Shown piece by piece: positions 1-64,000 of a DNA stretch of 64,000 bases. The stretch is from NCBI GenBank assembly GCA_009840305.1, contig VXNY01000031.1, positions 1 through 64,000 on the forward strand. Reading direction: 5' to 3'. Position 1 is the stretch's first letter; the number at the start of each line of letters is the position of its first letter. Under the pieces are notes generated by a model. It searched no databases, was not told the DNA's origin, and was given only the letters and a program-made list of their open reading frames with translations. The position numbers were made by a program, and so were the translations under genes. The DNA is from Gammaproteobacteria bacterium. GTDB lineage: Bacteria > Pseudomonadota > Gammaproteobacteria > Pseudomonadales > Azotimanducaceae.

Positions 1-1
1 C

Positions 2-676
2 TCATTGAAAGATACCAAATATATCAACAAACCAGCGAGACGACTCACTTTTGGGTTTGACGACAAAGCAGACGTAACGATCAAGTATGTAAGAGACAAC
101 TGGTACGAATTCACGAAAGGGAATGACGGAGTTAAGGTTGAAGTACCCGGAGGAGGTCATCATCGAGCTGAAAGTGTCGCGGCATGCGGCGCAGTTTTGA
201 TTTCACTTGGGAAGAGTTTGGAATGTTTGCGACAGCTAGAAAACACTTTGCCCCAAGGACGCGGCAATAGTTTTGAAACTAACAATATAACGATTATCGA
301 CGACAGTTACAATGCTAATCCGACTAGCATGATCGCTGCTTTAAGGGAACTTCGCAAACGAAACGCAAAGGGCCGCAAAATCGCTGTTTTGGGACAGATG
401 AACGAACTTGGGATTCATGCTCAAAAATTACACGAAAGTATTGCTCCAGAGATCGGTGATATCGACATTCTGTATTGTGTTGGAAGCCTAATGAGGAACC
501 TTTATGAGATCGTCGAGCCTTCAAAGGAAAAATATCACTATGAACACGTCAGCACTGATCTCCTCAATCACCTAGTGAGTACATTGAGTAAGAACGACGT
601 AGTTTTAGTTAAAGGATCAAATAGCTTCTTTTGGCAAGCAGACTTTGTACAAAACCTCCGAAAATCACTAACATAG
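2..676 (+). CDS. murF: UDP-N-acetylmuramoyl-tripeptide--D-alanyl-D-alanine ligase, C-terminal part (MurF)
   Basis: The reading frame is open at the left edge, so only the last ~225 residues are present. MurF is the cytoplasmic ATP-dependent ligase that adds D-Ala-D-Ala to the UDP-MurNAc-tripeptide in peptidoglycan synthesis. The visible part holds the end of the central ATPase domain and the C-terminal domain. The family signature DDSYNANPTSM lies about 100 residues in, and VLVKGSNS near the end matches the family's C-terminal VLVKGSR motif. MurF is normally followed directly by mraY in the dcw cluster. Here an ABC-transporter locus follows, so the gene has either left that cluster or sits at its broken end. 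Confidence 0.93.
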   Translation, partial: SLKDTKYINKPARRLTFGFDDKADVTIKYVRDNWYEFTKGNDGVKVEVPGGGHHRAESVAACGAVLISLGKSLECLRQLENTLPQGRGNSFETNNITIIDDSYNANPTSMIAALRELRKRNAKGRKIAVLGQMNELGIHAQKLHESIAPEIGDIDILYCVGSLMRNLYEIVEPSKEKYHYEHVSTDLLNHLVSTLSKNDVVLVKGSNSFFWQADFVQNLRKSLT

Positions 677-722
677 TTCGATCTCGAAAAACATATTCCA
701 TCCAACAACCGAGACCCCTACA

Positions 723-1658
723 TTGACCGACAGTAATTCAACCCACAGCGTCGCCTTTGAGCAAACCCGTAAGAAGTTCGGCTCATTGGTCGCACTTGAC
801 CGTCTCAGCTTACAGATACCACGTGGTAGCGTGTACGGATTCATTGGACCCAACGGTGCAGGCAAAACTACCGCGATGCGGATTCTTGTCGGGATTAGTA
901 AACCAACATCAGGCACCATAACGGTGCTCGATGCCGATGACGTCAAAGACGTACGACACCTAATTGGCTACCTTCCTGAAGAAAAAGGCTTGTACAAGCG
1001 TATGCGTGTAATCGACTACATTGTTTACTTTGGTCGTCTCAATGGCATGCGGAAGAGAGATGCAGTTACGAAAGCAAAAGCGCTACTCAGCGAGTTTCAA
1101 CTTACGGACTGGGAAAAGGAAAAGTGTCAAGCACTTTCCAAAGGTATGGGGCAAAAAGTTCAACTCATGGCAACGTTGATTCACGATCCCATACTCATGG
1201 TATTAGACGAACCTTTCAGCGGATTAGATCCCGTGAATGTCGAAGTGGTTCGTTCTATTATCTTGAATAAAGTTAAAGAAAACTCAACGGTCATTCTGTC
1301 TACGCACATTATGGAACAAGCAGAATCTCTTTGCGATGCAGTGGTCTTGATTAACAAGGGTAAAGCTGTGCTCGAAGGGCCAATTGACGAAATTCGCAAA
1401 GGCGATGTTGTATCGGTAGATCACGAAGGTGATGTCTCGGTATTTGATGGATTGCAAGGTGTTGTTTCGGTTAAACAGATCGGTCGTGAAGCAACACTTC
1501 AAGTCGATCCCGAGTGTGACCTGCAAACACTGCTGAAATCCATTTTTGAACGCACTAGGGTGACGCAGTTCAATGCTAACTCTGCGTCATTACATGAGAT
1601 ATTCATACGAGAAGTAGGGGGCTCTGAAGCAACGTCCGAGACAACTGCCGATGCTTGA
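723..1658 (+). CDS. ABC transporter ATP-binding protein, NatA-like with DUF4162-type C-terminus
   Basis: 311 residues from a TTG start. Walker A GPNGAGKTT is at 42-50, the signature LSKGMGQ at 138-144, Walker B ILMVLDEP at 157-164 with catalytic Glu163, and the switch His at 195 (STHIMEQ). The ~90-residue C-terminal tail is the substrate-independent DUF4162-type extension of NatA-like ATPases. The gene ends inside the start of the first permease gene (8-nt overlap), which indicates translational coupling. It is the only ATPase in a locus that holds six NatB-like permeases, so it probably energises all of them as a homodimer. The substrate cannot be read from the sequence. NatA/NatB relatives export sodium, drugs or peptides, but no such assignment is made here. 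Confidence 0.93.
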   Translation: MTDSNSTHSVAFEQTRKKFGSLVALDRLSLQIPRGSVYGFIGPNGAGKTTAMRILVGISKPTSGTITVLDADDVKDVRHLIGYLPEEKGLYKRMRVIDYIVYFGRLNGMRKRDAVTKAKALLSEFQLTDWEKEKCQALSKGMGQKVQLMATLIHDPILMVLDEPFSGLDPVNVEVVRSIILNKVKENSTVILSTHIMEQAESLCDAVVLINKGKAVLEGPIDEIRKGDVVSVDHEGDVSVFDGLQGVVSVKQIGREATLQVDPECDLQTLLKSIFERTRVTQFNANSASLHEIFIREVGGSEATSETTADA

Positions 1659-3231
1659 TCGTTTGTATTCGGTTTGGCTCATTGCACAGCGCGATTGGCT
1701 AGAAGCCACCTCTACCAAAATGTTTTGGTTGGGGGCATTGCTCATGCCTGTGATTACATTGATTTTGGCGATTTTCGGGATGTTTGCGGCGACTTTAATC
1801 GGCACCTCTGTCACGGTTGGTTCCTACTACGTCGTCGATCAAAGTGATGGTCTTGGACTAGAAATTCGAAATGAAATCTTGCGGACGGACGTTGCGAATT
1901 TCCTAAATGTACTCTCCGATCGCGAACCATTACCCCAAGATGAAGAAGTCTTAGCTGAAGTTCATGAAGCAACTCAAACAGATGCAATGCCAGATCTTGT
2001 AAATTCCTTTATGGAATTTCTTGAACATCCCCGAGCAGAATTACCCTCACTCACAAATGGCACCTTAGCTGAAAGATTTAGTGTTTGGTGGCAAAACAAT
2101 AGTAGTCGAATAGTCGAACTCGCACCCACCGTTTCCTTCGCGACATACCAAGAAGTTCTCACTCCGCACCTGACAGAGACAGAGCTAATTCTTATGCTCA
2201 AAGCAGAAAAAATCTTAGGTTATTTCATCATTCCCGAAGGCTTTGTTAATTCCAACGAAAACGCGAAGTTTGTCACTGAAAACATTCTGAAACAAGACCT
2301 TGCAAACTGGTACGAGAGGTTTGCTACCCGAGTAATACAAAACAAGAAATTCGCGGAATCGGATATCAGTCGTGAAACCGCGCTTTGGCTTCTACAACGA
2401 GCATCATTTCAAACGAGCAAAGCCGTAGAACCGTCTCGTGATACCAATGGTTCGAGTCCGAGTGATGTTGGAGATTCGACGAAGGAAGTAACTGTTTGGG
2501 AAACGGTGGGAGAATTCGCTCCAGCAGTGTATCAATACATCCTATGGTTCTTAGTATTCATTGGTGCTACCATATTGATGACCAATACCGTAGAAGAAAA
2601 ATCTACGAAGTTAGTTGAAGTATTGCTGTCGGATCTTGACTCGGTTCAACTAATGGATGGCAAATTGTTAGGTTCTGCACTCACGTTGCTCACAGTCGTC
2701 GGTCTTTGGATCTTTCTAATTTCTATACCCCTCATACTGGGTTCCAACGTCGCTGTATCCTTTTTCCCGCAGGTTGGCGATTTTTTGCAGAGTGGTGCTC
2801 TGAGCTCCATATTTAACCCACTATTTGTCATCAATTTCGTGATTTTCTTCGTACTTGGGTTCGCGTTCTACGGTTATTCGTTGTCTGCTCTCGGATCGGT
2901 TTGTTCGAACATCAGAGAAGCGCAAATGATGGCGACTCCGATAAACTTAGTCGCAATAGTTCCATTGATCCTCATGGTTCCTATCGCGTTAGATAAATCA
3001 GGTACACTACCAACAATAATGTCGTATATACCGCCCTTTACGCCGTTTGTGATGATGAATATAGTAGCTGAAGTAGCTTGGACCCACTATATATTGATTC
3101 TCGTGTGGATGACTGCGTGTACGCTAGGAGTCCGATGGCTGGCCAAGAAGATTTATACCAGAGGAATTTTGCTGGAGAATAAGCCAGCAGGAATCAAGGG
3201 CTTAGTAAGACTGGTTGGTGGTAGTAATTGA
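1651..3231 (+). CDS. ABC-2 type permease, NatB-like, paralogue 1 of 6
   Basis: 526 residues from ATG, overlapping the ATPase gene by 8 nt. Layout: cytoplasmic N-terminus, TM1 about 25-50, an extracytoplasmic domain of about 240 residues (51-290), then five more membrane segments (about 293-313, 340-363, 390-412, 430-446, 477-493). Right after TM2 comes EEKSTKLVEVLL (315-326), the cytoplasmic motif typical of NatB-type ABC-2 permeases that faces the ATPase, followed by LMDGKLLG. The outer domain has two motifs shared with the other five paralogues: YYVVD (59-63) and GYFIIP (190-195). This is probably the transmembrane half of an exporter. The substrate is unknown. Confidence 0.88.
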   Translation: MLDRLYSVWLIAQRDWLEATSTKMFWLGALLMPVITLILAIFGMFAATLIGTSVTVGSYYVVDQSDGLGLEIRNEILRTDVANFLNVLSDREPLPQDEEVLAEVHEATQTDAMPDLVNSFMEFLEHPRAELPSLTNGTLAERFSVWWQNNSSRIVELAPTVSFATYQEVLTPHLTETELILMLKAEKILGYFIIPEGFVNSNENAKFVTENILKQDLANWYERFATRVIQNKKFAESDISRETALWLLQRASFQTSKAVEPSRDTNGSSPSDVGDSTKEVTVWETVGEFAPAVYQYILWFLVFIGATILMTNTVEEKSTKLVEVLLSDLDSVQLMDGKLLGSALTLLTVVGLWIFLISIPLILGSNVAVSFFPQVGDFLQSGALSSIFNPLFVINFVIFFVLGFAFYGYSLSALGSVCSNIREAQMMATPINLVAIVPLILMVPIALDKSGTLPTIMSYIPPFTPFVMMNIVAEVAWTHYILILVWMTACTLGVRWLAKKIYTRGILLENKPAGIKGLVRLVGGSN

Positions 3232-3393
3232 TTGCACAATACTGAGTCGTCGCAGATATCGATTTGTGCAGTTACTAGAGATGTTGAAATACCAACTTGC
3301 GACGAAGACAAGAACTCTAGTTGGAAATCCACCCCCTTAATAGGACATCTAAACAGATTGCCTTCCCCCGGATAGTACCACATATTTGTTCAG

Positions 3394-4929
3394 TTGAATT
3401 CTGCTTTTAGAAACAGTATCCAACATCTTCGTGGCATGTGGCCTGTGGCTCAGCGCGAGATCGTCGCGATGCTGCAAACGAAATCATACTGGCTAGGTTG
3501 TCTTTTCTTTCCAGTGTGTCTATCTGCCTTGTTGTTCATGTTTTGGATCTCCGTTAGCTCGTTAAAGATCTCGTTTGACCATTCCGACATGAATTCCCTC
3601 CCATTGGTTGCCTATGAATATCAGTTCGACCAAATTCGCAGTTTTTTTTGGGGCGATCCGTTGTACTACTACGTCGTCGACCGTAGTGACCATCACATCG
3701 CCGAAGCAGTACGTCTAGCCAAGGTAAAACGAGATTTTGATGTGTGGTATGGCAATTCAAGTCGAGCTCCTAGCATTGAAGAGTTCCAAAAACGCCTGGC
3801 TGATTCTGATTTGGGGCTAGAACACCCACTTGACTACCGAAGGTTTCGAGAGATACAAGAACCAGATGTATCCATCGAGACGTTACATGCGTGGATTGAA
3901 AAGGGCAAAATCGTCGGTTATTTCATCATACCAGAAGATGTTTTAGCTTCTAACCCAAACGCGATGTTTGTTCGGCCGAGTCGAGGCGGCAATGCACACA
4001 CAAGTAAGTTAGACGAACTAGAACAGTGGTTCGAAGACTTGCTTACTCGCGTTCGACAAGACAAGTTACTCGAAACCGACGACGTTGAGATTGAATTGCG
4101 GCAACCACTACAAGCATCGTTGCAAGTGGCCATCGATCGAGTCGCCGTCAGTCCAAGCAGCGATGCAGGAAGACCTGCTGATGCAAAAGTTCTTCCCTCG
4201 TTGCAGCTTCCTATTGCCAATTGGGTGAAATCGGCGACTATTCCTTTTATTTATCTGTTCATTCTAATTTCTGGAACAACAGCAAACGTTATGGTTACGA
4301 GCACTATTGAAGAGAAGTCGAACCGTGTGGCTGAAATGCTCGCTGCGAACCTGAACCCAAGCCAAGTCTTGGATGGTAAGCTTCTCGGGAACTGTGTTGT
4401 TATGTTAATTGGAATAGGCTGTGGATGCGTTCTCATAGGACCACCACTTGTACTGTTGCTTGATAACTTCTCTGGACAGGAGATGAGCATAACCGCAACG
4501 ATACTGCACGTGAGTAAATTGTCAACTTGGTTGATCTTCCTCATTTTTGGAGTCGCTTTTTTTGGGTACATTCAAACAGCTTTAGGCTCATTGTGCGATG
4601 ATGTAAAGGAGTTGGTCACCGTCGTTTATCCGATATCGATAATTCAATTGTTTTGTGTGATTCCTTCGATTGTGTACGTGTTGTTCAATCCCGATGGTCG
4701 TGTAACGCAAGTAATAAGCTTCATACCCTTTTTGACGCCAAGCGTCATGGTGAGTCGCTTAGCCTCTCTACCAACTTGGCCAGTGTACCTAGCAATTGTG
4801 CTGTTGATGGTGCTTAGCATTGTTGCGATACGTAAGTTTTCAACGTCATTATTCGCGCATGGAATGGTGTCGGAGCGAGCACCGCGGGGCATGAGAATGG
4901 TTTTTCGACTCGCGCGTAGACCTGTTTAG
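3394..4929 (+). CDS. ABC-2 type permease, NatB-like, paralogue 2 of 6
   Basis: 511 residues from a TTG start, chosen because it places the WPVAQRE stretch at the same distance from TM1 as the equivalent WLIAQRD in paralogue 1. TM1 lies at about 32-55. The outer domain has YYVVD (92-96) and GYFIIP (175-180). The coupling motif EEKSNRVAEML starts at 306 and is followed by VLDGKLLG. The C-terminus (SFIPFLTPSVM, then a final TM and HGMVSERAPRG) aligns with paralogues 1, 3 and 6. It lies 162 nt downstream of paralogue 1 with no obvious terminator between them. No ATPase accompanies it, so it presumably shares the one at 723-1658. Confidence 0.86.
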   Translation: MNSAFRNSIQHLRGMWPVAQREIVAMLQTKSYWLGCLFFPVCLSALLFMFWISVSSLKISFDHSDMNSLPLVAYEYQFDQIRSFFWGDPLYYYVVDRSDHHIAEAVRLAKVKRDFDVWYGNSSRAPSIEEFQKRLADSDLGLEHPLDYRRFREIQEPDVSIETLHAWIEKGKIVGYFIIPEDVLASNPNAMFVRPSRGGNAHTSKLDELEQWFEDLLTRVRQDKLLETDDVEIELRQPLQASLQVAIDRVAVSPSSDAGRPADAKVLPSLQLPIANWVKSATIPFIYLFILISGTTANVMVTSTIEEKSNRVAEMLAANLNPSQVLDGKLLGNCVVMLIGIGCGCVLIGPPLVLLLDNFSGQEMSITATILHVSKLSTWLIFLIFGVAFFGYIQTALGSLCDDVKELVTVVYPISIIQLFCVIPSIVYVLFNPDGRVTQVISFIPFLTPSVMVSRLASLPTWPVYLAIVLLMVLSIVAIRKFSTSLFAHGMVSERAPRGMRMVFRLARRPV

Positions 4930-4998
4930 TTATTAACTTGAGTAATTGTTCCCTCGGAAAACAAATGAACAGTATAAACCTAGCAAACTAAAGCTTAG

Positions 4999-6675
4999 AT
5001 GAGAAGGGATCGCCTAAAAACTGTTTGGGTCGTGATGATGAACGAATGGTCAATGACCACGTTGAACCCAAGTTTCTGGATAGTTTCTTGCGCTACACCA
5101 ACCATACTCTTCGCGATGTATTTTCTCTTCCAATGGTTTCTCGGGGAGGATCCTAGGGAAGCATGGTTTAAAGAGGAGACCGTCAAGAACTGGGAGTTCT
5201 TCCTAGAAGACGAGTGGCTAGACCAGAGCGTTCGATCACCAAGAGTGTTGAGTTATGGGGTACTCGATCCGAGTGAGTCATTTTCCGCGGATGTTCGAAG
5301 AGAAATAGTCAACAATGATTGCTATCTATTTCTCAATTCGATTCTCGATGTGAATACGGAAGACTTTGAGGCCTTCACTGATGTACAAAGCGATGACCAC
5401 GAACCGTTAGTGCAAGATTTAGCCACGGTGCGGCAGCGATTCGCTTCGATGTCGACAAAAGGTCTCGTTGACCAATTACTGGCCAGAGTCGAACCAACCG
5501 AAGAATTATCAGATGTTGTTGAACTCTCATCTTTCCGAGAACGCGTCAAAAGCTGGGTAATACAGAATCAACACGAAACTATCGTTTCGATACCAAAGCT
5601 ATCATCCAATCTCTTTCGAGACATGACTCCATTAGCAGGTACGGTTTCTACCGAAAGTCTCGAATCCATGCTTTCGCGTAATGAAATCATCGGCTACTTT
5701 GTCTTCCCCGAGAGTATTGATGCTGAAATGGACCATCTGCACTTCGTGACACACGTGAGAACTCCTCGAAGTGAATTCCTTGATCTCTTAAACTGGTATC
5801 GTAGTGTCGCAACAGATGTGCTTAGAAAACGCCGCTATGAGACTGAGAACATTGACACCAACACACAAACTGCGTTGTTGCAACGGGTCAACGTTGTTCC
5901 CACCAACATTGAAATCCCAACAACAAAGTCTCAAATACAGACAGAAAGTTTTGAACGAATTCTCTACATCTTGCTGGCCGGTCTGATGTATTTAGTGTTT
6001 TTAGGAGGATCTGTGCGTCTGGTCTCAAATGTGGTAGACGAAAAGTCGAACAAGTTAGCAGACAACCTGTTAGCAAATCTAAGTCCTTCACATTTGTTGG
6101 ACGGTAAACTGTGGGGAACGGCTATGATTTCGCTAACAGTTATGGGACTCTGGGTAATCTTGGTCCCAATTCTTGCACTTGTAACAGGTCGTTTAGATTT
6201 CAATGTGAATCTCGACATTTTCGGCGTGATATTACAGCCAACCGTCGTATTTAATTTCATTTTCTTCCTACTGCTAGCCTATGCTTTGTACGGTTACATA
6301 TTTGTCGGATTGGCATCGTTGTTCAGTAGAGTGAGTAATGCGATTAACATTTTTTTAGGTGTAGGATTGGGTTTAGGGTTTTTCTTTGTGATCCCATCCC
6401 TCGTGACGATGGCGTTTCACCCGTTTGTTTGGCTACAAAATCTGCTGAGTTTCATACCAGTAATGTCTCCGTTTGTCATGGTTGCTCGATCGGGGACCCT
6501 GCCGGGATGGGGAATGTATTGCACTATCGTATGTGTGTTGTTAGTGTGCATATTTGCTTCTCGAGCATTGTCAAACCTCATGTTCAAGCGAGGAATATCG
6601 AGTGAAGTTAGAGTCAAACCGTTGAAGTTCCGAGCCCAAAAGCTCTCCGCTAAGCCACCATTTTGGCGTTCGTGA
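4999..6675 (+). CDS. ABC-2 type permease, NatB-like, paralogue 3 of 6
   Basis: 558 residues from ATG. TM1 is at about 26-47. The outer domain is the longest of the first three, with YGVLD at 86-90 (a variant of the shared YYVVD) and GYFVFP at 232-237. The coupling motif is DEKSNKLADNLL from 347, followed by LLDGKLWG. Five C-terminal membrane segments end with SFIPVMSPFVM and KRGISSEVR. It lies 69 nt after paralogue 2, in the same direction. Divergence from its neighbours is high although the architecture is kept, which suggests old tandem duplication rather than a recent copy. Confidence 0.86.
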   Translation: MRRDRLKTVWVVMMNEWSMTTLNPSFWIVSCATPTILFAMYFLFQWFLGEDPREAWFKEETVKNWEFFLEDEWLDQSVRSPRVLSYGVLDPSESFSADVRREIVNNDCYLFLNSILDVNTEDFEAFTDVQSDDHEPLVQDLATVRQRFASMSTKGLVDQLLARVEPTEELSDVVELSSFRERVKSWVIQNQHETIVSIPKLSSNLFRDMTPLAGTVSTESLESMLSRNEIIGYFVFPESIDAEMDHLHFVTHVRTPRSEFLDLLNWYRSVATDVLRKRRYETENIDTNTQTALLQRVNVVPTNIEIPTTKSQIQTESFERILYILLAGLMYLVFLGGSVRLVSNVVDEKSNKLADNLLANLSPSHLLDGKLWGTAMISLTVMGLWVILVPILALVTGRLDFNVNLDIFGVILQPTVVFNFIFFLLLAYALYGYIFVGLASLFSRVSNAINIFLGVGLGLGFFFVIPSLVTMAFHPFVWLQNLLSFIPVMSPFVMVARSGTLPGWGMYCTIVCVLLVCIFASRALSNLMFKRGISSEVRVKPLKFRAQKLSAKPPFWRS

Positions 6676-6822
6676 AAGGACGACCCATGCGGAATTAACC
6701 AGACGAACGCGAGGACGTGTATTGCTACGAAATAAATTCGAGCGAGAGGGCAAAACTTACGTACACGCGGCGGTTGCTACTCTGACTGCAAATTCGCTGC
6801 GATTAGTCGTGGTGGCTCACGC

Positions 6823-7323
6823 TCACTGTTCTTCTTCTACAGTTTCTGATTGATCTGTTTCTGGGGCATCAGAGGAAACTGATGACTCTCCATCCTGCGA
6901 TGCCGAATCTTCATCGTTCTCCGCAGATTGAAGATCGGATTGCGAAAGCGGTGTAAACTCTACCAATTTGAGTTGCGCTCGACGGACTCTTTGATTCTTC
7001 GGTTTACTACTAGTGCCATAGTAAGTAGAAAGGTAATCGAGAACCTTACCCTCATTGTCACCTAAGTCCCACAAATTTTCTTGAGTTTGCATACGCTTAA
7101 TTGATTTAGACCAATTCTCGCGATCGAGTTGTTGCTGTGTTAACAGTCGTTCCGAATGACATACACTGCAAGAGGCTTTGATGAGCTTCCAGTTTCCGTC
7201 GGCGTCGATGCGTAAACCAGACTTTGGATCTATCTCTACGGCTTCTTCGTTTGCTAGACAGAAAACCGCTAGCCCCAAGAATAAGACGCTAGCTAACGTA
7301 TATCGCGATGCGATGGCACGCAT
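6823..7323 (-). CDS. Monohaem cytochrome c, probable electron acceptor of the sulfite dehydrogenase
   Basis: 166 residues with an N-terminal signal peptide (residues 1 to about 24). One haem-binding motif, CSVCH, lies at 52-56, and a candidate distal Met sits in KRMQTQENLW. The C-terminal ~40 residues are acidic and low in complexity (rich in Ser, Glu, Asp). The gene overlaps the 3' end of the molybdenum sulfite dehydrogenase by 35 nt on the same strand, as expected for a SorB- or SoxD-type partner that takes electrons from the molybdoenzyme in the periplasm. It is much shorter than classical dihaem SoxD, so a SorB-like role fits better. Confidence 0.85.
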   Translation of the reverse strand: MRAIASRYTLASVLFLGLAVFCLANEEAVEIDPKSGLRIDADGNWKLIKASCSVCHSERLLTQQQLDRENWSKSIKRMQTQENLWDLGDNEGKVLDYLSTYYGTSSKPKNQRVRRAQLKLVEFTPLSQSDLQSAENDEDSASQDGESSVSSDAPETDQSETVEEEQ

Positions 7324-8593
7324 TGTTCAAATATCCTTTTGGATTCCAATTCGGAAGCACCATTGGTTGAGAATGACCCTGATCGTCTTCAGCGCGAGCC
7401 CACACTTCGTAATACCCTGTAGTGGGAAACTTTATGCTGTGATCCCAATGTTGCCATGCTAGGCGATTTACTGCAGGTTTCAGATTTGCCGCAGACCAAG
7501 TCTGACCAAAATCAATAGACACGTTCAAACTCCGAACTGAATTGTCTCCAGCCCAAGCGTGCCCCCGAACTTTAAGAGTGTCGTTTGTACCAATCTGAAC
7601 TCCAGTTTTTGGGAAGGTGATCAATGACTTGACTGGCATCGCATGAATAATGCGCATGTCCTCGTCGGCTACAGTCGTACCAGGCGCAACGGGTGTTTTA
7701 GGTACGCGATAAGATGGACTTTCCATTTTGGGTCCATCGTGAACTTTATTTCGAATGGTGACGCGTCTTAACCATTTCCCCGAAACAGAACCGGGCCAAC
7801 CCCCAAAAACCAGTCTTAACGGATGACCATTCATCGGATGTAGATCGTCTCCATTCATACCCCAAACAATCATCGACTCGTCGTCCAGCGCTTTGTCGAG
7901 AGGAACTCCACGGGAGATAGTTACCCGTTCAGCGTCTCCACTCATGTGGGAATCTGCACCATAGAATGCTACGTAGACTGCATCCGGTTTGTAACCCACA
8001 TCTTTTAAAACATCTTTAAGACGTACGCCGTTCCATAAGGGACATCCTACAGCACCAAGAGACCATTGATTGCCCGAAACCGGAGGATCAAATTCCGCGC
8101 GCCCGTTTCCTCCACATTCTAGCACAAGTTGTCGACTAATATTTTCAAAGCGCTCTTTTAAATTAGTAATCGTGTATGTCTTGTAAGCTCCAACTGATTC
8201 TCCTTCAAAAGCCAATGACCACGTACTTGAGTTCACATTCTCGGGAGGCTCACCGTAGTTTCGAATAAACAAACGATTGGCTGGGGTTACGTCATCGTTT
8301 AGCAAATGGGGTGGAGTTTCAGCGTTTACAGGTCGGTCATTGAGCAAAATCAACCCATCCTTACCTTCAATTTGGAAAGCAGCATCTGAATTGGAATGGG
8401 ACGCGGGTATTAGCCCTTGCGGTGCCGCGTGCGCGAATGGAACTCTAGCACCCACAAACGCACTGAAGGCCGCTAATCCTGAAACAAATCCTCGACGGGT
8501 AACATGATTTGTGCGACGACCCCATGCCTCCCAATCCGCTCTTTCTGGATCCTGCGCAAACATTTCGTGTATACCACGTTCTCTCTTCTTCAT
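7289..8593 (-). CDS. Periplasmic sulfite dehydrogenase, molybdopterin subunit (SoxC/SorA-like)
   Basis: 434 residues. A twin-arginine signal (TRRGFVSG, Arg33-Arg34, then a hydrophobic run ending about 56) implies folded export with the cofactor in place. The sulfite-oxidase fold follows: the Moco-binding domain with the molybdenum-ligand Cys160 in LECGGNGRAEF, PVSGNQWSLGAVGCPLW, and MNGHPLRLVFGGWPG, then the C-terminal dimerisation domain. The sequence is more like SoxC than plant or animal sulfite oxidase. The family oxidises sulfite, or in SoxCD the sulfane sulfur on SoxY. No soxYZ, soxXA or soxB is visible here, so direct sulfite oxidation is the safer call. It sits in reverse orientation inside the permease cluster. 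Confidence 0.87.
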   Translation of the reverse strand: MKKRERGIHEMFAQDPERADWEAWGRRTNHVTRRGFVSGLAAFSAFVGARVPFAHAAPQGLIPASHSNSDAAFQIEGKDGLILLNDRPVNAETPPHLLNDDVTPANRLFIRNYGEPPENVNSSTWSLAFEGESVGAYKTYTITNLKERFENISRQLVLECGGNGRAEFDPPVSGNQWSLGAVGCPLWNGVRLKDVLKDVGYKPDAVYVAFYGADSHMSGDAERVTISRGVPLDKALDDESMIVWGMNGDDLHPMNGHPLRLVFGGWPGSVSGKWLRRVTIRNKVHDGPKMESPSYRVPKTPVAPGTTVADEDMRIIHAMPVKSLITFPKTGVQIGTNDTLKVRGHAWAGDNSVRSLNVSIDFGQTWSAANLKPAVNRLAWQHWDHSIKFPTTGYYEVWARAEDDQGHSQPMVLPNWNPKGYLNNACHRIAIYVS

Positions 8594-9072
8594 CCTGATA
8601 TATCTATAAGTCTTACTATCTGTTATGTGTTACAGGCACTGAAAGGCACCTGAATCCTTGGTACAAGCATTTAAACAAATCATTCTAGGTAACGTCTTCG
8701 AAACACGTTCGAGTTTCGTCATTCGATGCAACCGGTGCAAATCGGACACGAATACTCACGAACCGGAGTAGCAAATAGGTGATCTGCTTGGGATAGTTTC
8801 ATTCAGTAGAGTGCCTATTGCTAGTTGTATCCGCCGCAATCAGGGAAAATAAGAATCTGAATCAATCTCGGGACAGCTAACTCTAGTGTCAATGCAAATT
8901 CTGATTTTTAGGACTGGATTTCTGAATAACGCGGACAGAGTTCACCTTCTGACCAATTTGTAAAAAATATATACCAAATTGAATTCGTTGAGCGCGAAAT
9001 TGCTCGAGCAATGGCAGAGGTACCGAATTTACTGAGTTTCATCCTCTAAGGTGTTGCGGGATTTATTCACTT
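8594..9072. other. 479-nt intergenic region between sulfite dehydrogenase and permease 4
   Basis: Divergent promoter region: the sulfite dehydrogenase gene leaves to the left and permease 4 to the right. No credible coding frame was seen. Near the permease end there is an inverted repeat CAATTTG/CAAATTG (8954-8960 and 8975-8981) around an AT-rich core, and a perfect palindrome ATTGCTCGAGCAAT (8999-9012). Either could be an operator, but neither matches a site I recognise. Confidence 0.5.
8954..9012. promoter_or_regulatory. Possible operator region upstream of permease 4
   Basis: Two symmetric elements lie 60-120 nt before the permease 4 start: CAATTTG and CAAATTG separated by 14 AT-rich bases, and the perfect 14-nt palindrome ATTGCTCGAGCAAT. 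A 14-nt perfect palindrome is expected a few times by chance in 64 kb, so only the location makes it interesting. Confidence 0.25.
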
Positions 9073-10665
9073 ATGATCGCTTACAGAAAAACTGTTTGGT
9101 CCATAGTTCGCCAAGAATGGGTAACTTTCTTACGCAGCAGACAATTCTTAGTGTTTGGCTTGCTGTCTCCACTCGCACTTGCTGCAATTTTGTGGATATT
9201 CATCTTTAGCAATGGAGGTGTCACTTCAGACGGGATAGATCGTTGGAAGTACTTTCAAAGTGAGGTAAAGCGATTTGGGGAAGACGTTAATGGAACGTAC
9301 GCCTTCGAGAAGTCAGACGACCGCATCCTCTTCTATGTTGTAGATCAAGCCAATCTAGATATTGAATTTACCTTGCGCGAAGAGCTATTGAGACGCGATC
9401 TTACAAGGATGATTGACTACTTGAAACAAACACCTCTAGAGGAATGGAAGTGGTTCCAAGGTTCAGACGATCGAATGTCCAGCGCGGAACAGTTGTGGAC
9501 GGAGATCTCCTACGGAACTGTTACAGCAGAGACTTTAATTTCGACGTACGAACTTCAGCACGATCCAACATTTTCGTCGAGGTTAACTACTACGAACGAA
9601 GAAAGATCTTGGTTCGTTGATGGATGGAATGAAAACGTTGAGGACATTGCGCGGTCGATTCCTACCATGAGTTTCTCTCGAGTTGTTCATGTATTCACCG
9701 CAAATGAAGCTTGGGTCAAATCTGTGTGGGTACCAGCCTTTATTGAAATTCCAGAGAACTTCCTTGAGACACACCAAGCAAATTGTTTTCTTGCACAGGG
9801 GTGGTTTACCTTTGTTCGGGATTATCCGCTAAAGGAACTTCGTAAGCCGTTGCAAAGTTGGTTTGAAGACCTGATCAGTTCCCAACTAGACGACTACCAT
9901 GAATCAACCGATCTTTCCAATGTCGATCAATTGCCGCGCGTTAAACCTGCAGTCCATCTCGAACTTCAATCAAACGACTCTCTAGACGGTGTGAAAAGAC
10001 AATACGAGAGAACTGAATCGCTATCGACCTTCATTTTCTCGTTTATCTATCTACTTTGTATTGGTTGTGTGTGGGGTTTGCTATATTTTGATCCAAATCT
10101 CAAACTCAATGAGGACGCTACTGTGAATGAACCTTTATATACCATCATGGATGGGCGCGTTCTAGGGACAATGCTAAAGATTTTTTCGGTCCTTGGTATT
10201 TGGTTCGTACTGCTGTTTCTCCCTATTTGGTTTCTTTTAGGAACTGTCCCGGCCTTCGGTGCTGGCGCACTAACAAAATTTTTTAATCCGCTTGACAGAA
10301 TACACTACTTGATATTCTTCATCATCGGGCTGATGACGCATTGTTACGTATTTCACATACTGAGCTTACTTCGTCAATTCTTGAGGTCCATTACACTCAT
10401 CCTAATTGCTGTAAATTTCACATTGATGTCAACAACTTCAATGTTTGCTTCTAGCTCATCGGCCTATGACTTTTTATGTTTCATGCCTCTTATGGGAATT
10501 TCAATTATGGTGACAAAGACTTTTGCATATCCAGAGCCGCTGAGTTATATATTCATCGTCTTGATTGCGATAGGGTTTTTGTTTGGTTGCAGATTCTTCG
10601 TTAAATCTGAAGAAAGATTTCAATCAAAGAAAAGCGAGCTTAAATATATTTTCCACCCTAGCTAA
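9073..10665 (+). CDS. ABC-2 type permease-like protein, divergent paralogue 4 of 6
   Basis: 530 residues from ATG. The overall plan matches the other five: TM1 at about 25-46, a large outer domain with YVVD at 88-91, and a C-terminal membrane half starting at about 318. Two landmarks are lost. The shared GYFI(I/L)P motif is reduced to FIEIP (223-227). The cytoplasmic EEKS coupling motif after TM2 is replaced by an unrelated stretch (341-359), although MDGRVLG (359-365) remains. The last helix also lacks the conserved (R/H)G(I/M)xxE tail. The frame is intact, so this looks like a specialised or non-coupling subunit rather than a pseudogene. It begins the second half of the cluster, after the sulfite dehydrogenase interruption. 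Confidence 0.8.
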   Translation: MIAYRKTVWSIVRQEWVTFLRSRQFLVFGLLSPLALAAILWIFIFSNGGVTSDGIDRWKYFQSEVKRFGEDVNGTYAFEKSDDRILFYVVDQANLDIEFTLREELLRRDLTRMIDYLKQTPLEEWKWFQGSDDRMSSAEQLWTEISYGTVTAETLISTYELQHDPTFSSRLTTTNEERSWFVDGWNENVEDIARSIPTMSFSRVVHVFTANEAWVKSVWVPAFIEIPENFLETHQANCFLAQGWFTFVRDYPLKELRKPLQSWFEDLISSQLDDYHESTDLSNVDQLPRVKPAVHLELQSNDSLDGVKRQYERTESLSTFIFSFIYLLCIGCVWGLLYFDPNLKLNEDATVNEPLYTIMDGRVLGTMLKIFSVLGIWFVLLFLPIWFLLGTVPAFGAGALTKFFNPLDRIHYLIFFIIGLMTHCYVFHILSLLRQFLRSITLILIAVNFTLMSTTSMFASSSSAYDFLCFMPLMGISIMVTKTFAYPEPLSYIFIVLIAIGFLFGCRFFVKSEERFQSKKSELKYIFHPS

Positions 10666-10801
10666 AACCCAGAGTAGCACAGCTGTACAGAGTCAAGATG
10701 TCGTCACCGCCAAGAGAATTAATCAGCTAGAACTACTAGCAGAATTTGGAATAGACTAATGTTAAAAGAACCGAGCTAATGTTCGCAAAAGTAGTCTGGC
10801 G

Positions 10802-12463
10802 GTGAAAATGGTTGCTCCCATCGCCATCCGAGAATGGCGAACATCCGTATTGACGAAAGTTTTTGTCGGACTTGGAATGGGCTATCCACTCTTGCTGTCG
10901 CTTACACTTTGGGTGGGAGTGTTGTTTCTACTATTGGTCGATTTGATCGGATCTGTTTCCGATGCACCCGAATTAGAGCGCGAAATCGAAAAATTCCTTG
11001 GAGCTAATACGCCATCAAGACATACAACATACTATGTGGTAGACAAATCAAACACGCAGTTTGGAGACTTGATTCGCGAGGAAATCTTTCGAAGAGACAT
11101 CGCTTCTGCCGTAGAGTTCATTAGCAGTAAGGACTACACAGAGTTTGCGGCGGTCCGACCCTTGATAGACTCTTTCTGGAGCTCAGATATCCGTACAAGT
11201 ATCGAGAGTCTAAAGGAAAAAATTCAAGCTGAGGAAGACACAGTCGATACACGAAAGGTTCTCGTTTCCATACTCATCGATACCATGAAATCTCTAATGA
11301 GAGGGGACTCGGAACGAGATGTCGACAGAGATGCCCTCGACTTCGCGTACTGGTGGAGGGCGAATAGGCATTATTTGAGTCGATCCTTACCAGAATTCTC
11401 CAATCATTTTTTTGTAGAGTTGACCAAGGAAGACTGGTCTTTGGACGAACTCAATGATTTGTTAGCTTCCAAACGGCTTGACGGATACTTCATTCTACCG
11501 AATGGATTCCCTCAAACCAATTCATCCATACAGTTTGTATCGAGTGAAATTATGGTTCCCGAGGAAAGAAGATCTGCTTTTCTTTTGACGAATTGGTACG
11601 AATCAATAGCAACTGAAATACTTACGAATCAAGTGACAGGTCTGACGGTAACTGAGAAAATAAATCGTGCTCTACCAGTCATCGAAGTCGGGCGCGTCAC
11701 CAATGAATATGACAGGGATGGTTCGTACGTTATTAAAGCGGGTTTTCAGGCGGACGTTTACCCTCGTTACCTAAATGTTTGGATCAGGGCGATATGGACC
11801 TCTTTGTTCTGGGTCGCTATGTTTTACTGTGTCTACGCAATGTCATTTAACCTCACTGAAGAGAAACAGAATAGAGTCTCCGAGGTATTGCTCTCCAACA
11901 TGTCTCCTTTAAATTTGATGGACGGAAAAGTTCTCGGCAATGTCCTCGTCATTCTCACTGTTTTCGGTTCCTGGACGGTTATATTGGGTGCGCCTTTGAT
12001 TTGGATGATCGCGCTTGCACCAGAACTTGGGGCGCACGCGTTGCGTGAACTCTTTAACCCTCTTTATGTTTTGAACTGGTTTGTTTCGTTGCTGCTTGGG
12101 CTGACCTTGCTAGGGTACATTGCGACCGCTCTAGGTTCCCTGTACGCAACTGATAGAGTGTTGGGTTTGGTAATTACGTTACTGATGTTGTTACTCGGTA
12201 TCAGTTTTTTGACATCAGTAAACCCTGACAGTGTGATAGGTTCTATAGTTAAATTTATTCCACTGTTCACTCCCTTTGCTCTGGTGAGCCAGACGACTTT
12301 CCTACCGACGCTTCCTGTATATCTTTGTTTACTGGTTCTAGTGATCACATTTTTGTGGACGATTCGATTCTTGTTGGTACCGGTTTTCGCAAGAGGAGTG
12401 TTATTAGACGCGGTACCAAACAAATTTAGTAAATTGATAAAGATATTGTTCACTCAGGATTGA
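10802..12463 (+). CDS. ABC-2 type permease, NatB-like, paralogue 5 of 6
   Basis: 553 residues from GTG; an ATG two codons later (10808) is an equally good start. TM1 is at about 22-50. The outer domain has YYVVD at 77-81 and GYFILP at 228-233. The coupling motif EEKQNRVSEVLL begins at 353 and is followed by LMDGKVLG. The C-terminus, KFIPLFTPFAL through ARGVLLD, follows the family pattern. It lies 136 nt after paralogue 4, and its stop codon overlaps the start of paralogue 6, so these two are almost certainly co-translated and may form a heterodimer. Confidence 0.86.
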   Translation: MKMVAPIAIREWRTSVLTKVFVGLGMGYPLLLSLTLWVGVLFLLLVDLIGSVSDAPELEREIEKFLGANTPSRHTTYYVVDKSNTQFGDLIREEIFRRDIASAVEFISSKDYTEFAAVRPLIDSFWSSDIRTSIESLKEKIQAEEDTVDTRKVLVSILIDTMKSLMRGDSERDVDRDALDFAYWWRANRHYLSRSLPEFSNHFFVELTKEDWSLDELNDLLASKRLDGYFILPNGFPQTNSSIQFVSSEIMVPEERRSAFLLTNWYESIATEILTNQVTGLTVTEKINRALPVIEVGRVTNEYDRDGSYVIKAGFQADVYPRYLNVWIRAIWTSLFWVAMFYCVYAMSFNLTEEKQNRVSEVLLSNMSPLNLMDGKVLGNVLVILTVFGSWTVILGAPLIWMIALAPELGAHALRELFNPLYVLNWFVSLLLGLTLLGYIATALGSLYATDRVLGLVITLLMLLLGISFLTSVNPDSVIGSIVKFIPLFTPFALVSQTTFLPTLPVYLCLLVLVITFLWTIRFLLVPVFARGVLLDAVPNKFSKLIKILFTQD

Positions 12464-14181
12464 TGTCTCCCGTTCCGACAAAATCGAGATTGCGCCTGAC
12501 TTTGCGCTCGCTGTTGGTCGTCACAGTTGTAGAGTGGAAACGGTTCGTGTTTACTGGGAGCTTTGTCTTCCTCGTAATTGTTCCGGCTCTTGTAATATGG
12601 CTATATCCATCAGCACACGCACTAGTAACCAATAGCATTGAAAATGTAAGAGAGGATCAAGACCCTTTTCCAACATCATCGCGCGAATTCAAGGGAGCAG
12701 AGAATGAAAGACTCATGCTGTCTCACGAACCGAACGTAATCAAATATGCCGTTGTTGATAGCAGCTCTTGGGTGCATCAAAAGATTAAAGAAAAGCTCCT
12801 GTTCAAAGATCTCAGCATCGTTCTGCCAGCTTTAATCAAGCTGGACGAAGCTCAGTTTGCGCAATGGGCTCAACACGCGGTTGAAGAAGCCCACGGCGTT
12901 GATTCGACCATAAATCGGTCGGCCTTGTTAAAGAATCTGATAAAGTTCCATCAAACATTGGTAGACAAGGGTATCAGTGATGACAACATCACAGACTTAG
13001 CTCAACAAATACTGCAAAGTAAAGATAGCAACATCACGGGGGACGACCCCAAAGAATCAGTAGTTGTGTTGTGGACGCTCCTGCCAAAGAGCATCATCGA
13101 GTTGATACCATTGGTATCGTTCGCTTCTTTCGAGGAAATCGAAGTCGAGGCTAGTTCTACGGTTAATGCCCAATCCATGCTTCTCTCGGGAGAAATTGCC
13201 GGTTACTTTGTTACCCACGCAGACTTGTCTGGTAGCTATGAAGGTATGCAGCTCGTAACTCTAAACAGGGCTTCGAATCCAATCACTGCCGATCTCAAGA
13301 TCTTTTATCAAACACAACTGTCGGATGTACTTCGAGAAAACAATCTTTTGACTAATAGAGTGTCCATCGACTCAGAGATCCCACGACTAGAAGTTCAATG
13401 GAGCGAAATAAAAACTATTGGATTGGACGCTACTTCAATCCGGGCACAGAGTCAATGGTGGAGTTCTCCGTCCGGTCTAGCCTCATTTTTAATAAAGCAC
13501 TCACCGGTGATACTGAGTCTCGTTGCGTTAACGTCTGTAATGATCAGTACCTTGGTACTCGCTGTAAATACCATCGACGAACGATCAAGTAAACTTGCGG
13601 AAGTATTGCTGGCAAATATTGACTCTAAACTGCTATTTGATGCAAAAGTGTGGGGAGGAATGCTTGGTATCCTTACTGTTGTCGGTTGTTGGGTGAGTAT
13701 TCGAGTCGTGTATCTTTTGTTCGTTTCCCCTGACACACCCCTTGAAGTGCTACCAAATCTGACGCTAATCCATCTTTTGCATGTGATGACTTTTTTATTC
13801 TTCGGTTTCGCTTTCTACGGATATTTCGTACAAGCATTTGGTGCGGCCTGTAATAATCAAGTCGACCTAGCTGTGCTCATTATTCCTGTGGCTTTTGTTC
13901 AGGGTATCGCTGTTTGTTCCTTGTGGTATCTCATCGAAAACCCCAACACTTTATTCGCATCGATAATTAGTTTTGTTCCACCTCTCACTCCTTTTGTGAT
14001 GATAGCACGTATAGGTCACTTGCCTTCTTGGCCGCTGTACTTACCGATCTTAGTTCTCATGTCAGTGAGTGTGCTTGGCGCACGTCAAATTGGAAATCGC
14101 TTCTTTTCTCGCGCCTTCCTAATGGAGCAAAGACCACGGGGCGTCAAGAGATTGATTCGACTAGCCCGACATCAAGAATGA
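12463..14181 (+). CDS. ABC-2 type permease, NatB-like, paralogue 6 of 6
   Basis: 572 residues from the ATG at 12463, which shares one base with the TGA of paralogue 5 and has AGGA just upstream; a TTG at 12460 is possible but lies too close to that site. TM1 is at about 31-55, YAVVD at about 95-99, and the second outer motif is weakened to GYFVTH (247-252). The coupling motif is present as DERSSKLAEVLL (from about 372). The C-terminal half ends SFVPPLTPFVM and FLMEQRPRG, closest to paralogue 2. This is the last gene of the permease series; 143 nt follow before the next gene. Confidence 0.86.
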   Translation: MSPVPTKSRLRLTLRSLLVVTVVEWKRFVFTGSFVFLVIVPALVIWLYPSAHALVTNSIENVREDQDPFPTSSREFKGAENERLMLSHEPNVIKYAVVDSSSWVHQKIKEKLLFKDLSIVLPALIKLDEAQFAQWAQHAVEEAHGVDSTINRSALLKNLIKFHQTLVDKGISDDNITDLAQQILQSKDSNITGDDPKESVVVLWTLLPKSIIELIPLVSFASFEEIEVEASSTVNAQSMLLSGEIAGYFVTHADLSGSYEGMQLVTLNRASNPITADLKIFYQTQLSDVLRENNLLTNRVSIDSEIPRLEVQWSEIKTIGLDATSIRAQSQWWSSPSGLASFLIKHSPVILSLVALTSVMISTLVLAVNTIDERSSKLAEVLLANIDSKLLFDAKVWGGMLGILTVVGCWVSIRVVYLLFVSPDTPLEVLPNLTLIHLLHVMTFLFFGFAFYGYFVQAFGAACNNQVDLAVLIIPVAFVQGIAVCSLWYLIENPNTLFASIISFVPPLTPFVMIARIGHLPSWPLYLPILVLMSVSVLGARQIGNRFFSRAFLMEQRPRGVKRLIRLARHQE

Positions 14182-14324
14182 CCAACGCGGTCTCTGCCCA
14201 CTTTGGCGTAGATTCACGGAGTTCGACTCACCGAAATCCCCACCAGATCAAAATTTGCAATATTAACACCCACAACGTATCATTAAAATTGTGTTTAATC
14301 GCCTATCCGTATTAATATCTTCAC

Positions 14325-15650
14325 GTGTTGAATAGCAGTGACAAACTCAATTCATTGATGTCTCCACCATCAACAGACTTGGTCACTCTGCTGGAGCACA
14401 TCTGGAATTCGTTCACTGCACGAGAACAATTCATTGTTCAAAGACGTTTTGTCGACTCTTCTAAATGTACTCTTCAAGAACTTGGAGAGCATTTGGAGCT
14501 CACAAGAGAGAGAGTGCGGCAACTTGAAGCAAAAATTGTCGAACGATGTGAAAGAGCTATCGGAATTCAACTCGAAAAGCTCAGAAAGCACCTCGTGGAT
14601 AAATATGGCGCGATGATTCCTAAAGAAGCGTTTACGGGAACAATTGACAGAAAACTAACGGGAGTATCGTCTCGAAACAAGGCTTTATTTACAAAGATAT
14701 TTTTAAGATATTTAAAGTATCACTTTAAGAACGATTTTTACCTATCTCCAGCTGGAGATATCGTTATTTCAAACTATTTACATTACATTAACACGAACAA
14801 TCTTTTGCTAGTTGATGAAATGACGTTAGCTCGTATCAATCTCGAATTTTGGTATAAGTACAGAGACGAGATTAAACAATGTCTTGGTCTCGTAAGGCTA
14901 CGCTATGGTTCATTCGCTCGCAAAGACAGTGTTTCAACACGCGTACTAGACACACTGAAACACTTGGGAATTCCAGCGACTAAAGAACAGATCGCAGAAT
15001 ACTCGGGAATCCCAGAAGAAAAGCTTACCAATCGGCTTAGACTGATTCGGGGAGTAGTGAAGGTTTCCAATAACATGTGGGGGCTCGGAAGCTCCAAGAG
15101 TACGCAATACGTAGGAGTGGTGGACGAAATGCTTACAGTCATCGAACAACACGGCGGGCAAGTTTCAGTCCAAACTCTGAAATCGGAAATCAAAAGAAGG
15201 TGTAATGTCAAAGACTCGACAATTACAGCCTATCTCTACACAACACAGTTTGTCATCGAAAACAAGATGATCCGATTGAGTACGGAAAATGATGTTCGCT
15301 TGCGTCCCTTGGCACAAACGATTGACGGCAGGACTGGAAACGGCGCACCTTATTGGATAATTAAAGTGAAAGCCAGACACCTAAAAGGACACTCTGTCGT
15401 AGGCCTCCCTCCTGAGCTAGCCTACTACCTTAAGTGCGAACCAAATACTCGTTCCAGGATTCCAATTCACTATCCATTGGAATGTAGAGACATGAGTATC
15501 ACTTGGCGTTTAGCTTCGACGACGGGGTTGCAAATAGGCTATTTAGCAGATGTAATGAAGAAGTTACGGGTTCAAGAAGGGGACCAAGTGAGATTGATCG
15601 TGCAAGACGGTGCCAGAGTAGGATTTGAACGCCATTCTCCTATTAAGTGA
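14325..15650 (+). CDS. Putative DNA-binding regulator: sigma-70 region-4-like domain plus two winged-helix-like domains
   Basis: 441 residues from GTG. Residues ~22-82 resemble sigma-70 region 4, including the helix-turn-helix LGEHLELTRERVRQLEAK (53-70), but no region 2 or 3 is present, so it cannot be a complete sigma factor. Two segments of winged-helix type follow: ~203-258 (ATKEQIAEYSGIPEEKL) and ~265-320 (VSVQTLKSEIKRRCNV). The C-terminal ~105 residues form a separate domain that I do not recognise, with DMSITWRLASTTG and LRVQEGDQVRLIV. It could be a transcription regulator or a nucleic-acid sensor. It lies between the permease cluster and moaA, all on the + strand, but co-transcription is not shown. 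Confidence 0.7.
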   Translation: MLNSSDKLNSLMSPPSTDLVTLLEHIWNSFTAREQFIVQRRFVDSSKCTLQELGEHLELTRERVRQLEAKIVERCERAIGIQLEKLRKHLVDKYGAMIPKEAFTGTIDRKLTGVSSRNKALFTKIFLRYLKYHFKNDFYLSPAGDIVISNYLHYINTNNLLLVDEMTLARINLEFWYKYRDEIKQCLGLVRLRYGSFARKDSVSTRVLDTLKHLGIPATKEQIAEYSGIPEEKLTNRLRLIRGVVKVSNNMWGLGSSKSTQYVGVVDEMLTVIEQHGGQVSVQTLKSEIKRRCNVKDSTITAYLYTTQFVIENKMIRLSTENDVRLRPLAQTIDGRTGNGAPYWIIKVKARHLKGHSVVGLPPELAYYLKCEPNTRSRIPIHYPLECRDMSITWRLASTTGLQIGYLADVMKKLRVQEGDQVRLIVQDGARVGFERHSPIK

Positions 15651-15669
15651 CAATGACTAACACTGTAAA

Positions 15670-16635
15670 TTGATAGTCGACCCACTCGGCCGCCGCTTTA
15701 AAAATCTTCGCGTCAGTTTAACGGCTGCATGTAACTACGCTTGTACCTATTGCGTTCCTGACGGTAAAAAACTTCAAGCCCTGAGTGCTGAACTGTCGGA
15801 ACAGGAACTGAATTACGCCGTGCGTTTACTGGTCGAAGCTGGTGGTATTGACAGGCTTCGAATTACTGGTGGAGAACCTTTGATTTCGCCAAAATTTGAT
15901 GCACTTCTTGACAGCTTAAATGAGTTGTCGCTATTAGATATTGCGATTACTACCAACGGTCAATTTTTGAGCAAGAAATTACCGGTAATAAAACGTGCGG
16001 GAATCACCCGACTCAATGTCAGTCTCGACACGCTGGATCATACCGCATTCAGGAGCATCGCTCGGAGCGGTGATCTTGCTACCGTATTGGAAGGAATTGA
16101 AGAGGCATTGGCATTGGGGCTCCAGGTTAAAGTCAATTGCGTTCCAATTCGAACCGCGAATCTTGACCAACTGTTGCCTATACTCGAATATTGTTTAGCA
16201 AGAAACATTGAGTTGCGCTACATAGAACTCATGAATATGGGTCATCTCAAGCATAACCAATCGTATGAGCAAGATTTTGTTGGAATGGATGAGATACTTG
16301 AAAAAATTGGAGCGAAGTACGATTATTACAAAATTGATGCCCCTCTAGACTCGACATCAGTTCGATTTGAAATTCCCGATTTTGGTAGATTCGGAATTAT
16401 TGCGAACGAAAGCGAACCGTTCTGTAGAACTTGCACTCGGTTAAGACTTTCATCCAACGGTCAGATATTTGGCTGCTTGTCAAACTCGAAAGCGTTCTCC
16501 ATTAAGCAACTGCTGAACGAACCTTATCCGCAGGCGATAACAGAGATGCAAACTGTACTGAGGTCCGCGATGCAGCTAAAGCAGCGCTTAGCGTTTACAG
16601 GCGAAACCACAGTTATGAAGTTCATAGGCGGTTGA
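15670..16635 (+). CDS. moaA: GTP 3',8-cyclase (MoaA), molybdenum cofactor biosynthesis
   Basis: 321 residues from TTG, 19 nt after the regulator gene. MoaA is a radical-SAM enzyme with two [4Fe-4S] clusters that rearranges GTP in the first step of molybdopterin synthesis. The N-terminal cluster motif is CxxxCxxC (Cys21, Cys25, Cys28), the SAM-binding ITGGEP is at 65-70, and the second-cluster cysteines are Cys252, Cys255 and Cys269. The protein ends in the Gly-Gly tail (FIGG) that MoaA needs for activity, which separates it from other radical-SAM proteins. No moaC, moaD/E or moeA is nearby. The obvious local client is the molybdenum sulfite dehydrogenase at 7289-8593. Confidence 0.9.
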   Translation: MIVDPLGRRFKNLRVSLTAACNYACTYCVPDGKKLQALSAELSEQELNYAVRLLVEAGGIDRLRITGGEPLISPKFDALLDSLNELSLLDIAITTNGQFLSKKLPVIKRAGITRLNVSLDTLDHTAFRSIARSGDLATVLEGIEEALALGLQVKVNCVPIRTANLDQLLPILEYCLARNIELRYIELMNMGHLKHNQSYEQDFVGMDEILEKIGAKYDYYKIDAPLDSTSVRFEIPDFGRFGIIANESEPFCRTCTRLRLSSNGQIFGCLSNSKAFSIKQLLNEPYPQAITEMQTVLRSAMQLKQRLAFTGETTVMKFIGG

Positions 16636-16745
16636 ATTTTGGAATAGGGAAGAGTTTGTTTAGCAAATAAACGACGGGGAATAAACCACTTATCTACATA
16701 GATCAGTGATAACTTAAATGTGGAGTTTTTCAAAAGGTCAGTAAG

Positions 16746-16973
16746 ATGGCACTTTTCAGTTCATTCATCGTGTCGTGTTTTGCTTTAGCTTCACACTCTC
16801 TTATCAATTTTGACACAGCGAAACGAGATAGTCTTGAAGTTGAACTGAAGTTTGCTCTAGAGAGTGAACACTCCAAACCCAACATTTCAAGAAGAAAGCG
16901 TAGCAAAAACAACAAAGTAGTAGAGCTCATAAAAGAGTTTATTGCGCAGGCGAACGACAACGAAATAATATAG
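16746..16973 (+). CDS. Small hypothetical protein
   Basis: 75 residues from ATG, with AGTAAG just upstream as a weak ribosome-binding site. The N-terminus is moderately hydrophobic (FSSFIVSCFALASHSL); the rest is charged and lysine-rich (SRRKRSKNNK). No family is recognised. It lies in a gene-poor stretch after moaA. It may be real or chance, and the frame on the other strand is open over the same bases. Confidence 0.35.
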   Translation: MALFSSFIVSCFALASHSLINFDTAKRDSLEVELKFALESEHSKPNISRRKRSKNNKVVELIKEFIAQANDNEII

Positions 16974-17130
16974 AATCGATGGGTTTCCCCCTGAGCGAGT
17001 CATGCGTGAGTTTCTTATCAGTTCTGTTCAAAGCACTACTACTTGGTACAGGTCCTATATTCAGGTCCTAGGAACCCCGTGTTAAAATGAAAAACGTTCG
17101 AAGCGTGCGATGGAAGTGGGACATTAGCTC

Positions 17131-17349
17131 GTGGTTTCAGTAGAAAACGAAAACAATCAAGAATTGAACTACTATAAAAGTAGCATGACAAGTGAGATTA
17201 CGAGTGAGCAAAGTCTAAACCTATTTCAAAGAGTGAATAAATGGTTCAAGGAATTGAGCTTTTGGGGAAAGGTGCTCTATTGTGTTTCTTGCGCTGTCTT
17301 CGGTTTCACAACGCGGTTGCTATTTGATTTGATTATTGGTCTGTTTTAG
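17131..17349 (+). CDS. Small hypothetical membrane protein
   Basis: 72 residues from GTG. The first half is polar (many Asn, Glu, Ser). The second half has one credible membrane helix, about residues 47-70 (GKVLYCVSCAVFGFTTRLLFDLI), preceded by the amphipathic LFQRVNKWFKELSFW. No family is recognised. The amphipathic-helix-plus-TM layout and lack of a competing frame make it somewhat more credible than the ORF before it. Confidence 0.4.
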   Translation: MVSVENENNQELNYYKSSMTSEITSEQSLNLFQRVNKWFKELSFWGKVLYCVSCAVFGFTTRLLFDLIIGLF

Positions 17350-17559
17350 ACTTGTGCGTTCTGTTTAGAATAAACCGGTCTTTTTACCTCGCGTCGACCG
17401 GGGCACGTTTTTGCCCGTCCACCACTCGTGTAATGATCGATCGGAAAGTTGTGAACAATGTGTGTAGTTACAGAGGTATTGTGTTTTAACCTACACTCTA
17501 AATGATGGAAATATTTCACTTCAGACTCTATTGCAATAGGATCGCAATCAAGTCAAAGC

Positions 17560-19215
17560 CTACATGTTCGGATAGTTCGGTCCCCCTGAACCTTCAGGAG
17601 CCACCCACGTTATATTTTGTGATGGGTCTTTAATATCGCAGGTCTTACAATGCACACAATTCTGCGCGTTGATTTGAAACTCTTCCTCGCCTTCTTCGCC
17701 CACGACTTCATAGACTCCAGCCGGACAATAACGTTGTGCGGGTTCTGCAAAGTCTCGAAGATTTTTTCTGATCGGTAAGTCCACATCTTCTAATAGCAAA
17801 TGGCAGGGTTGATCCTCCTCGTGATTCGTATTGGATAAATAGACGCTTGAATTTTTATCGAAGGAATAGACTCCATCGGGTTTGGAGTAGTGTATTTTCT
17901 TACTCACTTTTGCAAGTTGTAATCGCTCATGATCGGGTACCGTATCTTTCAATCGAATAGGATTCCAGCCGTTGAAAATGTTTTGTTCTAAACAAGCCCA
18001 CGCAGAACCGCCAAGCATGCCCAATTGATGCCAAGCAGGACCTATGTTCCTAGCTTGATGAAGTTCCCCATGTAGCCATGACTTTTTGTATCTTCGTTGT
18101 ATATCAACAACATCGTGTTGCCGTTCAGCACTTAGTGCTTGCATGATAGCTTCCGCAGCTAACTTCCCCGACTTCATTGCAGTGTGTGTACCCTTGATTT
18201 TTAACGGGTTTAGGAAGCCCGCATCGTCCCCAACTAAGACCGCACCAGCTACCGCTAAATCTGGCAGTGAGCCGTACCCACCCTTTGTAATGGCGCGAGC
18301 TCCATAAGAGATTCGTCGGCCATCTAGGAGATGTTCTTTGATTATGGGATGATGCTTCCAGATTTGAAATTCACTAAAGGGGTCAAGATAAGGATTAGAG
18401 TAGGAGAGATCGACAATTAATCCAAGAGCGATTTGTTGGTTTTCCATGTGGTACAAGAAACCACCACCCGTAGCCGATCGCGAGAATCCTAACGGCCATC
18501 CTATGGTATGTAGGATTCGACCAGGACTGTGGTGACCAGATGGCACTTCCCACAACTCTTTAAGCCCAATTGCGTAGTGTTGTGGTGAACTGTTTTCATC
18601 GAGCTTAAATTTTGCGACTAACTGCTTTCCTAGATGTCCGCGACAACCCTCCGCAAAGACTGTATAGGATGCATTCAACTCTAATCCTGGTTCATGGGTG
18701 GGTTTTTCTTTGCCCAATCGGTCGACACCCATGTCTCCGGTAGCAACACCAATCACCTTGTTTTGTCTATCGTACAAAATTTCAGTGGCAGCAAAGCCCG
18801 GGAACAACATGACACCAAGTTCTTCTGCTTGTTGAGCCATCCATCGACATAAATTGCTTAATGAAGTAACATAGTTACGGTCATTCCGGCTAGGTCTCGG
18901 GATGAGGGCACGAGGAACCGCGATAGCTCGATGATCATTGACAAGACAGTGAAACCGGTCTTCAGTGACTCGTGTTAACGGTGGCTCAAGGTCTTTCCAA
19001 CTAGGAAAAAGTTCGTCCAAACCCCTTGTATCGATTACCGCACCGGACAGGATGTGAGCCCCGATTTCACTGCCTTTTTCAAGGACGCACACACTGGTTT
19101 CTCGACCCAGTTCGTCTGCTAGTTGCATGATGCGAATTGCAGTGCTTAGTCCTGCCGGACCTGCACCTACAATGACGACATCGAACGTCATCGATTCACG
19201 TTGTCTTTTAACCAT
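17560..19215 (-). CDS. Electron transfer flavoprotein-ubiquinone oxidoreductase (ETF-QO)
   Basis: 551 residues, the usual length. The enzyme takes electrons from reduced ETF and passes them to ubiquinone at the inner membrane, linking fatty-acid and amino-acid dehydrogenases to respiration. The FAD-binding VVIVGAGPAGLSTA is at about 13-26. The C-terminal ferredoxin-like domain carries the four cysteines of the [4Fe-4S] cluster (RYCPAGVYEV, then NCVHCKTCD), ending with GSGGPNYPNM. It is transcribed away from etfB-etfA, a common bacterial arrangement. A second ATG eight codons in is an alternative start. Confidence 0.95.
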   Translation of the reverse strand: MVKRQRESMTFDVVIVGAGPAGLSTAIRIMQLADELGRETSVCVLEKGSEIGAHILSGAVIDTRGLDELFPSWKDLEPPLTRVTEDRFHCLVNDHRAIAVPRALIPRPSRNDRNYVTSLSNLCRWMAQQAEELGVMLFPGFAATEILYDRQNKVIGVATGDMGVDRLGKEKPTHEPGLELNASYTVFAEGCRGHLGKQLVAKFKLDENSSPQHYAIGLKELWEVPSGHHSPGRILHTIGWPLGFSRSATGGGFLYHMENQQIALGLIVDLSYSNPYLDPFSEFQIWKHHPIIKEHLLDGRRISYGARAITKGGYGSLPDLAVAGAVLVGDDAGFLNPLKIKGTHTAMKSGKLAAEAIMQALSAERQHDVVDIQRRYKKSWLHGELHQARNIGPAWHQLGMLGGSAWACLEQNIFNGWNPIRLKDTVPDHERLQLAKVSKKIHYSKPDGVYSFDKNSSVYLSNTNHEEDQPCHLLLEDVDLPIRKNLRDFAEPAQRYCPAGVYEVVGEEGEEEFQINAQNCVHCKTCDIKDPSQNITWVAPEGSGGPNYPNM

Positions 19216-19361
19216 GAATACCGAGTGTTAGCTTGTTGAAAAAATTTTTAATCATCAGTGCTAGAAAATTTTCGGTTTGATTTTGATTACTAAACGCTCT
19301 CTTTTGGAAAATTCTACGACTGAACTGAATTCAGGCACTCAAAACCACGAGTAAATATTAA

Positions 19362-20114
19362 ATGAAGATCCTATGCGCGATAAAGCGAGTTGTCGATGCC
19401 AACGTCAATGTTGTTGTCAAAAACGACGGCAGCGGAATCGATTTAACAAACGTAAAAATGTCCGTGAATCCATTCTGTGAAATTGGTGTTGAACAAGCAA
19501 TCCAATTGAAGGAAGCGGGAATCGCCGATGAAATTGTTGCGGTCTCTGTAGGGTCCGACAAGACGCAAGAACAAGTGCGCGTGTGCCTAGCTCTTGGTGC
19601 TGATCGAGGCATCATCGTAGATGCTCCAGATGACTTAGAACCCCTAACGATTGCAAAAATTCTTAAAGCAGTATATACCGAGGAACAACCGCAACTGGTG
19701 ATTTTTGGTAAGCAGAGTATTGATGGTGACCATAGTCAAACAGGGCAAATGTTTGCTGCATTAACAGATCTTCCACAAGCGACGTTTGCATCCAACCTAA
19801 GTGTCAGTGATAGTTTAGCAACCGTAGTTCGAGAAGTCGACGGTGGCCTACAAACATTGCAAGTACCTCTGCCTATGGTGCTCACTACAGACTTACGCTT
19901 GAATGTTCCGAGGTTTGCTTCCTTGAAAAACATCATGATGTCCAAACGGAAACAGATCGACGTTATTTCTGTTGCAGATCTGGGTGTCGTTCTTGACCGA
20001 CACACAGAAACATTGCGTGTTGATCGCCCTCCCGCAAGGTCTGCAGGCATAGTCGTGGATTCGATTGATGAGCTAGTGTCGAAACTCAGAAACGAGGCAA
20101 AAGTACTCCCATGA
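19362..20114 (+). CDS. etfB: Electron transfer flavoprotein, beta subunit
   Basis: 250 residues, standard length. EtfB binds AMP and, with EtfA, forms the soluble heterodimer that collects electrons from acyl-CoA and related dehydrogenases. The N-terminus KILCAIKRVVDANVNV, the CEIGVEQAIQLKE helix, the GKQSIDGDHSQTG motif and DLRLNVPRFASLKNIM are family hallmarks. The stop overlaps the etfA start in ATGA (4-nt overlap), so the subunits are translationally coupled. The probable acceptor ETF-QO is divergently encoded next door. Confidence 0.95.
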   Translation: MKILCAIKRVVDANVNVVVKNDGSGIDLTNVKMSVNPFCEIGVEQAIQLKEAGIADEIVAVSVGSDKTQEQVRVCLALGADRGIIVDAPDDLEPLTIAKILKAVYTEEQPQLVIFGKQSIDGDHSQTGQMFAALTDLPQATFASNLSVSDSLATVVREVDGGLQTLQVPLPMVLTTDLRLNVPRFASLKNIMMSKRKQIDVISVADLGVVLDRHTETLRVDRPPARSAGIVVDSIDELVSKLRNEAKVLP

Positions 20115-21058
20115 GCATATTAGTCATTGCCGACCACGACAACTCAGAGTTAAAACCTGTTACGCGGAATACGCTTAAAGCGGCTTCAGAGATTGGAGAT
20201 GAGATCGACGTCCTCATCGCCGGCGCTGCGTGCTTTTCCGTGGCTCAGTCTGTTGTAGACTTGGGCGTAGCACGCACAGTCCACATCGCAGATGCTCCAA
20301 CTTTTGAACATGCAATCGCGGAGAATCTTGCCGCGATGGTCGTACAGCTCGCGTCGGCATATCAACACATTCTTACGGCACACACGACCACCGGAAAGAA
20401 TTTTCTTCCTCGTGTCGCAGCTCTACTCGACGTGCAAATGATTTCAGATATCGTGGAAGTATTAGGTTCAAATACATTTAAGCGTCCTGTATATGCTGGA
20501 AACGGGATTGCGACTGTACAGTCGAACGACTCGACTAAAGTTATTTCCGTACGCGGTACCGCTTTCGATCCGATCGAATCAGGAACTGTGGCAACAGCGA
20601 CTAACAATCTTGATGCGGCTACTTTCCCCGATCCAAGTCCTACGACCTATATAAAAGATGAACTCGCGCAGTCGGAACGACCCGAACTCAACAACGCAAA
20701 GGTAGTGGTTTCGGGGGGTAGGGCACTAGGTAGCAGTGAGAGCTTTGCACTTCTGGAAGAATTAGCTGACTCGTTGGGAGCGGCTGTTGGAGCTTCCCGC
20801 GCCGCAGTTGATGCTGGTTATGTTCCTAATGACATGCAGGTAGGACAAACGGGCAAAATTGTGGCACCAGAACTGTACATCGCCGTAGGCATCTCTGGCG
20901 CGATTCAGCACTTGGCAGGAATGAAAGATTCGAAAGTTATTGTCGCGATCAACAATGATCCCGAAGCACCAATCTTTCAACTTGCAGATTACGGTTTAGT
21001 CGCTGATTTGTTCGAAGTTATCCCGGAGTTTATTCGTCAAATCAAAGCAGGCTCTTAG
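20111..21058 (+). CDS. etfA: Electron transfer flavoprotein, alpha subunit
   Basis: 315 residues. EtfA carries the FAD of the ETF heterodimer. The C-terminal FAD domain is clear: VVSGGRALGS, GAAVGASRAAVDAGYVPNDMQVGQTGK, LYIAVGISGAIQHLAGM and AINNDPEAPIF. The N-terminal half is the usual non-catalytic Rossmann-like domain. It starts in the ATGA overlap with etfB. A perfect hairpin spans its stop codon. Confidence 0.95.
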   Translation: MSILVIADHDNSELKPVTRNTLKAASEIGDEIDVLIAGAACFSVAQSVVDLGVARTVHIADAPTFEHAIAENLAAMVVQLASAYQHILTAHTTTGKNFLPRVAALLDVQMISDIVEVLGSNTFKRPVYAGNGIATVQSNDSTKVISVRGTAFDPIESGTVATATNNLDAATFPDPSPTTYIKDELAQSERPELNNAKVVVSGGRALGSSESFALLEELADSLGAAVGASRAAVDAGYVPNDMQVGQTGKIVAPELYIAVGISGAIQHLAGMKDSKVIVAINNDPEAPIFQLADYGLVADLFEVIPEFIRQIKAGS

Positions 21059-21065
21059 CCTGCTT
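21045..21065. terminator. Hairpin between convergent etfA and pyrB
   Basis: AAGCAGGCT, loop CTT, AGCCTGCTT: a perfect 9-bp stem that includes the etfA stop codon. The + strand has no T run after it; the - strand reads TTGATTTGAC beyond the stem. It may be a weak bidirectional terminator for the two genes that converge here. Confidence 0.45.
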
Positions 21066-21072
21066 CTACAAG

Positions 21073-22092
21073 TCAGTCCCATTTCCTTGCGTCCGTAAAC
21101 CATCCGACCTGAGTGGAATAGTCTTCGACTTTGTTTACAACATCGAGAATCAACGCGAACAACGCCATACGAACTATCAATCCATTGTCAGACTGTCGAA
21201 ACACTGCTAAATTGGGGTTTGAATCTAGATCTACATTGACTTCTTGTGCAGCTTCTCGAGAATCTCTAGGCAGTGGATGCATGATGACCGTGTCGGGTTC
21301 GCAATGCTGGGAGTAAACAGCTTGATTGATTCGAAACAACCCTTGGTATTCGCGCGCTTCTGCAGAGGATGAAAATCGTTCTTCTTGAGTCCGCGTCATA
21401 TAAAGCACGTCAACACCTTGAATTCCATGCTCAAGTTGCTCAAAGTGCCGCACTTCATGCCCGGCTTTTTGCAGTTCAGTGATCACACTCTCTGGTGCAC
21501 TCAATACTGGAGGAGCAATCAAATGGACCGTAATATTGCGAAACAGTTTGAGCAGCTTGATTAGTGAATGTACCGCTCGTCCATACTTGAGGTCTCCAAT
21601 TACTGCGATTCGAAGGTCATCGAGGCCCTTTTTTCGAGTTCTGAGCTCTTTTTTGATTGTGTACACATCAAGTAATGCTTGTGTAGGATGTTCGTTCGAA
21701 CCATCGCCACCGTTGAGTACTGGGCTTCGCGAAGACTCTGCAAACTCGGCAACCGCGCCATCAATGGGATGTCGCATGACAATCACATCGCTGTACGCCG
21801 AAACCACGCGAGCAAAGTCCTTGAGTGACTCACCCTTTACTAAGGATGTCGATTCCATATCAGTCGTTTCTCTCACACTACCGCCGAGAAGATTAAAGGC
21901 TGCACCAAACGAGAGACGCGTTCGTGTACTTGCTTCGAAAAAGAGATTACAGAGAACGGCACCGTCCAACACCCTGGTTACTCGTTCACGATGGGCGAAC
22001 GGTGTCATTTTGTCTGCTACTGCAAATATTTCTTCAACGTCAGCTCGATTCAGCTGAGCGACGGACAAAATATGCTCGCCAACAAAGTTCAA
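21073..22092 (-). CDS. pyrB: Aspartate carbamoyltransferase catalytic subunit (PyrB)
   Basis: 339 residues from TTG, somewhat longer than the ~310 of E. coli PyrB. It catalyses carbamoyl phosphate plus aspartate to carbamoyl aspartate, the committed step of pyrimidine synthesis. The carbamoyl-phosphate site STRTRLSFGAAF, the HPTQALLDVYT motif and the aspartate-site MHPLPR are all present. No pyrI regulatory subunit or pyrC lies next to it. It diverges from the gsp operon across a 328-nt spacer. Confidence 0.94.
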   Translation of the reverse strand: MNFVGEHILSVAQLNRADVEEIFAVADKMTPFAHRERVTRVLDGAVLCNLFFEASTRTRLSFGAAFNLLGGSVRETTDMESTSLVKGESLKDFARVVSAYSDVIVMRHPIDGAVAEFAESSRSPVLNGGDGSNEHPTQALLDVYTIKKELRTRKKGLDDLRIAVIGDLKYGRAVHSLIKLLKLFRNITVHLIAPPVLSAPESVITELQKAGHEVRHFEQLEHGIQGVDVLYMTRTQEERFSSSAEAREYQGLFRINQAVYSQHCEPDTVIMHPLPRDSREAAQEVNVDLDSNPNLAVFRQSDNGLIVRMALFALILDVVNKVEDYSTQVGWFTDARKWD

Positions 22093-22358
22093 GTAGCGGA
22101 TTTTCTCATCAAATCAAAGATTTTGAGCGAAAACGGAGACGAATTAATTTTGCACAGCGAGCCATCAACTATATCTTGTTCAGGAACGAGCTAAAACATG
22201 ACATTTTGAATCATGGTATGGTGTCAAATTCATTCAAGAACACTTTGAGATACTAGACTCATATATACTTTCACGCACAACGTAGATCAAGTGTGCGCTT
22301 TGGCTTCTTGTTAAACATGAAACTCTTTATGTGTTCAATGTATCTACAACGCCGAGTA

Positions 22359-22389
22359 TTGACACTTTTGAATCGAATTTTCGTATAAA
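22359..22389 (+). promoter_or_regulatory. Putative sigma-70 promoter of the gsp operon
   Basis: TTGACA (22359-22364) and TATAAA (22384-22389), 19 nt apart, which is longer than the 17-nt optimum. The predicted start of transcription is about 25 nt before the gspE TTG. The rest of the 22093-22420 spacer shows no gene. Confidence 0.4.
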
Positions 22390-22420
22390 TATATGTACAA
22401 AATAGCCGAGATTATTTTCT

Positions 22421-23947
22421 TTGACTGAAGTTGCTACACATCCAGAAGCCACACAACCGGAAGTAATCGGTACTTCCGCTCGTAAGCTTCTACCTTTCAC
22501 GTTTGCCAATCGTAATGGCGTACTCCTTACCGGCGAACCGCACGACAACGAATCAGAACTCCCGGTTTATTGTCGTAGGTTTCCAGATTTGCGAACTTTA
22601 GCAGAAGTCCGTAGATTCACTGGAAAACGGAACAACTTTGTACGCGTATCCGAATCAGAGTTCAATTCGCTTCTTCAAAAGGCTTATGAACGAGACTCTG
22701 AACAGACTCGTCAAATGGTCCAGGACATCGATGAGTCCATGGATCTTGCGAGCCTAGCTGACAATATCCCTCAGGCCGAAGATCTATTAGAACAAGAAGA
22801 TGACGCTCCAGTCATTCGACTTATCAACGCGCTATTGACCCAGGCAATTCGAGAAGATGCCTCAGACGTGCATATTGAGACCTTTCCCAACACAGTTGTA
22901 GTTCGCTTCAGAATTGATGGTGTTTTACGTGAGATAGTCCGTTTGCAACGCACGCTAGCGCCCTTGCTAGTTTCTCGAATCAAAGTTATGTCCAGACTGG
23001 ATATTGCAGAAAAACGAGTCCCGCAAGATGGTCGTACGACCCTGCGCATTGGTGGACGAGAGCTCGACGTTCGTGTTTCGGTGATGCCGACGGGCGAAGG
23101 GGAACGAGTGGTTCTAAGACTTCTCGACAAAGAAGCGAGCCGATTGAAACTTGACCATCTCGGTATGAAAGAGTCAGATGTTCAGCATGTTCGAAATATC
23201 ATTGCGTCTCCGCATGGGATATTCTTGGTTACGGGTCCAACCGGAGAAGGTAAAACCACGACGCTATATGCATCGCTGTCTGAACTGAATACTGAAAACG
23301 TGAACATTCTCACGGTGGAAGATCCAGTCGAGTACAACTTGCAGGGAATAGGACAGACGCAAGTGAATACACGTACCGGAATGACGTTCGCTCGCGGGTT
23401 GCGCGCGATGTTGCGTCAGGACCCAGACATCGTCATGGTCGGAGAGATTCGAGATCTAGAGACTGCTCAAATTGCGATCCAGGCCAGTTTAACAGGTCAT
23501 TTAGTACTCTCAACACTTCACACGAACACGGCGGTTGGAACCGTCGTCCGTTTAGTGGACATGGGCTTGGAACCTTATCTGCTTGCTACCAGTCTTACGG
23601 CAGTACTATCGCAACGGCTAGTTCGCGTGATTTGCACTAACTGCAGAACCGAGCGAGGCCCCACAGTATTGGAACGAGAGTTTATGCGAGGCATGGACGC
23701 AAAGTATTACGACATGCGCGGGTGTGATTCTTGCGGACAAACCGGTTATCGTGGTCGTACTGGCATCTATGAGCTTTTGCTGCTAGACGACCAGATGCGA
23801 CAAAAAGTGCATGATCGCGCGTCGGAGCAAGAATTGAATCAATTAGCTCGAGAGCTATATCCAAGTATTCGTCATGACGGTAGAGATAAAGTCCGTCGAG
23901 GAATAACCACAGTAGAAGAAGTCATGCGAGTGACCTTGGAAACCTAG
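22421..23947 (+). CDS. gspE: Type II secretion system ATPase GspE
   Basis: 508 residues from TTG. GspE is the cytoplasmic hexameric ATPase that drives pseudopilus assembly. The N-terminal domain binds GspL. The C-terminal domain has Walker A GPTGEGKTT (272-280, with Glu where Ser is usual), the Asp box, Walker B around DPDIVMVGEIRD (334-345), and a tetracysteine zinc site (Cys405, Cys408, Cys435, Cys438) that separates GspE from PilT. It is first in a nine-gene operon with tight or overlapping junctions. Confidence 0.95.
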   Translation: MTEVATHPEATQPEVIGTSARKLLPFTFANRNGVLLTGEPHDNESELPVYCRRFPDLRTLAEVRRFTGKRNNFVRVSESEFNSLLQKAYERDSEQTRQMVQDIDESMDLASLADNIPQAEDLLEQEDDAPVIRLINALLTQAIREDASDVHIETFPNTVVVRFRIDGVLREIVRLQRTLAPLLVSRIKVMSRLDIAEKRVPQDGRTTLRIGGRELDVRVSVMPTGEGERVVLRLLDKEASRLKLDHLGMKESDVQHVRNIIASPHGIFLVTGPTGEGKTTTLYASLSELNTENVNILTVEDPVEYNLQGIGQTQVNTRTGMTFARGLRAMLRQDPDIVMVGEIRDLETAQIAIQASLTGHLVLSTLHTNTAVGTVVRLVDMGLEPYLLATSLTAVLSQRLVRVICTNCRTERGPTVLEREFMRGMDAKYYDMRGCDSCGQTGYRGRTGIYELLLLDDQMRQKVHDRASEQELNQLARELYPSIRHDGRDKVRRGITTVEEVMRVTLET

Positions 23948-23949
23948 CC

Positions 23950-25170
23950 ATGGCCGCTTTCGAATACACCGCGTTAGACGCGAACGGCAAAACGAAAAAG
24001 GGCATTCTCGAAGGAGATAGCCTCCGTCACGTTCGGCAACTAATGCGTGACATTGGGCTCACGCCCATGAATGTCGAGCTTACCTCTTCAGTTGAAAAGG
24101 AAGCGCAACAGGGATTTTTCGCGCGCCTATTTGGCAAGTTAAAGCCGATGGAAATGGTGCTCTTTACTCGCCAGTTAGCTACTCTCGTCAGTGCAGGATT
24201 ACCCTTGGAAGAAGCAATGTCTGCGGTCGCTCAACAAACTTCGCGCAAGCGGGCTCGTAAGATTTTCATGTCTGTTCGGACTCGAGTCGTTGAAGGACAG
24301 ACTTTGACAAGAGCCATGTCCGAACACCCAGCGACATTTAACGAACTCTATCGATCAACGGTGGGTGCAGGCGAACAATCTGGACAACTCGACAACGTGC
24401 TCGAAAATTTAGCGAACTATCTTGAGAAACAGCATGAATCTCGGCGTAATGTCCAATCTGCATTGTATTACCCCATATTGTTGTTTATCGTTGCCGTTAT
24501 CATCGTCGGTGGCTTAATGACTTATGTCGTACCCACGATCGTTGAAGTGTTTAGTTCTACGGGTGAGGCTCTACCGCTGGTAACCGTGATCTTAATCACG
24601 ATTAGCGAATTCTTGAGAGACTGGGCTTGGGCTGTTTTAATCGGGCTGTTGTTGTTCTTGATGCTAATCCGGTACTCACTCTCAATCAACGCCATTCGAG
24701 TGGCATGGCATCGTGTGAAGTTAAGATTACCTACTTTTGGCTGGTTTGCCCGCAGTATGAACGCAGCTCGGTACGCCAACACCTTAGCGATACTTGGATC
24801 GAGTGGAGTACCACTAGTCGACGGCATGAATATCGCGTCCAACGTTGTAAATAACCTGTGGATTCGCAAACTCTTGGAGCAAGCATACACACACGTCAGT
24901 GAAGGCACCAGCTTAAACAGAGCTCTAGATGCCACGAAACAATTTCCACCGATTTTTATTCATATGATCGCGAGTGGAGAAATGAGTGGTTCGCTTGACA
25001 AAATGCTGTTTAAATCGGCTGAGTACCAACAACAAGAGCTACAAAGAATAATCGACACGTTGGTTGAACTCTTTCGCCCAACGATGTTGTTAGTCATGGC
25101 GGGGATGGTATTTTTCATCATGATCGCCGTGCTTTTACCAATTCTCAGTATGACCCAATTGGCAATTTAA
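23950..25170 (+). CDS. gspF: Type II secretion inner-membrane platform protein GspF
   Basis: 406 residues, normal length. GspF is the polytopic platform protein contacting GspE and GspL. It has two repeated cytoplasmic T2SSF domains: the first contains FTRQLATLVSAGLPLEEAM, the second ARYANTLAILGSSGVPLVDGM. Three membrane helices lie at about 170-192, 220-240 and 375-400. It starts two nucleotides after the gspE stop. Confidence 0.95.
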   Translation: MAAFEYTALDANGKTKKGILEGDSLRHVRQLMRDIGLTPMNVELTSSVEKEAQQGFFARLFGKLKPMEMVLFTRQLATLVSAGLPLEEAMSAVAQQTSRKRARKIFMSVRTRVVEGQTLTRAMSEHPATFNELYRSTVGAGEQSGQLDNVLENLANYLEKQHESRRNVQSALYYPILLFIVAVIIVGGLMTYVVPTIVEVFSSTGEALPLVTVILITISEFLRDWAWAVLIGLLLFLMLIRYSLSINAIRVAWHRVKLRLPTFGWFARSMNAARYANTLAILGSSGVPLVDGMNIASNVVNNLWIRKLLEQAYTHVSEGTSLNRALDATKQFPPIFIHMIASGEMSGSLDKMLFKSAEYQQQELQRIIDTLVELFRPTMLLVMAGMVFFIMIAVLLPILSMTQLAI

Positions 25171-25171
25171 T

Positions 25172-25630
25172 ATGAGACCTATAAAACGACATTCAAACAA
25201 ACAATCCAGGACACAGGGTTTCACTCTACTCGAAATGCTAGTCGTGGTGCTGATCATCGGGCTTCTCGTCACTATCGTAGTCGTCAATATCGCACACCGA
25301 CCAGATGAAGCTAGAGTGAAGACCGCAAAAGCACAGATCGCCCAATTTTCGCAGGCGTTAGATATGTACAACTTAGACAATTCGCAGTACCCGACGGAAG
25401 CTCAAGGTTTGATGGCATTGTTCGAGAAACCTACTGGTTTTCCCGAACCGCCGGCCTGGGGACCTCAACCTTATATGCGTGGGAAGGAACCACCAAAAGA
25501 CCCTTGGGGAGGCGATTACCACTACTCCATCGATGACGAGACCGGTATGTTTCTGATCACTTGTTTTGGTGCTAAAGGTGAAGAAGGCGGAGACGGTATA
25601 GAAGCTGATCTCAGATCGGACGAACTATAG
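25172..25630 (+). CDS. gspG: Major pseudopilin GspG
   Basis: 152 residues. GspG is the main subunit of the periplasmic pseudopilus. The prepilin cleavage site is QG/FTLLEMLVVVLIIG, with the conserved Glu at +5 of the mature protein. The C-terminal part has the GspG pattern YPTEAQGLMAL and KDPWGGDYHY, including the calcium-site region. It begins one base after the gspF stop. No prepilin peptidase (GspO/PilD) is in the window. Confidence 0.95.
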   Translation: MRPIKRHSNKQSRTQGFTLLEMLVVVLIIGLLVTIVVVNIAHRPDEARVKTAKAQIAQFSQALDMYNLDNSQYPTEAQGLMALFEKPTGFPEPPAWGPQPYMRGKEPPKDPWGGDYHYSIDDETGMFLITCFGAKGEEGGDGIEADLRSDEL

Positions 25631-25659
25631 CTACGTAAGTCTCTGAATCTAGGCTATTT

Positions 25660-26223
25660 TTGGTCGTGTCTTCTTACAAGTCACAACAAGGCTTTACGCT
25701 TCTTGAATTATTAGTTACTCTCGTAATAGTCGGGATCTTAATAACTTTCGTCGCGGTCTCGTTCACTACCAATAGCTACAAGCATGAAATTCGTGCTGAG
25801 GCGAATCAATTGGCGCACCGGATAGAACTAGTCCGTCGTGTAGCAACAACACACAATGAGACATGGGGTGTTAGTATTAGCCAGAGTGGCTACCGTTTCT
25901 TGAAATTCAATCCAAGCGACGAAACGTGGCTTGAAAGTGAAGACCGATTGTTTCGGAATCATGACTTTCCCATGCACATGTTCTTGGAGTTTGACGGCAA
26001 CCAAGACATTCCAACGCTTATCGACAAATATAACGATTTAGAACCCGAAATGGTGGTTGTACCCGGCGGTGAAATGACCCCGTTTGTATTGAACTGTAAA
26101 CACGAACACAGCGACCAAAGCCGAGTTCTTCGGTCGGACGGGCTGAACAAAGTAGAAATCTTTGCCTCGACCGAAGTTCCTGAAGACTCTTCCGATGATG
26201 AAGATGAGGAAGAAGATGAATAG
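25660..26223 (+). CDS. gspH: Minor pseudopilin GspH
   Basis: 187 residues from TTG, with AGG six bases upstream. The type III signal QG/FTLLELLVTLVIVGIL carries Glu at +5 and is followed by the variable beta-sandwich of GspH. The C-terminus is strongly acidic (SSDDEDEEEDE). GspH sits near the base of the minor-pseudopilin tip. The last codons overlap the gspI start. Confidence 0.87.
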   Translation: MVVSSYKSQQGFTLLELLVTLVIVGILITFVAVSFTTNSYKHEIRAEANQLAHRIELVRRVATTHNETWGVSISQSGYRFLKFNPSDETWLESEDRLFRNHDFPMHMFLEFDGNQDIPTLIDKYNDLEPEMVVVPGGEMTPFVLNCKHEHSDQSRVLRSDGLNKVEIFASTEVPEDSSDDEDEEEDE

Positions 26224-26608
26224 GTTGTTTAAACGAGGATTTACTCTTGTTGAAATGATGGTCGCAATCGCCATTCTTGCGATATCAGCGATGATCATTT
26301 ACTCAAGCAATAGTAGCGCGATTCGACATCAGTTAAGCTTAGAAGATACAACGTTTGGACATTGGTTGTTGCTTAACGAGATTGAAGAAGAAAAATTCCG
26401 TCGTGTCGCCGAATCGGAGACAGAGAGCGATATACATACACAAAGACAGATAACGATTGCGGACAAAACTTATCAAATCACCCGAGAACCGTTAGAAACA
26501 GATAGCGATTTGGTGGAACTCATTGAATATTCGATCGAGTTAATTGACCCCCACACTGGCAACCATTTGATAGACCGGATCACAACAATGATGCCGATAA
26601 GCGAATGA
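26216..26608 (+). CDS. gspI: Minor pseudopilin GspI
   Basis: About 130 residues. The ATG at 26216 is preferred: AGGAAG lies just upstream and it gives a short basic leader (MNRLFKRG) before FTLVEMMVAIAILA, as in other pseudopilins. An upstream ATG at 26162 would add 18 residues and overlap gspH further. The GspI C-terminus (DKTYQITREP, then ELIDPHTGNHL) is recognisable. GspI, J and K form the pseudopilus tip. Confidence 0.87.
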   Translation: MNRLFKRGFTLVEMMVAIAILAISAMIIYSSNSSAIRHQLSLEDTTFGHWLLLNEIEEEKFRRVAESETESDIHTQRQITIADKTYQITREPLETDSDLVELIEYSIELIDPHTGNHLIDRITTMMPISE

Positions 26609-27303
26609 AACGATCAGGATTTACGCTTATGGAAATGCTAGTGGCACTAGCGTTATTCGCGATGATTGGATTGATCTCGAGCCAAATGTTGTATCAAACT
26701 GCAGACTTGTCGTTAACCATGGTCGGACGAAGTGAATATATCACAGATGTTCATCGCGCTATGAGCGTTTTGGATCGAGACATACGACAAATCGTGAATC
26801 GTGGAATTCGGGATGAATTGGGAGAATTTTATGATGCCCTCACCATCGACGATGCACGATTATTACAGTTTAGTCGTATGGGTTGGTTGAATCCCCTAGA
26901 CGAAGAGCGGGGAACCGTACAAAGGGTCGAATACAGTATCGAGGACAATACTTTGACACGACGTTACTGGCATGTGATGGATCGTAATCAGGAGAGCGTC
27001 GCGGTAAAGCAAATAATAATGCGAGGACAAGAACTAAGCTTCGAACTTTTGGACTCTCAAGGTGAAGTGCTCTCTACCTATCCGGAACCGCTCGACGTCG
27101 AAGAACTTATCCCAGAAATAGGAGATCCACTAGCTGGAGAAGATGAAGAAGAGCCTCGTCCAATTGCGATTCGACTCAATTTTGTGCTACCGAATGTAGG
27201 AGAATTTAATAGGATGTGGATGATACCGAACATGCCAACGATACCTGAGGTAGAAGTCGATCAACCCGAAGTTCCAGGCACGACATCAGCAGTCGGTCGT
27301 TAA
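26605..27303 (+). CDS. gspJ: Minor pseudopilin GspJ
   Basis: 232 residues. It starts in an ATGA overlap with gspI. Signal KRSG/FTLMEMLVALALFA has Glu at +5. The body has the GspJ pattern RAMSVLDRDIRQIVNR and LLQFSRMGWLNPL. GspJ binds GspI and GspK at the pseudopilus tip. The C-terminal tail is proline-rich. Confidence 0.92.
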   Translation: MKRSGFTLMEMLVALALFAMIGLISSQMLYQTADLSLTMVGRSEYITDVHRAMSVLDRDIRQIVNRGIRDELGEFYDALTIDDARLLQFSRMGWLNPLDEERGTVQRVEYSIEDNTLTRRYWHVMDRNQESVAVKQIIMRGQELSFELLDSQGEVLSTYPEPLDVEELIPEIGDPLAGEDEEEPRPIAIRLNFVLPNVGEFNRMWMIPNMPTIPEVEVDQPEVPGTTSAVGR

Positions 27304-27304
27304 C

Positions 27305-28288
27305 ATGCGCGAACGACGAACAACATTGTCAAGATCACGCAACAAAGGTGTTGCGGTACTGGGTGTCTTAGCAATAGTTGGAGTTACTGGAATGCTGGCG
27401 TACCAATTGGTCTCATTGCAATCAGTTTCGATCGCTCATGTCAAACTCACAAAAAACTACGATCAATTATTAGCTTACGCGTCAGGATTAGAGGAACTGT
27501 TTTCCGCAAGATTGTTGCAGGACTTTTTTGAAGCTGATGATCGTCCGTTCGACAACTATGAAGAAAATTGGGCTTCTACCGAAATAGAGTTCGAAATCTC
27601 TGACCTCGAGGAAAGCGAATTCAACATTCGTGTTTTCGATTTGCAATCTCAATTTAATGCAAATGCTCTCAACGATCCTGATAGTCTGATTGCAGCAGGC
27701 GCGTTCAGCAATCTTTGTTCGAAAGTGAGGCTACCTTACGATACCTCCCCAAAAATAAAAGATTGGATAGATGACGATGAGAGTATTCAACCGAGTGGTG
27801 GTGAGGACTTCGAATACTCACGTTACGACCCGCCGTTTCGTACTCCAAACCAGTTAATAGCGGATCTATCGGAATTTGATTATTTCCTCTCGCTTAATGA
27901 TGAAGAGTCACAGTTTCTGTATGACCACGTGGTGTTACTTCCGACGAATCAATTGATTGTGAACATCAATACAGTCTCAGAACCGGTACTCGAAGCTTTG
28001 TTAGCAAGTGTTGATGTCCAAGAAAGCGTGCGTTCATTGATCAACGACGACCGAGACTACACAGACGTGGAAAACATCATAGCGGACTACCCGTTCATGG
28101 AAACTTTACGTCCAAATTTGGCAATTAGTAGTAATTTCTTTAGACTGGAAGCTACCGTGTATATTCCCAACATAGGTAGGATCGACTTCACATCGGAATT
28201 CTTTCGACATCCCGATGACGGCGACGTAACTGTTTACAAACGTGACTTTGGAAAAAGACACGAATGGGAAGAAGAAATCGAATTTTAA
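27305..28288 (+). CDS. gspK: Minor pseudopilin GspK
   Basis: 327 residues, the largest pseudopilin as usual. The leader ends NKG/VAVLGVLAIVGV with no Glu at +5, which is normal for GspK because it caps the tip. The large helical insertion domain contains DLQSQFNANAL and KIKDWIDDDESI, both typical of GspK. It begins one base after the gspJ stop. Confidence 0.92.
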   Translation: MRERRTTLSRSRNKGVAVLGVLAIVGVTGMLAYQLVSLQSVSIAHVKLTKNYDQLLAYASGLEELFSARLLQDFFEADDRPFDNYEENWASTEIEFEISDLEESEFNIRVFDLQSQFNANALNDPDSLIAAGAFSNLCSKVRLPYDTSPKIKDWIDDDESIQPSGGEDFEYSRYDPPFRTPNQLIADLSEFDYFLSLNDEESQFLYDHVVLLPTNQLIVNINTVSEPVLEALLASVDVQESVRSLINDDRDYTDVENIIADYPFMETLRPNLAISSNFFRLEATVYIPNIGRIDFTSEFFRHPDDGDVTVYKRDFGKRHEWEEEIEF

Positions 28289-28301
28289 AGGACATGGAGA
28301 T

Positions 28302-29567
28302 TTGAAAACACTGTACCTATATCTTCGCGACTTTTCTTGTGAGGAAACAGAGGAAGAAGTACTTTATACCGGCACTGTCGGATGGTACATCCAAGGAGAA
28401 GAGGACGAAGAACCTGTCGAAGGTGAGAGTCACATCGTCGATCTAAAGTCAGATTTAGAGGAATACCAAGAGGGGACTCGATTCAATTCAACTGTCTTAT
28501 TTCTAGACGATTCATACACGTTATTTGTTCGAGAATCGGTACCGGGGCGCAGTGTTCCGCAAATTCGACGCGCACTTCCTTTTGCAGTAGAAAACTATCT
28601 CTCAGATGATCTTGAGAACACGCACATTGCTCACGGACCTATTTCCCGAGGCAGTGCGGTCGATTGTGTCGCAATTGAAAGTGAAGTGTTGGGAAACATA
28701 CTTCAAGCACTCAAATTATCTGACCTATTTCCAACTGTCTGTACGACATTGGGCATGCAAATCCCACGAACTGACGCAGAGCACGATGTGCACATAGTGA
28801 TGAACGACGAAAGTGCTTGGATTCGAACCACGGAACAACTTGCTCTAGTGAATCGAGACACACTGGCCGATGCCGTAACTTTACTTTCAGGGCATCGAGA
28901 ATCTGTCCCTGCCATCAAAATTTGGAACTTTGGTGAGGACGATGCTGATTTCTACGATGAAAGCATGTATGAGACGGAGCTGTTCGACAATCGTGGAATG
29001 AGTTTAGTTTCTTTCGCTGTTGAACATTTCAGTGCTAACGATTGTGTCAATCTGTTACAGGGTCAGTACTCTTCTAGAGAAAACAAAACAGTAAACGTAC
29101 GCCGATGGATCATGACCGGTATATTTGGTCTTGTTTGCTTGTACGCATACATTGCTCTACAGGCCGCGGAGGGTATGTGGGCGATGTTTAAGGTAAACGC
29201 CGTGCAGGACGAAATGAAAGCCCAATTTGTTGAAATCTATGAGGAGCAGCCTCGTGGATCAAACATCGCTCAACAAATGCGAACCAGATTAGGTCTAGCC
29301 GGTGATGCAACACGAGAATTCGATGTGTTGATCGAAAGACTAGCACAGGTCGTGAGTTCACCTGTTCATTCTCCTTCAATAAAGTCGATCCGATACTCTG
29401 CTGTGCTGAAAGAACTGAGTGTTGAATACCGAATTTCTGATTTGGAGGCGATGGAAGACTTCATCGACTCGTTGAAAAGCAACAACAAGTTTACTGTTAC
29501 ACCAGGAAACGTACAGACGGAAACTGAAAACAGAGTACTTGCAAGCCTCAAGGTATCTTTGAAATGA
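28302..29567 (+). CDS. gspL: Type II secretion protein GspL
   Basis: About 421 residues from a TTG at 28302 with AAGGA some 9 nt upstream. An upstream ATG at 28242 in frame would overlap gspK by 47 nt and lacks support. GspL has an actin-like cytoplasmic domain that recruits GspE, one membrane helix (about 270-290, IMTGIFGLVCLYAYIAL) and a small periplasmic ferredoxin-like domain that pairs with GspM. The ESVPGRSVPQIRRALPFAVENYLSD region is family-typical. Confidence 0.9.
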   Translation: MKTLYLYLRDFSCEETEEEVLYTGTVGWYIQGEEDEEPVEGESHIVDLKSDLEEYQEGTRFNSTVLFLDDSYTLFVRESVPGRSVPQIRRALPFAVENYLSDDLENTHIAHGPISRGSAVDCVAIESEVLGNILQALKLSDLFPTVCTTLGMQIPRTDAEHDVHIVMNDESAWIRTTEQLALVNRDTLADAVTLLSGHRESVPAIKIWNFGEDDADFYDESMYETELFDNRGMSLVSFAVEHFSANDCVNLLQGQYSSRENKTVNVRRWIMTGIFGLVCLYAYIALQAAEGMWAMFKVNAVQDEMKAQFVEIYEEQPRGSNIAQQMRTRLGLAGDATREFDVLIERLAQVVSSPVHSPSIKSIRYSAVLKELSVEYRISDLEAMEDFIDSLKSNNKFTVTPGNVQTETENRVLASLKVSLK

Positions 29568-30052
29568 CCAACAAATTAGCTCTACAGTTTTCTGAATCAT
29601 CCATCGCAAGATGGTTCCGCACATTATCTAGTCGAGAACAAGTTCTTATCTACATCGTCCTAGTTCTTTTGGGGATAGTATTGACTCTGGTATTACTAAC
29701 CTCTGTTCAAAATTTTCGTTCCGATACCGTCGCAGCATATCACGAGAAACAAGCGGATTTAGATTGGATGAAAGCAAATAAGGATCAGGCAGTATTGAGA
29801 GCTGGTATGAGAAGGGCAGGGACTCAAGGAGATTGGCGACCAATCTACCGCAATGCAGAATTGCACAACATTGAAATTCGAAGCATCGAACGCGGATCTG
29901 ACGGTGCTACTATTTACATAGAAGCCCATCCTTTTCAGGACATACTGAATTGGATTTTTTCATTACAGGACGAAGCAGGAATGCGTGTTCAACAAGTGAA
30001 TTTCAATGAGTCTGATCCTGGAACCGTTACTACAAACTTAGTCCTTCAGTAA
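29564..30052 (+). CDS. gspM: Type II secretion protein GspM
   Basis: 162 residues. It starts in an ATGA overlap with gspL. It has a short cytoplasmic N-terminus, a membrane helix at about 27-47 (VLIYIVLVLLGIVLTLVLL), then a coiled segment and a periplasmic ferredoxin-like domain, the GspM plan. It forms the inner-membrane assembly platform with GspL and GspF. It is the last gene of the operon; no gspN, gspC or gspD follows. Confidence 0.9.
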   Translation: MTNKLALQFSESSIARWFRTLSSREQVLIYIVLVLLGIVLTLVLLTSVQNFRSDTVAAYHEKQADLDWMKANKDQAVLRAGMRRAGTQGDWRPIYRNAELHNIEIRSIERGSDGATIYIEAHPFQDILNWIFSLQDEAGMRVQQVNFNESDPGTVTTNLVLQ

Positions 30053-30071
30053 CATTACGCCGTCTTTCGTT

Positions 30072-30106
30072 GAGGTTTTAGCTTAAGACCTCGACCTTTC
30101 TTTCTT
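30072..30106 (+). terminator. Rho-independent terminator of the gsp operon
   Basis: GAGGTTTTA, loop GCT, TAAGACCTC: a 9-bp stem with one G-U pair, followed by the T-rich GACCTTTCTTTCTT. It lies 20 nt after gspM and just before the ribosome-binding site of the next gene. Confidence 0.6.
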
Positions 30107-30123
30107 AATCTTGAGGTATTTCA

Positions 30124-30543
30124 ATGTCCGAATGTAGCGTTTATTTAACTTTTAATGGAAATTGTCGAGAAGCTTTCGATTTCTATCGGAGTATTTTCGG
30201 TGGTGATTTTGATTACATATCCACGTTCGACGAACTTCCAGAGAAATATGAACGATCACCAGAAGATAGTGACCGAATCATGCATGTTTCGCTTCCGGTG
30301 AAGAACGGATTACTCATGGGAAGCGACATGAGTAGCGCTATGGGTAATGTTGATTTTGGAAACAACTTTTCCATTTCAGTTACGACGTCGTCTGTGGCAG
30401 AAACTGATACATTCATGGAGCGAATGTCTAATAATGGCAAAGTTACCATGCCGGCGGAAAAGACATTCTGGGGTGCTTACTTTGGTATGTGTTGCGATCA
30501 GTTTGGAATAAACTGGATGTTTAGCTGTCCAGCGGAAGAGTAG
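30124..30543 (+). CDS. PhnB-like VOC (glyoxalase/bleomycin-resistance fold) protein
   Basis: 139 residues from ATG with GAGG at a good distance. The pattern VYLTFNGNCREAFDFYRSIFGG, then MSNNGKVTMPAEKTFWGAYFG and DQFGINWMF, is typical of the PhnB/3-demethylubiquinone methyltransferase-like branch of the VOC superfamily. Members are small cytoplasmic dimers. Most lack a proven reaction, and none is claimed here. It appears to be a single-gene unit. Confidence 0.85.
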   Translation: MSECSVYLTFNGNCREAFDFYRSIFGGDFDYISTFDELPEKYERSPEDSDRIMHVSLPVKNGLLMGSDMSSAMGNVDFGNNFSISVTTSSVAETDTFMERMSNNGKVTMPAEKTFWGAYFGMCCDQFGINWMFSCPAEE

Positions 30544-31101
30544 TCCAACTGCTCCGACAATTCATACCGCTCGTGCCGTTTCAGCACTGACGGCTAATTG
30601 TTTCATGGCATTTAAACCCGCTACTCAAAAATCGACCGCACCGTCTATTTACGGTCTATTCGGAATGGGCTTGCACGCGACTAAAAGCAAGATTAACGTC
30701 GAGTCACGTGTAAATCTCGCCTAGCCAAAGTACAAGGTGTATTTGATCGAATGGTCGTAACATTCGCTGCGCCTTACGAATCTTAGCCAAACTTTGGATT
30801 ACTGGTTCGCACTAGTGAGAGTAGGGTTTTGGAGACTTCGGTTCCTGACCTAATAGTAACTAATCTAATCTTCAGCTAAACTATCCAATCTGAGCCGTAA
30901 TATTGGGAGAGAGGCTCGCTACGTTGGCTTACAGATCATATATTTAACATAATATATATTATACGCAATTTAATTTAAACGAATATCTGCCTGTATTTCG
31001 TTCCCCCGACTGCATTTTCGTGTAAATTAAAAGAAAGTTAAGCTCTGAACACAATCCTTAAAAAATGTGTTCCCTGTCAGTTAAGTAGACAGATCTCTTC
31101 T
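30544..31101. other. 558-nt intergenic region without a recognised gene
   Basis: Lies between two 3' gene ends (convergent), so no promoter is required. No credible ORF or tRNA was seen. The right half is AT-rich, with ATAATATATATTAT (perfect palindrome) near 30950. The weak hairpins before the exporter operon end lack T runs on the relevant strand. Confidence 0.4.
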
Positions 31102-33090
31102 TCAGAGACCTCCCATTAGATCGTCAGCGTCGTCTTGGTGAAGCCAGCGACTTCTATCAGAGCGCTGTTTAAGATCTTCTGGTGTAGCAAACACGTCAGC
31201 TTTGTCGACGTCCTGAAATTGTAGCTCGTGTAAAGTGAAATAAATTCCTTTCTGCGCAATCAACTCTTCGTGGGTTCCAAGTTCACATACCTTTCCGCGG
31301 TGCAGAACTAGAATTCGATCGCATTCTTGAATCGTTTGAAGTCGATGTGCAATGATGATGGAGGTTCTGCCTTCCGTCAATTTCTTCAATCCGTCTTGAA
31401 TAATGAGTTCAGTACCTGTGTCGATACTCGATGTCGCTTCGTCCAACACGAGAATCTCAGGATTGGCCGCCAATACTCTAGCGAATGCTAGGAGCTGTTG
31501 TTGTCCTTGAGATAGATTGTGTCCTCGCTCAGCTAGTTCAGTGTCGTAGCCCTCAGGTAATTTATGAATGTACTGGTCAGCGTTAACTACTCGAGCTGCC
31601 CACTCCACCCGTTCTTTAGATATGTCAGGATTATTCAGCGAGATATTGTCGTAAACGGTGCCTGAAAAAATGTGAAAATCTTGCAATACGACACCCACTC
31701 GTTGTCGTAAATCTTTACTACTTATGGAATTAACATCGAAGCCATCGACAAAAACCGTTCCATCTTCGATGTCGTAAAAACGGGCTAACAACCGAATAAT
31801 CGTGCTCTTACCAGAACCCGTCGGTCCAACTATTGCTAACTTTTCTCCTGGCTGGATGTGGAACGATACGTCGTCTAAGACCTTGTTCCCTTTCTTGTAC
31901 GTGAAATTGACATTGCGAAATTGCACCTCTCCAAGTAACCGTTCAGGTAACATTGCCGGGTGCTCTGGTTCATGTAACTGCTCCTCCCAATCCAACGCTT
32001 GAAAGATTCGTTCTCCTGATGCCATGGAACGAAATAGCGTATTAAAGAACTGCCCTACTCCAGATATTGGCGTTATTAACATATTGACGAAGTACGTAAA
32101 AGTGAACAACACACCAATCGAAATAGATCCTTGAACGACTGCTCCACCCCCATACCAAATAATCAACGCAGTAGCGATACTCGGTAAGCTAGTGTTCAAG
32201 CTCTCAAACATTACTTCATAGTTAATCGCACTAAACTCGTGCTTCCTATTTTCACGATTGTAGGTTGTATATTCAGCAATGTTTTGTTCCTGCCTACCCG
32301 ATAGTTGTACGACTTCAATTCCCATGAGATCTTCTTGTAAATATTGATTTAACGAAGATACTGAGTCTCGAATTAGGCGAAAGAACTTAGTGATGATCAA
32401 GCGAAATACCACGGTTGCTACGACGGCTATCGGTATGATCCCAAGCGCGACCAGCGTAAGGTCTACGCTCATATCGAACATCACCCAAATGATGATGAAA
32501 AAGGGTACGAAATCCGCTACGATCTGAATAAACGATGTAATCAGGTTGTATAGGTTTTCTACGTCGTTCGTTACTCTGGTCATGACTCTGCCGACAGCGA
32601 CATGATCGTAAAACGAGGAAGGTTTTCGCTCGAGTGAAGCAAACAAATCTACACGTAAATCCCGAAGAGTTTTTAAAGCACCACTTGTTAAGGTAAGAGA
32701 TTGAGCTAAATTTGCGAACGATTGCGACAATACCATCGCGACATACAAAAGAATCGCCGCAAACAAAAGTTCTGAATTCAGGAGATTTGCGATCCAATGA
32801 GTTAGACCTACAAGTCCGAAGTCTGGCAGGACGTACTGCGAGGCACCGGGTTGAGGCGCGAGAATCTCATCTACTATAACGCGCCCAAGTAACATTGGAA
32901 TCGCGACGGCGATTAATGCACCGATAACAAGCAGTACACAACTCGCTCCAAGTGTGAGCCGGTAAGGCTTTGTCCAACGCAACAACCGCGCGAACATTCG
33001 AACGTTGACCGCCCGATGAGTAAGGTGTTGATCAAAAGCCGAATACTTTGAATCAGCGCGGTCTGACTGTTGAGTACTTGCTTCAGCCAT
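31102..33090 (-). CDS. Heterodimeric ABC exporter, catalytically competent half
   Basis: 662 residues: a six-helix exporter transmembrane domain (about 30-340) fused to an ATPase domain. Walker A is GPTGSGKST. Walker B LVLDEATSSID has the catalytic Glu. The H-loop is IIAHRLQTI. The signature deviates: LSQGQQ instead of LSGGQ. In asymmetric exporters such as TM287/288 and BmrCD, the subunit with the intact catalytic Glu carries the altered signature and the partner the reverse, which is what this pair shows. It starts on the last base of the upstream partner's stop (TGATG). Multidrug or lipid export is typical for the class; the real substrate is unknown. Confidence 0.92.
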   Translation of the reverse strand: MAEASTQQSDRADSKYSAFDQHLTHRAVNVRMFARLLRWTKPYRLTLGASCVLLVIGALIAVAIPMLLGRVIVDEILAPQPGASQYVLPDFGLVGLTHWIANLLNSELLFAAILLYVAMVLSQSFANLAQSLTLTSGALKTLRDLRVDLFASLERKPSSFYDHVAVGRVMTRVTNDVENLYNLITSFIQIVADFVPFFIIIWVMFDMSVDLTLVALGIIPIAVVATVVFRLIITKFFRLIRDSVSSLNQYLQEDLMGIEVVQLSGRQEQNIAEYTTYNRENRKHEFSAINYEVMFESLNTSLPSIATALIIWYGGGAVVQGSISIGVLFTFTYFVNMLITPISGVGQFFNTLFRSMASGERIFQALDWEEQLHEPEHPAMLPERLLGEVQFRNVNFTYKKGNKVLDDVSFHIQPGEKLAIVGPTGSGKSTIIRLLARFYDIEDGTVFVDGFDVNSISSKDLRQRVGVVLQDFHIFSGTVYDNISLNNPDISKERVEWAARVVNADQYIHKLPEGYDTELAERGHNLSQGQQQLLAFARVLAANPEILVLDEATSSIDTGTELIIQDGLKKLTEGRTSIIIAHRLQTIQECDRILVLHRGKVCELGTHEELIAQKGIYFTLHELQFQDVDKADVFATPEDLKQRSDRSRWLHQDDADDLMGGL

Positions 33091-34988
33091 CAGCCTGCAA
33101 TCTTCTGTTGTTCAACGTCTTCGTGAGTCGGCTGCACAGCTTCCTGGAGTTTTCGAATCAGTCTAGCTCTTCTTGACTGATCACGATCCTGGTTACTTTG
33201 TACTGCTTCTAAATCAGCATAGTGTCCCCCTCGTGCTACCAATTCACCATGCGTCCCACTCTCTATAACTTTTCCATCGTCGAAGACGTAAATGTAATCA
33301 GCGTGTCGTGCAGTAGAAACTCGATGCGAAATCAAAATGGTTGTCTTGTCGGCGCGCAATCGATTTAACCCTCGAATTATTCGTTCTTCGGTTTCGGTAT
33401 CCACACTTGAAAATACATCATCTAGAAGTAATACTTTCGAATCGCGAATTAATCCTCTTGCGAGAGTCGAACGTTGTTTTTGCCCTCCAGAAAGCGTGAC
33501 TCCTCGTTCTCCTACAACAGTCCTCAATCCTTCGGCAAGATCCGCAACGGTCTCTTCCATACTTGCTGCTTCGGTGGCATCCCATACGACTTCGTCCTCA
33601 CGTGAAGTGTCGTCGTAGGAAACGTTCTCTTTGACCGAAGCCGAGAACAAAAATGCATATTGGGGCACTAGTGCAATTTCTTGTCTTAACTGTTGAATCG
33701 GAAGATCACAAATGTCTTGCCCTCCTACAAATATAGTGTTGCGAGGAGTGTCGATTAATCGCACTATGGCCTTCAAGATTGTGCTCTTCCCAGATGCCAT
33801 ACGGCCGAGAAAAGCCACTGTGTGTCCCGCTTGAATGTTTACTTGAACGTCTTTAATGGCCGGTTCCGTCGCTTCAGGATAGCTATATGACAATCTCTTA
33901 ATCTCTATGGATGGTCTTAAATCAACTTTAGTCTTCTCAATAGCTTTGTCGCGAACTTCAGGTTCGTGGGAGACAATTTGAAAAATTCTTTCAGCGCCAG
34001 CAGCGGCCGAGAAAAATAACGAGAGCGCCCAGCCGATGTGTGCTACTGATCCAGCGAGCAACAACAACCAACCGAGAAAACGTGGAAGCGTACCGACGTC
34101 AATGTGTCCTTGGAGGACCAAATAGCTACCAAAACTTAGCACGATTAGCGGTGAAATCGCCGTCAGTGTAGTCATCGTCAAATGCATATAAGCCAAAAAT
34201 CTAGAAGCTCTATAAGCTTTTTTGGTGTAGTGCGTTGCAGTTTGTCGAAATCTCTTAATCTCTTGGGACTCCTGCGCCATCGCATGGATCGTGCGAATAC
34301 CAGTCAGATTTTCTTGGGTGAACGAAGTCACTTGCGCCATTGCTTCTTGACGTTCCATAAAGTATGGGTAGATCTTTCGTGTGATAATGAAGCCCGTGAT
34401 TACCACAAACGGTAAAGGTAATAACGTCGCGATTGCTAAACCCGTCGAATACCTAAACATCATTGGAGGAACAATAGCGAGCGTAATTAAGAATGTAGTG
34501 ATCTGAACGAGACCAAAAGACACGAACATCCGAACTTGACTTACATCGTTCACTGCGCGGGACATCAGATCTCCCGTGTTGTATTTATTGAAAAAAGCAG
34601 GACCCTGATATTGGATGTTGTTAAATAAGCGTTTACGGAGATCGTAAGTTACTGATATCGCAATTCGACGGAGCAAGCGTCTAACGGGTACAAAGATGAT
34701 GAATTGCACTACGACGACGGCAAAAATCCCAATAGCTGGCCAAAAATAATTCGGTGGTATGGTAGGGTCTGCAAGACTATCGATGACCGTGCCGGTGAAA
34801 TCGGGTACGAAAGCCAAACCAATTCGATGCACTACGAGACCGACGATCGCGAGCCCAAACCACCACCGGTATCGCTTAAGGTAGGGAAAGAGGTTTCGGA
34901 GATGACCTAGATGTTTGAACGAAGAGCGTTCTCGGCGCGGTCCACTTTGATAGCGAGCTCGCATACCACCCGAGTACGTGTGCCTCAT
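33090..34988 (-). CDS. Heterodimeric ABC exporter, degenerate-site half
   Basis: 632 residues with an N-terminal exporter transmembrane domain and a C-terminal ATPase domain. Walker A is GRMASGKST. Walker B is LLLDDVFSSVD, with Asp where the catalytic Glu should be. The signature LSGGQKQ is canonical, and the H-loop is LISHRVSTA. This is the mirror image of the partner gene, so a full transporter has one competent and one degenerate nucleotide site. It is the first gene of a two-gene operon read leftward. The basic N-terminus (about 25 residues) is extra; an internal ATG at residue 9 is an alternative start. Confidence 0.92.
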   Translation of the reverse strand: MRHTYSGGMRARYQSGPRRERSSFKHLGHLRNLFPYLKRYRWWFGLAIVGLVVHRIGLAFVPDFTGTVIDSLADPTIPPNYFWPAIGIFAVVVVQFIIFVPVRRLLRRIAISVTYDLRKRLFNNIQYQGPAFFNKYNTGDLMSRAVNDVSQVRMFVSFGLVQITTFLITLAIVPPMMFRYSTGLAIATLLPLPFVVITGFIITRKIYPYFMERQEAMAQVTSFTQENLTGIRTIHAMAQESQEIKRFRQTATHYTKKAYRASRFLAYMHLTMTTLTAISPLIVLSFGSYLVLQGHIDVGTLPRFLGWLLLLAGSVAHIGWALSLFFSAAAGAERIFQIVSHEPEVRDKAIEKTKVDLRPSIEIKRLSYSYPEATEPAIKDVQVNIQAGHTVAFLGRMASGKSTILKAIVRLIDTPRNTIFVGGQDICDLPIQQLRQEIALVPQYAFLFSASVKENVSYDDTSREDEVVWDATEAASMEETVADLAEGLRTVVGERGVTLSGGQKQRSTLARGLIRDSKVLLLDDVFSSVDTETEERIIRGLNRLRADKTTILISHRVSTARHADYIYVFDDGKVIESGTHGELVARGGHYADLEAVQSNQDRDQSRRARLIRKLQEAVQPTHEDVEQQKIAG

Positions 34989-35176
34989 AGAGTTGGCTGA
35001 GCCTTGATGATTGACGCGCTAGCGTTCAGGTTCGACAAATAGATTTGAGACTGTACAACTAGCCGTGCAGAGATTGGTGTTGTGTTTAGCAATTATAAGA
35101 GTGTGCGATTGACGCAACCTATTAAAATTTGTACCTACTAAAAAACAGTTTAAATCAACAAAAACGCTCACATTAC

Positions 35177-35890
35177 ATGCCACGTATCACACGACGTAAA
35201 GTAATACAACTGTCTGGAGGTACCCTGGCCGTCGCAGCTACCCTACCCTACACTTCCATTTTGGCGGAAAACGAAGATAGTTTAGGATGGGATGCGTTTC
35301 TCAAAACGTGCGAGAATCTGTCTGGAGCTCAGTTTGAAGAAGACTGGATAGTAAATCAAGACGATTACACTAAAAAAGTTGAAGCGCTCCTTGTTCGGCT
35401 AAACCTTGAAGACGACAAAATCGCAAAGTTCATTGAAAATTACAATAATTACAACACACACTTTCCCGAAATTCGCACCATTCATCGAAAGACAGAATTT
35501 CAAGTTTCTTTGCTCGAGTTCGAATCAGATGAAAAAATCCCACTACACGATCACCCTGACATGACCGGCGTCGTGATCTGTACACACGGTGAGATTGAAG
35601 TCACACACTACGACAAACTCTCGGATACGAGCGCGAAGGACTTACCTTTACTGAAAAAGGAACGAAACCTCACGATGACACCGGGTATGACTGCAACGCT
35701 CACAGTGAGTCGAGGGAACATTCATGAACTGCACGCAAAACACTTCACACGAATGATTGATGTATTTACTCCCCCTTACAATCGCGACCGAAGCAGTCGC
35801 GCCCGGTACTACTGGATTGGCGAGGACACTTATGACGGACGGACTGACACCTTCGAAGCAGAAGTGACGCGAGGTCCCTACCGGCGTTAA
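35177..35890 (+). CDS. Tat-exported cupin protein related to PCO/ADO-type thiol dioxygenases
   Basis: 237 residues from the ATG at 35177; a TTG 48 nt upstream is possible but would put 16 residues before the signal. The N-terminus ITRRKVIQL plus a hydrophobic run to about residue 30 is a twin-arginine signal. The cupin core has IPLHDHPDMTGVV (121-133) with metal-ligand candidates His124 and His126, and NIHEL with His183 as the third ligand. IDVFTPPYNRD and RYYWIGE follow. This matches plant cysteine oxidases and 2-aminoethanethiol dioxygenase, iron enzymes that oxidise thiols to sulfinates. A periplasmic location for this family is unusual. The substrate is unknown. Confidence 0.75.
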   Translation: MPRITRRKVIQLSGGTLAVAATLPYTSILAENEDSLGWDAFLKTCENLSGAQFEEDWIVNQDDYTKKVEALLVRLNLEDDKIAKFIENYNNYNTHFPEIRTIHRKTEFQVSLLEFESDEKIPLHDHPDMTGVVICTHGEIEVTHYDKLSDTSAKDLPLLKKERNLTMTPGMTATLTVSRGNIHELHAKHFTRMIDVFTPPYNRDRSSRARYYWIGEDTYDGRTDTFEAEVTRGPYRR

Positions 35891-35924
35891 ACGCTTGTAA
35901 CTTTGCCGAGTGCTAGTGCAGTGA

Positions 35925-36899
35925 CTAGGAGTCGTCTTCGCTAGTCAAACAGTCGATGATTGATGTACTGAGATTTTCAAGCAAATCGACATATAGATCC
36001 GGGCCTGCATCCAATGTTGCTCCTAGAGGATCAAGAACACGAACTCTTAAGTTTGCTCTGTCCTCGAGCGCATCGACGAAATCATCATCAAATTGGGGTT
36101 CTGTAAAGACACACTCAATCTTCAAATCAGTTATTTGTTTTTGAAGATCTTGTATGTGTTTCGCGCCTGGTGTGTATTCTCCCTTCAGAAACGAGCGAGT
36201 CAGTCCGTCTAGGCCAAATCTATGTTCAAACGATTGATAACCGTCGTGGTACACAATGAAGGGTTTGAGTGAGACAGTGGCCGCGTCGTAACTTTCGGTC
36301 AGCCGTTCTATTAAGTCTTCTACATCGGATATGAAGTTGTCTGCGTTCTTGGAAAAATCTTCAGCATGTTCCTCAAAGTGCTCAGATAGGACACGTGCGA
36401 CTTCTCGGGCCATTACGATCGCGTTCAGAGGATCGAGCCAAATGTGATGGTCAAACATACTCAGGTCTCGGTGTGTTTCAACTTCCGGCTCTTCTTCGTT
36501 GTCGTCGTGACTACCTCGATGAGAGTCGTCAGCCCATCGCACCAATTCGATGTCGTCAGCCTTCATTAGTTGGATTACTTTGACATTCTCATCGAGCGAT
36601 CTCGTCGCGGCGCCCATACTGGCTTCACAACTTTCATCAATGAGAAACACGACCTTCGCATTCTGAAGTGTGCGCATATTGGAAGGACGAAGAATGTGAG
36701 TATGAGGTGACTGAAACCCTGGAATGATTAACTCGGGTTCCCCGACTCCGGACATCACTGCGCTTACGATCGAGTGCAAAGGTTTAATTGACGTGACCAC
36801 CTGCCGGTCTTCTTGTGCGACGGAATTTGTGGCGAAACCCACCAAACCAGCGAGTACTAGCAGCAACAAAAACTCTTTGAAAGCACGTAATCGGAACAT
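35925..36899 (-). CDS. znuA: Zinc ABC transporter substrate-binding protein ZnuA
   Basis: 324 residues with a signal peptide (about 1-28) and a strong ribosome-binding site (AAGGA, 9 nt before ATG). Zinc-ligand regions are SPHTHILRPS, the DHHIWLDP motif and a His in VYHDGYQ. Between the first two lies a short His/acid-rich loop (HRGSHDDNEEEPEVETH) typical of ZnuA, which may pass zinc to the site. It captures periplasmic zinc for ZnuBC. It is divergent from znuC across 122 nt, the classical layout regulated by Zur, though no clear Zur box was found. Confidence 0.93.
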   Translation of the reverse strand: MFRLRAFKEFLLLLVLAGLVGFATNSVAQEDRQVVTSIKPLHSIVSAVMSGVGEPELIIPGFQSPHTHILRPSNMRTLQNAKVVFLIDESCEASMGAATRSLDENVKVIQLMKADDIELVRWADDSHRGSHDDNEEEPEVETHRDLSMFDHHIWLDPLNAIVMAREVARVLSEHFEEHAEDFSKNADNFISDVEDLIERLTESYDAATVSLKPFIVYHDGYQSFEHRFGLDGLTRSFLKGEYTPGAKHIQDLQKQITDLKIECVFTEPQFDDDFVDALEDRANLRVRVLDPLGATLDAGPDLYVDLLENLSTSIIDCLTSEDDS

Positions 36900-37021
36900 A
36901 TCAGCAAATCCTTGGGTTGTGTTAGGAAGAAAATAGTTGTCCTATAATTTTAAGCGCATGCCATCGCCTACACGTTCCCAACGAAGTTTCATCACCATTT
37001 GGAACACCATTTACCTAACGA

Positions 37022-37708
37022 ATGACGGAACTTAGTGGTAATTTTCAATTGACCGCCAGTAACTCTCAATTTCTTTTGTCCGCTGATAACATTGGCGTTC
37101 GATTGTCCGAGAGGTGGATTTTCAGGTATGTCAATATCGGCGTAGAGAGTGGCCAGCTGGTTTGCATCATCGGCGGGAACGGCGCAGGTAAGTCGACCTG
37201 TGTCAAAACTCTTCTGGGATTGATTCCTCTAACCGAAGGGAAGATTGAGAAGCAGAAATCTCTGACGATCGGTTACGTACCACAAAAACTGACGATTACA
37301 CCGATACTACCAATGACAGTATACCGGCTGTTGACTCTGGGAAAACATCGATGCAAAAGAACAGAAATTGAACATGTACTGTTTGTAGTTGGATTGGAGA
37401 AGCTTGGAAATCCACTGGTTACCACACTTTCTGGCGGTGAGTTCCAAAGGTTAATGCTCGCTCGAGCGATTCTGCGGAAACCTCAGCTTTTAGTGTTAGA
37501 TGAACCTCTACAAGGGGTAGATATCGCTAACACTGACATCCTGAACGACTTAATACTTACGATTCGCGATGAGCTTCAGTGTGGTGTACTAGTTGTGTCG
37601 CATGACATTGAAAGAGTCTTTCAAGACGCGGACGACGTTTTAGTATTAGTACCACACGAACATGACGAAGTCAAAACCGACAATCCTGTTTGGAATCGTA
37701 GCGGATAG
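37022..37708 (+). CDS. znuC: Zinc ABC transporter ATPase ZnuC
   Basis: 228 residues. Walker A GGNGAGKST, signature LSGGEFQRLMLARA, Walker B LLVLDEPLQGVD and the switch His in VVSHDIERV are all present. The zinc-family pattern GYVPQKLTITPILPMTVYRLL is recognisable. The first ~20 residues precede the conserved domain and the ribosome-binding site is weak, so a slightly later start is possible. It energises import through ZnuB, encoded 36 nt downstream. Confidence 0.93.
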   Translation: MTELSGNFQLTASNSQFLLSADNIGVRLSERWIFRYVNIGVESGQLVCIIGGNGAGKSTCVKTLLGLIPLTEGKIEKQKSLTIGYVPQKLTITPILPMTVYRLLTLGKHRCKRTEIEHVLFVVGLEKLGNPLVTTLSGGEFQRLMLARAILRKPQLLVLDEPLQGVDIANTDILNDLILTIRDELQCGVLVVSHDIERVFQDADDVLVLVPHEHDEVKTDNPVWNRSG

Positions 37709-37744
37709 TCTTGTATCGATGATTTGTCAGGACTCTTGATTTAG

Positions 37745-38554
37745 ATGTTGGACGACTTCTTTGTACGCGCAATGATCGCCGGTATCGGTGTCGCCTGCTT
37801 CGCCGGTCCAGTCGGGTGCTTTATCGTATGGAGGCGCTTAGCTTATTTTGGCGAAACCATAGCCCATTCATCTCTGTTGGGCGTAGCGATGGCGATCATT
37901 CTAGACTTTAACTTGGTGGTTGGCATTTTTGCTTCAGCATCGGTTGTCGTGACAGTATTGTTTTTCTTAGATCGACGCGGAGGGCTACCGACAGACACTA
38001 TTCTCGGCCTGCTCGCCCATGGTGGCTTAGCGCTTGGATTGGTCGTTCTAGCCTTTATACCTGGGATGCGACTAAACCTACAAACCATCTTGTTTGGAGA
38101 CATTCTAGCGGTTACAAGATTTGATCTGCTTCAAGTGTGGCTTGGTGGAGTAGTGGCGTTAGCTGTACTCTTGTGGTTGTGGCAACCGCTACTGGTTTCC
38201 ACAGTTAGTGAAGACCTAGCGCGAGTGGAATCCCTTCGACCAGACAGAGCAAAGTTTCTTTTTGGTATTCTCGTTGCAGCAATAATCGCGGTGGCGATCA
38301 AAATCGTCGGGGTTCTGCTCATCGTTGCGTTGTTAGTGATTCCAGCCGCGACCGCGAGACGATTTGCAACCACACCGGAAATAATGGCAGTTGGCGCTAC
38401 GGGTGTTGGTGTTTCATCTGTCATTGTTGGCTTGTTCTCGTCGCTTCAATTTGACACACCATCGGGACCTTCTATTGTGGTTGCAGCGATCACATTATTT
38501 GTAATAACCCGCTTAATCGCTTTAGTTTTACTTCGCAAAAAGAAATACGAATGA
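37745..38554 (+). CDS. znuB: Zinc ABC transporter permease ZnuB
   Basis: 269 residues, almost entirely hydrophobic, with about eight membrane segments typical of the ABC-3 family. The N-terminal IAGIGVACFAGPVGCFIVWRR and the FGETIAHSSLLGVAMA stretch are family hallmarks. It forms the membrane channel for zinc import with ZnuC and takes zinc from ZnuA. Confidence 0.94.
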   Translation: MLDDFFVRAMIAGIGVACFAGPVGCFIVWRRLAYFGETIAHSSLLGVAMAIILDFNLVVGIFASASVVVTVLFFLDRRGGLPTDTILGLLAHGGLALGLVVLAFIPGMRLNLQTILFGDILAVTRFDLLQVWLGGVVALAVLLWLWQPLLVSTVSEDLARVESLRPDRAKFLFGILVAAIIAVAIKIVGVLLIVALLVIPAATARRFATTPEIMAVGATGVGVSSVIVGLFSSLQFDTPSGPSIVVAAITLFVITRLIALVLLRKKKYE

Positions 38555-38690
38555 GAAGACTGCCGAGTCAGTTTCTACACTATACTGAATCTAAAGTACC
38601 AGTTGACTCTTTCCTCGATATACAATGTTTTTGCTCGGAAATCTTAATTATTGAATTTCGGCCGACCAACGACAAACTCGGAGACTGAAT

Positions 38691-39314
38691 ATGGCTAAAC
38701 GATTGTTGCCGCTGATCTGTTTTATATCGATTTCGTCATACGCACACCATCAATTTTTTTTGGAATCAAAGTCGCTTCAACAGATCGGAGATGCAACGGT
38801 AAGCGTCTCTTTTGATCGGTTACATGACACGTATCACTGGCTCCTGCATTGCTACGACAAGTCTTCAGCACAGTTCCCTCCAATGGGAGTTTTAGTCACG
38901 TGCGAAGAGGTCGCTCAGTTTGGTGTGTCTTTTATGCTGTCGGAAGCACCAGAAACAGACTCAACTGAACTCCAACTACAGTATCGTTTTGACGATGGAG
39001 AACCTACATCCGTCGAAACTAAAATCGCTCACATGAATCCCCGACACGCCATAGTAGAATTTGACAAAGAAAATTTCTCGACGTTTCTTGAAGGTTTGGC
39101 GGTAGCTAAAAAAATTGTGTTTTCTGTAGGTACTGTCGAGGACACATTACATCTAAAAGAAATGAGTGAGGCGGTTGACGAATATCGCAAAATTCTCGCG
39201 GACTCCTATATTATTGAGCTTGAATCGGATATGAACAACGACGCCGACGTTGAACCCACAATCGATTCGTCGGAGAACGAAGAAGATTCTTCAACCGAAT
39301 CCGAAGTCAGATAA
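38691..39314 (+). CDS. Secreted hypothetical protein (DUF6702-like) beside the zinc operon
   Basis: 207 residues with GGAG before the ATG. The signal peptide (LLPLICFISISSYA) is followed directly by HHQFF, so the mature N-terminus probably begins with two histidines. The pattern of a HxFxxS start followed by a small beta-rich domain resembles proteins grouped as DUF6702, with modest certainty. The last ~30 residues are acidic (Glu, Asp, Ser). It lies 136 nt after znuB on the same strand. A histidine-first mature terminus and the acidic tail suggest metal handling, but that is inference. Confidence 0.6.
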   Translation: MAKRLLPLICFISISSYAHHQFFLESKSLQQIGDATVSVSFDRLHDTYHWLLHCYDKSSAQFPPMGVLVTCEEVAQFGVSFMLSEAPETDSTELQLQYRFDDGEPTSVETKIAHMNPRHAIVEFDKENFSTFLEGLAVAKKIVFSVGTVEDTLHLKEMSEAVDEYRKILADSYIIELESDMNNDADVEPTIDSSENEEDSSTESEVR

Positions 39315-39426
39315 CATCTGAATTACACCCACCGAAGAGCTAATTCGGTCAAGGCCCAGTCAGCGTCTGATCGCAAGCCGATTTTCGAATTTTTGTCTGG
39401 ATTATTAAAAGAAAGAGTAGTTTTTA

Positions 39427-40005
39427 CTAGAAACTGTACAAAAAGTTGAAACTAAACGTGTTTGTTCCATAGTCTCCGAATATTCGCGAAATAGAAAAAT
39501 CAACCGCAGTTTTATCACTCATAGTCAGTATCAAACTCCCTGATACAGCTAGTTCAACACCGTCTTCCTGTAAAAGAAAGTGTTCGCTTTCGTCTTCTTC
39601 CTCGTCGTCGCGATGTTCATGTTCTTCAGCCATAAAGTCCACTTCAATCGTATAGCGTGAAAATCCTGCTTTTCCCGCGACAGATATACGTTCGTTGAAC
39701 GGATACGTGTATGTGCCTAAAACCGACAAGTACGTATTTGCTTTTGCGTTGTCTTCAATTTCAGTTTCCTCCACATGTATAAGAGACGGAATCGGAGAAA
39801 TTGCTACCGCTTGGTCGTAAATAACTTCAACACCGATCTCGTCTCGGACATACGCACCAAGTCCAACTCGCCAACCGATACCGTCTCCAGTAAGCGCGTC
39901 TGCGTCCTCTCCGTACAGAGATGCACCCCCGAAAACGTAGAAGTTCGTCTGAGCAGCGATTGGTAGGGTCAACATAAAAATAAATGCGCAAAAAACTGTT
40001 TTCAA
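39427..40005 (-). CDS. Small outer-membrane beta-barrel protein with His/acid-rich loop
   Basis: 192 residues from a TTG at 40005, with AAGGAA well placed upstream; an ATG at 40038 would put 11 polar residues before the signal. Signal peptide about 1-20 (ending PIAAQ). The body alternates short amphipathic strands and ends in FSFNFLYSF, the aromatic C-terminus used for outer-membrane insertion. A surface loop reads EEHEHRDDEEEDESEHF, a plausible metal-binding patch. The position next to znuABC suggests a role in zinc uptake or sensing. It may be an OmpW- or OmpA-barrel relative; the family was not pinned down. Confidence 0.65.
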   Translation of the reverse strand: MKTVFCAFIFMLTLPIAAQTNFYVFGGASLYGEDADALTGDGIGWRVGLGAYVRDEIGVEVIYDQAVAISPIPSLIHVEETEIEDNAKANTYLSVLGTYTYPFNERISVAGKAGFSRYTIEVDFMAEEHEHRDDEEEDESEHFLLQEDGVELAVSGSLILTMSDKTAVDFSISRIFGDYGTNTFSFNFLYSF

Positions 40006-40190
40006 AATATTTCCTTGTTGGTCAAACGGCGGTTTCAAAGTTTGTCTCGAAACTATCCAAAGTTGTAGTATCAGATTGAAGTCGCCTCAAGAACAACGAA
40101 ACATTAGGGAGCATATTTCGTGATTTTTGTCCGACTCGTGGGTATTAATTTGCGTATTCAACACCTAACTTCCCCGACAAATCTTAGAAA

Positions 40191-40266
40191 TGGCGTCCCC
40201 TAGGGGAGTCGAACCCCTGTTGCTGGGATGAAAACCCAGTGTCCTGGGCCACTAGACGAAGGGGAC
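40191..40266 (-). tRNA. tRNA-Glu (anticodon UUC)
   Basis: 76 nt read on the minus strand. The acceptor stem GTCCCCT/AGGGGAC, anticodon stem CTGGG/CCCAG with loop TTTTCAT (anticodon TTC), T-loop GGTTCGACTCC and an encoded 3' CCA are all present. The sequence is close to E. coli tRNA-Glu. Confidence 0.97.
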
Positions 40267-40278
40267 GCAGACGACGGA

Positions 40279-40306
40279 ATTTTACGACTAGTAAAGCAAC
40301 GGTCAA
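40279..40306 (-). promoter_or_regulatory. Promoter of tRNA-Glu
   Basis: On the minus strand: TTGACC (40306-40301), a 16-nt spacer, then TAAAAT (40284-40279), ending 12 nt before the mature tRNA. Spacing and position fit a strong sigma-70 promoter with a very short leader. Confidence 0.65.
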
Positions 40307-40328
40307 GACGCTCTGCTGTCCAACGGAG

Positions 40329-41306
40329 TTAAAACGACACTCCAATTCCAATACTGTAAGTCAAATTGGTGTTCTTTGAGTTCTCTGCTGGATCTGTTTC
40401 GTACTTCACATTGCTTCGCAGATCTAAGTTTAGTGTATTAGACAGCAAAAATCGCAGACCGAATATTCCGTCTATCACACCGCTGTTCGTCTCTGTGATC
40501 CAAAGTAGACGGTTCTTCTGCAACAACTCAACACGTCCTCCAAACATCTTTTTACGGTAGATACTCGCAACGCGTAAAGCTGGTGAGATTTCTTCAAACT
40601 CATCAGAAGATTGATGCACCGCGCTTACGGCTACATCCATCGACAAATCTGTCAGAGAATGGTCTATGAATTTCTTGCCTCCACCAAACCCGAGGACAGC
40701 CCTCCAAGAAATTTCATTAAGAGGATCATAGGAATAGTCCACGCTAACGGTGTTATACCACCTACTTTCACGGAGCCAACGAAAGTCGTACTTAACATCA
40801 AGTAAGTCGATAGTTGTTAGAGTATCAGTAGATTCTCGAGTCTGTGATACGTTCAACAACTGTTCACTTTTCGATCGTAACAAAGAAGACTCGCTAAACA
40901 TCGAAAAGTTCTGAGATTCGTTATTGCCCGATGTTCCGGCTAGCGAGATTGTAAGTTGACTCTTCCAAGCAGTGTTAATTACCAAAACTGAAGTTTTCAC
41001 TCTTCGGACAATGTCTAACTTTGTTACGTCGACATTGGAGGACAATGCTCTTGTTTCTTTCGATCCATCAACGTAGATAATGGTAAAGTCGGTATCTGTG
41101 ACCAAGCTATCAACTTTCTTTTGGTTGATGTAAAGCGACCCCGCGTAGTCCGTCCTGAAGGTGACCACTTTCCCTGATACACCGACAAGTTCCCCTGAAA
41201 GAATGTCACCATTGTTTATCGTCAATGTATCACCAATAACAGTATTTCCAGTTAAATATATAAAAATACTAATTATTGTTATAAGTAAAGACTTTAATGT
41301 GTTCAA
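40329..41306 (-). CDS. DUF481-family outer-membrane protein
   Basis: 325 residues from a TTG at 41306, with GGAG eight bases upstream; longer in-frame starts run into the upstream gene and lack a signal peptide. The signal is about 1-28. The N-terminal segment (LTINNGDILSGELVGVSGKVVTFRTDYAGSL in outline) has the short beta-motif found before the barrel in many DUF481 proteins. A beta-barrel follows, ending LTYSIGIGVSF with a terminal Phe. Its function is unknown; some relatives are induced by salt stress. It follows the DUF815 gene immediately and is probably co-transcribed with it. Confidence 0.8.
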   Translation of the reverse strand: MNTLKSLLITIISIFIYLTGNTVIGDTLTINNGDILSGELVGVSGKVVTFRTDYAGSLYINQKKVDSLVTDTDFTIIYVDGSKETRALSSNVDVTKLDIVRRVKTSVLVINTAWKSQLTISLAGTSGNNESQNFSMFSESSLLRSKSEQLLNVSQTRESTDTLTTIDLLDVKYDFRWLRESRWYNTVSVDYSYDPLNEISWRAVLGFGGGKKFIDHSLTDLSMDVAVSAVHQSSDEFEEISPALRVASIYRKKMFGGRVELLQKNRLLWITETNSGVIDGIFGLRFLLSNTLNLDLRSNVKYETDPAENSKNTNLTYSIGIGVSF

Positions 41307-41311
41307 TGGCA

Positions 41312-42193
41312 CTACTCCGTCTGTTCCAAAAGTTTTTTTCCGATCCAGTGTTGCGCAAAGTGTGCCGCTGTTCGACCGCTCCGAACGCCTCGGTTTAACG
41401 CCCACTGCAGTGCGTGTTTCCTTGTTTCTTCGGTCATGTCTGACGTAAGTTGATATTGACTTGCTAGCTTTTGAATCCAGTGATTCACTACACGTAAGTA
41501 CTGCTCTTGATCGAATGGATGAAATGCCAGCCAGAGACCAAATCTATCGGAGAGAGAGATTTTCTCTTCTATTGCCTCTGCTTCGTGCAAGTCTTCCGTA
41601 CCTGGTGTTTCATTGTCTCGATGTAGTTCGGTGATTAAATGTCGACGATTCGAAGTGACGTATAAAAGTATGTTCGTCGTTGCAGTGACGACTGAGCCTT
41701 CTAAAGCACTCTTTAGGTCCTTGTAGCTGAAATCAAACGCATCAAATGACAAGTCATCGCAGAAAATGACGAATTTGTACGGAAGGGTTCCCAAGATTTC
41801 AGCCAGAACTCCAATCTCGGTCAAAAAGTTTTTCTCTACCTCCACTAACCTTAATCCACGATCCCCGAATTTTTGCAGGATCGCGTGAATTAATGAAGAT
41901 TTTCCTGTTCCTCGAGCACCCCAAAGAAGTGCATTGTTTGCCGGTAGCTCGCGACAAAACAATTCGGTGTTATTGATCAAGGTCGTTTTATGTCGATCAA
42001 TCTCCAGAAGATCATCAAGATCGTACTTTTCTAGATTTTTAATCGGGTGGAACGTACTGTAAGTTTCGTGGTAACGCCATTTGGCAGCAAAGGTGTGCGT
42101 CCAATCAATCGCTTCTGTTCTTGGTACGAACACTCTAAGATCATCCACCAGACTCTCTAGTTTGTTAAGTAATTGCCGAAGTTCCTGATCCAT
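41312..42193 (-). CDS. DUF815-family P-loop ATPase
   Basis: 293 residues. Walker A GARGTGKSS sits near residue 95. The Walker B-like VIFCDDLSFD and sensor-like TSNRRHLI follow, with FGLWLAFHPFDQEQYL near the C-terminus. This is the AAA-like DUF815 pattern. The proteins are cytoplasmic with no established role. The gene ends 5 nt before the DUF481 gene starts, so their expression is linked. Confidence 0.9.
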   Translation of the reverse strand: MDQELRQLLNKLESLVDDLRVFVPRTEAIDWTHTFAAKWRYHETYSTFHPIKNLEKYDLDDLLEIDRHKTTLINNTELFCRELPANNALLWGARGTGKSSLIHAILQKFGDRGLRLVEVEKNFLTEIGVLAEILGTLPYKFVIFCDDLSFDAFDFSYKDLKSALEGSVVTATTNILLYVTSNRRHLITELHRDNETPGTEDLHEAEAIEEKISLSDRFGLWLAFHPFDQEQYLRVVNHWIQKLASQYQLTSDMTEETRKHALQWALNRGVRSGRTAAHFAQHWIGKKLLEQTE

Positions 42194-42327
42194 AACTGTT
42201 GAATTTTACGAAGGCTAATGGAGCTCAATCAATATGGTTTTCCTATGACTTGAGAGTGCAAAAGGGGGCGTTGTACCTTCCTTGGAATATTTAATAAAAT
42301 TTTTTGACCCTATTTGAAGGTGTTTTC

Positions 42328-43752
42328 ATGTCAGGTTTGTACGCAGCGTTCATTACCTATTTAATCGTTCTATTTTTAGTTGCCATTTATGCAAATATTC
42401 GTACGAAATCGATGTCAGATTTCGCTATCGGCGGTCGTTCGATCTCGAGTCCAGTAGCAGCCCTGTCTGCTGGAGCTAGTGATATGTCTGGTTGGCTACT
42501 GTTGGGACTACCAGGCGCTATCTACTTAAGTGGTCTCGTGGAACTTTGGATTGTTTTCGGTTTGGTTGTTGGTGCGTTGCTAAACTGGACTTTCGTTGCA
42601 AAACGACTACGTGTCGCCAGTGTAGTTTGGGGAGATGCGACCTCCATACCACATGTATTGCGACTCAGAGTCGCCGCGAACGGACCTCTGTTGGAGATTG
42701 TTGCGGCAGTCGCGATAGTTGTATTTTTCACGATCTATATTTCTGCTGGGTTCATTGCGGGTGCTAAGTTGTTCGAGAGTGTGTTTGACTTAGATTACAC
42801 TTGGGCTTTGCTTCTTGGTGCCTTCATCGTATTGTGTTACACAGCCCTTGGAGGATTCCTCGCGGTGAGCTGGACGGATACGTTTCAAGCGCTATTGATG
42901 ATGCTGGTGTTGGTTTTAGTACCAGTTCTTGCCTTCAGCGTAGGTAGTCCTAGCGAGAATTTGAACACCACAACTCCGCCGGTATGGGATGCTGGTGCCT
43001 ATGGCGTTCTCAGTGTAATCGGACTCCTAGCTTGGGGTCTAGGGTACTTCGGGCAACCGCACATACTGAAGAGATTCATGGCATTGAAAAACCCCGATGA
43101 TGCCAGAGTAGCGCGCACTATTGGTATGTCATGGATGGTCATCTCATGTCTTGGTGCGGTCGCGGTAGCCTACGCCGGACTACATCTCCTACCGAGAATC
43201 GAGGACGAAGAAACCATTCTCATCAAACTGAGCGAGATCTTGTTAAATCCATGGATCGCCGGCATTGTCATCGCTGCGATCATGGCAGCTGCTATGAGTA
43301 CCGTAGACTCTCAGTTAATGGTAATTACTACATCAATCGTAAACTCGCGATGGCTAAGCGACCGAACCGCGTTGTTCGTTAATCGAGTCGGGGTAATAGT
43401 CATCGGTACGATTGCATTGCTTCTTGCTCTCGATCCCGAGAGTAAGATCTTTGGCACGGTGAGCTTGGCATGGGCTGGGATCGGAGCAAGCATTGGTCCT
43501 TGTGTGCTGTTTTCCTTGTTCTACCGCAAAACGACCGGTACAGCGTTGATATCTGGAATACTCGTAGCGATTGTGGTCGTACCAATATGGAAAGAACTGT
43601 TGTCCGGTGGGATTTTTGATGTCTACGCCCTGCTCCCAGCATTCTTGCTGTCCAGCCTGGTGATTTGGATCGTCTCCCGTCTGTGGCCCGATGAGCTAGC
43701 GCAGGCGCGCTTTGATGAGTTTAGGAAACGAGTAGGGTCAAGTCCGACGTAA
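42328..43752 (+). CDS. putP: Sodium:solute symporter, PutP (sodium/proline) type
   Basis: 474 residues from the ATG at 42328, which has GAAGGTG upstream; a TTG at 42304 would be in frame but less supported. It has about 13 membrane helices. SDFAIGGRS, LSAGASDMSGWLLLGLPGA and the helix GYFGQPHILKRFMA are signatures of the SSS family and specifically of PutP. AAIMAAAMSTVDSQLMV is the conserved TM8 region with the sodium-site serines. It imports proline, or a related solute, with sodium. No putA is nearby. Its 3' end overlaps the next gene, which is convergent, by 15 nt. Confidence 0.9.
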   Translation: MSGLYAAFITYLIVLFLVAIYANIRTKSMSDFAIGGRSISSPVAALSAGASDMSGWLLLGLPGAIYLSGLVELWIVFGLVVGALLNWTFVAKRLRVASVVWGDATSIPHVLRLRVAANGPLLEIVAAVAIVVFFTIYISAGFIAGAKLFESVFDLDYTWALLLGAFIVLCYTALGGFLAVSWTDTFQALLMMLVLVLVPVLAFSVGSPSENLNTTTPPVWDAGAYGVLSVIGLLAWGLGYFGQPHILKRFMALKNPDDARVARTIGMSWMVISCLGAVAVAYAGLHLLPRIEDEETILIKLSEILLNPWIAGIVIAAIMAAAMSTVDSQLMVITTSIVNSRWLSDRTALFVNRVGVIVIGTIALLLALDPESKIFGTVSLAWAGIGASIGPCVLFSLFYRKTTGTALISGILVAIVVVPIWKELLSGGIFDVYALLPAFLLSSLVIWIVSRLWPDELAQARFDEFRKRVGSSPT

Positions 43753-44139
43753 TGGGACGATATTGTCAGTTTGTTTACTAAACGTCTGATGATCTAGATC
43801 TTCACCGTCTAGCCCGATCTTACCCTTATCGAAATATCTTATTTCGTAGGTGAATTCATCTCCACTTGCGTCAGAGAGGATCAAAGAAGACTGACTGATT
43901 CGCCAGGATCCTTGTTTGATCGCATCCTGTTGTCTGAATTCATAGGAACCCTTGGAGAGTTCGCCGTTAAACGAAAGGAATACAGGGTCCTGCCCGTCCG
44001 GTGGTGCATCCTGTGCCCACGAACCAGGCAGTTCTAAGCTTGCTAACCATTTCTGTCGTGCAGTACTTGTTCTGCTATACCACATGATCAGAATCACCGC
44101 GATCGCCATCAATCCAAAGAGTAGTCCGATCCGTCCCAT
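43738..44139 (-). CDS. Small membrane-anchored hypothetical protein
   Basis: 133 residues with one N-terminal membrane helix (about 3-21, IGLLFGLMAIAVILIMW) and a soluble domain, probably periplasmic. The domain has the pattern LPGSWAQ, YEFRQQDAIKQGSWRI and LILSDASGDEFTYEI, resembling small lipocalin-like domains that measure or bind hydrophobic ligands. No family is assigned. It converges on putP. Confidence 0.65.
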   Translation of the reverse strand: MGRIGLLFGLMAIAVILIMWYSRTSTARQKWLASLELPGSWAQDAPPDGQDPVFLSFNGELSKGSYEFRQQDAIKQGSWRISQSSLILSDASGDEFTYEIRYFDKGKIGLDGEDLDHQTFSKQTDNIVPLRRT

Positions 44140-44346
44140 AATTCGAAGTTAGCTCAATGAAAAGTATTTAAGAACGTAGTACAGGAGGATTTGAAGTCTC
44201 GTTCCCGCGACCAGTACAAGGAATTCAGACTCAAGCCGACAACTCTCTTGGAATCGAAATAGTAGTAATCCACTGCTGCTATCTAAGACTTGCTTTAATA
44301 CTTATATAGTATTTAAAATAGAATAAATGAAAATCCCTAAGATAAA

Positions 44347-45831
44347 CTAACCAAAGCCCATTTCTTCTATGTCTACAGGAACTAACGGATACTGAATACC
44401 TGCCCACTTCTGTACTACGCGAACGACTTGACAACAATATCCAAATTCATTATCATACCAAGCATAAATTTGAACGTGTTTTCCGTCATCCGCAACGATT
44501 GTCGCCTGACCATCGACGATACAGGCATGACGATTCCCTATAAAGTCTGAAGACACAACTTCAGATTCGTAGGTGTAGTCAATTTGTCTTTGTAGGGTCG
44601 AGAATAATGAAACATCGCGCAGGTATCTCGTTACTTCTTCCTTGGTAGTCTCTGATTGAAGTGTCAAGTTCAATATCGCTAACGATACGTTAGGTAAAGG
44701 AACTCTAATCGCATTGCCTGTAAGACGACCTTTTAAATGCGGCAAGAAGCTCGCGACCGCTTTCGATGCACCCGTTTCAGTTATTACCAAGTTTAACGGT
44801 GCTCCTCGACCACGACGATCTTTCTTGTGATAGTTATCAGTTAAATTCTGGTCTGGAGTGTAGGCGTGCACGGTTTCCATATGGCCATAGTCAATGCGGT
44901 ACTTATTGTCCATTACTTTCAAAATAGGAACAATTGCATTCGTAGTACATGAACCTGCAGAGATTATTTTTTGATCTGATGTCAGAATGTGAGAATTGAT
45001 ACCCGATACTATATTGGGTACGGAGCCTTTGGAGGGAGCAGTAACGATTACGCGATCAACACCTTTTGCTTCTAAATGCTGTCCTAATCCAGCTTCATTC
45101 CTCCAAACTCCAGTATTGTCAATTACTAGTGCGTTTTCGATGCCGTATTGCTCATAGTCAACCTCGGCGGGATTGGTGGCGTAAATAAACCGCACAACAT
45201 TACCGTTAATGATGAGGCAATTGTTTTCCCGGTCGATTCGAATCGTACCAGAAAAGTCACCATGAACGGAATCGTGGCGTAACAGTAGTGCACGTTTTTC
45301 TAGGTCGTTTTGCGTTGCGGGACGAAGCACAACGGCGCGTAATCGCAGTTGATCTCCACTTCCGGTCTTCTCAATCAATAAACGTGCTAATAATCGACCA
45401 ATTCGACCAAAACCATACAACACTACGTCCTGAGGTTTGGCTAGAGGTTTTACGTGTCTTCCTAACACATGCGCACACTGTTCACGTGCGTAATCCTCTA
45501 CTGTCGGTGGATTTTCACCATACTCGCACAAATTCATATGCTTGACAGTGAGTTGCCCCAAATCGAAGTGCGAAGGACCGCAATCTAACTCAGCAACCGC
45601 TTTGAGCATTGGGTAGGTCTCAAATTCCGACAGCTCATTCTGCGCCGTTTGTCTGACAAACCGATGAGTACTCATGATATCGGTGACGCTCTTGTTATAT
45701 AAAGCACGACCGAATAGATAGGTAACGATGTTTTTACGATACAGTTGCCCGATCATTGGAATCATCGCTTCTGCAAGTGCTTCGCGTTCTTTCCAATCAG
45801 GGAAATAATCGTCTAAGTGGTCTAATGCCAA
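44347..45831 (-). CDS. gap: Glyceraldehyde-3-phosphate dehydrogenase, long form with N-terminal extension
   Basis: 494 residues from TTG with a GGAAA site upstream. A ~125-residue helical N-terminal extension precedes the standard GAPDH: NAD-binding YGFGRIGRLLARLL, the catalytic Cys in SAGSCTTNAIVP, YTPDQNLTDNYHKKDRRGRGA and WYDNEFGYCCQVV. Such ~490-residue GAPDHs are known in Pseudomonas and relatives, encoded beside mfd. It catalyses reversible oxidation of glyceraldehyde-3-phosphate in glycolysis or gluconeogenesis. What the extension does is not known to me. Confidence 0.93.
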   Translation of the reverse strand: MALDHLDDYFPDWKEREALAEAMIPMIGQLYRKNIVTYLFGRALYNKSVTDIMSTHRFVRQTAQNELSEFETYPMLKAVAELDCGPSHFDLGQLTVKHMNLCEYGENPPTVEDYAREQCAHVLGRHVKPLAKPQDVVLYGFGRIGRLLARLLIEKTGSGDQLRLRAVVLRPATQNDLEKRALLLRHDSVHGDFSGTIRIDRENNCLIINGNVVRFIYATNPAEVDYEQYGIENALVIDNTGVWRNEAGLGQHLEAKGVDRVIVTAPSKGSVPNIVSGINSHILTSDQKIISAGSCTTNAIVPILKVMDNKYRIDYGHMETVHAYTPDQNLTDNYHKKDRRGRGAPLNLVITETGASKAVASFLPHLKGRLTGNAIRVPLPNVSLAILNLTLQSETTKEEVTRYLRDVSLFSTLQRQIDYTYESEVVSSDFIGNRHACIVDGQATIVADDGKHVQIYAWYDNEFGYCCQVVRVVQKWAGIQYPLVPVDIEEMGFG

Positions 45832-45903
45832 TGTACTTTCCTATATGAACTAGTCACCTGTTCTATCCAAACATGCAAACAAAGATGTGTACCCTACGAG
45901 ATT

Positions 45904-46959
45904 TCAACGAAGACTGTCGTTGATTTGCTCTAATTTCTCTGCTCCAGGACACAGACTCTCCTGAGCCAGACCGTTGAAGGGGGTATCGGTCGTTCCTAAG
46001 ATATCGTGGCAATCTACCGCATCTTCCTCAAGAAAGAGCAAACCAGTAACAATCTCGCCCTCCTCTTGTGCTTTCTGAACGTAGGTAAGTGCTGAGACTC
46101 TGTCGTTCGGTTCGTAGGAGTCAGAAAGCTTGCGTAGATGCAATTCGGATCCATCATGCATCGGCACGGAAATGGTAGTGCCCTCCTCGTATTCGACGGC
46201 TATTTCGTCTCGTGGCATGATGAGATTGGCGTCGACCACTGGTTCGGTGTGATTGCGAACGTGGGAATAGCTCTTTGTAGAACCCTCGTGATTGTTAAAC
46301 ATCACACATGGTGAGATAACGTCAATAAAAGCAAAACCTTTGTGGAGTACCGCCGCTTTAATTAATGGTATCAACTGCTGTTTGTCCCCGGAGAAACTGC
46401 GCGCGACGAAACTCGCGCCAAGCTGAATTGCTAGGCTAACTAAATCAATCGGTGCATAGAGATTTGGAACTCCGCGTTTGCTAGTAGAGCCACGGTCATT
46501 TGTAGCAGAGAACTGACCCTTGGTGAGCCCGTATGTCCCATTGTTATCAACGATGTAGCACATATCGACTTTACGACGAATGATGTGGGCGAATTGACCA
46601 AGTCCTATTGACGCACTATCGCCATCACCCGATATACCAATGTATTTGAGTTCTTTGTTGGCTAGATACGCACCAGTAGCTATCGAAGGCATCCGCCCAT
46701 GTACGGAATTAAAGCCGTGCGCATTCCCCAGAAAATAGCTCGGAGTTTTTGATGAACAGCCAATCCCTGACACTTTGGCAAATTGATGTGGTGGTATTGA
46801 CAGTTCGTGGCACGCTTGAATCACTGCCGCACTCACGGAATCATGACCACATCCAGCACAGAGTGTTGAGACAATTGCTTCGTAATCGCGCCGCGTCAGC
46901 CCTATTTCATTCGTTTTCAGTAAGGGATGACGAGCTGCTGGTTTCGGTACAAACGTCAT
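45904..46959 (-). CDS. korB: 2-oxoacid:ferredoxin oxidoreductase, beta subunit
   Basis: 351 residues. This subunit binds thiamine diphosphate and a [4Fe-4S] cluster. Cysteines in LCAGCGHDSVSAAV and SGIGCSSKTP, the TPP motif GDGDSASIGLGQF and DNNGTYGLTKGQFSAT are clear. KorB-type enzymes convert 2-oxoglutarate (or another 2-oxoacid) and CoA to acyl-CoA, CO2 and reduced ferredoxin. It starts in an ATGA overlap with the alpha subunit gene. The substrate is not proven, so the symbol is provisional. Confidence 0.9.
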   Translation of the reverse strand: MTFVPKPAARHPLLKTNEIGLTRRDYEAIVSTLCAGCGHDSVSAAVIQACHELSIPPHQFAKVSGIGCSSKTPSYFLGNAHGFNSVHGRMPSIATGAYLANKELKYIGISGDGDSASIGLGQFAHIIRRKVDMCYIVDNNGTYGLTKGQFSATNDRGSTSKRGVPNLYAPIDLVSLAIQLGASFVARSFSGDKQQLIPLIKAAVLHKGFAFIDVISPCVMFNNHEGSTKSYSHVRNHTEPVVDANLIMPRDEIAVEYEEGTTISVPMHDGSELHLRKLSDSYEPNDRVSALTYVQKAQEEGEIVTGLLFLEEDAVDCHDILGTTDTPFNGLAQESLCPGAEKLEQINDSLR

Positions 46960-48779
46960 GACTCCACCTCTCTCAGCCGAGGTAACTTGTTAACGATATA
47001 GTGCTCGGTCACTCTATCAACAATGTAATCCGCAGAAATCGAAAATCCTCCGTAGTACAGAATCGAAACAAACTTTTTGGGATCAACTCCTAAGTCGAAC
47101 GAAAGGAGTGATTTCATTTGTGCGTCGCGATTCTGCTCCACCAAAAAGATCTTCTCGTGGGCATCGATAAATTCAACCACTTCCGGTCCGAAGGGATAAC
47201 TTCGAATACGCATTGAGTTCAATGTAATCCCGTTTTCATCCAGCAAACCTATCGACTCGTTCATCGGTGTCGCAGTCGTACCATAATAGATAATGCCTGC
47301 ACGACCATTTCGATGTTCGACATCTGACTGCGGCATGAGACTACGGATGGTTTCCCATTTCTTGTTGAGACGATCCATGTTATGTATATAGCTCTGGGCG
47401 TCTTCCGTGTATACTGCCCACTCGTTCCTTGATGATCCCCGCGTAAAGAAAGATCCTTTAGTAGGATGTGTTCCCGGCAATGTACGGTACCCTATTCCGT
47501 CCCCGTCAACATCCACGTATCGACCGTAGCGTTCAATTTGTTCGAGGTCCTCGAAGTCGAGAACTTTACCGCGATCAAATTGCCGCGCATCGTCCCACTG
47601 AAACGGATCGGATAGGGTTTGATTCATACCGAGTTCTAGGTCAGTCATGACGATTACAGGAGATTGAATGCGTTCAGCTAAGTCAAATGCATCGGCGGCA
47701 AAGTCAAAACACTCCTTTGGAGTTGCAGGAAGAAGTATTGGATGCTTTGTATCGCCGTGAGAAGCAAATGCTACGCTCAAGATGTCCGATTGCTGTGTTC
47801 GTGTCGGCATTCCCGTTGAAGGACCCGCTCGTTGCACGTCAAATACCACAGCGGGCACTTCTGCAAAGTAAGCCAATCCTAGAAATTCGTTCATCAAAGA
47901 TATCCCAGGGCCACTGGTAGCGGTGAAAGCTCGCGCGCCATTCCATCCAGCACCTATTACCATCCCGATCGCTGAGAGTTCATCCTCCGCTTGAATGATC
48001 GCAAAATTCTTCTTTTTCGTATTGGGATCAACACGTAGTCTAGAAGCATGCTTTTCAAACGCGTCTGCAACAGATGTTGATGGCGTGATTGGATACCAAG
48101 CACACAATGTCGCACCACCATAAATCGCGCCAAGAGCAGCGGCTTCATTTCCGTCAACGAGAATTCGATCACCAATTAGGTCATCACTTTTCACTTGTAC
48201 TTCCATCGGACATCGGAGATATTTCAAAGCATAGTTTCGTCCAAGTTCCAATGCTCTAATATTTGGCTGAATGAGTTTATCTTTCCCACGATATTGGGAA
48301 GCAACCATACTTGTAAGGACATCAAACTCCATATTGAGCAATGCCGAAAGCGCTCCGACGTACACAATATTTTTGAACAGTTGACGTTGTTTCGGATCTG
48401 AGAACTCTGACAGAATTAACTTGGTAATCGGAATTCCGATCTCGTGCACGTCATCTCGATTGAGCTCACGAGGCCGACCACGAGTACTGTCATAAATCAG
48501 ATAACCACCGCTTTCTAGTCGGTCTACATCCTCCTTATAAGTTTCGGCATTCATCGCGACCATGATGTCCACTTTGTCTCGGCGACCGAAGTATTCACGC
48601 GCTGACGCGCGTACTTCAAACCATGTGGGAAGTCCTTGAATATTTGAAGGAAAAATGTTCCTCGTTGTTACCGGAATCCCCATCCGAAACAGTGCTTTAG
48701 CGAACATTCCATTCGCACTAGCCGATCCTGAGCCGTTGACATTCGCGAACCGAATGACAAACTCATTGAATGAAGTCAT
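46956..48779 (-). CDS. korA: 2-oxoacid:ferredoxin oxidoreductase, fused gamma-alpha subunit
   Basis: 607 residues. The N-terminal ~190 residues are the gamma domain (FANVNGSGSASANGMFAKAL). Then comes the alpha/pyrimidine-binding domain with GNEAAALGAIYGGATLCAWYPITPSTS and SGPGISLMNEFLGLAYFAEVP, and a C-terminal transketolase-like domain. The gamma-alpha fusion is the usual KorA form. It is the middle gene of a three-gene operon with ATGA overlaps on both sides. Confidence 0.9.
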   Translation of the reverse strand: MTSFNEFVIRFANVNGSGSASANGMFAKALFRMGIPVTTRNIFPSNIQGLPTWFEVRASAREYFGRRDKVDIMVAMNAETYKEDVDRLESGGYLIYDSTRGRPRELNRDDVHEIGIPITKLILSEFSDPKQRQLFKNIVYVGALSALLNMEFDVLTSMVASQYRGKDKLIQPNIRALELGRNYALKYLRCPMEVQVKSDDLIGDRILVDGNEAAALGAIYGGATLCAWYPITPSTSVADAFEKHASRLRVDPNTKKKNFAIIQAEDELSAIGMVIGAGWNGARAFTATSGPGISLMNEFLGLAYFAEVPAVVFDVQRAGPSTGMPTRTQQSDILSVAFASHGDTKHPILLPATPKECFDFAADAFDLAERIQSPVIVMTDLELGMNQTLSDPFQWDDARQFDRGKVLDFEDLEQIERYGRYVDVDGDGIGYRTLPGTHPTKGSFFTRGSSRNEWAVYTEDAQSYIHNMDRLNKKWETIRSLMPQSDVEHRNGRAGIIYYGTTATPMNESIGLLDENGITLNSMRIRSYPFGPEVVEFIDAHEKIFLVEQNRDAQMKSLLSFDLGVDPKKFVSILYYGGFSISADYIVDRVTEHYIVNKLPRLREVES

Positions 48780-50569
48780 TCAGCGTAGCTACTGAGTTGC
48801 GGAATGTGAATGATTGACTTTTGCATGTCCCACGCGTTCGTTGGACATCGTTCTGCGCAAAGACCGCAGTGCAAGCACAGGTCTTCGTCTTTCACCATGA
48901 CTCGGTTAGTCGGAAGTGTTTCCGATACGTAAAGATCCTGTTCTAAGGTCTCCGCGGGTGCAGTCAAAGCTGTACGTAATTCTGCTTCAGGTGCGTTGGG
49001 AGTAAACGTAATACAATCCATGGGACAAATATCGACACACGCGTCGCATTCAATACAGAGCTTTTCCGTAAACACCGTCTGGACATCGCAGTTCAAACAC
49101 CGCTGAGCTTCTTTGAAACCTAGATCTTCATCAAAGCCCAGTTCGACTTCGACTTTGATATTGTCCAAAGAGCGTTTTAGATCGGCGTGCGGTACGATGT
49201 GTCGTTGGGACGGGTCGTGTTCGGCATCATAACTCCACTCATGAAGACCCATCTTTTGACTAATGAGGTTTACCGCTTCTGGTGGTCGATCGTGTTTTGG
49301 ATCTTTGCCTTGACAGAAAAGGTGAATAGAGATCGCGGCCTTGTGCGCGTGCGCAGAAGCCCAAATAATGTTTTCTGGTCCGAAAGCCGAATCACCACCA
49401 AAATAAATCTTCTCGTGGGTGGATTGGAGTGAATCCTCGTCAATAACGGGACAATCCCACTTATCAAACTCGATTCCAAGATCTCGTTCGATCCACGGGC
49501 AATGATTTTCTTGTCCGATGGCCATCAAAATGTGATTGGCTTCGATATACACGTCGGGTTCACCAGTGGGGACATATTTGAGTCTGCCGTCAACTTCGAC
49601 GGGTTTAACACGTCCGAAAACCACTCCCTTCAATTTTCCGTTATCGTGAACAAATTCCTTGGGTGGTCGATTGTTGAGGATGGGGATGCCCTCGGCCATC
49701 GCGTCCTCTTTTTCCCAGTCGCTGGCTTTCATTACGTCGAATGCGGAACGAACTACGACCGTTACAGACTCCGCACCCAGTCGATTGGATGTTCGGCAAC
49801 AATCCATTGCGGTGTTTCCTCCGCCCATCACTATCACTTTTCCAGAGATTGAAGTTGTGTGTCCAAATGCTACACTTGAAAGCCAATCTATGCCGATAGA
49901 AATGTGCTTGCTCACCTCCTTTCGACCCGGTATATCTAAGTCTCGGCCACGTGGCGCGCCAGTACCCACAAAATATGCATCGTAATCCATATCGAGCATC
50001 TCTTTCATGCTCGTAATTTCGTAGTTATAGTGGGTGTTAACACCCATGTTGACTATTAGATCGACCTCTTCTTCGAGAACGTCTTTGGGTAAGCGAAAAG
50101 CGGGAATTTGACTACGCATCATTCCTCCCCCGCCCGGATCTCGATCAAACATATCAACCGAGTACCCAAGAGGTAACAAGTCACGTGCGACGGCTAAAGA
50201 AGCTGGACCAGCACCGAGTAGCGCAATTCGCTTTCCATTTTTCTTTTGGGGTACCTTGGGTAAATAGGGAGTTATGTCTCCCTTGTGGTCTGCCGCGACA
50301 CGTTTCAATCGGCAGATGGCAACAGGTTTTTCTTCAGTGCGGACGCGGCGGCAAGCTGGTTCGCAAGGGCGATCGCAAGTTCTACCCAATATTCCGGGAA
50401 ACACGTTGGACTCCCAATTAATCATGTAGGCTTCAGTGTATCTCTCCTGTGCAATAAGCCTAATGTACTCAGGCACCGGAGTGTGTGCCGGGCATGCCCA
50501 TTGGCAGTCAACCACTTTGTGAAAGTAGTTTGGGTTGTGAATATCAGTGGGTTGCATGTACCCAGTCAC
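48776..50569 (-). CDS. GltD-like FAD-dependent oxidoreductase with C-terminal 2x[4Fe-4S] domain
   Basis: 597 residues. The N-terminal cysteine-rich domain (DCQWACPAHTPVPEY, LGRTCDRPCEPACRR) is that of glutamate-synthase small subunits and relatives. Two Rossmann motifs follow for FAD (ALLGAGPASLAVAR) and NAD(P)H (VIVMGGGNTAMDCCR). The C-terminus carries two [4Fe-4S] motifs, CIECDACVDICP and CLHCGLCAERCP, absent from ordinary GltD. As first gene of the kor operon, with no gltB nearby, it probably moves electrons between NAD(P)H, ferredoxin and KorAB rather than making glutamate. Confidence 0.9.
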   Translation of the reverse strand: MTGYMQPTDIHNPNYFHKVVDCQWACPAHTPVPEYIRLIAQERYTEAYMINWESNVFPGILGRTCDRPCEPACRRVRTEEKPVAICRLKRVAADHKGDITPYLPKVPQKKNGKRIALLGAGPASLAVARDLLPLGYSVDMFDRDPGGGGMMRSQIPAFRLPKDVLEEEVDLIVNMGVNTHYNYEITSMKEMLDMDYDAYFVGTGAPRGRDLDIPGRKEVSKHISIGIDWLSSVAFGHTTSISGKVIVMGGGNTAMDCCRTSNRLGAESVTVVVRSAFDVMKASDWEKEDAMAEGIPILNNRPPKEFVHDNGKLKGVVFGRVKPVEVDGRLKYVPTGEPDVYIEANHILMAIGQENHCPWIERDLGIEFDKWDCPVIDEDSLQSTHEKIYFGGDSAFGPENIIWASAHAHKAAISIHLFCQGKDPKHDRPPEAVNLISQKMGLHEWSYDAEHDPSQRHIVPHADLKRSLDNIKVEVELGFDEDLGFKEAQRCLNCDVQTVFTEKLCIECDACVDICPMDCITFTPNAPEAELRTALTAPAETLEQDLYVSETLPTNRVMVKDEDLCLHCGLCAERCPTNAWDMQKSIIHIPQLSSYAE

Positions 50570-51269
50570 CGGTTTGAAGTAAGAACAGCGTTTTGTATGG
50601 TTTATTAACGCAAGGTGCCGTCGGCAGTGAGAAAACTAATAGCTTTCAAATAAGATGTGATGTTTTAGACTAAATTTCTTGTGGTAGACTAGATTTTAAC
50701 AATTTCTAGGTCTTTGACGCTAGTACTTTAGACCCCAAAATCGTGTGCTGGGTTCGCGACACTAAAGGCGATAATCCTGTTTTCGCGACAGACAACTTGT
50801 ACTAAAGTACCCCGACACTTCGCGTCCAAATTCTTAGCCAATACTTCACCGATCATAGTCCAAGATTGAGGCGCGTCAAATACAGACCGTGTAGCTTGTT
50901 ATGGACGGGAATTATTTTGATCATCTCGTGTTTACGATTTATAGAGCTTGGAGCTATTAAATTTCTTTTACCTGGGCACGAATAGCTCATTATTCGTTCG
51001 TCTAAGTGGAAAAACTGTTTTCTACCTGGTGAAGAAAGACCGGTCTTATCGCGTTTTAAATCAATCGCGGTTTGGGAAAGCGTACGCGTCGGAGGATTTA
51101 AATCTCGATTGAACCGATGTAGCTGGATCACGTAGATCTACTACAGCAGATTGCTAACGAACGCTTAAAAGAATCTCTGTAGGACGATGACTCAAAAGGT
51201 ATGGAGGAACTGTCTACGAACTTTTTCTATGGCTAATTCGAAGTGTTAAACGGAACTCAACTTATCGAC
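50570..51269. other. 700-nt intergenic region
   Basis: Contains the upstream region of the kor operon (right of 50569). No convincing gene, tRNA or terminator was seen. A 92-codon frame on the minus strand (50853-51131) has no recognisable family, signal or ribosome-binding site. Confidence 0.4.
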
Positions 51270-51881
51270 CTACCCCCGCGATTTCAGTTGCTGCTGGGCA
51301 TGTTTTTCGACTCCCTCTGGCATAGTGTGTATAAGTCCTTTTAGAGACTCGGGACTCGACTCAGCCCACACGACAATGATTGATTTCCAGAGTTCTTCAC
51401 GGTCGAGTTTGTTCTTGAGCTGAGTGACCGCCGCGAATGCTCCAATGGGATCGGTTTGCACCCACGCACCTGAGACTGTCCATAGAAACGCTTGTAAAAT
51501 ATCGTCCTCAAGTTCTTCCGACGCTACGTTGAACAGTTGCTGAAATCCACCCAATTCTTCTGCCATTTTGTGGGTGATGCTAGCGAGTACGACCGTTTGT
51601 AATGTTGGATCTATTTGAAGTTCTTTGAGCTCATTAAGCGCTCCTAAACCATCTCTCTCAATCTTCGTTTCAATAGAGTTGGTCAACTCGAAAATCGAAT
51701 CGAGACGAACGTGATCGTAGTTTAATAGGTCTTTCCAAGTGAAGGAATCGTGAGATTCAACTAGAACCAAGGTGCGATTCGAGACGGAAAAATGAAGAAA
51801 GACCGCAATCATTAGACCGACAAAGATTCCGATTGCGTAATGCACAGCTATGTGCAACCGTGGTTCATGCAGAGTATTCAT
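51270..51881 (-). CDS. Membrane-anchored hypothetical protein with W-x-x-x-(D/S)P repeats
   Basis: 203 residues from the ATG at 51881, which has GAGAGAGGA upstream; an ATG at 51938 is in frame but less well placed. One membrane helix (about 10-30, HYAIGIFVGLMIAVFLHF) anchors a soluble helical domain. Two helical repeats share a pattern: SGAWVQTDPIGAFAAV and VVWAESSPESLKGL. Similar W-(A/V)-x-x-DP-x-(A/S) repeats occur in long helical-repeat proteins of other phyla. Here the protein stops after the second repeat, so it may be a truncated or compact relative. Function unknown. Confidence 0.6.
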   Translation of the reverse strand: MNTLHEPRLHIAVHYAIGIFVGLMIAVFLHFSVSNRTLVLVESHDSFTWKDLLNYDHVRLDSIFELTNSIETKIERDGLGALNELKELQIDPTLQTVVLASITHKMAEELGGFQQLFNVASEELEDDILQAFLWTVSGAWVQTDPIGAFAAVTQLKNKLDREELWKSIIVVWAESSPESLKGLIHTMPEGVEKHAQQQLKSRG

Positions 51882-52241
51882 AGCGGGTATCCTCTCTCTC
51901 CTTTCGTTCTTTGTGTTTAGAGGTTTGGTGTCTAACACTAACGAGAATCACATTGTAGCAATCTTTTTGTGATAGCTAGTGTTTCCTCACATCTGCCAGC
52001 AATCCATACAGCTGAAGATTACGATCCGTAGCAACTGCGCAACGTTCTAATGACTACGGTTGTTGCATATTCTCTAGTAGTGTGTGAACATTGATGCATA
52101 ACCCGTCCAAGATATCGTTTTTGTGTTCGATCTAAATTCAATCTACTAAAATTCATAGTCCGCAGTCGCTCTAGACATCCATCGCCGATACAAGTGATAT
52201 CAAAATAATCATTATCTCTGTCTACTTCCATTTCAACCGTA
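51882..52241. other. 360-nt spacer upstream of mfd
   Basis: Divergent region between the anchored hypothetical gene and mfd. All three forward frames are closed just before mfd (TAA at 52206, TGA at 52243, TAG at 52247), which fixes where mfd translation can begin. A 91-codon minus-strand frame (52019-52294) overlaps the mfd 5' end and was not accepted as a gene. Confidence 0.5.
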
Positions 52242-55200
52242 CTGAATAGCCGTCCATCTAGCGATAGCGAGCTTGCCCGAGCGATTCCACCCAAGCAGCA
52301 AGCAGTTACCTGGACTCACTGCTTCGGCAGTGCTGGGACAGAAGCACTAGCGGCTGTCATTGAGCCACATCCTCGTCTATACCTTGTTGTTTCTTCCAGT
52401 GTCGAGCAAGCCTACGAGATACAAGCACAACTTTCATTTTTTACCTCCGGTACGTCTGTAGGTCAGTTCCCAGCGCACGAAACACTGCCCTACGACATTT
52501 TTTCACCATCCGGCGACATCATTTCGCAACGACTAACGACGCTTTACGAATTACCCTCAATTACGAATGGAGTCATAGTTGTACCGATTCAGACACTGCT
52601 TCAACGCATTCCTCCTCGCGACTATATTCTTCCTCGTATGTTTGTATTGTCTGAGGGCGAAGAACTAGCATTTAAATCGCTGTTAGACCAGCTTGTTCAG
52701 ACTGGATATCGGAAAGTAGAGACCGTTTATGAACACGGCGAGTTTGCAGTACGAGGTTCCCTTCTTGACTTCTTTCCGATGGGAACCTCCCATCCCATTC
52801 GAATTGACTTTTTCGATGATGTTGTTGAAAGTGTTCGATCCTTTGATCCAGATACTCAAAGAAGCATCGACAAATTAAAAGATATTCAAGTCATGCCCGC
52901 ACACGAGTACCCACTCGATGAAGCAGCGATTGGACGTTTTCGGCAAACCTGGAATGCCACATTTCCTGCGGTCGAACGTCAATCGCCCGTATATCAAGAC
53001 ATTAGTGATGGTAAGGCAGTTGAGGGTATTGAGTGCTACCTTCCACTGTTTTTTGACACCATGCACACGTTATTCGATTATTTGCCCGAAAGCTCCGTCG
53101 TAGTAGTCGCTGATCAGGTGATAGAAGAAGCTGAAGAGTTTCTTGTCGATGTACAACGCCGGTACGAGACGCACCGCATGGAGATCTTACGACCTTTGCT
53201 ACCACCTAGCGAATTGTTTCTGAACTCCCAGCAACTTCGACGTTATTGGAACAAATACCCTCGAATACACTTACAAAGAGACGAAACCAAAAGAAAACAC
53301 TCGGTTTCCGCAGGTGGCTACGAGCTTCCAGACATCTCACTTGATGCTAGACGAGGTGAACCGGCCAGAAAAGCTCGAGATTTCATCGCTAATCTGTCGG
53401 TTCCTGTGCTGGTAACTGCCGATACGAAAGGACGCCTACAACATGTTAAAGACGTTCTTGGACGCATGCAGATTCCAACATCGTATGTTGATTCCTACAC
53501 CGACTTTTTGGAACAACGCGATGGTACTTTCGTAACTCTTGGACAATTTCAAGAGGGGCTGTGGAACTCCGAACATGTGATTCTCACGGAGACGCAACTG
53601 TTCGGCGAGCGTGCCGAGACTACAAGACAGCGTACGCGCCAGAAAGCTTTCGATCCTGACACGATTATCCGCAATCTCACGGAACTAAAACCTGGCGATC
53701 CAGTCGTTCACATCGATCACGGGGTCGGCCGGTACGTAGGCATGGAAACCCTCTCGTTCCGTGCTGAGGTAACCGACTTTGTGACTATCGAATACGCTGA
53801 CAAAGACAAGTTATATGTGCCAATCTCCTCTCTTGATTTGATCTCAAGATATACCGGTGTCGAAGCTGATCACGCACCCTTACACAAACTAGGATCTGAC
53901 GCTTGGGCCAATTTAAAACATCGTGCAGCCAAGAAGATCTACGACGTTGCCGTCGAATTGTTGAGTATCTATGCACGACGTAAAGCCACTCGATCCGTTT
54001 CGTTTCCGGACACCGATATTGAGTTTGAAAAGTTTTGCGACGAGTGCGAGTTTGAACTCACTGTCGACCAAGCAGAAACAACCGACAAGATTCTTGAAGA
54101 CCTACAGAGCTCACAGGCTACGGATCGATTGGTTTGTGGAGATGTCGGATTCGGAAAGACCGAAGTAGCGATGCGCGCCGCGTTCCACGTCGTACAAGCT
54201 GGATTTCAAGTCATCGTTTTGGTACCGACAACCATACTTGCACAGCAACACTATGAGACATTCACAGATCGATTTGCAAATTGGCCGCACGTAATCGAAT
54301 TGATGTCCAGATTTCGAACGGACCACGAGATCAAAATGATTAGTGAGCGTATCGCAGCTGGATCCGTGGACATCGTGATTGGCACGCACAAGCTTCTGCG
54401 TACCAAGGTCGACTTCAAGCAATTGGGCTTACTCATAATCGACGAAGAGCATCGGTTTGGGGTCCGAGATAAAGAGCGAGTCAAGAACTTTAAAGCCGAA
54501 GTCGACACTATTACTCTAACAGCTACACCAATTCCACGTACTTTGAACCTGTCTATGGGTGGACTGCGAGATCTCTCGCTCATTACCACTCCACCGGCCA
54601 ATCGTCTCGCCGTCAAGACGTTTGTGGTACCTTACAACCCAGTGGTTGTTTCTGATGCGATCAGTCGAGAGCTAGCACGTGGTGGTCAAGTCTTTTACTT
54701 ACACAACAAAGTTCAAACCATTCATAACGCTTTTGAAGGAATCAAACACTTAGTGCCCCATGCCCGTATTGACATCGGGCACGGACAGATGAAAAAACGC
54801 GAACTAGAGCGGGTCATGTCAGACTTCTATCACCGAAAGAGTAATGTGTTGGTTTGTACTACGATCATCGAGAGTGGTATAGATATTCCAAATGCAAACA
54901 CGATCATCATTGATCGAGCGGACAAATTCGGGTTAGCGCAATTGCACCAGTTACGAGGCCGTGTAGGTCGCTCAACGCGTCAAGCTTATGCATATTTACT
55001 GACACCGGACGATGACGTAATCTTTACGGTGGATGCAAAGCAGAGGTTAGATGCCATCGTTAAGTCCGATGATCTTGGAAGCGGTTTTTCCCTATCCATG
55101 CACGACTTAGAGATTCGTGGGGCAGGAGAAATCTTAGGCCAGCAACAACATGGCCAGCTAGAATCCATTGGGTTCACGCTGTATATGCAGATGCTCAATC

Positions 55201-55703
55201 ACACGGTCGATACGATCAAGAGTGGCGGCATGCCAAATTTTGAAGATCCTCTACCGATGACACATGAGGTCAACCTAGGATCGACTGCCCTCTTCCCAGA
55301 CGAGTACATACCGAATACACATACTCGTTTAGTGTTATACAAACGACTTGCTTCGCTAACCACTCAATTCGAACTTGATGAATTCAAAGCTGAAATGATC
55401 GACCGATTTGGGACTCTACCCGAATCTGCAGAAGTACTATTCCTCACAACCCACCTAAAAATGTTAGCGCAACAAAAAGGTGTGAAACGAGTGCTTGCCG
55501 GTGAACGAGGAGGCAGTATCGAATTCTTCCCCGACGCTGAGCTAAATCCGCAATCGATCACATCGATGGTGTTGGCTAATCCCCGGAGCTTGCGAGTTTT
55601 GCAACAAGGGCAGAAAATTTCTTTGACCGAGTTGCCCGAGGACGTTACCGAACGAGGTTACTTCGTCGAACGATGCCTCCACCGTATAAGTCTTCTGCAT
55701 TAA
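52242..55703 (+). CDS. mfd: Transcription-repair coupling factor Mfd
   Basis: Mfd displaces RNA polymerase stalled at DNA damage and recruits UvrA. The frame encodes a full-length family member (about 1153 residues from 52242): the UvrB-like N-terminal domain (ETLPYDIFSP, RLTTLYELP, HGEFAVRGSLLDFFPMG), the RNA-polymerase-interacting domain (HIDHGVGRYVGM), helicase motifs (GDVGFGKTEVAMRAAF, DEEHRFGV, LTATPIPRTL, IIESGIDIP, QLRGRVGRS) and the C-terminal TRCF domain. The first ATG in frame is at 52638 and would remove ~130 conserved residues. Upstream back to the TAA at 52206 there is no ATG, GTG or TTG in frame. CTG at 52242 gives the family's normal length; ATT at 52230 or CTG at 52218 are alternatives. 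An assembly error is also possible. Confidence 0.9.
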   Translation: MNSRPSSDSELARAIPPKQQAVTWTHCFGSAGTEALAAVIEPHPRLYLVVSSSVEQAYEIQAQLSFFTSGTSVGQFPAHETLPYDIFSPSGDIISQRLTTLYELPSITNGVIVVPIQTLLQRIPPRDYILPRMFVLSEGEELAFKSLLDQLVQTGYRKVETVYEHGEFAVRGSLLDFFPMGTSHPIRIDFFDDVVESVRSFDPDTQRSIDKLKDIQVMPAHEYPLDEAAIGRFRQTWNATFPAVERQSPVYQDISDGKAVEGIECYLPLFFDTMHTLFDYLPESSVVVVADQVIEEAEEFLVDVQRRYETHRMEILRPLLPPSELFLNSQQLRRYWNKYPRIHLQRDETKRKHSVSAGGYELPDISLDARRGEPARKARDFIANLSVPVLVTADTKGRLQHVKDVLGRMQIPTSYVDSYTDFLEQRDGTFVTLGQFQEGLWNSEHVILTETQLFGERAETTRQRTRQKAFDPDTIIRNLTELKPGDPVVHIDHGVGRYVGMETLSFRAEVTDFVTIEYADKDKLYVPISSLDLISRYTGVEADHAPLHKLGSDAWANLKHRAAKKIYDVAVELLSIYARRKATRSVSFPDTDIEFEKFCDECEFELTVDQAETTDKILEDLQSSQATDRLVCGDVGFGKTEVAMRAAFHVVQAGFQVIVLVPTTILAQQHYETFTDRFANWPHVIELMSRFRTDHEIKMISERIAAGSVDIVIGTHKLLRTKVDFKQLGLLIIDEEHRFGVRDKERVKNFKAEVDTITLTATPIPRTLNLSMGGLRDLSLITTPPANRLAVKTFVVPYNPVVVSDAISRELARGGQVFYLHNKVQTIHNAFEGIKHLVPHARIDIGHGQMKKRELERVMSDFYHRKSNVLVCTTIIESGIDIPNANTIIIDRADKFGLAQLHQLRGRVGRSTRQAYAYLLTPDDDVIFTVDAKQRLDAIVKSDDLGSGFSLSMHDLEIRGAGEILGQQQHGQLESIGFTLYMQMLNHTVDTIKSGGMPNFEDPLPMTHEVNLGSTALFPDEYIPNTHTRLVLYKRLASLTTQFELDEFKAEMIDRFGTLPESAEVLFLTTHLKMLAQQKGVKRVLAGERGGSIEFFPDAELNPQSITSMVLANPRSLRVLQQGQKISLTELPEDVTERGYFVERCLHRISLLH

Positions 55704-55714
55704 CAGATGTGACC

Positions 55715-56896
55715 ATGAAGTCTGTTATCTGTTTTGTATTTCTTCTTGGTGTGGTTTGGCACGTTAATGCTGACGCTCCCGAAAGCTATTTACAAAATCG
55801 CTGGTACACCATCGAGATGATTGTGTTTGAAAAAGTACCGGTTCCCCCTACTCCAGAATTTGTGATTAATGTAGTCGAAAAGCGATTACTACCCATCGGT
55901 ACCATTGCCATGCAGTTGAGCGATGAGGAACTAGTACGTATTGGCGAATATTCCAATGTTGTGAATTTTGAGGCTGGTGCTGATGAGTTGTTTTTTGTCA
56001 ACCCTTGGCACGTTGCACCGAAACCTAGTGCCCCATCTGAAGCGGATCAAGTCAGTGAAATTGAAACTGACACTAAATATCTTGGCGGTTGCTGGTTACA
56101 CGTAGTGAATCTCGACGGAGACACTTCCACCACTTATGAATCGCACGACGATTGGTCAGAACGAATTGCTAATCTCTTTCAAGAAAATCGAACTCGTGAT
56201 CCGAGATTGCCCGACTGGTTGCCCGACGTGTGGCAAACTTTCGACCGAAACGTCATCGACTCAGCGAAAGCACTCGGTCTATGTGATGAAGACATAGCCC
56301 CGTTATTTGATGAAGAATATTTAGACTTCATGAGGCTCGAAACATCCGAAGCTTCAAATTCATCAATGATTGAAGAACAGGACGAAGTACTTACGTCCAA
56401 TACAGTTCAAAAAGCTTTTGCCGAGTATGAACAAGAACTTAAACGTAACGCACTGACTCCGCAATCCAGTAGTCTCAATCTTCGACAAACCGCAAATCGT
56501 CTGCAAAAAAACAGCTATCGAATCATAGACCACTTTTCTTGGATTCAAGATGGTCAAGCACGGGGAAAAGAACCTAACATACTAGTTCAATTCGGACAGC
56601 ACTTTGAAAATGGTTTTCGTGAAGTGGAGGGCACGATTGCATTTAGCGTTGCTCGGTTTTTGCACCTGAACGTAAATTTGTGGAGATTTGTTTCTGTCCC
56701 ACAAGACTATGATCCGACTGAAACGAAGATCGCATCACCAATTTTCTTTTACGAAATTCAAGAAAGCAGACGCTTAGCATTAGGTGAGGTCCACTATTTC
56801 GATCATCCTAAATTTGGAGTCCTAGTTCAGATTAGGCGATTGCCAATACCTGACGATCTGACCGAGTTAGTCGAGCAATTGAACAGCTCTTCCTAA
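55715..56896 (+). CDS. CsiV-like secreted protein
   Basis: 393 residues from the ATG at 55715, 11 nt after the mfd stop; an upstream ATG at 55673 would overlap mfd and place 14 residues before the signal. The signal peptide (SVICFVFLLGVVWHVNA) is followed by RWYTIEMIVFEK, the opening of the CsiV family, which sits after mfd in several gammaproteobacteria. The C-terminal domain has NILVQFGQHFENG, LHLNVNLWRFV and LALGEVHYFDHPKFGVLVQI, also typical of that family. CsiV-like proteins are periplasmic and poorly understood. The last 30 nt overlap the convergent next gene. Confidence 0.78.
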   Translation: MKSVICFVFLLGVVWHVNADAPESYLQNRWYTIEMIVFEKVPVPPTPEFVINVVEKRLLPIGTIAMQLSDEELVRIGEYSNVVNFEAGADELFFVNPWHVAPKPSAPSEADQVSEIETDTKYLGGCWLHVVNLDGDTSTTYESHDDWSERIANLFQENRTRDPRLPDWLPDVWQTFDRNVIDSAKALGLCDEDIAPLFDEEYLDFMRLETSEASNSSMIEEQDEVLTSNTVQKAFAEYEQELKRNALTPQSSSLNLRQTANRLQKNSYRIIDHFSWIQDGQARGKEPNILVQFGQHFENGFREVEGTIAFSVARFLHLNVNLWRFVSVPQDYDPTETKIASPIFFYEIQESRRLALGEVHYFDHPKFGVLVQIRRLPIPDDLTELVEQLNSSS

Positions 56897-57598
56897 GAGC
56901 CTTCGTAGGACCTCAATTGAAGACGTTGCTACGGCGTGAGCTTGTTTTAAATCGATTTCACTCGAATTTAGACCCGCAGCTGCATTTACGACTAAACAAA
57001 CCGCCGCATACTCCAACTCAAGCTCGCGCGCTAAAGAAGCTTCTGGCATGAGAGTCATACCTACCAAATCACAACCATCCTGCTTCAACCGAGTAATCTC
57101 GGCGCGGGTCTCCAAGCGTGGCCCATGAGTACAGCCATATGTGCCACGATTGAGTATCTCATTGGGTTTTGGGTCTTGTCTCGATTGGATCAGAATCTGT
57201 CTTAGTCGATCGGTGAACGGGTACGTGAAGTCGAAGTGTTTGATCGGTAAATCTCCGAAAAAGGTGTGATCGCGTCCGAACGTGTAATCAACTATTTGAT
57301 CAGGGATCACTATATCCCCTACATTGAGTTGTGAGTTAATCCCACCTACAGTAGCAGTCGCAAGAATTTGATTGACTCCTAGATCTCTTAGTGCCCACAG
57401 GTTGGCGCGATAATTCACCTTGTGTGCGTATGTACTACCGTCTTTCCCGTGGCGCGCCAATAAGAGCACTCTCGGTCCAAAGATTTCCGTTTGAACTAGG
57501 CTCGAAGAAGTCGTGCCAAACGGAGTATCCATAGGTTCTCCGAATAGACTGTCTTCAATGATTGAACGTAACGAGGTACCGAGGATAATCGCTTGCAT
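56867..57598 (-). CDS. S-methyl-5'-thioinosine phosphorylase (MTIP)
   Basis: 243 residues. It belongs to the MTA/purine-nucleoside phosphorylase family. The C-terminal half has YGCTHGPRLETRAEI and DLVGMTLMPEASLARELEL, where the TLMPEA sequence replaces the MTAP pattern and matches enzymes that cleave methylthioinosine, as described for Pseudomonas PA3004 (from memory). The products are hypoxanthine and 5-methylthioribose-1-phosphate. It overlaps the 3' end of the CsiV-like gene by 30 nt in convergent orientation. A nearby purine phosphoribosyltransferase could salvage the hypoxanthine. Confidence 0.88.
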   Translation of the reverse strand: MQAIILGTSLRSIIEDSLFGEPMDTPFGTTSSSLVQTEIFGPRVLLLARHGKDGSTYAHKVNYRANLWALRDLGVNQILATATVGGINSQLNVGDIVIPDQIVDYTFGRDHTFFGDLPIKHFDFTYPFTDRLRQILIQSRQDPKPNEILNRGTYGCTHGPRLETRAEITRLKQDGCDLVGMTLMPEASLARELELEYAAVCLVVNAAAGLNSSEIDLKQAHAVATSSIEVLRRLLGRAVQLLD

Positions 57599-57799
57599 AG
57601 TTGTTTAGTATGATTCAGTCGAATATGGTCGATTTGATGAAGAGATGCTCGTTCCAGTACAGCGTGATCAAAAGAGCTTGTAGTGTTCCGTCTTCAGCTG
57701 AATCTGAGAACTCGTACTCAATCATTTGCAAGTAAGTTTGGGAGCGTGCCGCGCTGAATCCAACTAAATTTTGTGATTCACTTATGACGCACAAATCAG

Positions 57800-57849
57800 T
57801 TTGTTGCTCACTTTTCGCAAAAAGTGAGCAACAAACAGCGTTTTTTTTT
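57800..57849 (+). terminator. Strong hairpin with T tract, 3' of the Fic gene
   Basis: TTTGTTGCTCACTTTT, loop CGCA, AAAAGTGAGCAACAAA: a perfect 16-bp stem (57800-57815 and 57820-57835), then CAGCG and nine T on the + strand. As a + strand element it looks like a rho-independent terminator, but no + strand gene ends just before it. On the minus strand it follows the fic stop directly, without a T run. Confidence 0.55.
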
Positions 57850-57860
57850 CAAATTTAGTA

Positions 57861-58964
57861 TTAAACATCTACGATGTCAAGAAGAGCTGGAAATATAAAA
57901 ACTTCGGGTCGGCGACCACTACCGCTTCGAAGCTGTTTTATTATTTGCTGCTCACGAAAAACACCAATCAGCCTTCGCGACGTCGCAGAAGAAACTTCCA
58001 ACCCGTTTAAGAAGTCCGAACTGAGAAATGTTGGATACTCAAAAATCCAATCAAGCGCACGCATACCGTAGGAAGATCTGGTTAGCTCGGGAAGCCGTTG
58101 TTTCAAGGTGTCGTAAAGCTCAAGTATGCTCTCTGCTTGTCTGAAATTAGCCTCCGCCTGGTTCGCAACCGCATTTAGAAAAAATGTGATCCATTGCATC
58201 CAATCGCCGTCTCGTGATACAGATAACAAACCTTCGTAGTAGTCTTCTCGGTGCGCTTCAAGAAAAGAACTGATGTAAAACCGTGGTTGAAAAATAATTT
58301 TCCATCGCCACAAAAGCAACGGAATTATCATACGACCGATTCGCCCATTTCCGTCTATAAATGGATGGATCGCTTCAAACTCGGCATGTAAAACCGCAAG
58401 TTGAACTAATCGATCAGGGACATCATCGCTGTGCATGTACTTTTCCCACTCAGACATTGCATTAGGAATAGAAGCTGCAGATGGTGGTATATATCTCGCT
58501 TCTTCAATGCTACACCCAGGTCGGCCGATCCAGTTGGATATCCGTCGATACGATCCCGGATCTTTATCTTGACCTCGAGTTCCTCGTAGTAGAGTGCGAT
58601 GTGCTTCAAGGACAACTCTTTGCGATAAAGGAATGGTCTCTAAACTCTGCTCTGCATCATACAACGCTCGACGATAATTTAGAATTTCTTGAACATCTTC
58701 TCGACGTGTTGAGGGAGGCGTGTCGTGCCCCGCGTCAAACTCAAGCACTTCGCCCATTGAGGCCATCGTACCTTCTATACGGGACGATAGAACCGCTTCG
58801 TGCGTCGCTAATGGAGTGATCAAAATGTTCGAATTTGGGACTGCTCGAAGCATACTGTCGTATCGAGCAACGGCTGCGGCTGTCGGACCAAGGAGAGGAA
58901 TAAGCTTAGTCCAATTGATGTTGTTTGGCGGAAACTGTCCCAAATGATATGTGACTGGCGGCAT
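57861..58964 (-). CDS. Fic-domain protein, class II, probable AMP-transferase
   Basis: 367 residues. The catalytic Fic motif HPFIDGNGRIGR is at 200-211. The inhibitory helix motif SSRIEGT is at 60-66, N-terminal to the Fic core, which defines class II; Glu64 is the residue that blocks ATP. The C-terminal ~80 residues look like a winged helix (FLSSDFLNGLEVSSATSRRLIGVF). Fic proteins usually transfer AMP to a target hydroxyl and may regulate their own expression. No antitoxin partner gene is needed or seen. A very strong hairpin follows its stop codon. Relative to Pseudomonas, this gene is an insertion between the MTIP gene and lexA. Confidence 0.93.
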   Translation of the reverse strand: MPPVTYHLGQFPPNNINWTKLIPLLGPTAAAVARYDSMLRAVPNSNILITPLATHEAVLSSRIEGTMASMGEVLEFDAGHDTPPSTRREDVQEILNYRRALYDAEQSLETIPLSQRVVLEAHRTLLRGTRGQDKDPGSYRRISNWIGRPGCSIEEARYIPPSAASIPNAMSEWEKYMHSDDVPDRLVQLAVLHAEFEAIHPFIDGNGRIGRMIIPLLLWRWKIIFQPRFYISSFLEAHREDYYEGLLSVSRDGDWMQWITFFLNAVANQAEANFRQAESILELYDTLKQRLPELTRSSYGMRALDWIFEYPTFLSSDFLNGLEVSSATSRRLIGVFREQQIIKQLRSGSGRRPEVFIFPALLDIVDV

Positions 58965-59327
58965 TACAACTCACTACCCGATTGAACCACTAACTGATCG
59001 TAGCAATGGATCCTATGTCTGGAACTATCTGAATACACGCAAAGATACGAACATCTCTTGATTCCTGATTAACTGACTGATACTTTCTACCATCTTGACA
59101 TACGAATGGTGCAGAAAAATTTACCTTTGCATCGTTCGATTCTGTGATATTAGACTTGTTGCTACTTACCAGATTCTCCACAATCAAGAAAACGCTCCAT
59201 ACACTCACAATCCCGTATATTCGGTCGACTTACATTGTTAGTTAGTGGTCGACTCAGCCAACTAGTATAAAAGCCAGTGCGAGATCGAACGATGGTGTTC
59301 AAACACAAACAGAAACAATCAAAAGTT

Positions 59328-60767
59328 TCAGTCCAGCAAATCCTCTAACTTCGCTTCTAGTTCACCTCCGCTGAGATTCTTAGCTACGATGGTGCCAGTG
59401 CTCACTTCATAGAGCAACGAATAGGGAATGCCAATTACCTTATACGTCATGACTGCCTCCGCTTCGGATCCCATGCCAAGATTGATCCACGGAATCTCTT
59501 CCTCCTCAGAAGCCAACGTCCAATCCTCATGTTCGTCGTCCAAAGTGAAGGAGACGATCTCAAATCCTTTGTCCTTAAACTTAGCGTAGGCTTCTGTCAG
59601 GTATGGGAACTCCGTTCGACACGGACCACACCAAGAAGCCCAAAAGTCCAATAACACCACCTCAGCATCCTCGTGAGCACTGCTCAATGACATCGATGTA
59701 CCGTCGAGACTAACTGCTTCAAAATCCAAAATAGGTGTACCGACAGCGATCAAATCTCGCTCGTCAATTCGCGCCTGATGTTCTTGGTCCCTCTCGATTA
59801 TTTTGGCTATCCATGGGTCGTTGGGCGCGTTTTCTTTGAGATACGTCATCGTCTCGGTATACCAAGTACCAGTCGTTATATTAGTAGTTTGTAGAGTGAG
59901 TCGCCGAACCAGTAGGTCAGGATTATTCAAAGCAATTTCTTGTCGTCCCTCAGATTCGAGCCGTACTAGCTGCGTAAATTGAGCACGGGTGGCCGCTATG
60001 TTTTCGAACCGCTCTTGTGCGGAGCTAGGGATGGAATCGCCTATTGCTTCTTGGTAAAGTTCTAACGCGTTTAAATATTCTTCGCTTTGTTTCCATGAGT
60101 TGATGACAGCATCGTTGTAAGTTCCACCAGCAACGACAAATTCTTCATATTTATCCATGGTAAGCGTTAGTTGCCCAGGTTCCATAACAAACTGGCGGGT
60201 TCTCAATGGCATCCTAATGGAACTGTTAACCCGGTCGCTATCGGTCACAGAGAAATTTATGGGTTTAATCTCGTCAACTTCCGTCGTTAGTGAGAACCTT
60301 CCTTCTTCGATCGTCGCTTCTGCTAGCACAATAGCACCGTCTGGTATGGAATCCTGCAAAGACATCGAACCTGCTGACATAGACATCGAGGATGACGAAG
60401 CTGTTGTAGCACTACTGCTACTCATACTTGCGGGAGATGCTAGGGTACTACCACTTCCTCTTGTAGACGAGGAGATGCTAGTACTACTACTTGATGCAGC
60501 CGCACTTTGCGAATCGGAGGTTGAATCAGCCATCATAATTGACACAGCTCCTCCGAGTGATTCAACCTCAGGTACCCACAAAACGAACGTACCACTCGAA
60601 TATGCTGCAGACACGTCCCCTTGCAAATCCAAGACTCCCATTTGGGACTCTTCTTCGTCGTCTCCGCCACCACTACACGCGATAAGTGCGACAAAAGTTA
60701 TCACTAGCAAACCAATCGCTGTTAGAGTTCTCAAAAAAATCGTTCCAATGGTTCGTTGTCTGTTCAT
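59328..60767 (-). CDS. Thioredoxin-fold lipoprotein (TlpA/ResA-like) with Ser-rich linker
   Basis: 479 residues from the ATG at 60767, with AGAGG upstream; an ATG at 60800 is in frame but less likely. The lipobox LIACSGGG predicts lipidation. After it comes a Ser/Met-rich low-complexity segment (~60 residues, about 80-140), then a DUF4369-like beta domain, a helical region, and a C-terminal redoxin domain with CGPC in SWCGPCRTEFPYL and the cis-Pro GIPYS. TlpA/ResA proteins reduce disulfides in the periplasm, for example in cytochrome c assembly. No ccm genes are nearby. Confidence 0.85.
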   Translation of the reverse strand: MNRQRTIGTIFLRTLTAIGLLVITFVALIACSGGGDDEEESQMGVLDLQGDVSAAYSSGTFVLWVPEVESLGGAVSIMMADSTSDSQSAAASSSSTSISSSTRGSGSTLASPASMSSSSATTASSSSMSMSAGSMSLQDSIPDGAIVLAEATIEEGRFSLTTEVDEIKPINFSVTDSDRVNSSIRMPLRTRQFVMEPGQLTLTMDKYEEFVVAGGTYNDAVINSWKQSEEYLNALELYQEAIGDSIPSSAQERFENIAATRAQFTQLVRLESEGRQEIALNNPDLLVRRLTLQTTNITTGTWYTETMTYLKENAPNDPWIAKIIERDQEHQARIDERDLIAVGTPILDFEAVSLDGTSMSLSSAHEDAEVVLLDFWASWCGPCRTEFPYLTEAYAKFKDKGFEIVSFTLDDEHEDWTLASEEEEIPWINLGMGSEAEAVMTYKVIGIPYSLLYEVSTGTIVAKNLSGGELEAKLEDLLD

Positions 60768-61014
60768 GATATATACCTCTGTGATCTGGTCTCCAGTCAC
60801 TTTTTGTGCCTCAGGCTAAAGTTTGAATTCAAAATTTTAGCGGTCTCACGCACATCAAAGGCAAAGCTACTTTGCTTGTAGTGGAAAGGTTCAAAAAGCT
60901 GAAACTTAAACACGATAAGACTAACATTTCATCCCTCGAGAAGTTCCACTTCGATTCGAGGTAAGGCGTTCAGTCACTTCAACCGTTCTACCCTTGATCG
61001 TTTCAGTTTGAAGT

Positions 61015-61548
61015 CTAAGCCTCGTCAGTTGAAGGAATGGCGTAAATCGCAGGCAAATCGCGATATTTCCCATCTAGATCCATTCCTCTTCCAATCAGAA
61101 ACTTGTCAGGCGCATAGAGTCCTACATAGTCTGCTTCGATTTTCGGTTGTTGGGGTAATTTTTTTTGTACCAGAACCGCAGTATATACGTTTTCGGCAAA
61201 AGTACTGATTTGATCTTTTAGAAATTTCAAAGTAATCCCAAAATCAAGCACATCGTCCAATATTAGCACCGACCGATCTTGAAAATTTTCCGGCAAAGGT
61301 CCGATCACTCTCGGTTCATCCCCTACTAAACCTCGATATCGTTGTACTTGCACAAATTCCAGCATTAAGTTCACTCGGAGTCGCCGAACAAGATCCCAAG
61401 CAAAAGGACTACCACCTCGCAAAACACAAAGCCCTACGACTTCTGCTCCCGCTAAATCTAGATCAATCTGGATCGCTAAGCGATCTAGCGTTCGTTCAAT
61501 GGCCGATTCTGAGAACAACAGTACCGCACCATTCGGTGGGACACTCAT
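61015..61548 (-). CDS. Hypoxanthine/guanine phosphoribosyltransferase-like protein
   Basis: 177 residues. The PRPP motif is VLILDDVLDFGITL, where the usual hypoxanthine enzyme has VDDILDTGxTL. LCVLRGGSPFAWDLVRRL matches the family's N-terminal loop, and ADYVGLYAPDKFLIGRGMD the hood region. It transfers phosphoribose to a purine base, most likely hypoxanthine or guanine. It starts in a TAATG overlap with the mscS-like gene. The nearby MTIP makes hypoxanthine, its likely substrate. Confidence 0.87.
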   Translation of the reverse strand: MSVPPNGAVLLFSESAIERTLDRLAIQIDLDLAGAEVVGLCVLRGGSPFAWDLVRRLRVNLMLEFVQVQRYRGLVGDEPRVIGPLPENFQDRSVLILDDVLDFGITLKFLKDQISTFAENVYTAVLVQKKLPQQPKIEADYVGLYAPDKFLIGRGMDLDGKYRDLPAIYAIPSTDEA

Positions 61549-62660
61549 TAACTCTCTGGGTTGATTTCGTTTTCTACGTGTAGCGTTTGCGTCGGGAACG
61601 CGAAGTCGGCCCCGTGTTTATGGACGATGTCTGCGATCAAGAGTAGTATCTCCTCCTTAATCTCATGAAATTCGGTCCACACCGTGGTCTTCGTGAAAGT
61701 GTACACGAAGAAATTCACGGAAAAGTCACCATACGATACCAAGTTTACCATGAGCGTCCGAGACGTGTCAATGGCAGGATGGTTTTTTAGCATCTCGCGT
61801 ACATCATCGATTACTTTTTTGGCAGTCGAAATATCTTCATAACGAATGCCAAAAGTCTCATAGATGCGCCGATTACGCATTCTTTGGGGATTTTCAACTG
61901 ACAGATTCGCAAAAACGGCGTTCGGTATATACAGTGGTCGTTGGTCAAAGGTTCGTATGCGAGTGATCCTCCAACCTATTTCTTCTACAGTACCTTCGAT
62001 CTCTCGATCAGGTGAACGGATCCAATCACCTACGGCGAAGGGTTTGTCAATGAACAGCATGAGCGCACCAAAAAAGTTTGCTAACAGATCCTTTGCAGCA
62101 AAACCTACCGCTATACCCCCGATCCCGCCAAATGCCAAGACGCCCTGAATTGGTAATCCAAACGCTTGCATAATCATCAGCGCTGCGGATATGGCGATAG
62201 ATGCGCGTAAAACTTTACTTACAGCACCAGCAGTAGCAGGATCCCAGCGCGACTCCGTTCCATCCCGACGTGGTTCCACAACGATTTGTTGAAATTCTTT
62301 AATAAATCGACTAGCGAACCAAGCTACAAAAGCGACGATTGCTGCAGCACGTACGGTACCGACGTGCTCAAAGATCGAATCTGCCGTTACTCGTGTAAAT
62401 GTGTCGCTGTAGATTCTGTTTCCCGCGAAGCTTAATCCGACAACCCAAATAGCCCACCCGAGAGGCTTGTTTGCTGCGCGAAACAGTGCGTCGTCCCAAA
62501 GTGTTTGAGTCTCGCCTACTTTGAGAGCAACGCGATTGAGAAGTCGTTTTGCGACCTCCCGCGTAATCGCCGTTCCAAGAACGATTAGAAATACGTGGAA
62601 CCCGAGCCAGACCCATCTCATCCAGCTAGCGGTGGTAATTACCTCCCAGATTGCTTCCAA
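61548..62660 (-). CDS. MscS-family mechanosensitive ion channel
   Basis: 370 residues. N-terminal membrane helices (about 15-150, probably four) precede the pore-lining helix and beta domain: FGGIGGIAVGFAAKDLLANFFGALML, IDKPFAVGDWI, GTVEEIGWRITRIRT and LYIPNAVFANLSVEN. This is the conserved MscS core with a small-residue-rich TM3. It opens under membrane tension and releases solutes on osmotic downshift. It is upstream of the phosphoribosyltransferase gene and overlaps it by one base. Confidence 0.93.
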   Translation of the reverse strand: MEAIWEVITTASWMRWVWLGFHVFLIVLGTAITREVAKRLLNRVALKVGETQTLWDDALFRAANKPLGWAIWVVGLSFAGNRIYSDTFTRVTADSIFEHVGTVRAAAIVAFVAWFASRFIKEFQQIVVEPRRDGTESRWDPATAGAVSKVLRASIAISAALMIMQAFGLPIQGVLAFGGIGGIAVGFAAKDLLANFFGALMLFIDKPFAVGDWIRSPDREIEGTVEEIGWRITRIRTFDQRPLYIPNAVFANLSVENPQRMRNRRIYETFGIRYEDISTAKKVIDDVREMLKNHPAIDTSRTLMVNLVSYGDFSVNFFVYTFTKTTVWTEFHEIKEEILLLIADIVHKHGADFAFPTQTLHVENEINPES

Positions 62661-62828
62661 TTAAGTAGCCTCGTAAAGTAGAAACCTTGTGCGAACAGAA
62701 TTGAGGATTTTAGAACAATCGACGGATATTAGCTGAACATTTGACCGCTCGAAGCATGTAAAACAGTCGAAATCCACTAACAACTACCTAACTTCGTGCT
62801 GTTTCATCAAAAAACTGAACATAAAACC

Positions 62829-62862
62829 TTGCAAATATGTACCATTCTGTATATATTTATAC
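62829..62862 (+). promoter_or_regulatory. lexA promoter with overlapping LexA box
   Basis: TTGCAA (62829-62834), a 17-nt spacer and TATATT (62852-62857) form a credible promoter. The element CTGTATATATTTATAC (62847-62862) overlaps the -10 and begins with the CTGT half of the E. coli-type SOS box CTGT-N8-ACAG; the second half (ATAC) deviates. The inner palindrome GTATA/TATAC is perfect. Confidence 0.45.
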
Positions 62863-62888
62863 TCTTCTATAACTAAAGAGATTTCCCT

Positions 62889-63518
62889 ATGCCTAGAACG
62901 AAAAGTTCAAAATTGACTAAACGACAGCGTGAAGTTCTGATGATGATTCGTGATTGGACAACAGAGGCTGGATTTCCGCCCACCAGACGAGACATTGCGG
63001 AACACTTCGATTTTAAGTCTCCTAATGCGTCCGAAGAACATCTGAAAGCTCTTGAAAGAAAAGGCGTGATCACCGTACTTCGAAATACCTCAAGGGGAAT
63101 AGTACTATCACCAGAATATCGGGAAACCGGTGGTCCGGCTGATATTCCTGTAATCGGACGAGTAGCGGCGGGCAGTCCTGTTCTCGCACAAGAACACATC
63201 GAGAGACATGTGAAAATACCTGAAACTCTCTTTCACCCAAAAGCCGACTATTTCCTAAAAGTTCAGGGGGACAGCATGATCAATGCGGGAATCTTGGATG
63301 GAGATTTGCTTGCTGTACATAAAACTACTGAAGTGCGAAACGGGCAGATTGTCGTTGCTCGCCTAGACAACGAGGTTACCGTGAAGCGTTTCGAGCGTTT
63401 GTCGGAAGGCGATATTGCGCTGATACCTGAAAATAAGAACTACGCACCCATCAGGGTAGAAAATGATGCTAGCTTTGCGATTGAAGGAATTAGCGTAGGT
63501 CTGGTGCGCGAGCACTAA
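62889..63518 (+). CDS. lexA: SOS regulator LexA
   Basis: 209 residues. LexA represses DNA-damage genes and cleaves itself when RecA is activated. N-terminal winged helix has PTRRDIAEHFDFKSPNASEEHLKALERKGVI in outline, very close to E. coli. The cleavage site is Ala94-Gly95 (RVAAGSPV), the nucleophile Ser129 (QGDSM) and the general base Lys166 (EVTVKRF). It is divergent from mscS. A candidate LexA box overlaps its own promoter, as expected for autorepression. Confidence 0.96.
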   Translation: MPRTKSSKLTKRQREVLMMIRDWTTEAGFPPTRRDIAEHFDFKSPNASEEHLKALERKGVITVLRNTSRGIVLSPEYRETGGPADIPVIGRVAAGSPVLAQEHIERHVKIPETLFHPKADYFLKVQGDSMINAGILDGDLLAVHKTTEVRNGQIVVARLDNEVTVKRFERLSEGDIALIPENKNYAPIRVENDASFAIEGISVGLVREH

Positions 63519-63526
63519 ACTCTCGA

Positions 63527-64000
63527 TTACGATTTGGATTCGAGTCCCTCAACCTTGGGAGGGGGCTCAGCAATCCATACACCATCTTTGTAGAACGCGC
63601 TCCATTTCTTAGCACCGTCCTCGGACCTGACGTATTGCTGTTCTAATTTCCGAGAATATCGTACCATCGTAGGATTACCTTCGGGGTCTTCCGTCGGTGC
63701 TTCTAAGAGGTATTTGAACTTCGGGTCCAGCTCATTCGCATGAGGTAAGAGCTCCCGTACCAGCGGAGCACGGGTTTGTCGGTGTTTAGGAAACTTACTG
63801 GCAGCCAAGAACAATCCAGATGCCCCATCTCGCAGCACGAAGTGATCGTCTATGCCGTCACAACGCAATTCTGGCATGTCAATTGGGTCAGCTTTAGGTG
63901 GCGCGACTTTACCACCGCGCATTAATTTTCTAGTGTTTGCGCACTTTTGATTTGTACAAGCGAAGTATTTGCCGAAACGACCTTCTTTGAGCTGCATGTT
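63527..64000 (-). CDS. topA: DNA topoisomerase I, C-terminal part (TopA)
   Basis: The frame runs off the right edge; about 157 C-terminal residues are seen. They contain part of the C-terminal zinc ribbon ([19 protein letters not shown]) and the repeat that follows ([26 protein letters not shown], in outline), then the basic tail. TopA relaxes negative supercoils. It converges with lexA, 8 nt apart. The lexA-topA neighbourhood resembles Pseudomonas. Confidence 0.92.

Follow-up and report, generated by a model that had tools for sequence, protein, structure and literature searches.

Type V exporters of known structure are built from two membrane halves. Among vitamin and metal importers, the ECF group II transporters combine a shared energizing module with exchangeable partners. 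In Bacillus subtilis, YhaQP and LnrLMN are described as type V/VI hybrid exporters; LnrLMN, which confers linearmycin resistance, joins two different permeases to one ATPase (LnrL2MN), and NatAB has the composition NatA2B2, with the B. subtilis NatA described without a regulatory domain (PMC11466899). The multitask ATPase MsmX/MsmK has been proposed to energize several sets of sugar-importer permeases that have no ATPase of their own (PMC7658222). In the titles and abstract openings retrieved from the literature, no array of ABC-2 exporter permeases with one ATPase was found.

Here we describe a gammaproteobacterial locus in which one ABC ATPase gene is accompanied by six permease genes (P1–P6). 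It lies in a 64,000-nucleotide stretch of DNA (the window) from a 2.6-Mb genome that is 95.6% complete (G000). The initial annotation had recognized one ATPase and six permeases between positions 723 and 14,181, and this reading holds: all of these ORFs are open and on the plus strand, and all six permeases are intact (Table 1). It had also placed them in tandem; six are indeed present, but the row is interrupted between P3 and P4 by antisense SorB-like and SorA-like genes. The gene order runs from the end of murF through the ATPase, P1–P3, the SorB-like and SorA-like genes, P4–P6 and a sigma-70 region 4-like gene to moaA. The SorA-like and SorB-like genes are probably not part of the transporter. 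SorAB-like genes stand antisense after P3 in all six home-locus arrays, and the interruption is kept across species.

Table 1 Genes of the permease array and its neighbours in the window
Feature	Coordinates	Strand	Remarks
ABC ATPase, 311 aa, C-terminal DrrA1-3_C	723..1658	+	ORF open; Pfam
P1, ancestral-type permease	1651..3231	+	ABC2_membrane_3; 8-base overlap with ATPase gene
P2, first of P2–P3 pair	3394..4929	+	ORF open; ABC2_membrane_3
P3, second of P2–P3 pair	4999..6675	+	ORF open; ABC2_membrane_3
SorB-like cytochrome c subunit	6823..7323	-	Inside array, antisense
SorA-like sulfite dehydrogenase (molybdopterin)	7289..8593	-	Inside array, antisense
P4, degenerate permease	9073..10665	+	ORF open; GYF, coupling motif and Pfam match gone
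P5, first of P5–P6 pair	10802..12463	+	ORF open; ABC2_membrane_3
P6, second of P5–P6 pair	12460..14181	+	ORF open; ABC2_membrane_3
Sigma-70 region 4-like HTH protein, 441 aa	14325..15650	+	

The ATPase comprises the Pfam domains ABC_tran and DrrA1-3_C, the latter at residues 219–298 and above the Pfam cut-off. ABC2_membrane_3 was found in five of the six permeases (P1, P2, P3, P5 and P6), which places the system among type V ABC exporters (ABC-2) by permease domain (ABC2_membrane) and membrane fold. P2–P6 are 21–29% identical to P1. When the own genome was searched with P1 and 11 of 11 candidates were scored, six places emerged, each belonging to the array. The six had been thought to share one plan, from which P4 departs: it has FYVVD for YxVVD, lacks GYF and EEKS while keeping DGR, and had no Pfam match at E 0.001. 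Elsewhere in the array, P5 carries EEKQ, and P6 carries DERS and DAK.

By published descriptions, the array resembles YhaQP and LnrLMN more than NatAB. As in those two systems, the ATPase has a C-terminal regulatory domain, and the permeases combine a large outer domain with a short type V membrane part; in contrast, YhaQP and LnrLMN are described with a single permease, or a single pair, for each ATPase, whereas here there are up to eight permeases of several types, one of them degenerate. In those systems the outer domain is described as a five-stranded sheet flanked by helices; in the P1 model, the region from TM1 to TM2 contains six short strands along with many helices. NatAB, an Na+ exporter, likewise has an ABC-2 permease with an outer domain (ABC2_membrane_3) adjoining its ATPase. 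However, its single permease acts as a homodimer, against six permeases in the window, and the presence of DrrA1-3_C, set against a NatA described without a regulatory domain, argues against the label NatB-like that the permeases had first received (PMC11466899). With MsmX/MsmK the array shares the combination of one ATPase and several permease sets, here as a genomic pattern only; those systems are described as type I importers that use binding proteins and are encoded at scattered loci, whereas ABC-2 exporter-type permeases stand here in one row, and no binding-protein gene was found among the listed ORFs of positions 1–20200. ECF group II systems resemble the arrangement proposed here in having an energizing module common to exchangeable partners, but they are importers of unrelated fold. 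NosFY differs in that NosY (7qba; 275 residues), when aligned, shows nothing comparable to the outer domain, and in having a single permease type. A PDB sequence search with the P1-type profile gave no match, and Foldseek returned nothing with E below 0.001, the best hit being ABCA4 at 0.001.

The array has arisen by expansion, within a single lineage, from an exporter with one ATPase and one permease. With at most seven candidates scored per genome, the permease profile matched 40 of 206 family genomes: 31 of these gave a single match, 2 gave a pair of matches covering complementary parts on different contigs, and 7, which belong to a single genus, gave more than two. In a class sample, 3 of 369 genomes matched, the own genome included; at most three candidates per genome were scored there, so this search cannot count arrays. 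In a GTDB scan of 322 relatives, the best 80 gave 79 loci, several on short contigs; 74 have one permease ORF, with an ATPase match in 70 of them, and the other five are array members. Within the genus, G003, G007 and G014 have the order murF, ATPase and one permease, which is the ancestral state and corresponds in gene count to the single-permease NatAB arrangement. The seven array genomes hold 3–8 permease genes: three in G005, five in G008, six in G000, seven in G009 (on three contigs) and eight each in G002, G011 and G013, broken and edge-cut copies counted; breaks in metagenome-assembled contigs limit these counts. G005 holds only P1, P2 and P3, and G008 lacks P4–P6; in both, SorA adjoins the sigma-like gene with no P4–P6 between, and G000 itself lacks P2′–P3′. 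Three copies are broken in G013 (including P2′, P3′ and P6), and one, split over two frames, in G002; in G011 the home P1 is split by a stop, the C48 copy is short and a first copy is cut by the contig edge. Decaying copies, named at the outset as a finding that would speak against an array of working permeases, thus occur in relatives, but the permeases of the window are intact.

A single close ATPase accompanies this expansion in most array genomes. Among 18 genus genomes, the own included, ten (G000, G002, G003, G005, G007, G008, G009, G011, G013 and G014) have an ATPase at least 65% identical to that of the window, and G004 and G012 have distant ones (43 and 49%). The remark that only one ATPase is visible extends to relatives: six of the seven array genomes (G000, G002, G005, G008, G009 and G013) have one close ATPase and G011 has two, and no relative was found to carry an ATPase gene for each permease. 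The array-type ATPases form one clade, which includes the G011 C48 copy (77%) and leaves the G011 home copy outside. Several features are peculiar to G011: its home permease has an in-frame stop, its two ATPases lie at L042:3162-5184 and L041:3228-5768, the C48 ATPase adjoins a short permease of 358 residues, and a separate three-pair array is found on contig C102. The ratio of ATPase to P1 divergence is 0.36–0.70 in 15 array pairs and 0.57–0.92 in 3 single-permease pairs, with 0.77–1.08 in 15 distant, saturated pairs; the extra constraint expected on a shared ATPase is thus seen weakly.

The permeases fall into recurring pairs. In a tree of 53 permeases, P2-types and P3-types form clades of 13 members each (support 100/99 and 100/100), and a P3-type directly follows a P2-type on the same strand in 13 of 13 cases from seven genomes: one pair in G000 and G005, two in G009, G008, G002 and G013, and three in G011. 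LnrLMN has two different permeases as an obligate pair with one ATPase, and the gene pairing may point to a comparable arrangement. P2 and P3 tree distances correlate at 0.954, a value reached in none of 20,000 permutations; for the 10 intact pairs alone the correlation is 0.953 (reached in 4 of 20,000), and 2 of 96 arrangements of the within-genome pairings, including the observed one, fit as well. Adjacent genes that duplicate together would give mirrored trees even if their products did not pair, so these trees mark the unit in which duplication took place. The retention of both members, and the breakage of both in P2′–P3′ of G013, speak for a joint function. In four of four genomes (G000, G002, G009 and G013), P5 is accompanied by P6; the two are cut or broken in the last, where P6 is broken and P5, with no visible break, is cut by contig ends. 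The initial annotation had taken the overlapping stop and start of P5 and P6 as a hint of heterodimers. The overlap is real (TGATG, also in G009), with the ATG at 12463 the likely start of P6, but the gene pairing is stronger for P2–P3: the heterodimer idea is best supported there, with P5–P6 second.

Conservation extends to the stretch through which a permease would meet the ATPase. In the P1 model (pLDDT 88.3), a short helix at residues 321–328 is predicted between TM2 (290–318) and TM3 (331–362), which we take to be the position of the coupling helix of type V exporters. Each of 14 P1-types examined has EEK...GK unchanged. A strict form of the coupling motif is present in 12 of 13 P2-types, 12 of 13 P3-types, 10 of 17 P1-types, 3 of 4 P5 (the miss being a contig-end cut) and 3 of 3 P6, but in none of 3 P4; the P2 and P3 misses retain EEK and TEK with small changes, and the distant P1-types fail the strict spacing only. 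Windows conserved as well as this stretch number 2 of 532 in P3-types, 6 of 500 in P1-types and 22 of 485 in P2-types.

Purifying selection acts on all six permeases of the window. Across pairs beginning with G000 or G005, some with high or saturated synonymous distances, dN/dS is 0.03–0.07 for the ATPase, 0.09–0.14 for P1, 0.15–0.25 for P2 and 0.17–0.28 for P3; one genome pair each gives 0.24 for P4, 0.18 for P5 and 0.25 for P6. By this measure P2–P6 evolve faster than P1. With limits drawn by eye, the outer domains diverge faster than the membrane parts in P1 (identity 73–81% versus 91–97% for the rest), P2 (52–73 versus 73–89), P3 (61–69 versus 73–85), P5 (76.5 versus 86.7) and P6 (68.5 versus 78.6).

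P4 alone among the six lacks a slower-evolving membrane part, its outer domain and remainder being 82.5% and 72.4% identical to those of G013 and 32.5% and 34.8% identical to those of G002. P4 is seen in G000, G002 and G013, in each beside P5–P6, and EEK is gone from all three orthologues; in G009, the stretches next to P5 and following SorA show no P4 as far as the contigs reach. The P4 model retains a short helix, at low confidence, at the place of the coupling helix. Judging from its sequence, P4 is probably a half that is uncoupled or has an accessory role.

A role of the sigma-70 region 4-like gene as regulator of the array was considered, and a specific link was rejected because its relatives also lie near the locus in single-permease genomes (about 3–4 kb away in G003 and G007, about 16 kb in G014); the gene is an old neighbour. 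Weaker relatives occur in G006, G010, G015, G016 and G017, where there is no P1-type permease match. The protein is conserved near the locus in the clade and has a weak PADLOC match to MzaA. PADLOC gave no permease matches and broad ATPase matches only, and a defence system was set aside, as was a mobile origin: the plasmid collection gave nothing for P3, and the phage collection nothing for P1. A promoter and terminator scan found fewer sites than in shuffled sequences (12 versus 22.0 and 7 versus 12.8) and was uninformative.

We also observed a hugely expanded family of proteins of about 600 residues with an apparent N-terminal membrane anchor, as judged by eye. The query (L135:9993-11870, from G009) had 61 matches at E 0.001 in the 2.6-Mb genome of the window (G000); at E 1e-10, there were 21–92 in G002, G003, G005, G007, G008, G009, G011, G013 and G014, 0–3 in G001, G004, G006, G010, G012, G015, G016 and G017, and none in G018. 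The ten genomes rich in this family are the ten with a close ATPase, a co-occurrence that one clade may explain. Six members had no Pfam match, four flank a P2–P3 pair of G009, and a short relative lies in the window (51270-51938, minus strand).

On balance, there is about an even chance that the permease genes were duplicated, partly as two-gene cassettes, that the ATPase remained single, and that one motor serves several permease dimers. The starting point would have been a one-ATPase, one-permease type V exporter similar to YhaQP or LnrLMN. An ATPase homodimer would dock in turn on the ancestral P1 homodimer and on P2:P3 and P5:P6 heterodimers, contacting each by way of the conserved coupling helix that links TM2 to TM3, and a single motor would drive exporters with different outer domains. 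We infer the sharing of the ATPase, the heterodimers and the role of P4 from gene content, pairing and conservation. Counting against this reading are the P4 not seen in G009, the second ATPase of G011, and the G013 pair in which P6 but not visibly P5 is broken. A more elaborate reading, possible but less probable, is a combinatorial exporter in which interchangeable dimers use the shared ATPase, two-gene cassettes are gained and lost as units, outer domains diversify towards different substrates or enemies and a coupling-dead P4 acts as a regulatory or adaptor subunit. Of the three options in the initial annotation, exchangeable halves or an expanded export family fit best, since P1 and the ATPase persist across genomes in which entire modules appear or are missing.

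The variable copy number, the broken copies in G013, G011 and G002, and the faster evolution of P2–P6 are also what would be seen if P1 alone worked and the extra permeases arose, drifted and were lost with little function; we consider this unlikely, given six open frames in the window, dN/dS of 0.15–0.28 for P2–P6, far under 1, a conserved coupling stretch in P2-types and P3-types, and P2–P3 pairs that remain neighbours in all 13 cases. More improbable still is that other ATPases of the genome drive P2–P6. The genome has 35 ATPase-similar places at E 0.001 or better, the gene itself included, with neighbourhoods partly examined, but the next best is 31% identical and P2–P6 share their gene row with the ATPase at 723-1658. 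Five of the six next-best ATPases were examined, and each lies in a gene group of its own; read from their ORFs, four directly adjoin a candidate permease and the fifth belongs to a group resembling lptC–lptA–lptB (the sixth, C27:555307, is within a 1623-residue open frame). One large hetero-oligomeric channel of all the permeases and the ATPase would suit the single ATPase, the close gene row and the divergent permeases, yet it is hardly likely: it departs from the two-half architecture noted above, and the sets vary among close relatives, the three permeases of G005 and the five of G008 contradicting the fixed six-subunit form of the multi-subunit channel first suggested. Loss of EEK from every P4 orthologue, together with a P4 membrane part that is not slower, could mean that P2–P6 no longer transport and serve as ATPase-independent membrane receptors or scaffolds, with P4 as the end point; retention of the motif in P2, P3, P5 and P6 types makes this, too, very improbable.

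The relatives are gammaproteobacterial metagenome-assembled genomes, for example SB0666_bin_18, SB0661_bin_12, SB0677_bin_6, CO36404bin_7 and Plut_88873. A study of Great Barrier Reef sponges includes a Nitrospira named 'SB0677'; the SB isolates among the relatives presumably share that origin, and this uncultured lineage probably has at least some members living in marine sponges. Given that the lineage is seemingly host-associated, the outer domains may track the chemistry of the host or of competitors. Sponges are described as rich in bioactive compounds (PMC7157528), which, with linearmycin resistance by LnrLMN, leads us to guess, by analogy only, at a protective role, in which membrane-active compounds would be exported or otherwise kept from doing harm. 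If one ATPase does serve several ABC-2 exporter dimers, exporters would diversify without new motors, and the 13 P2–P3 pairs of seven genomes would offer a natural series on the co-evolution of heterodimer partners and NBD-coupling helices.
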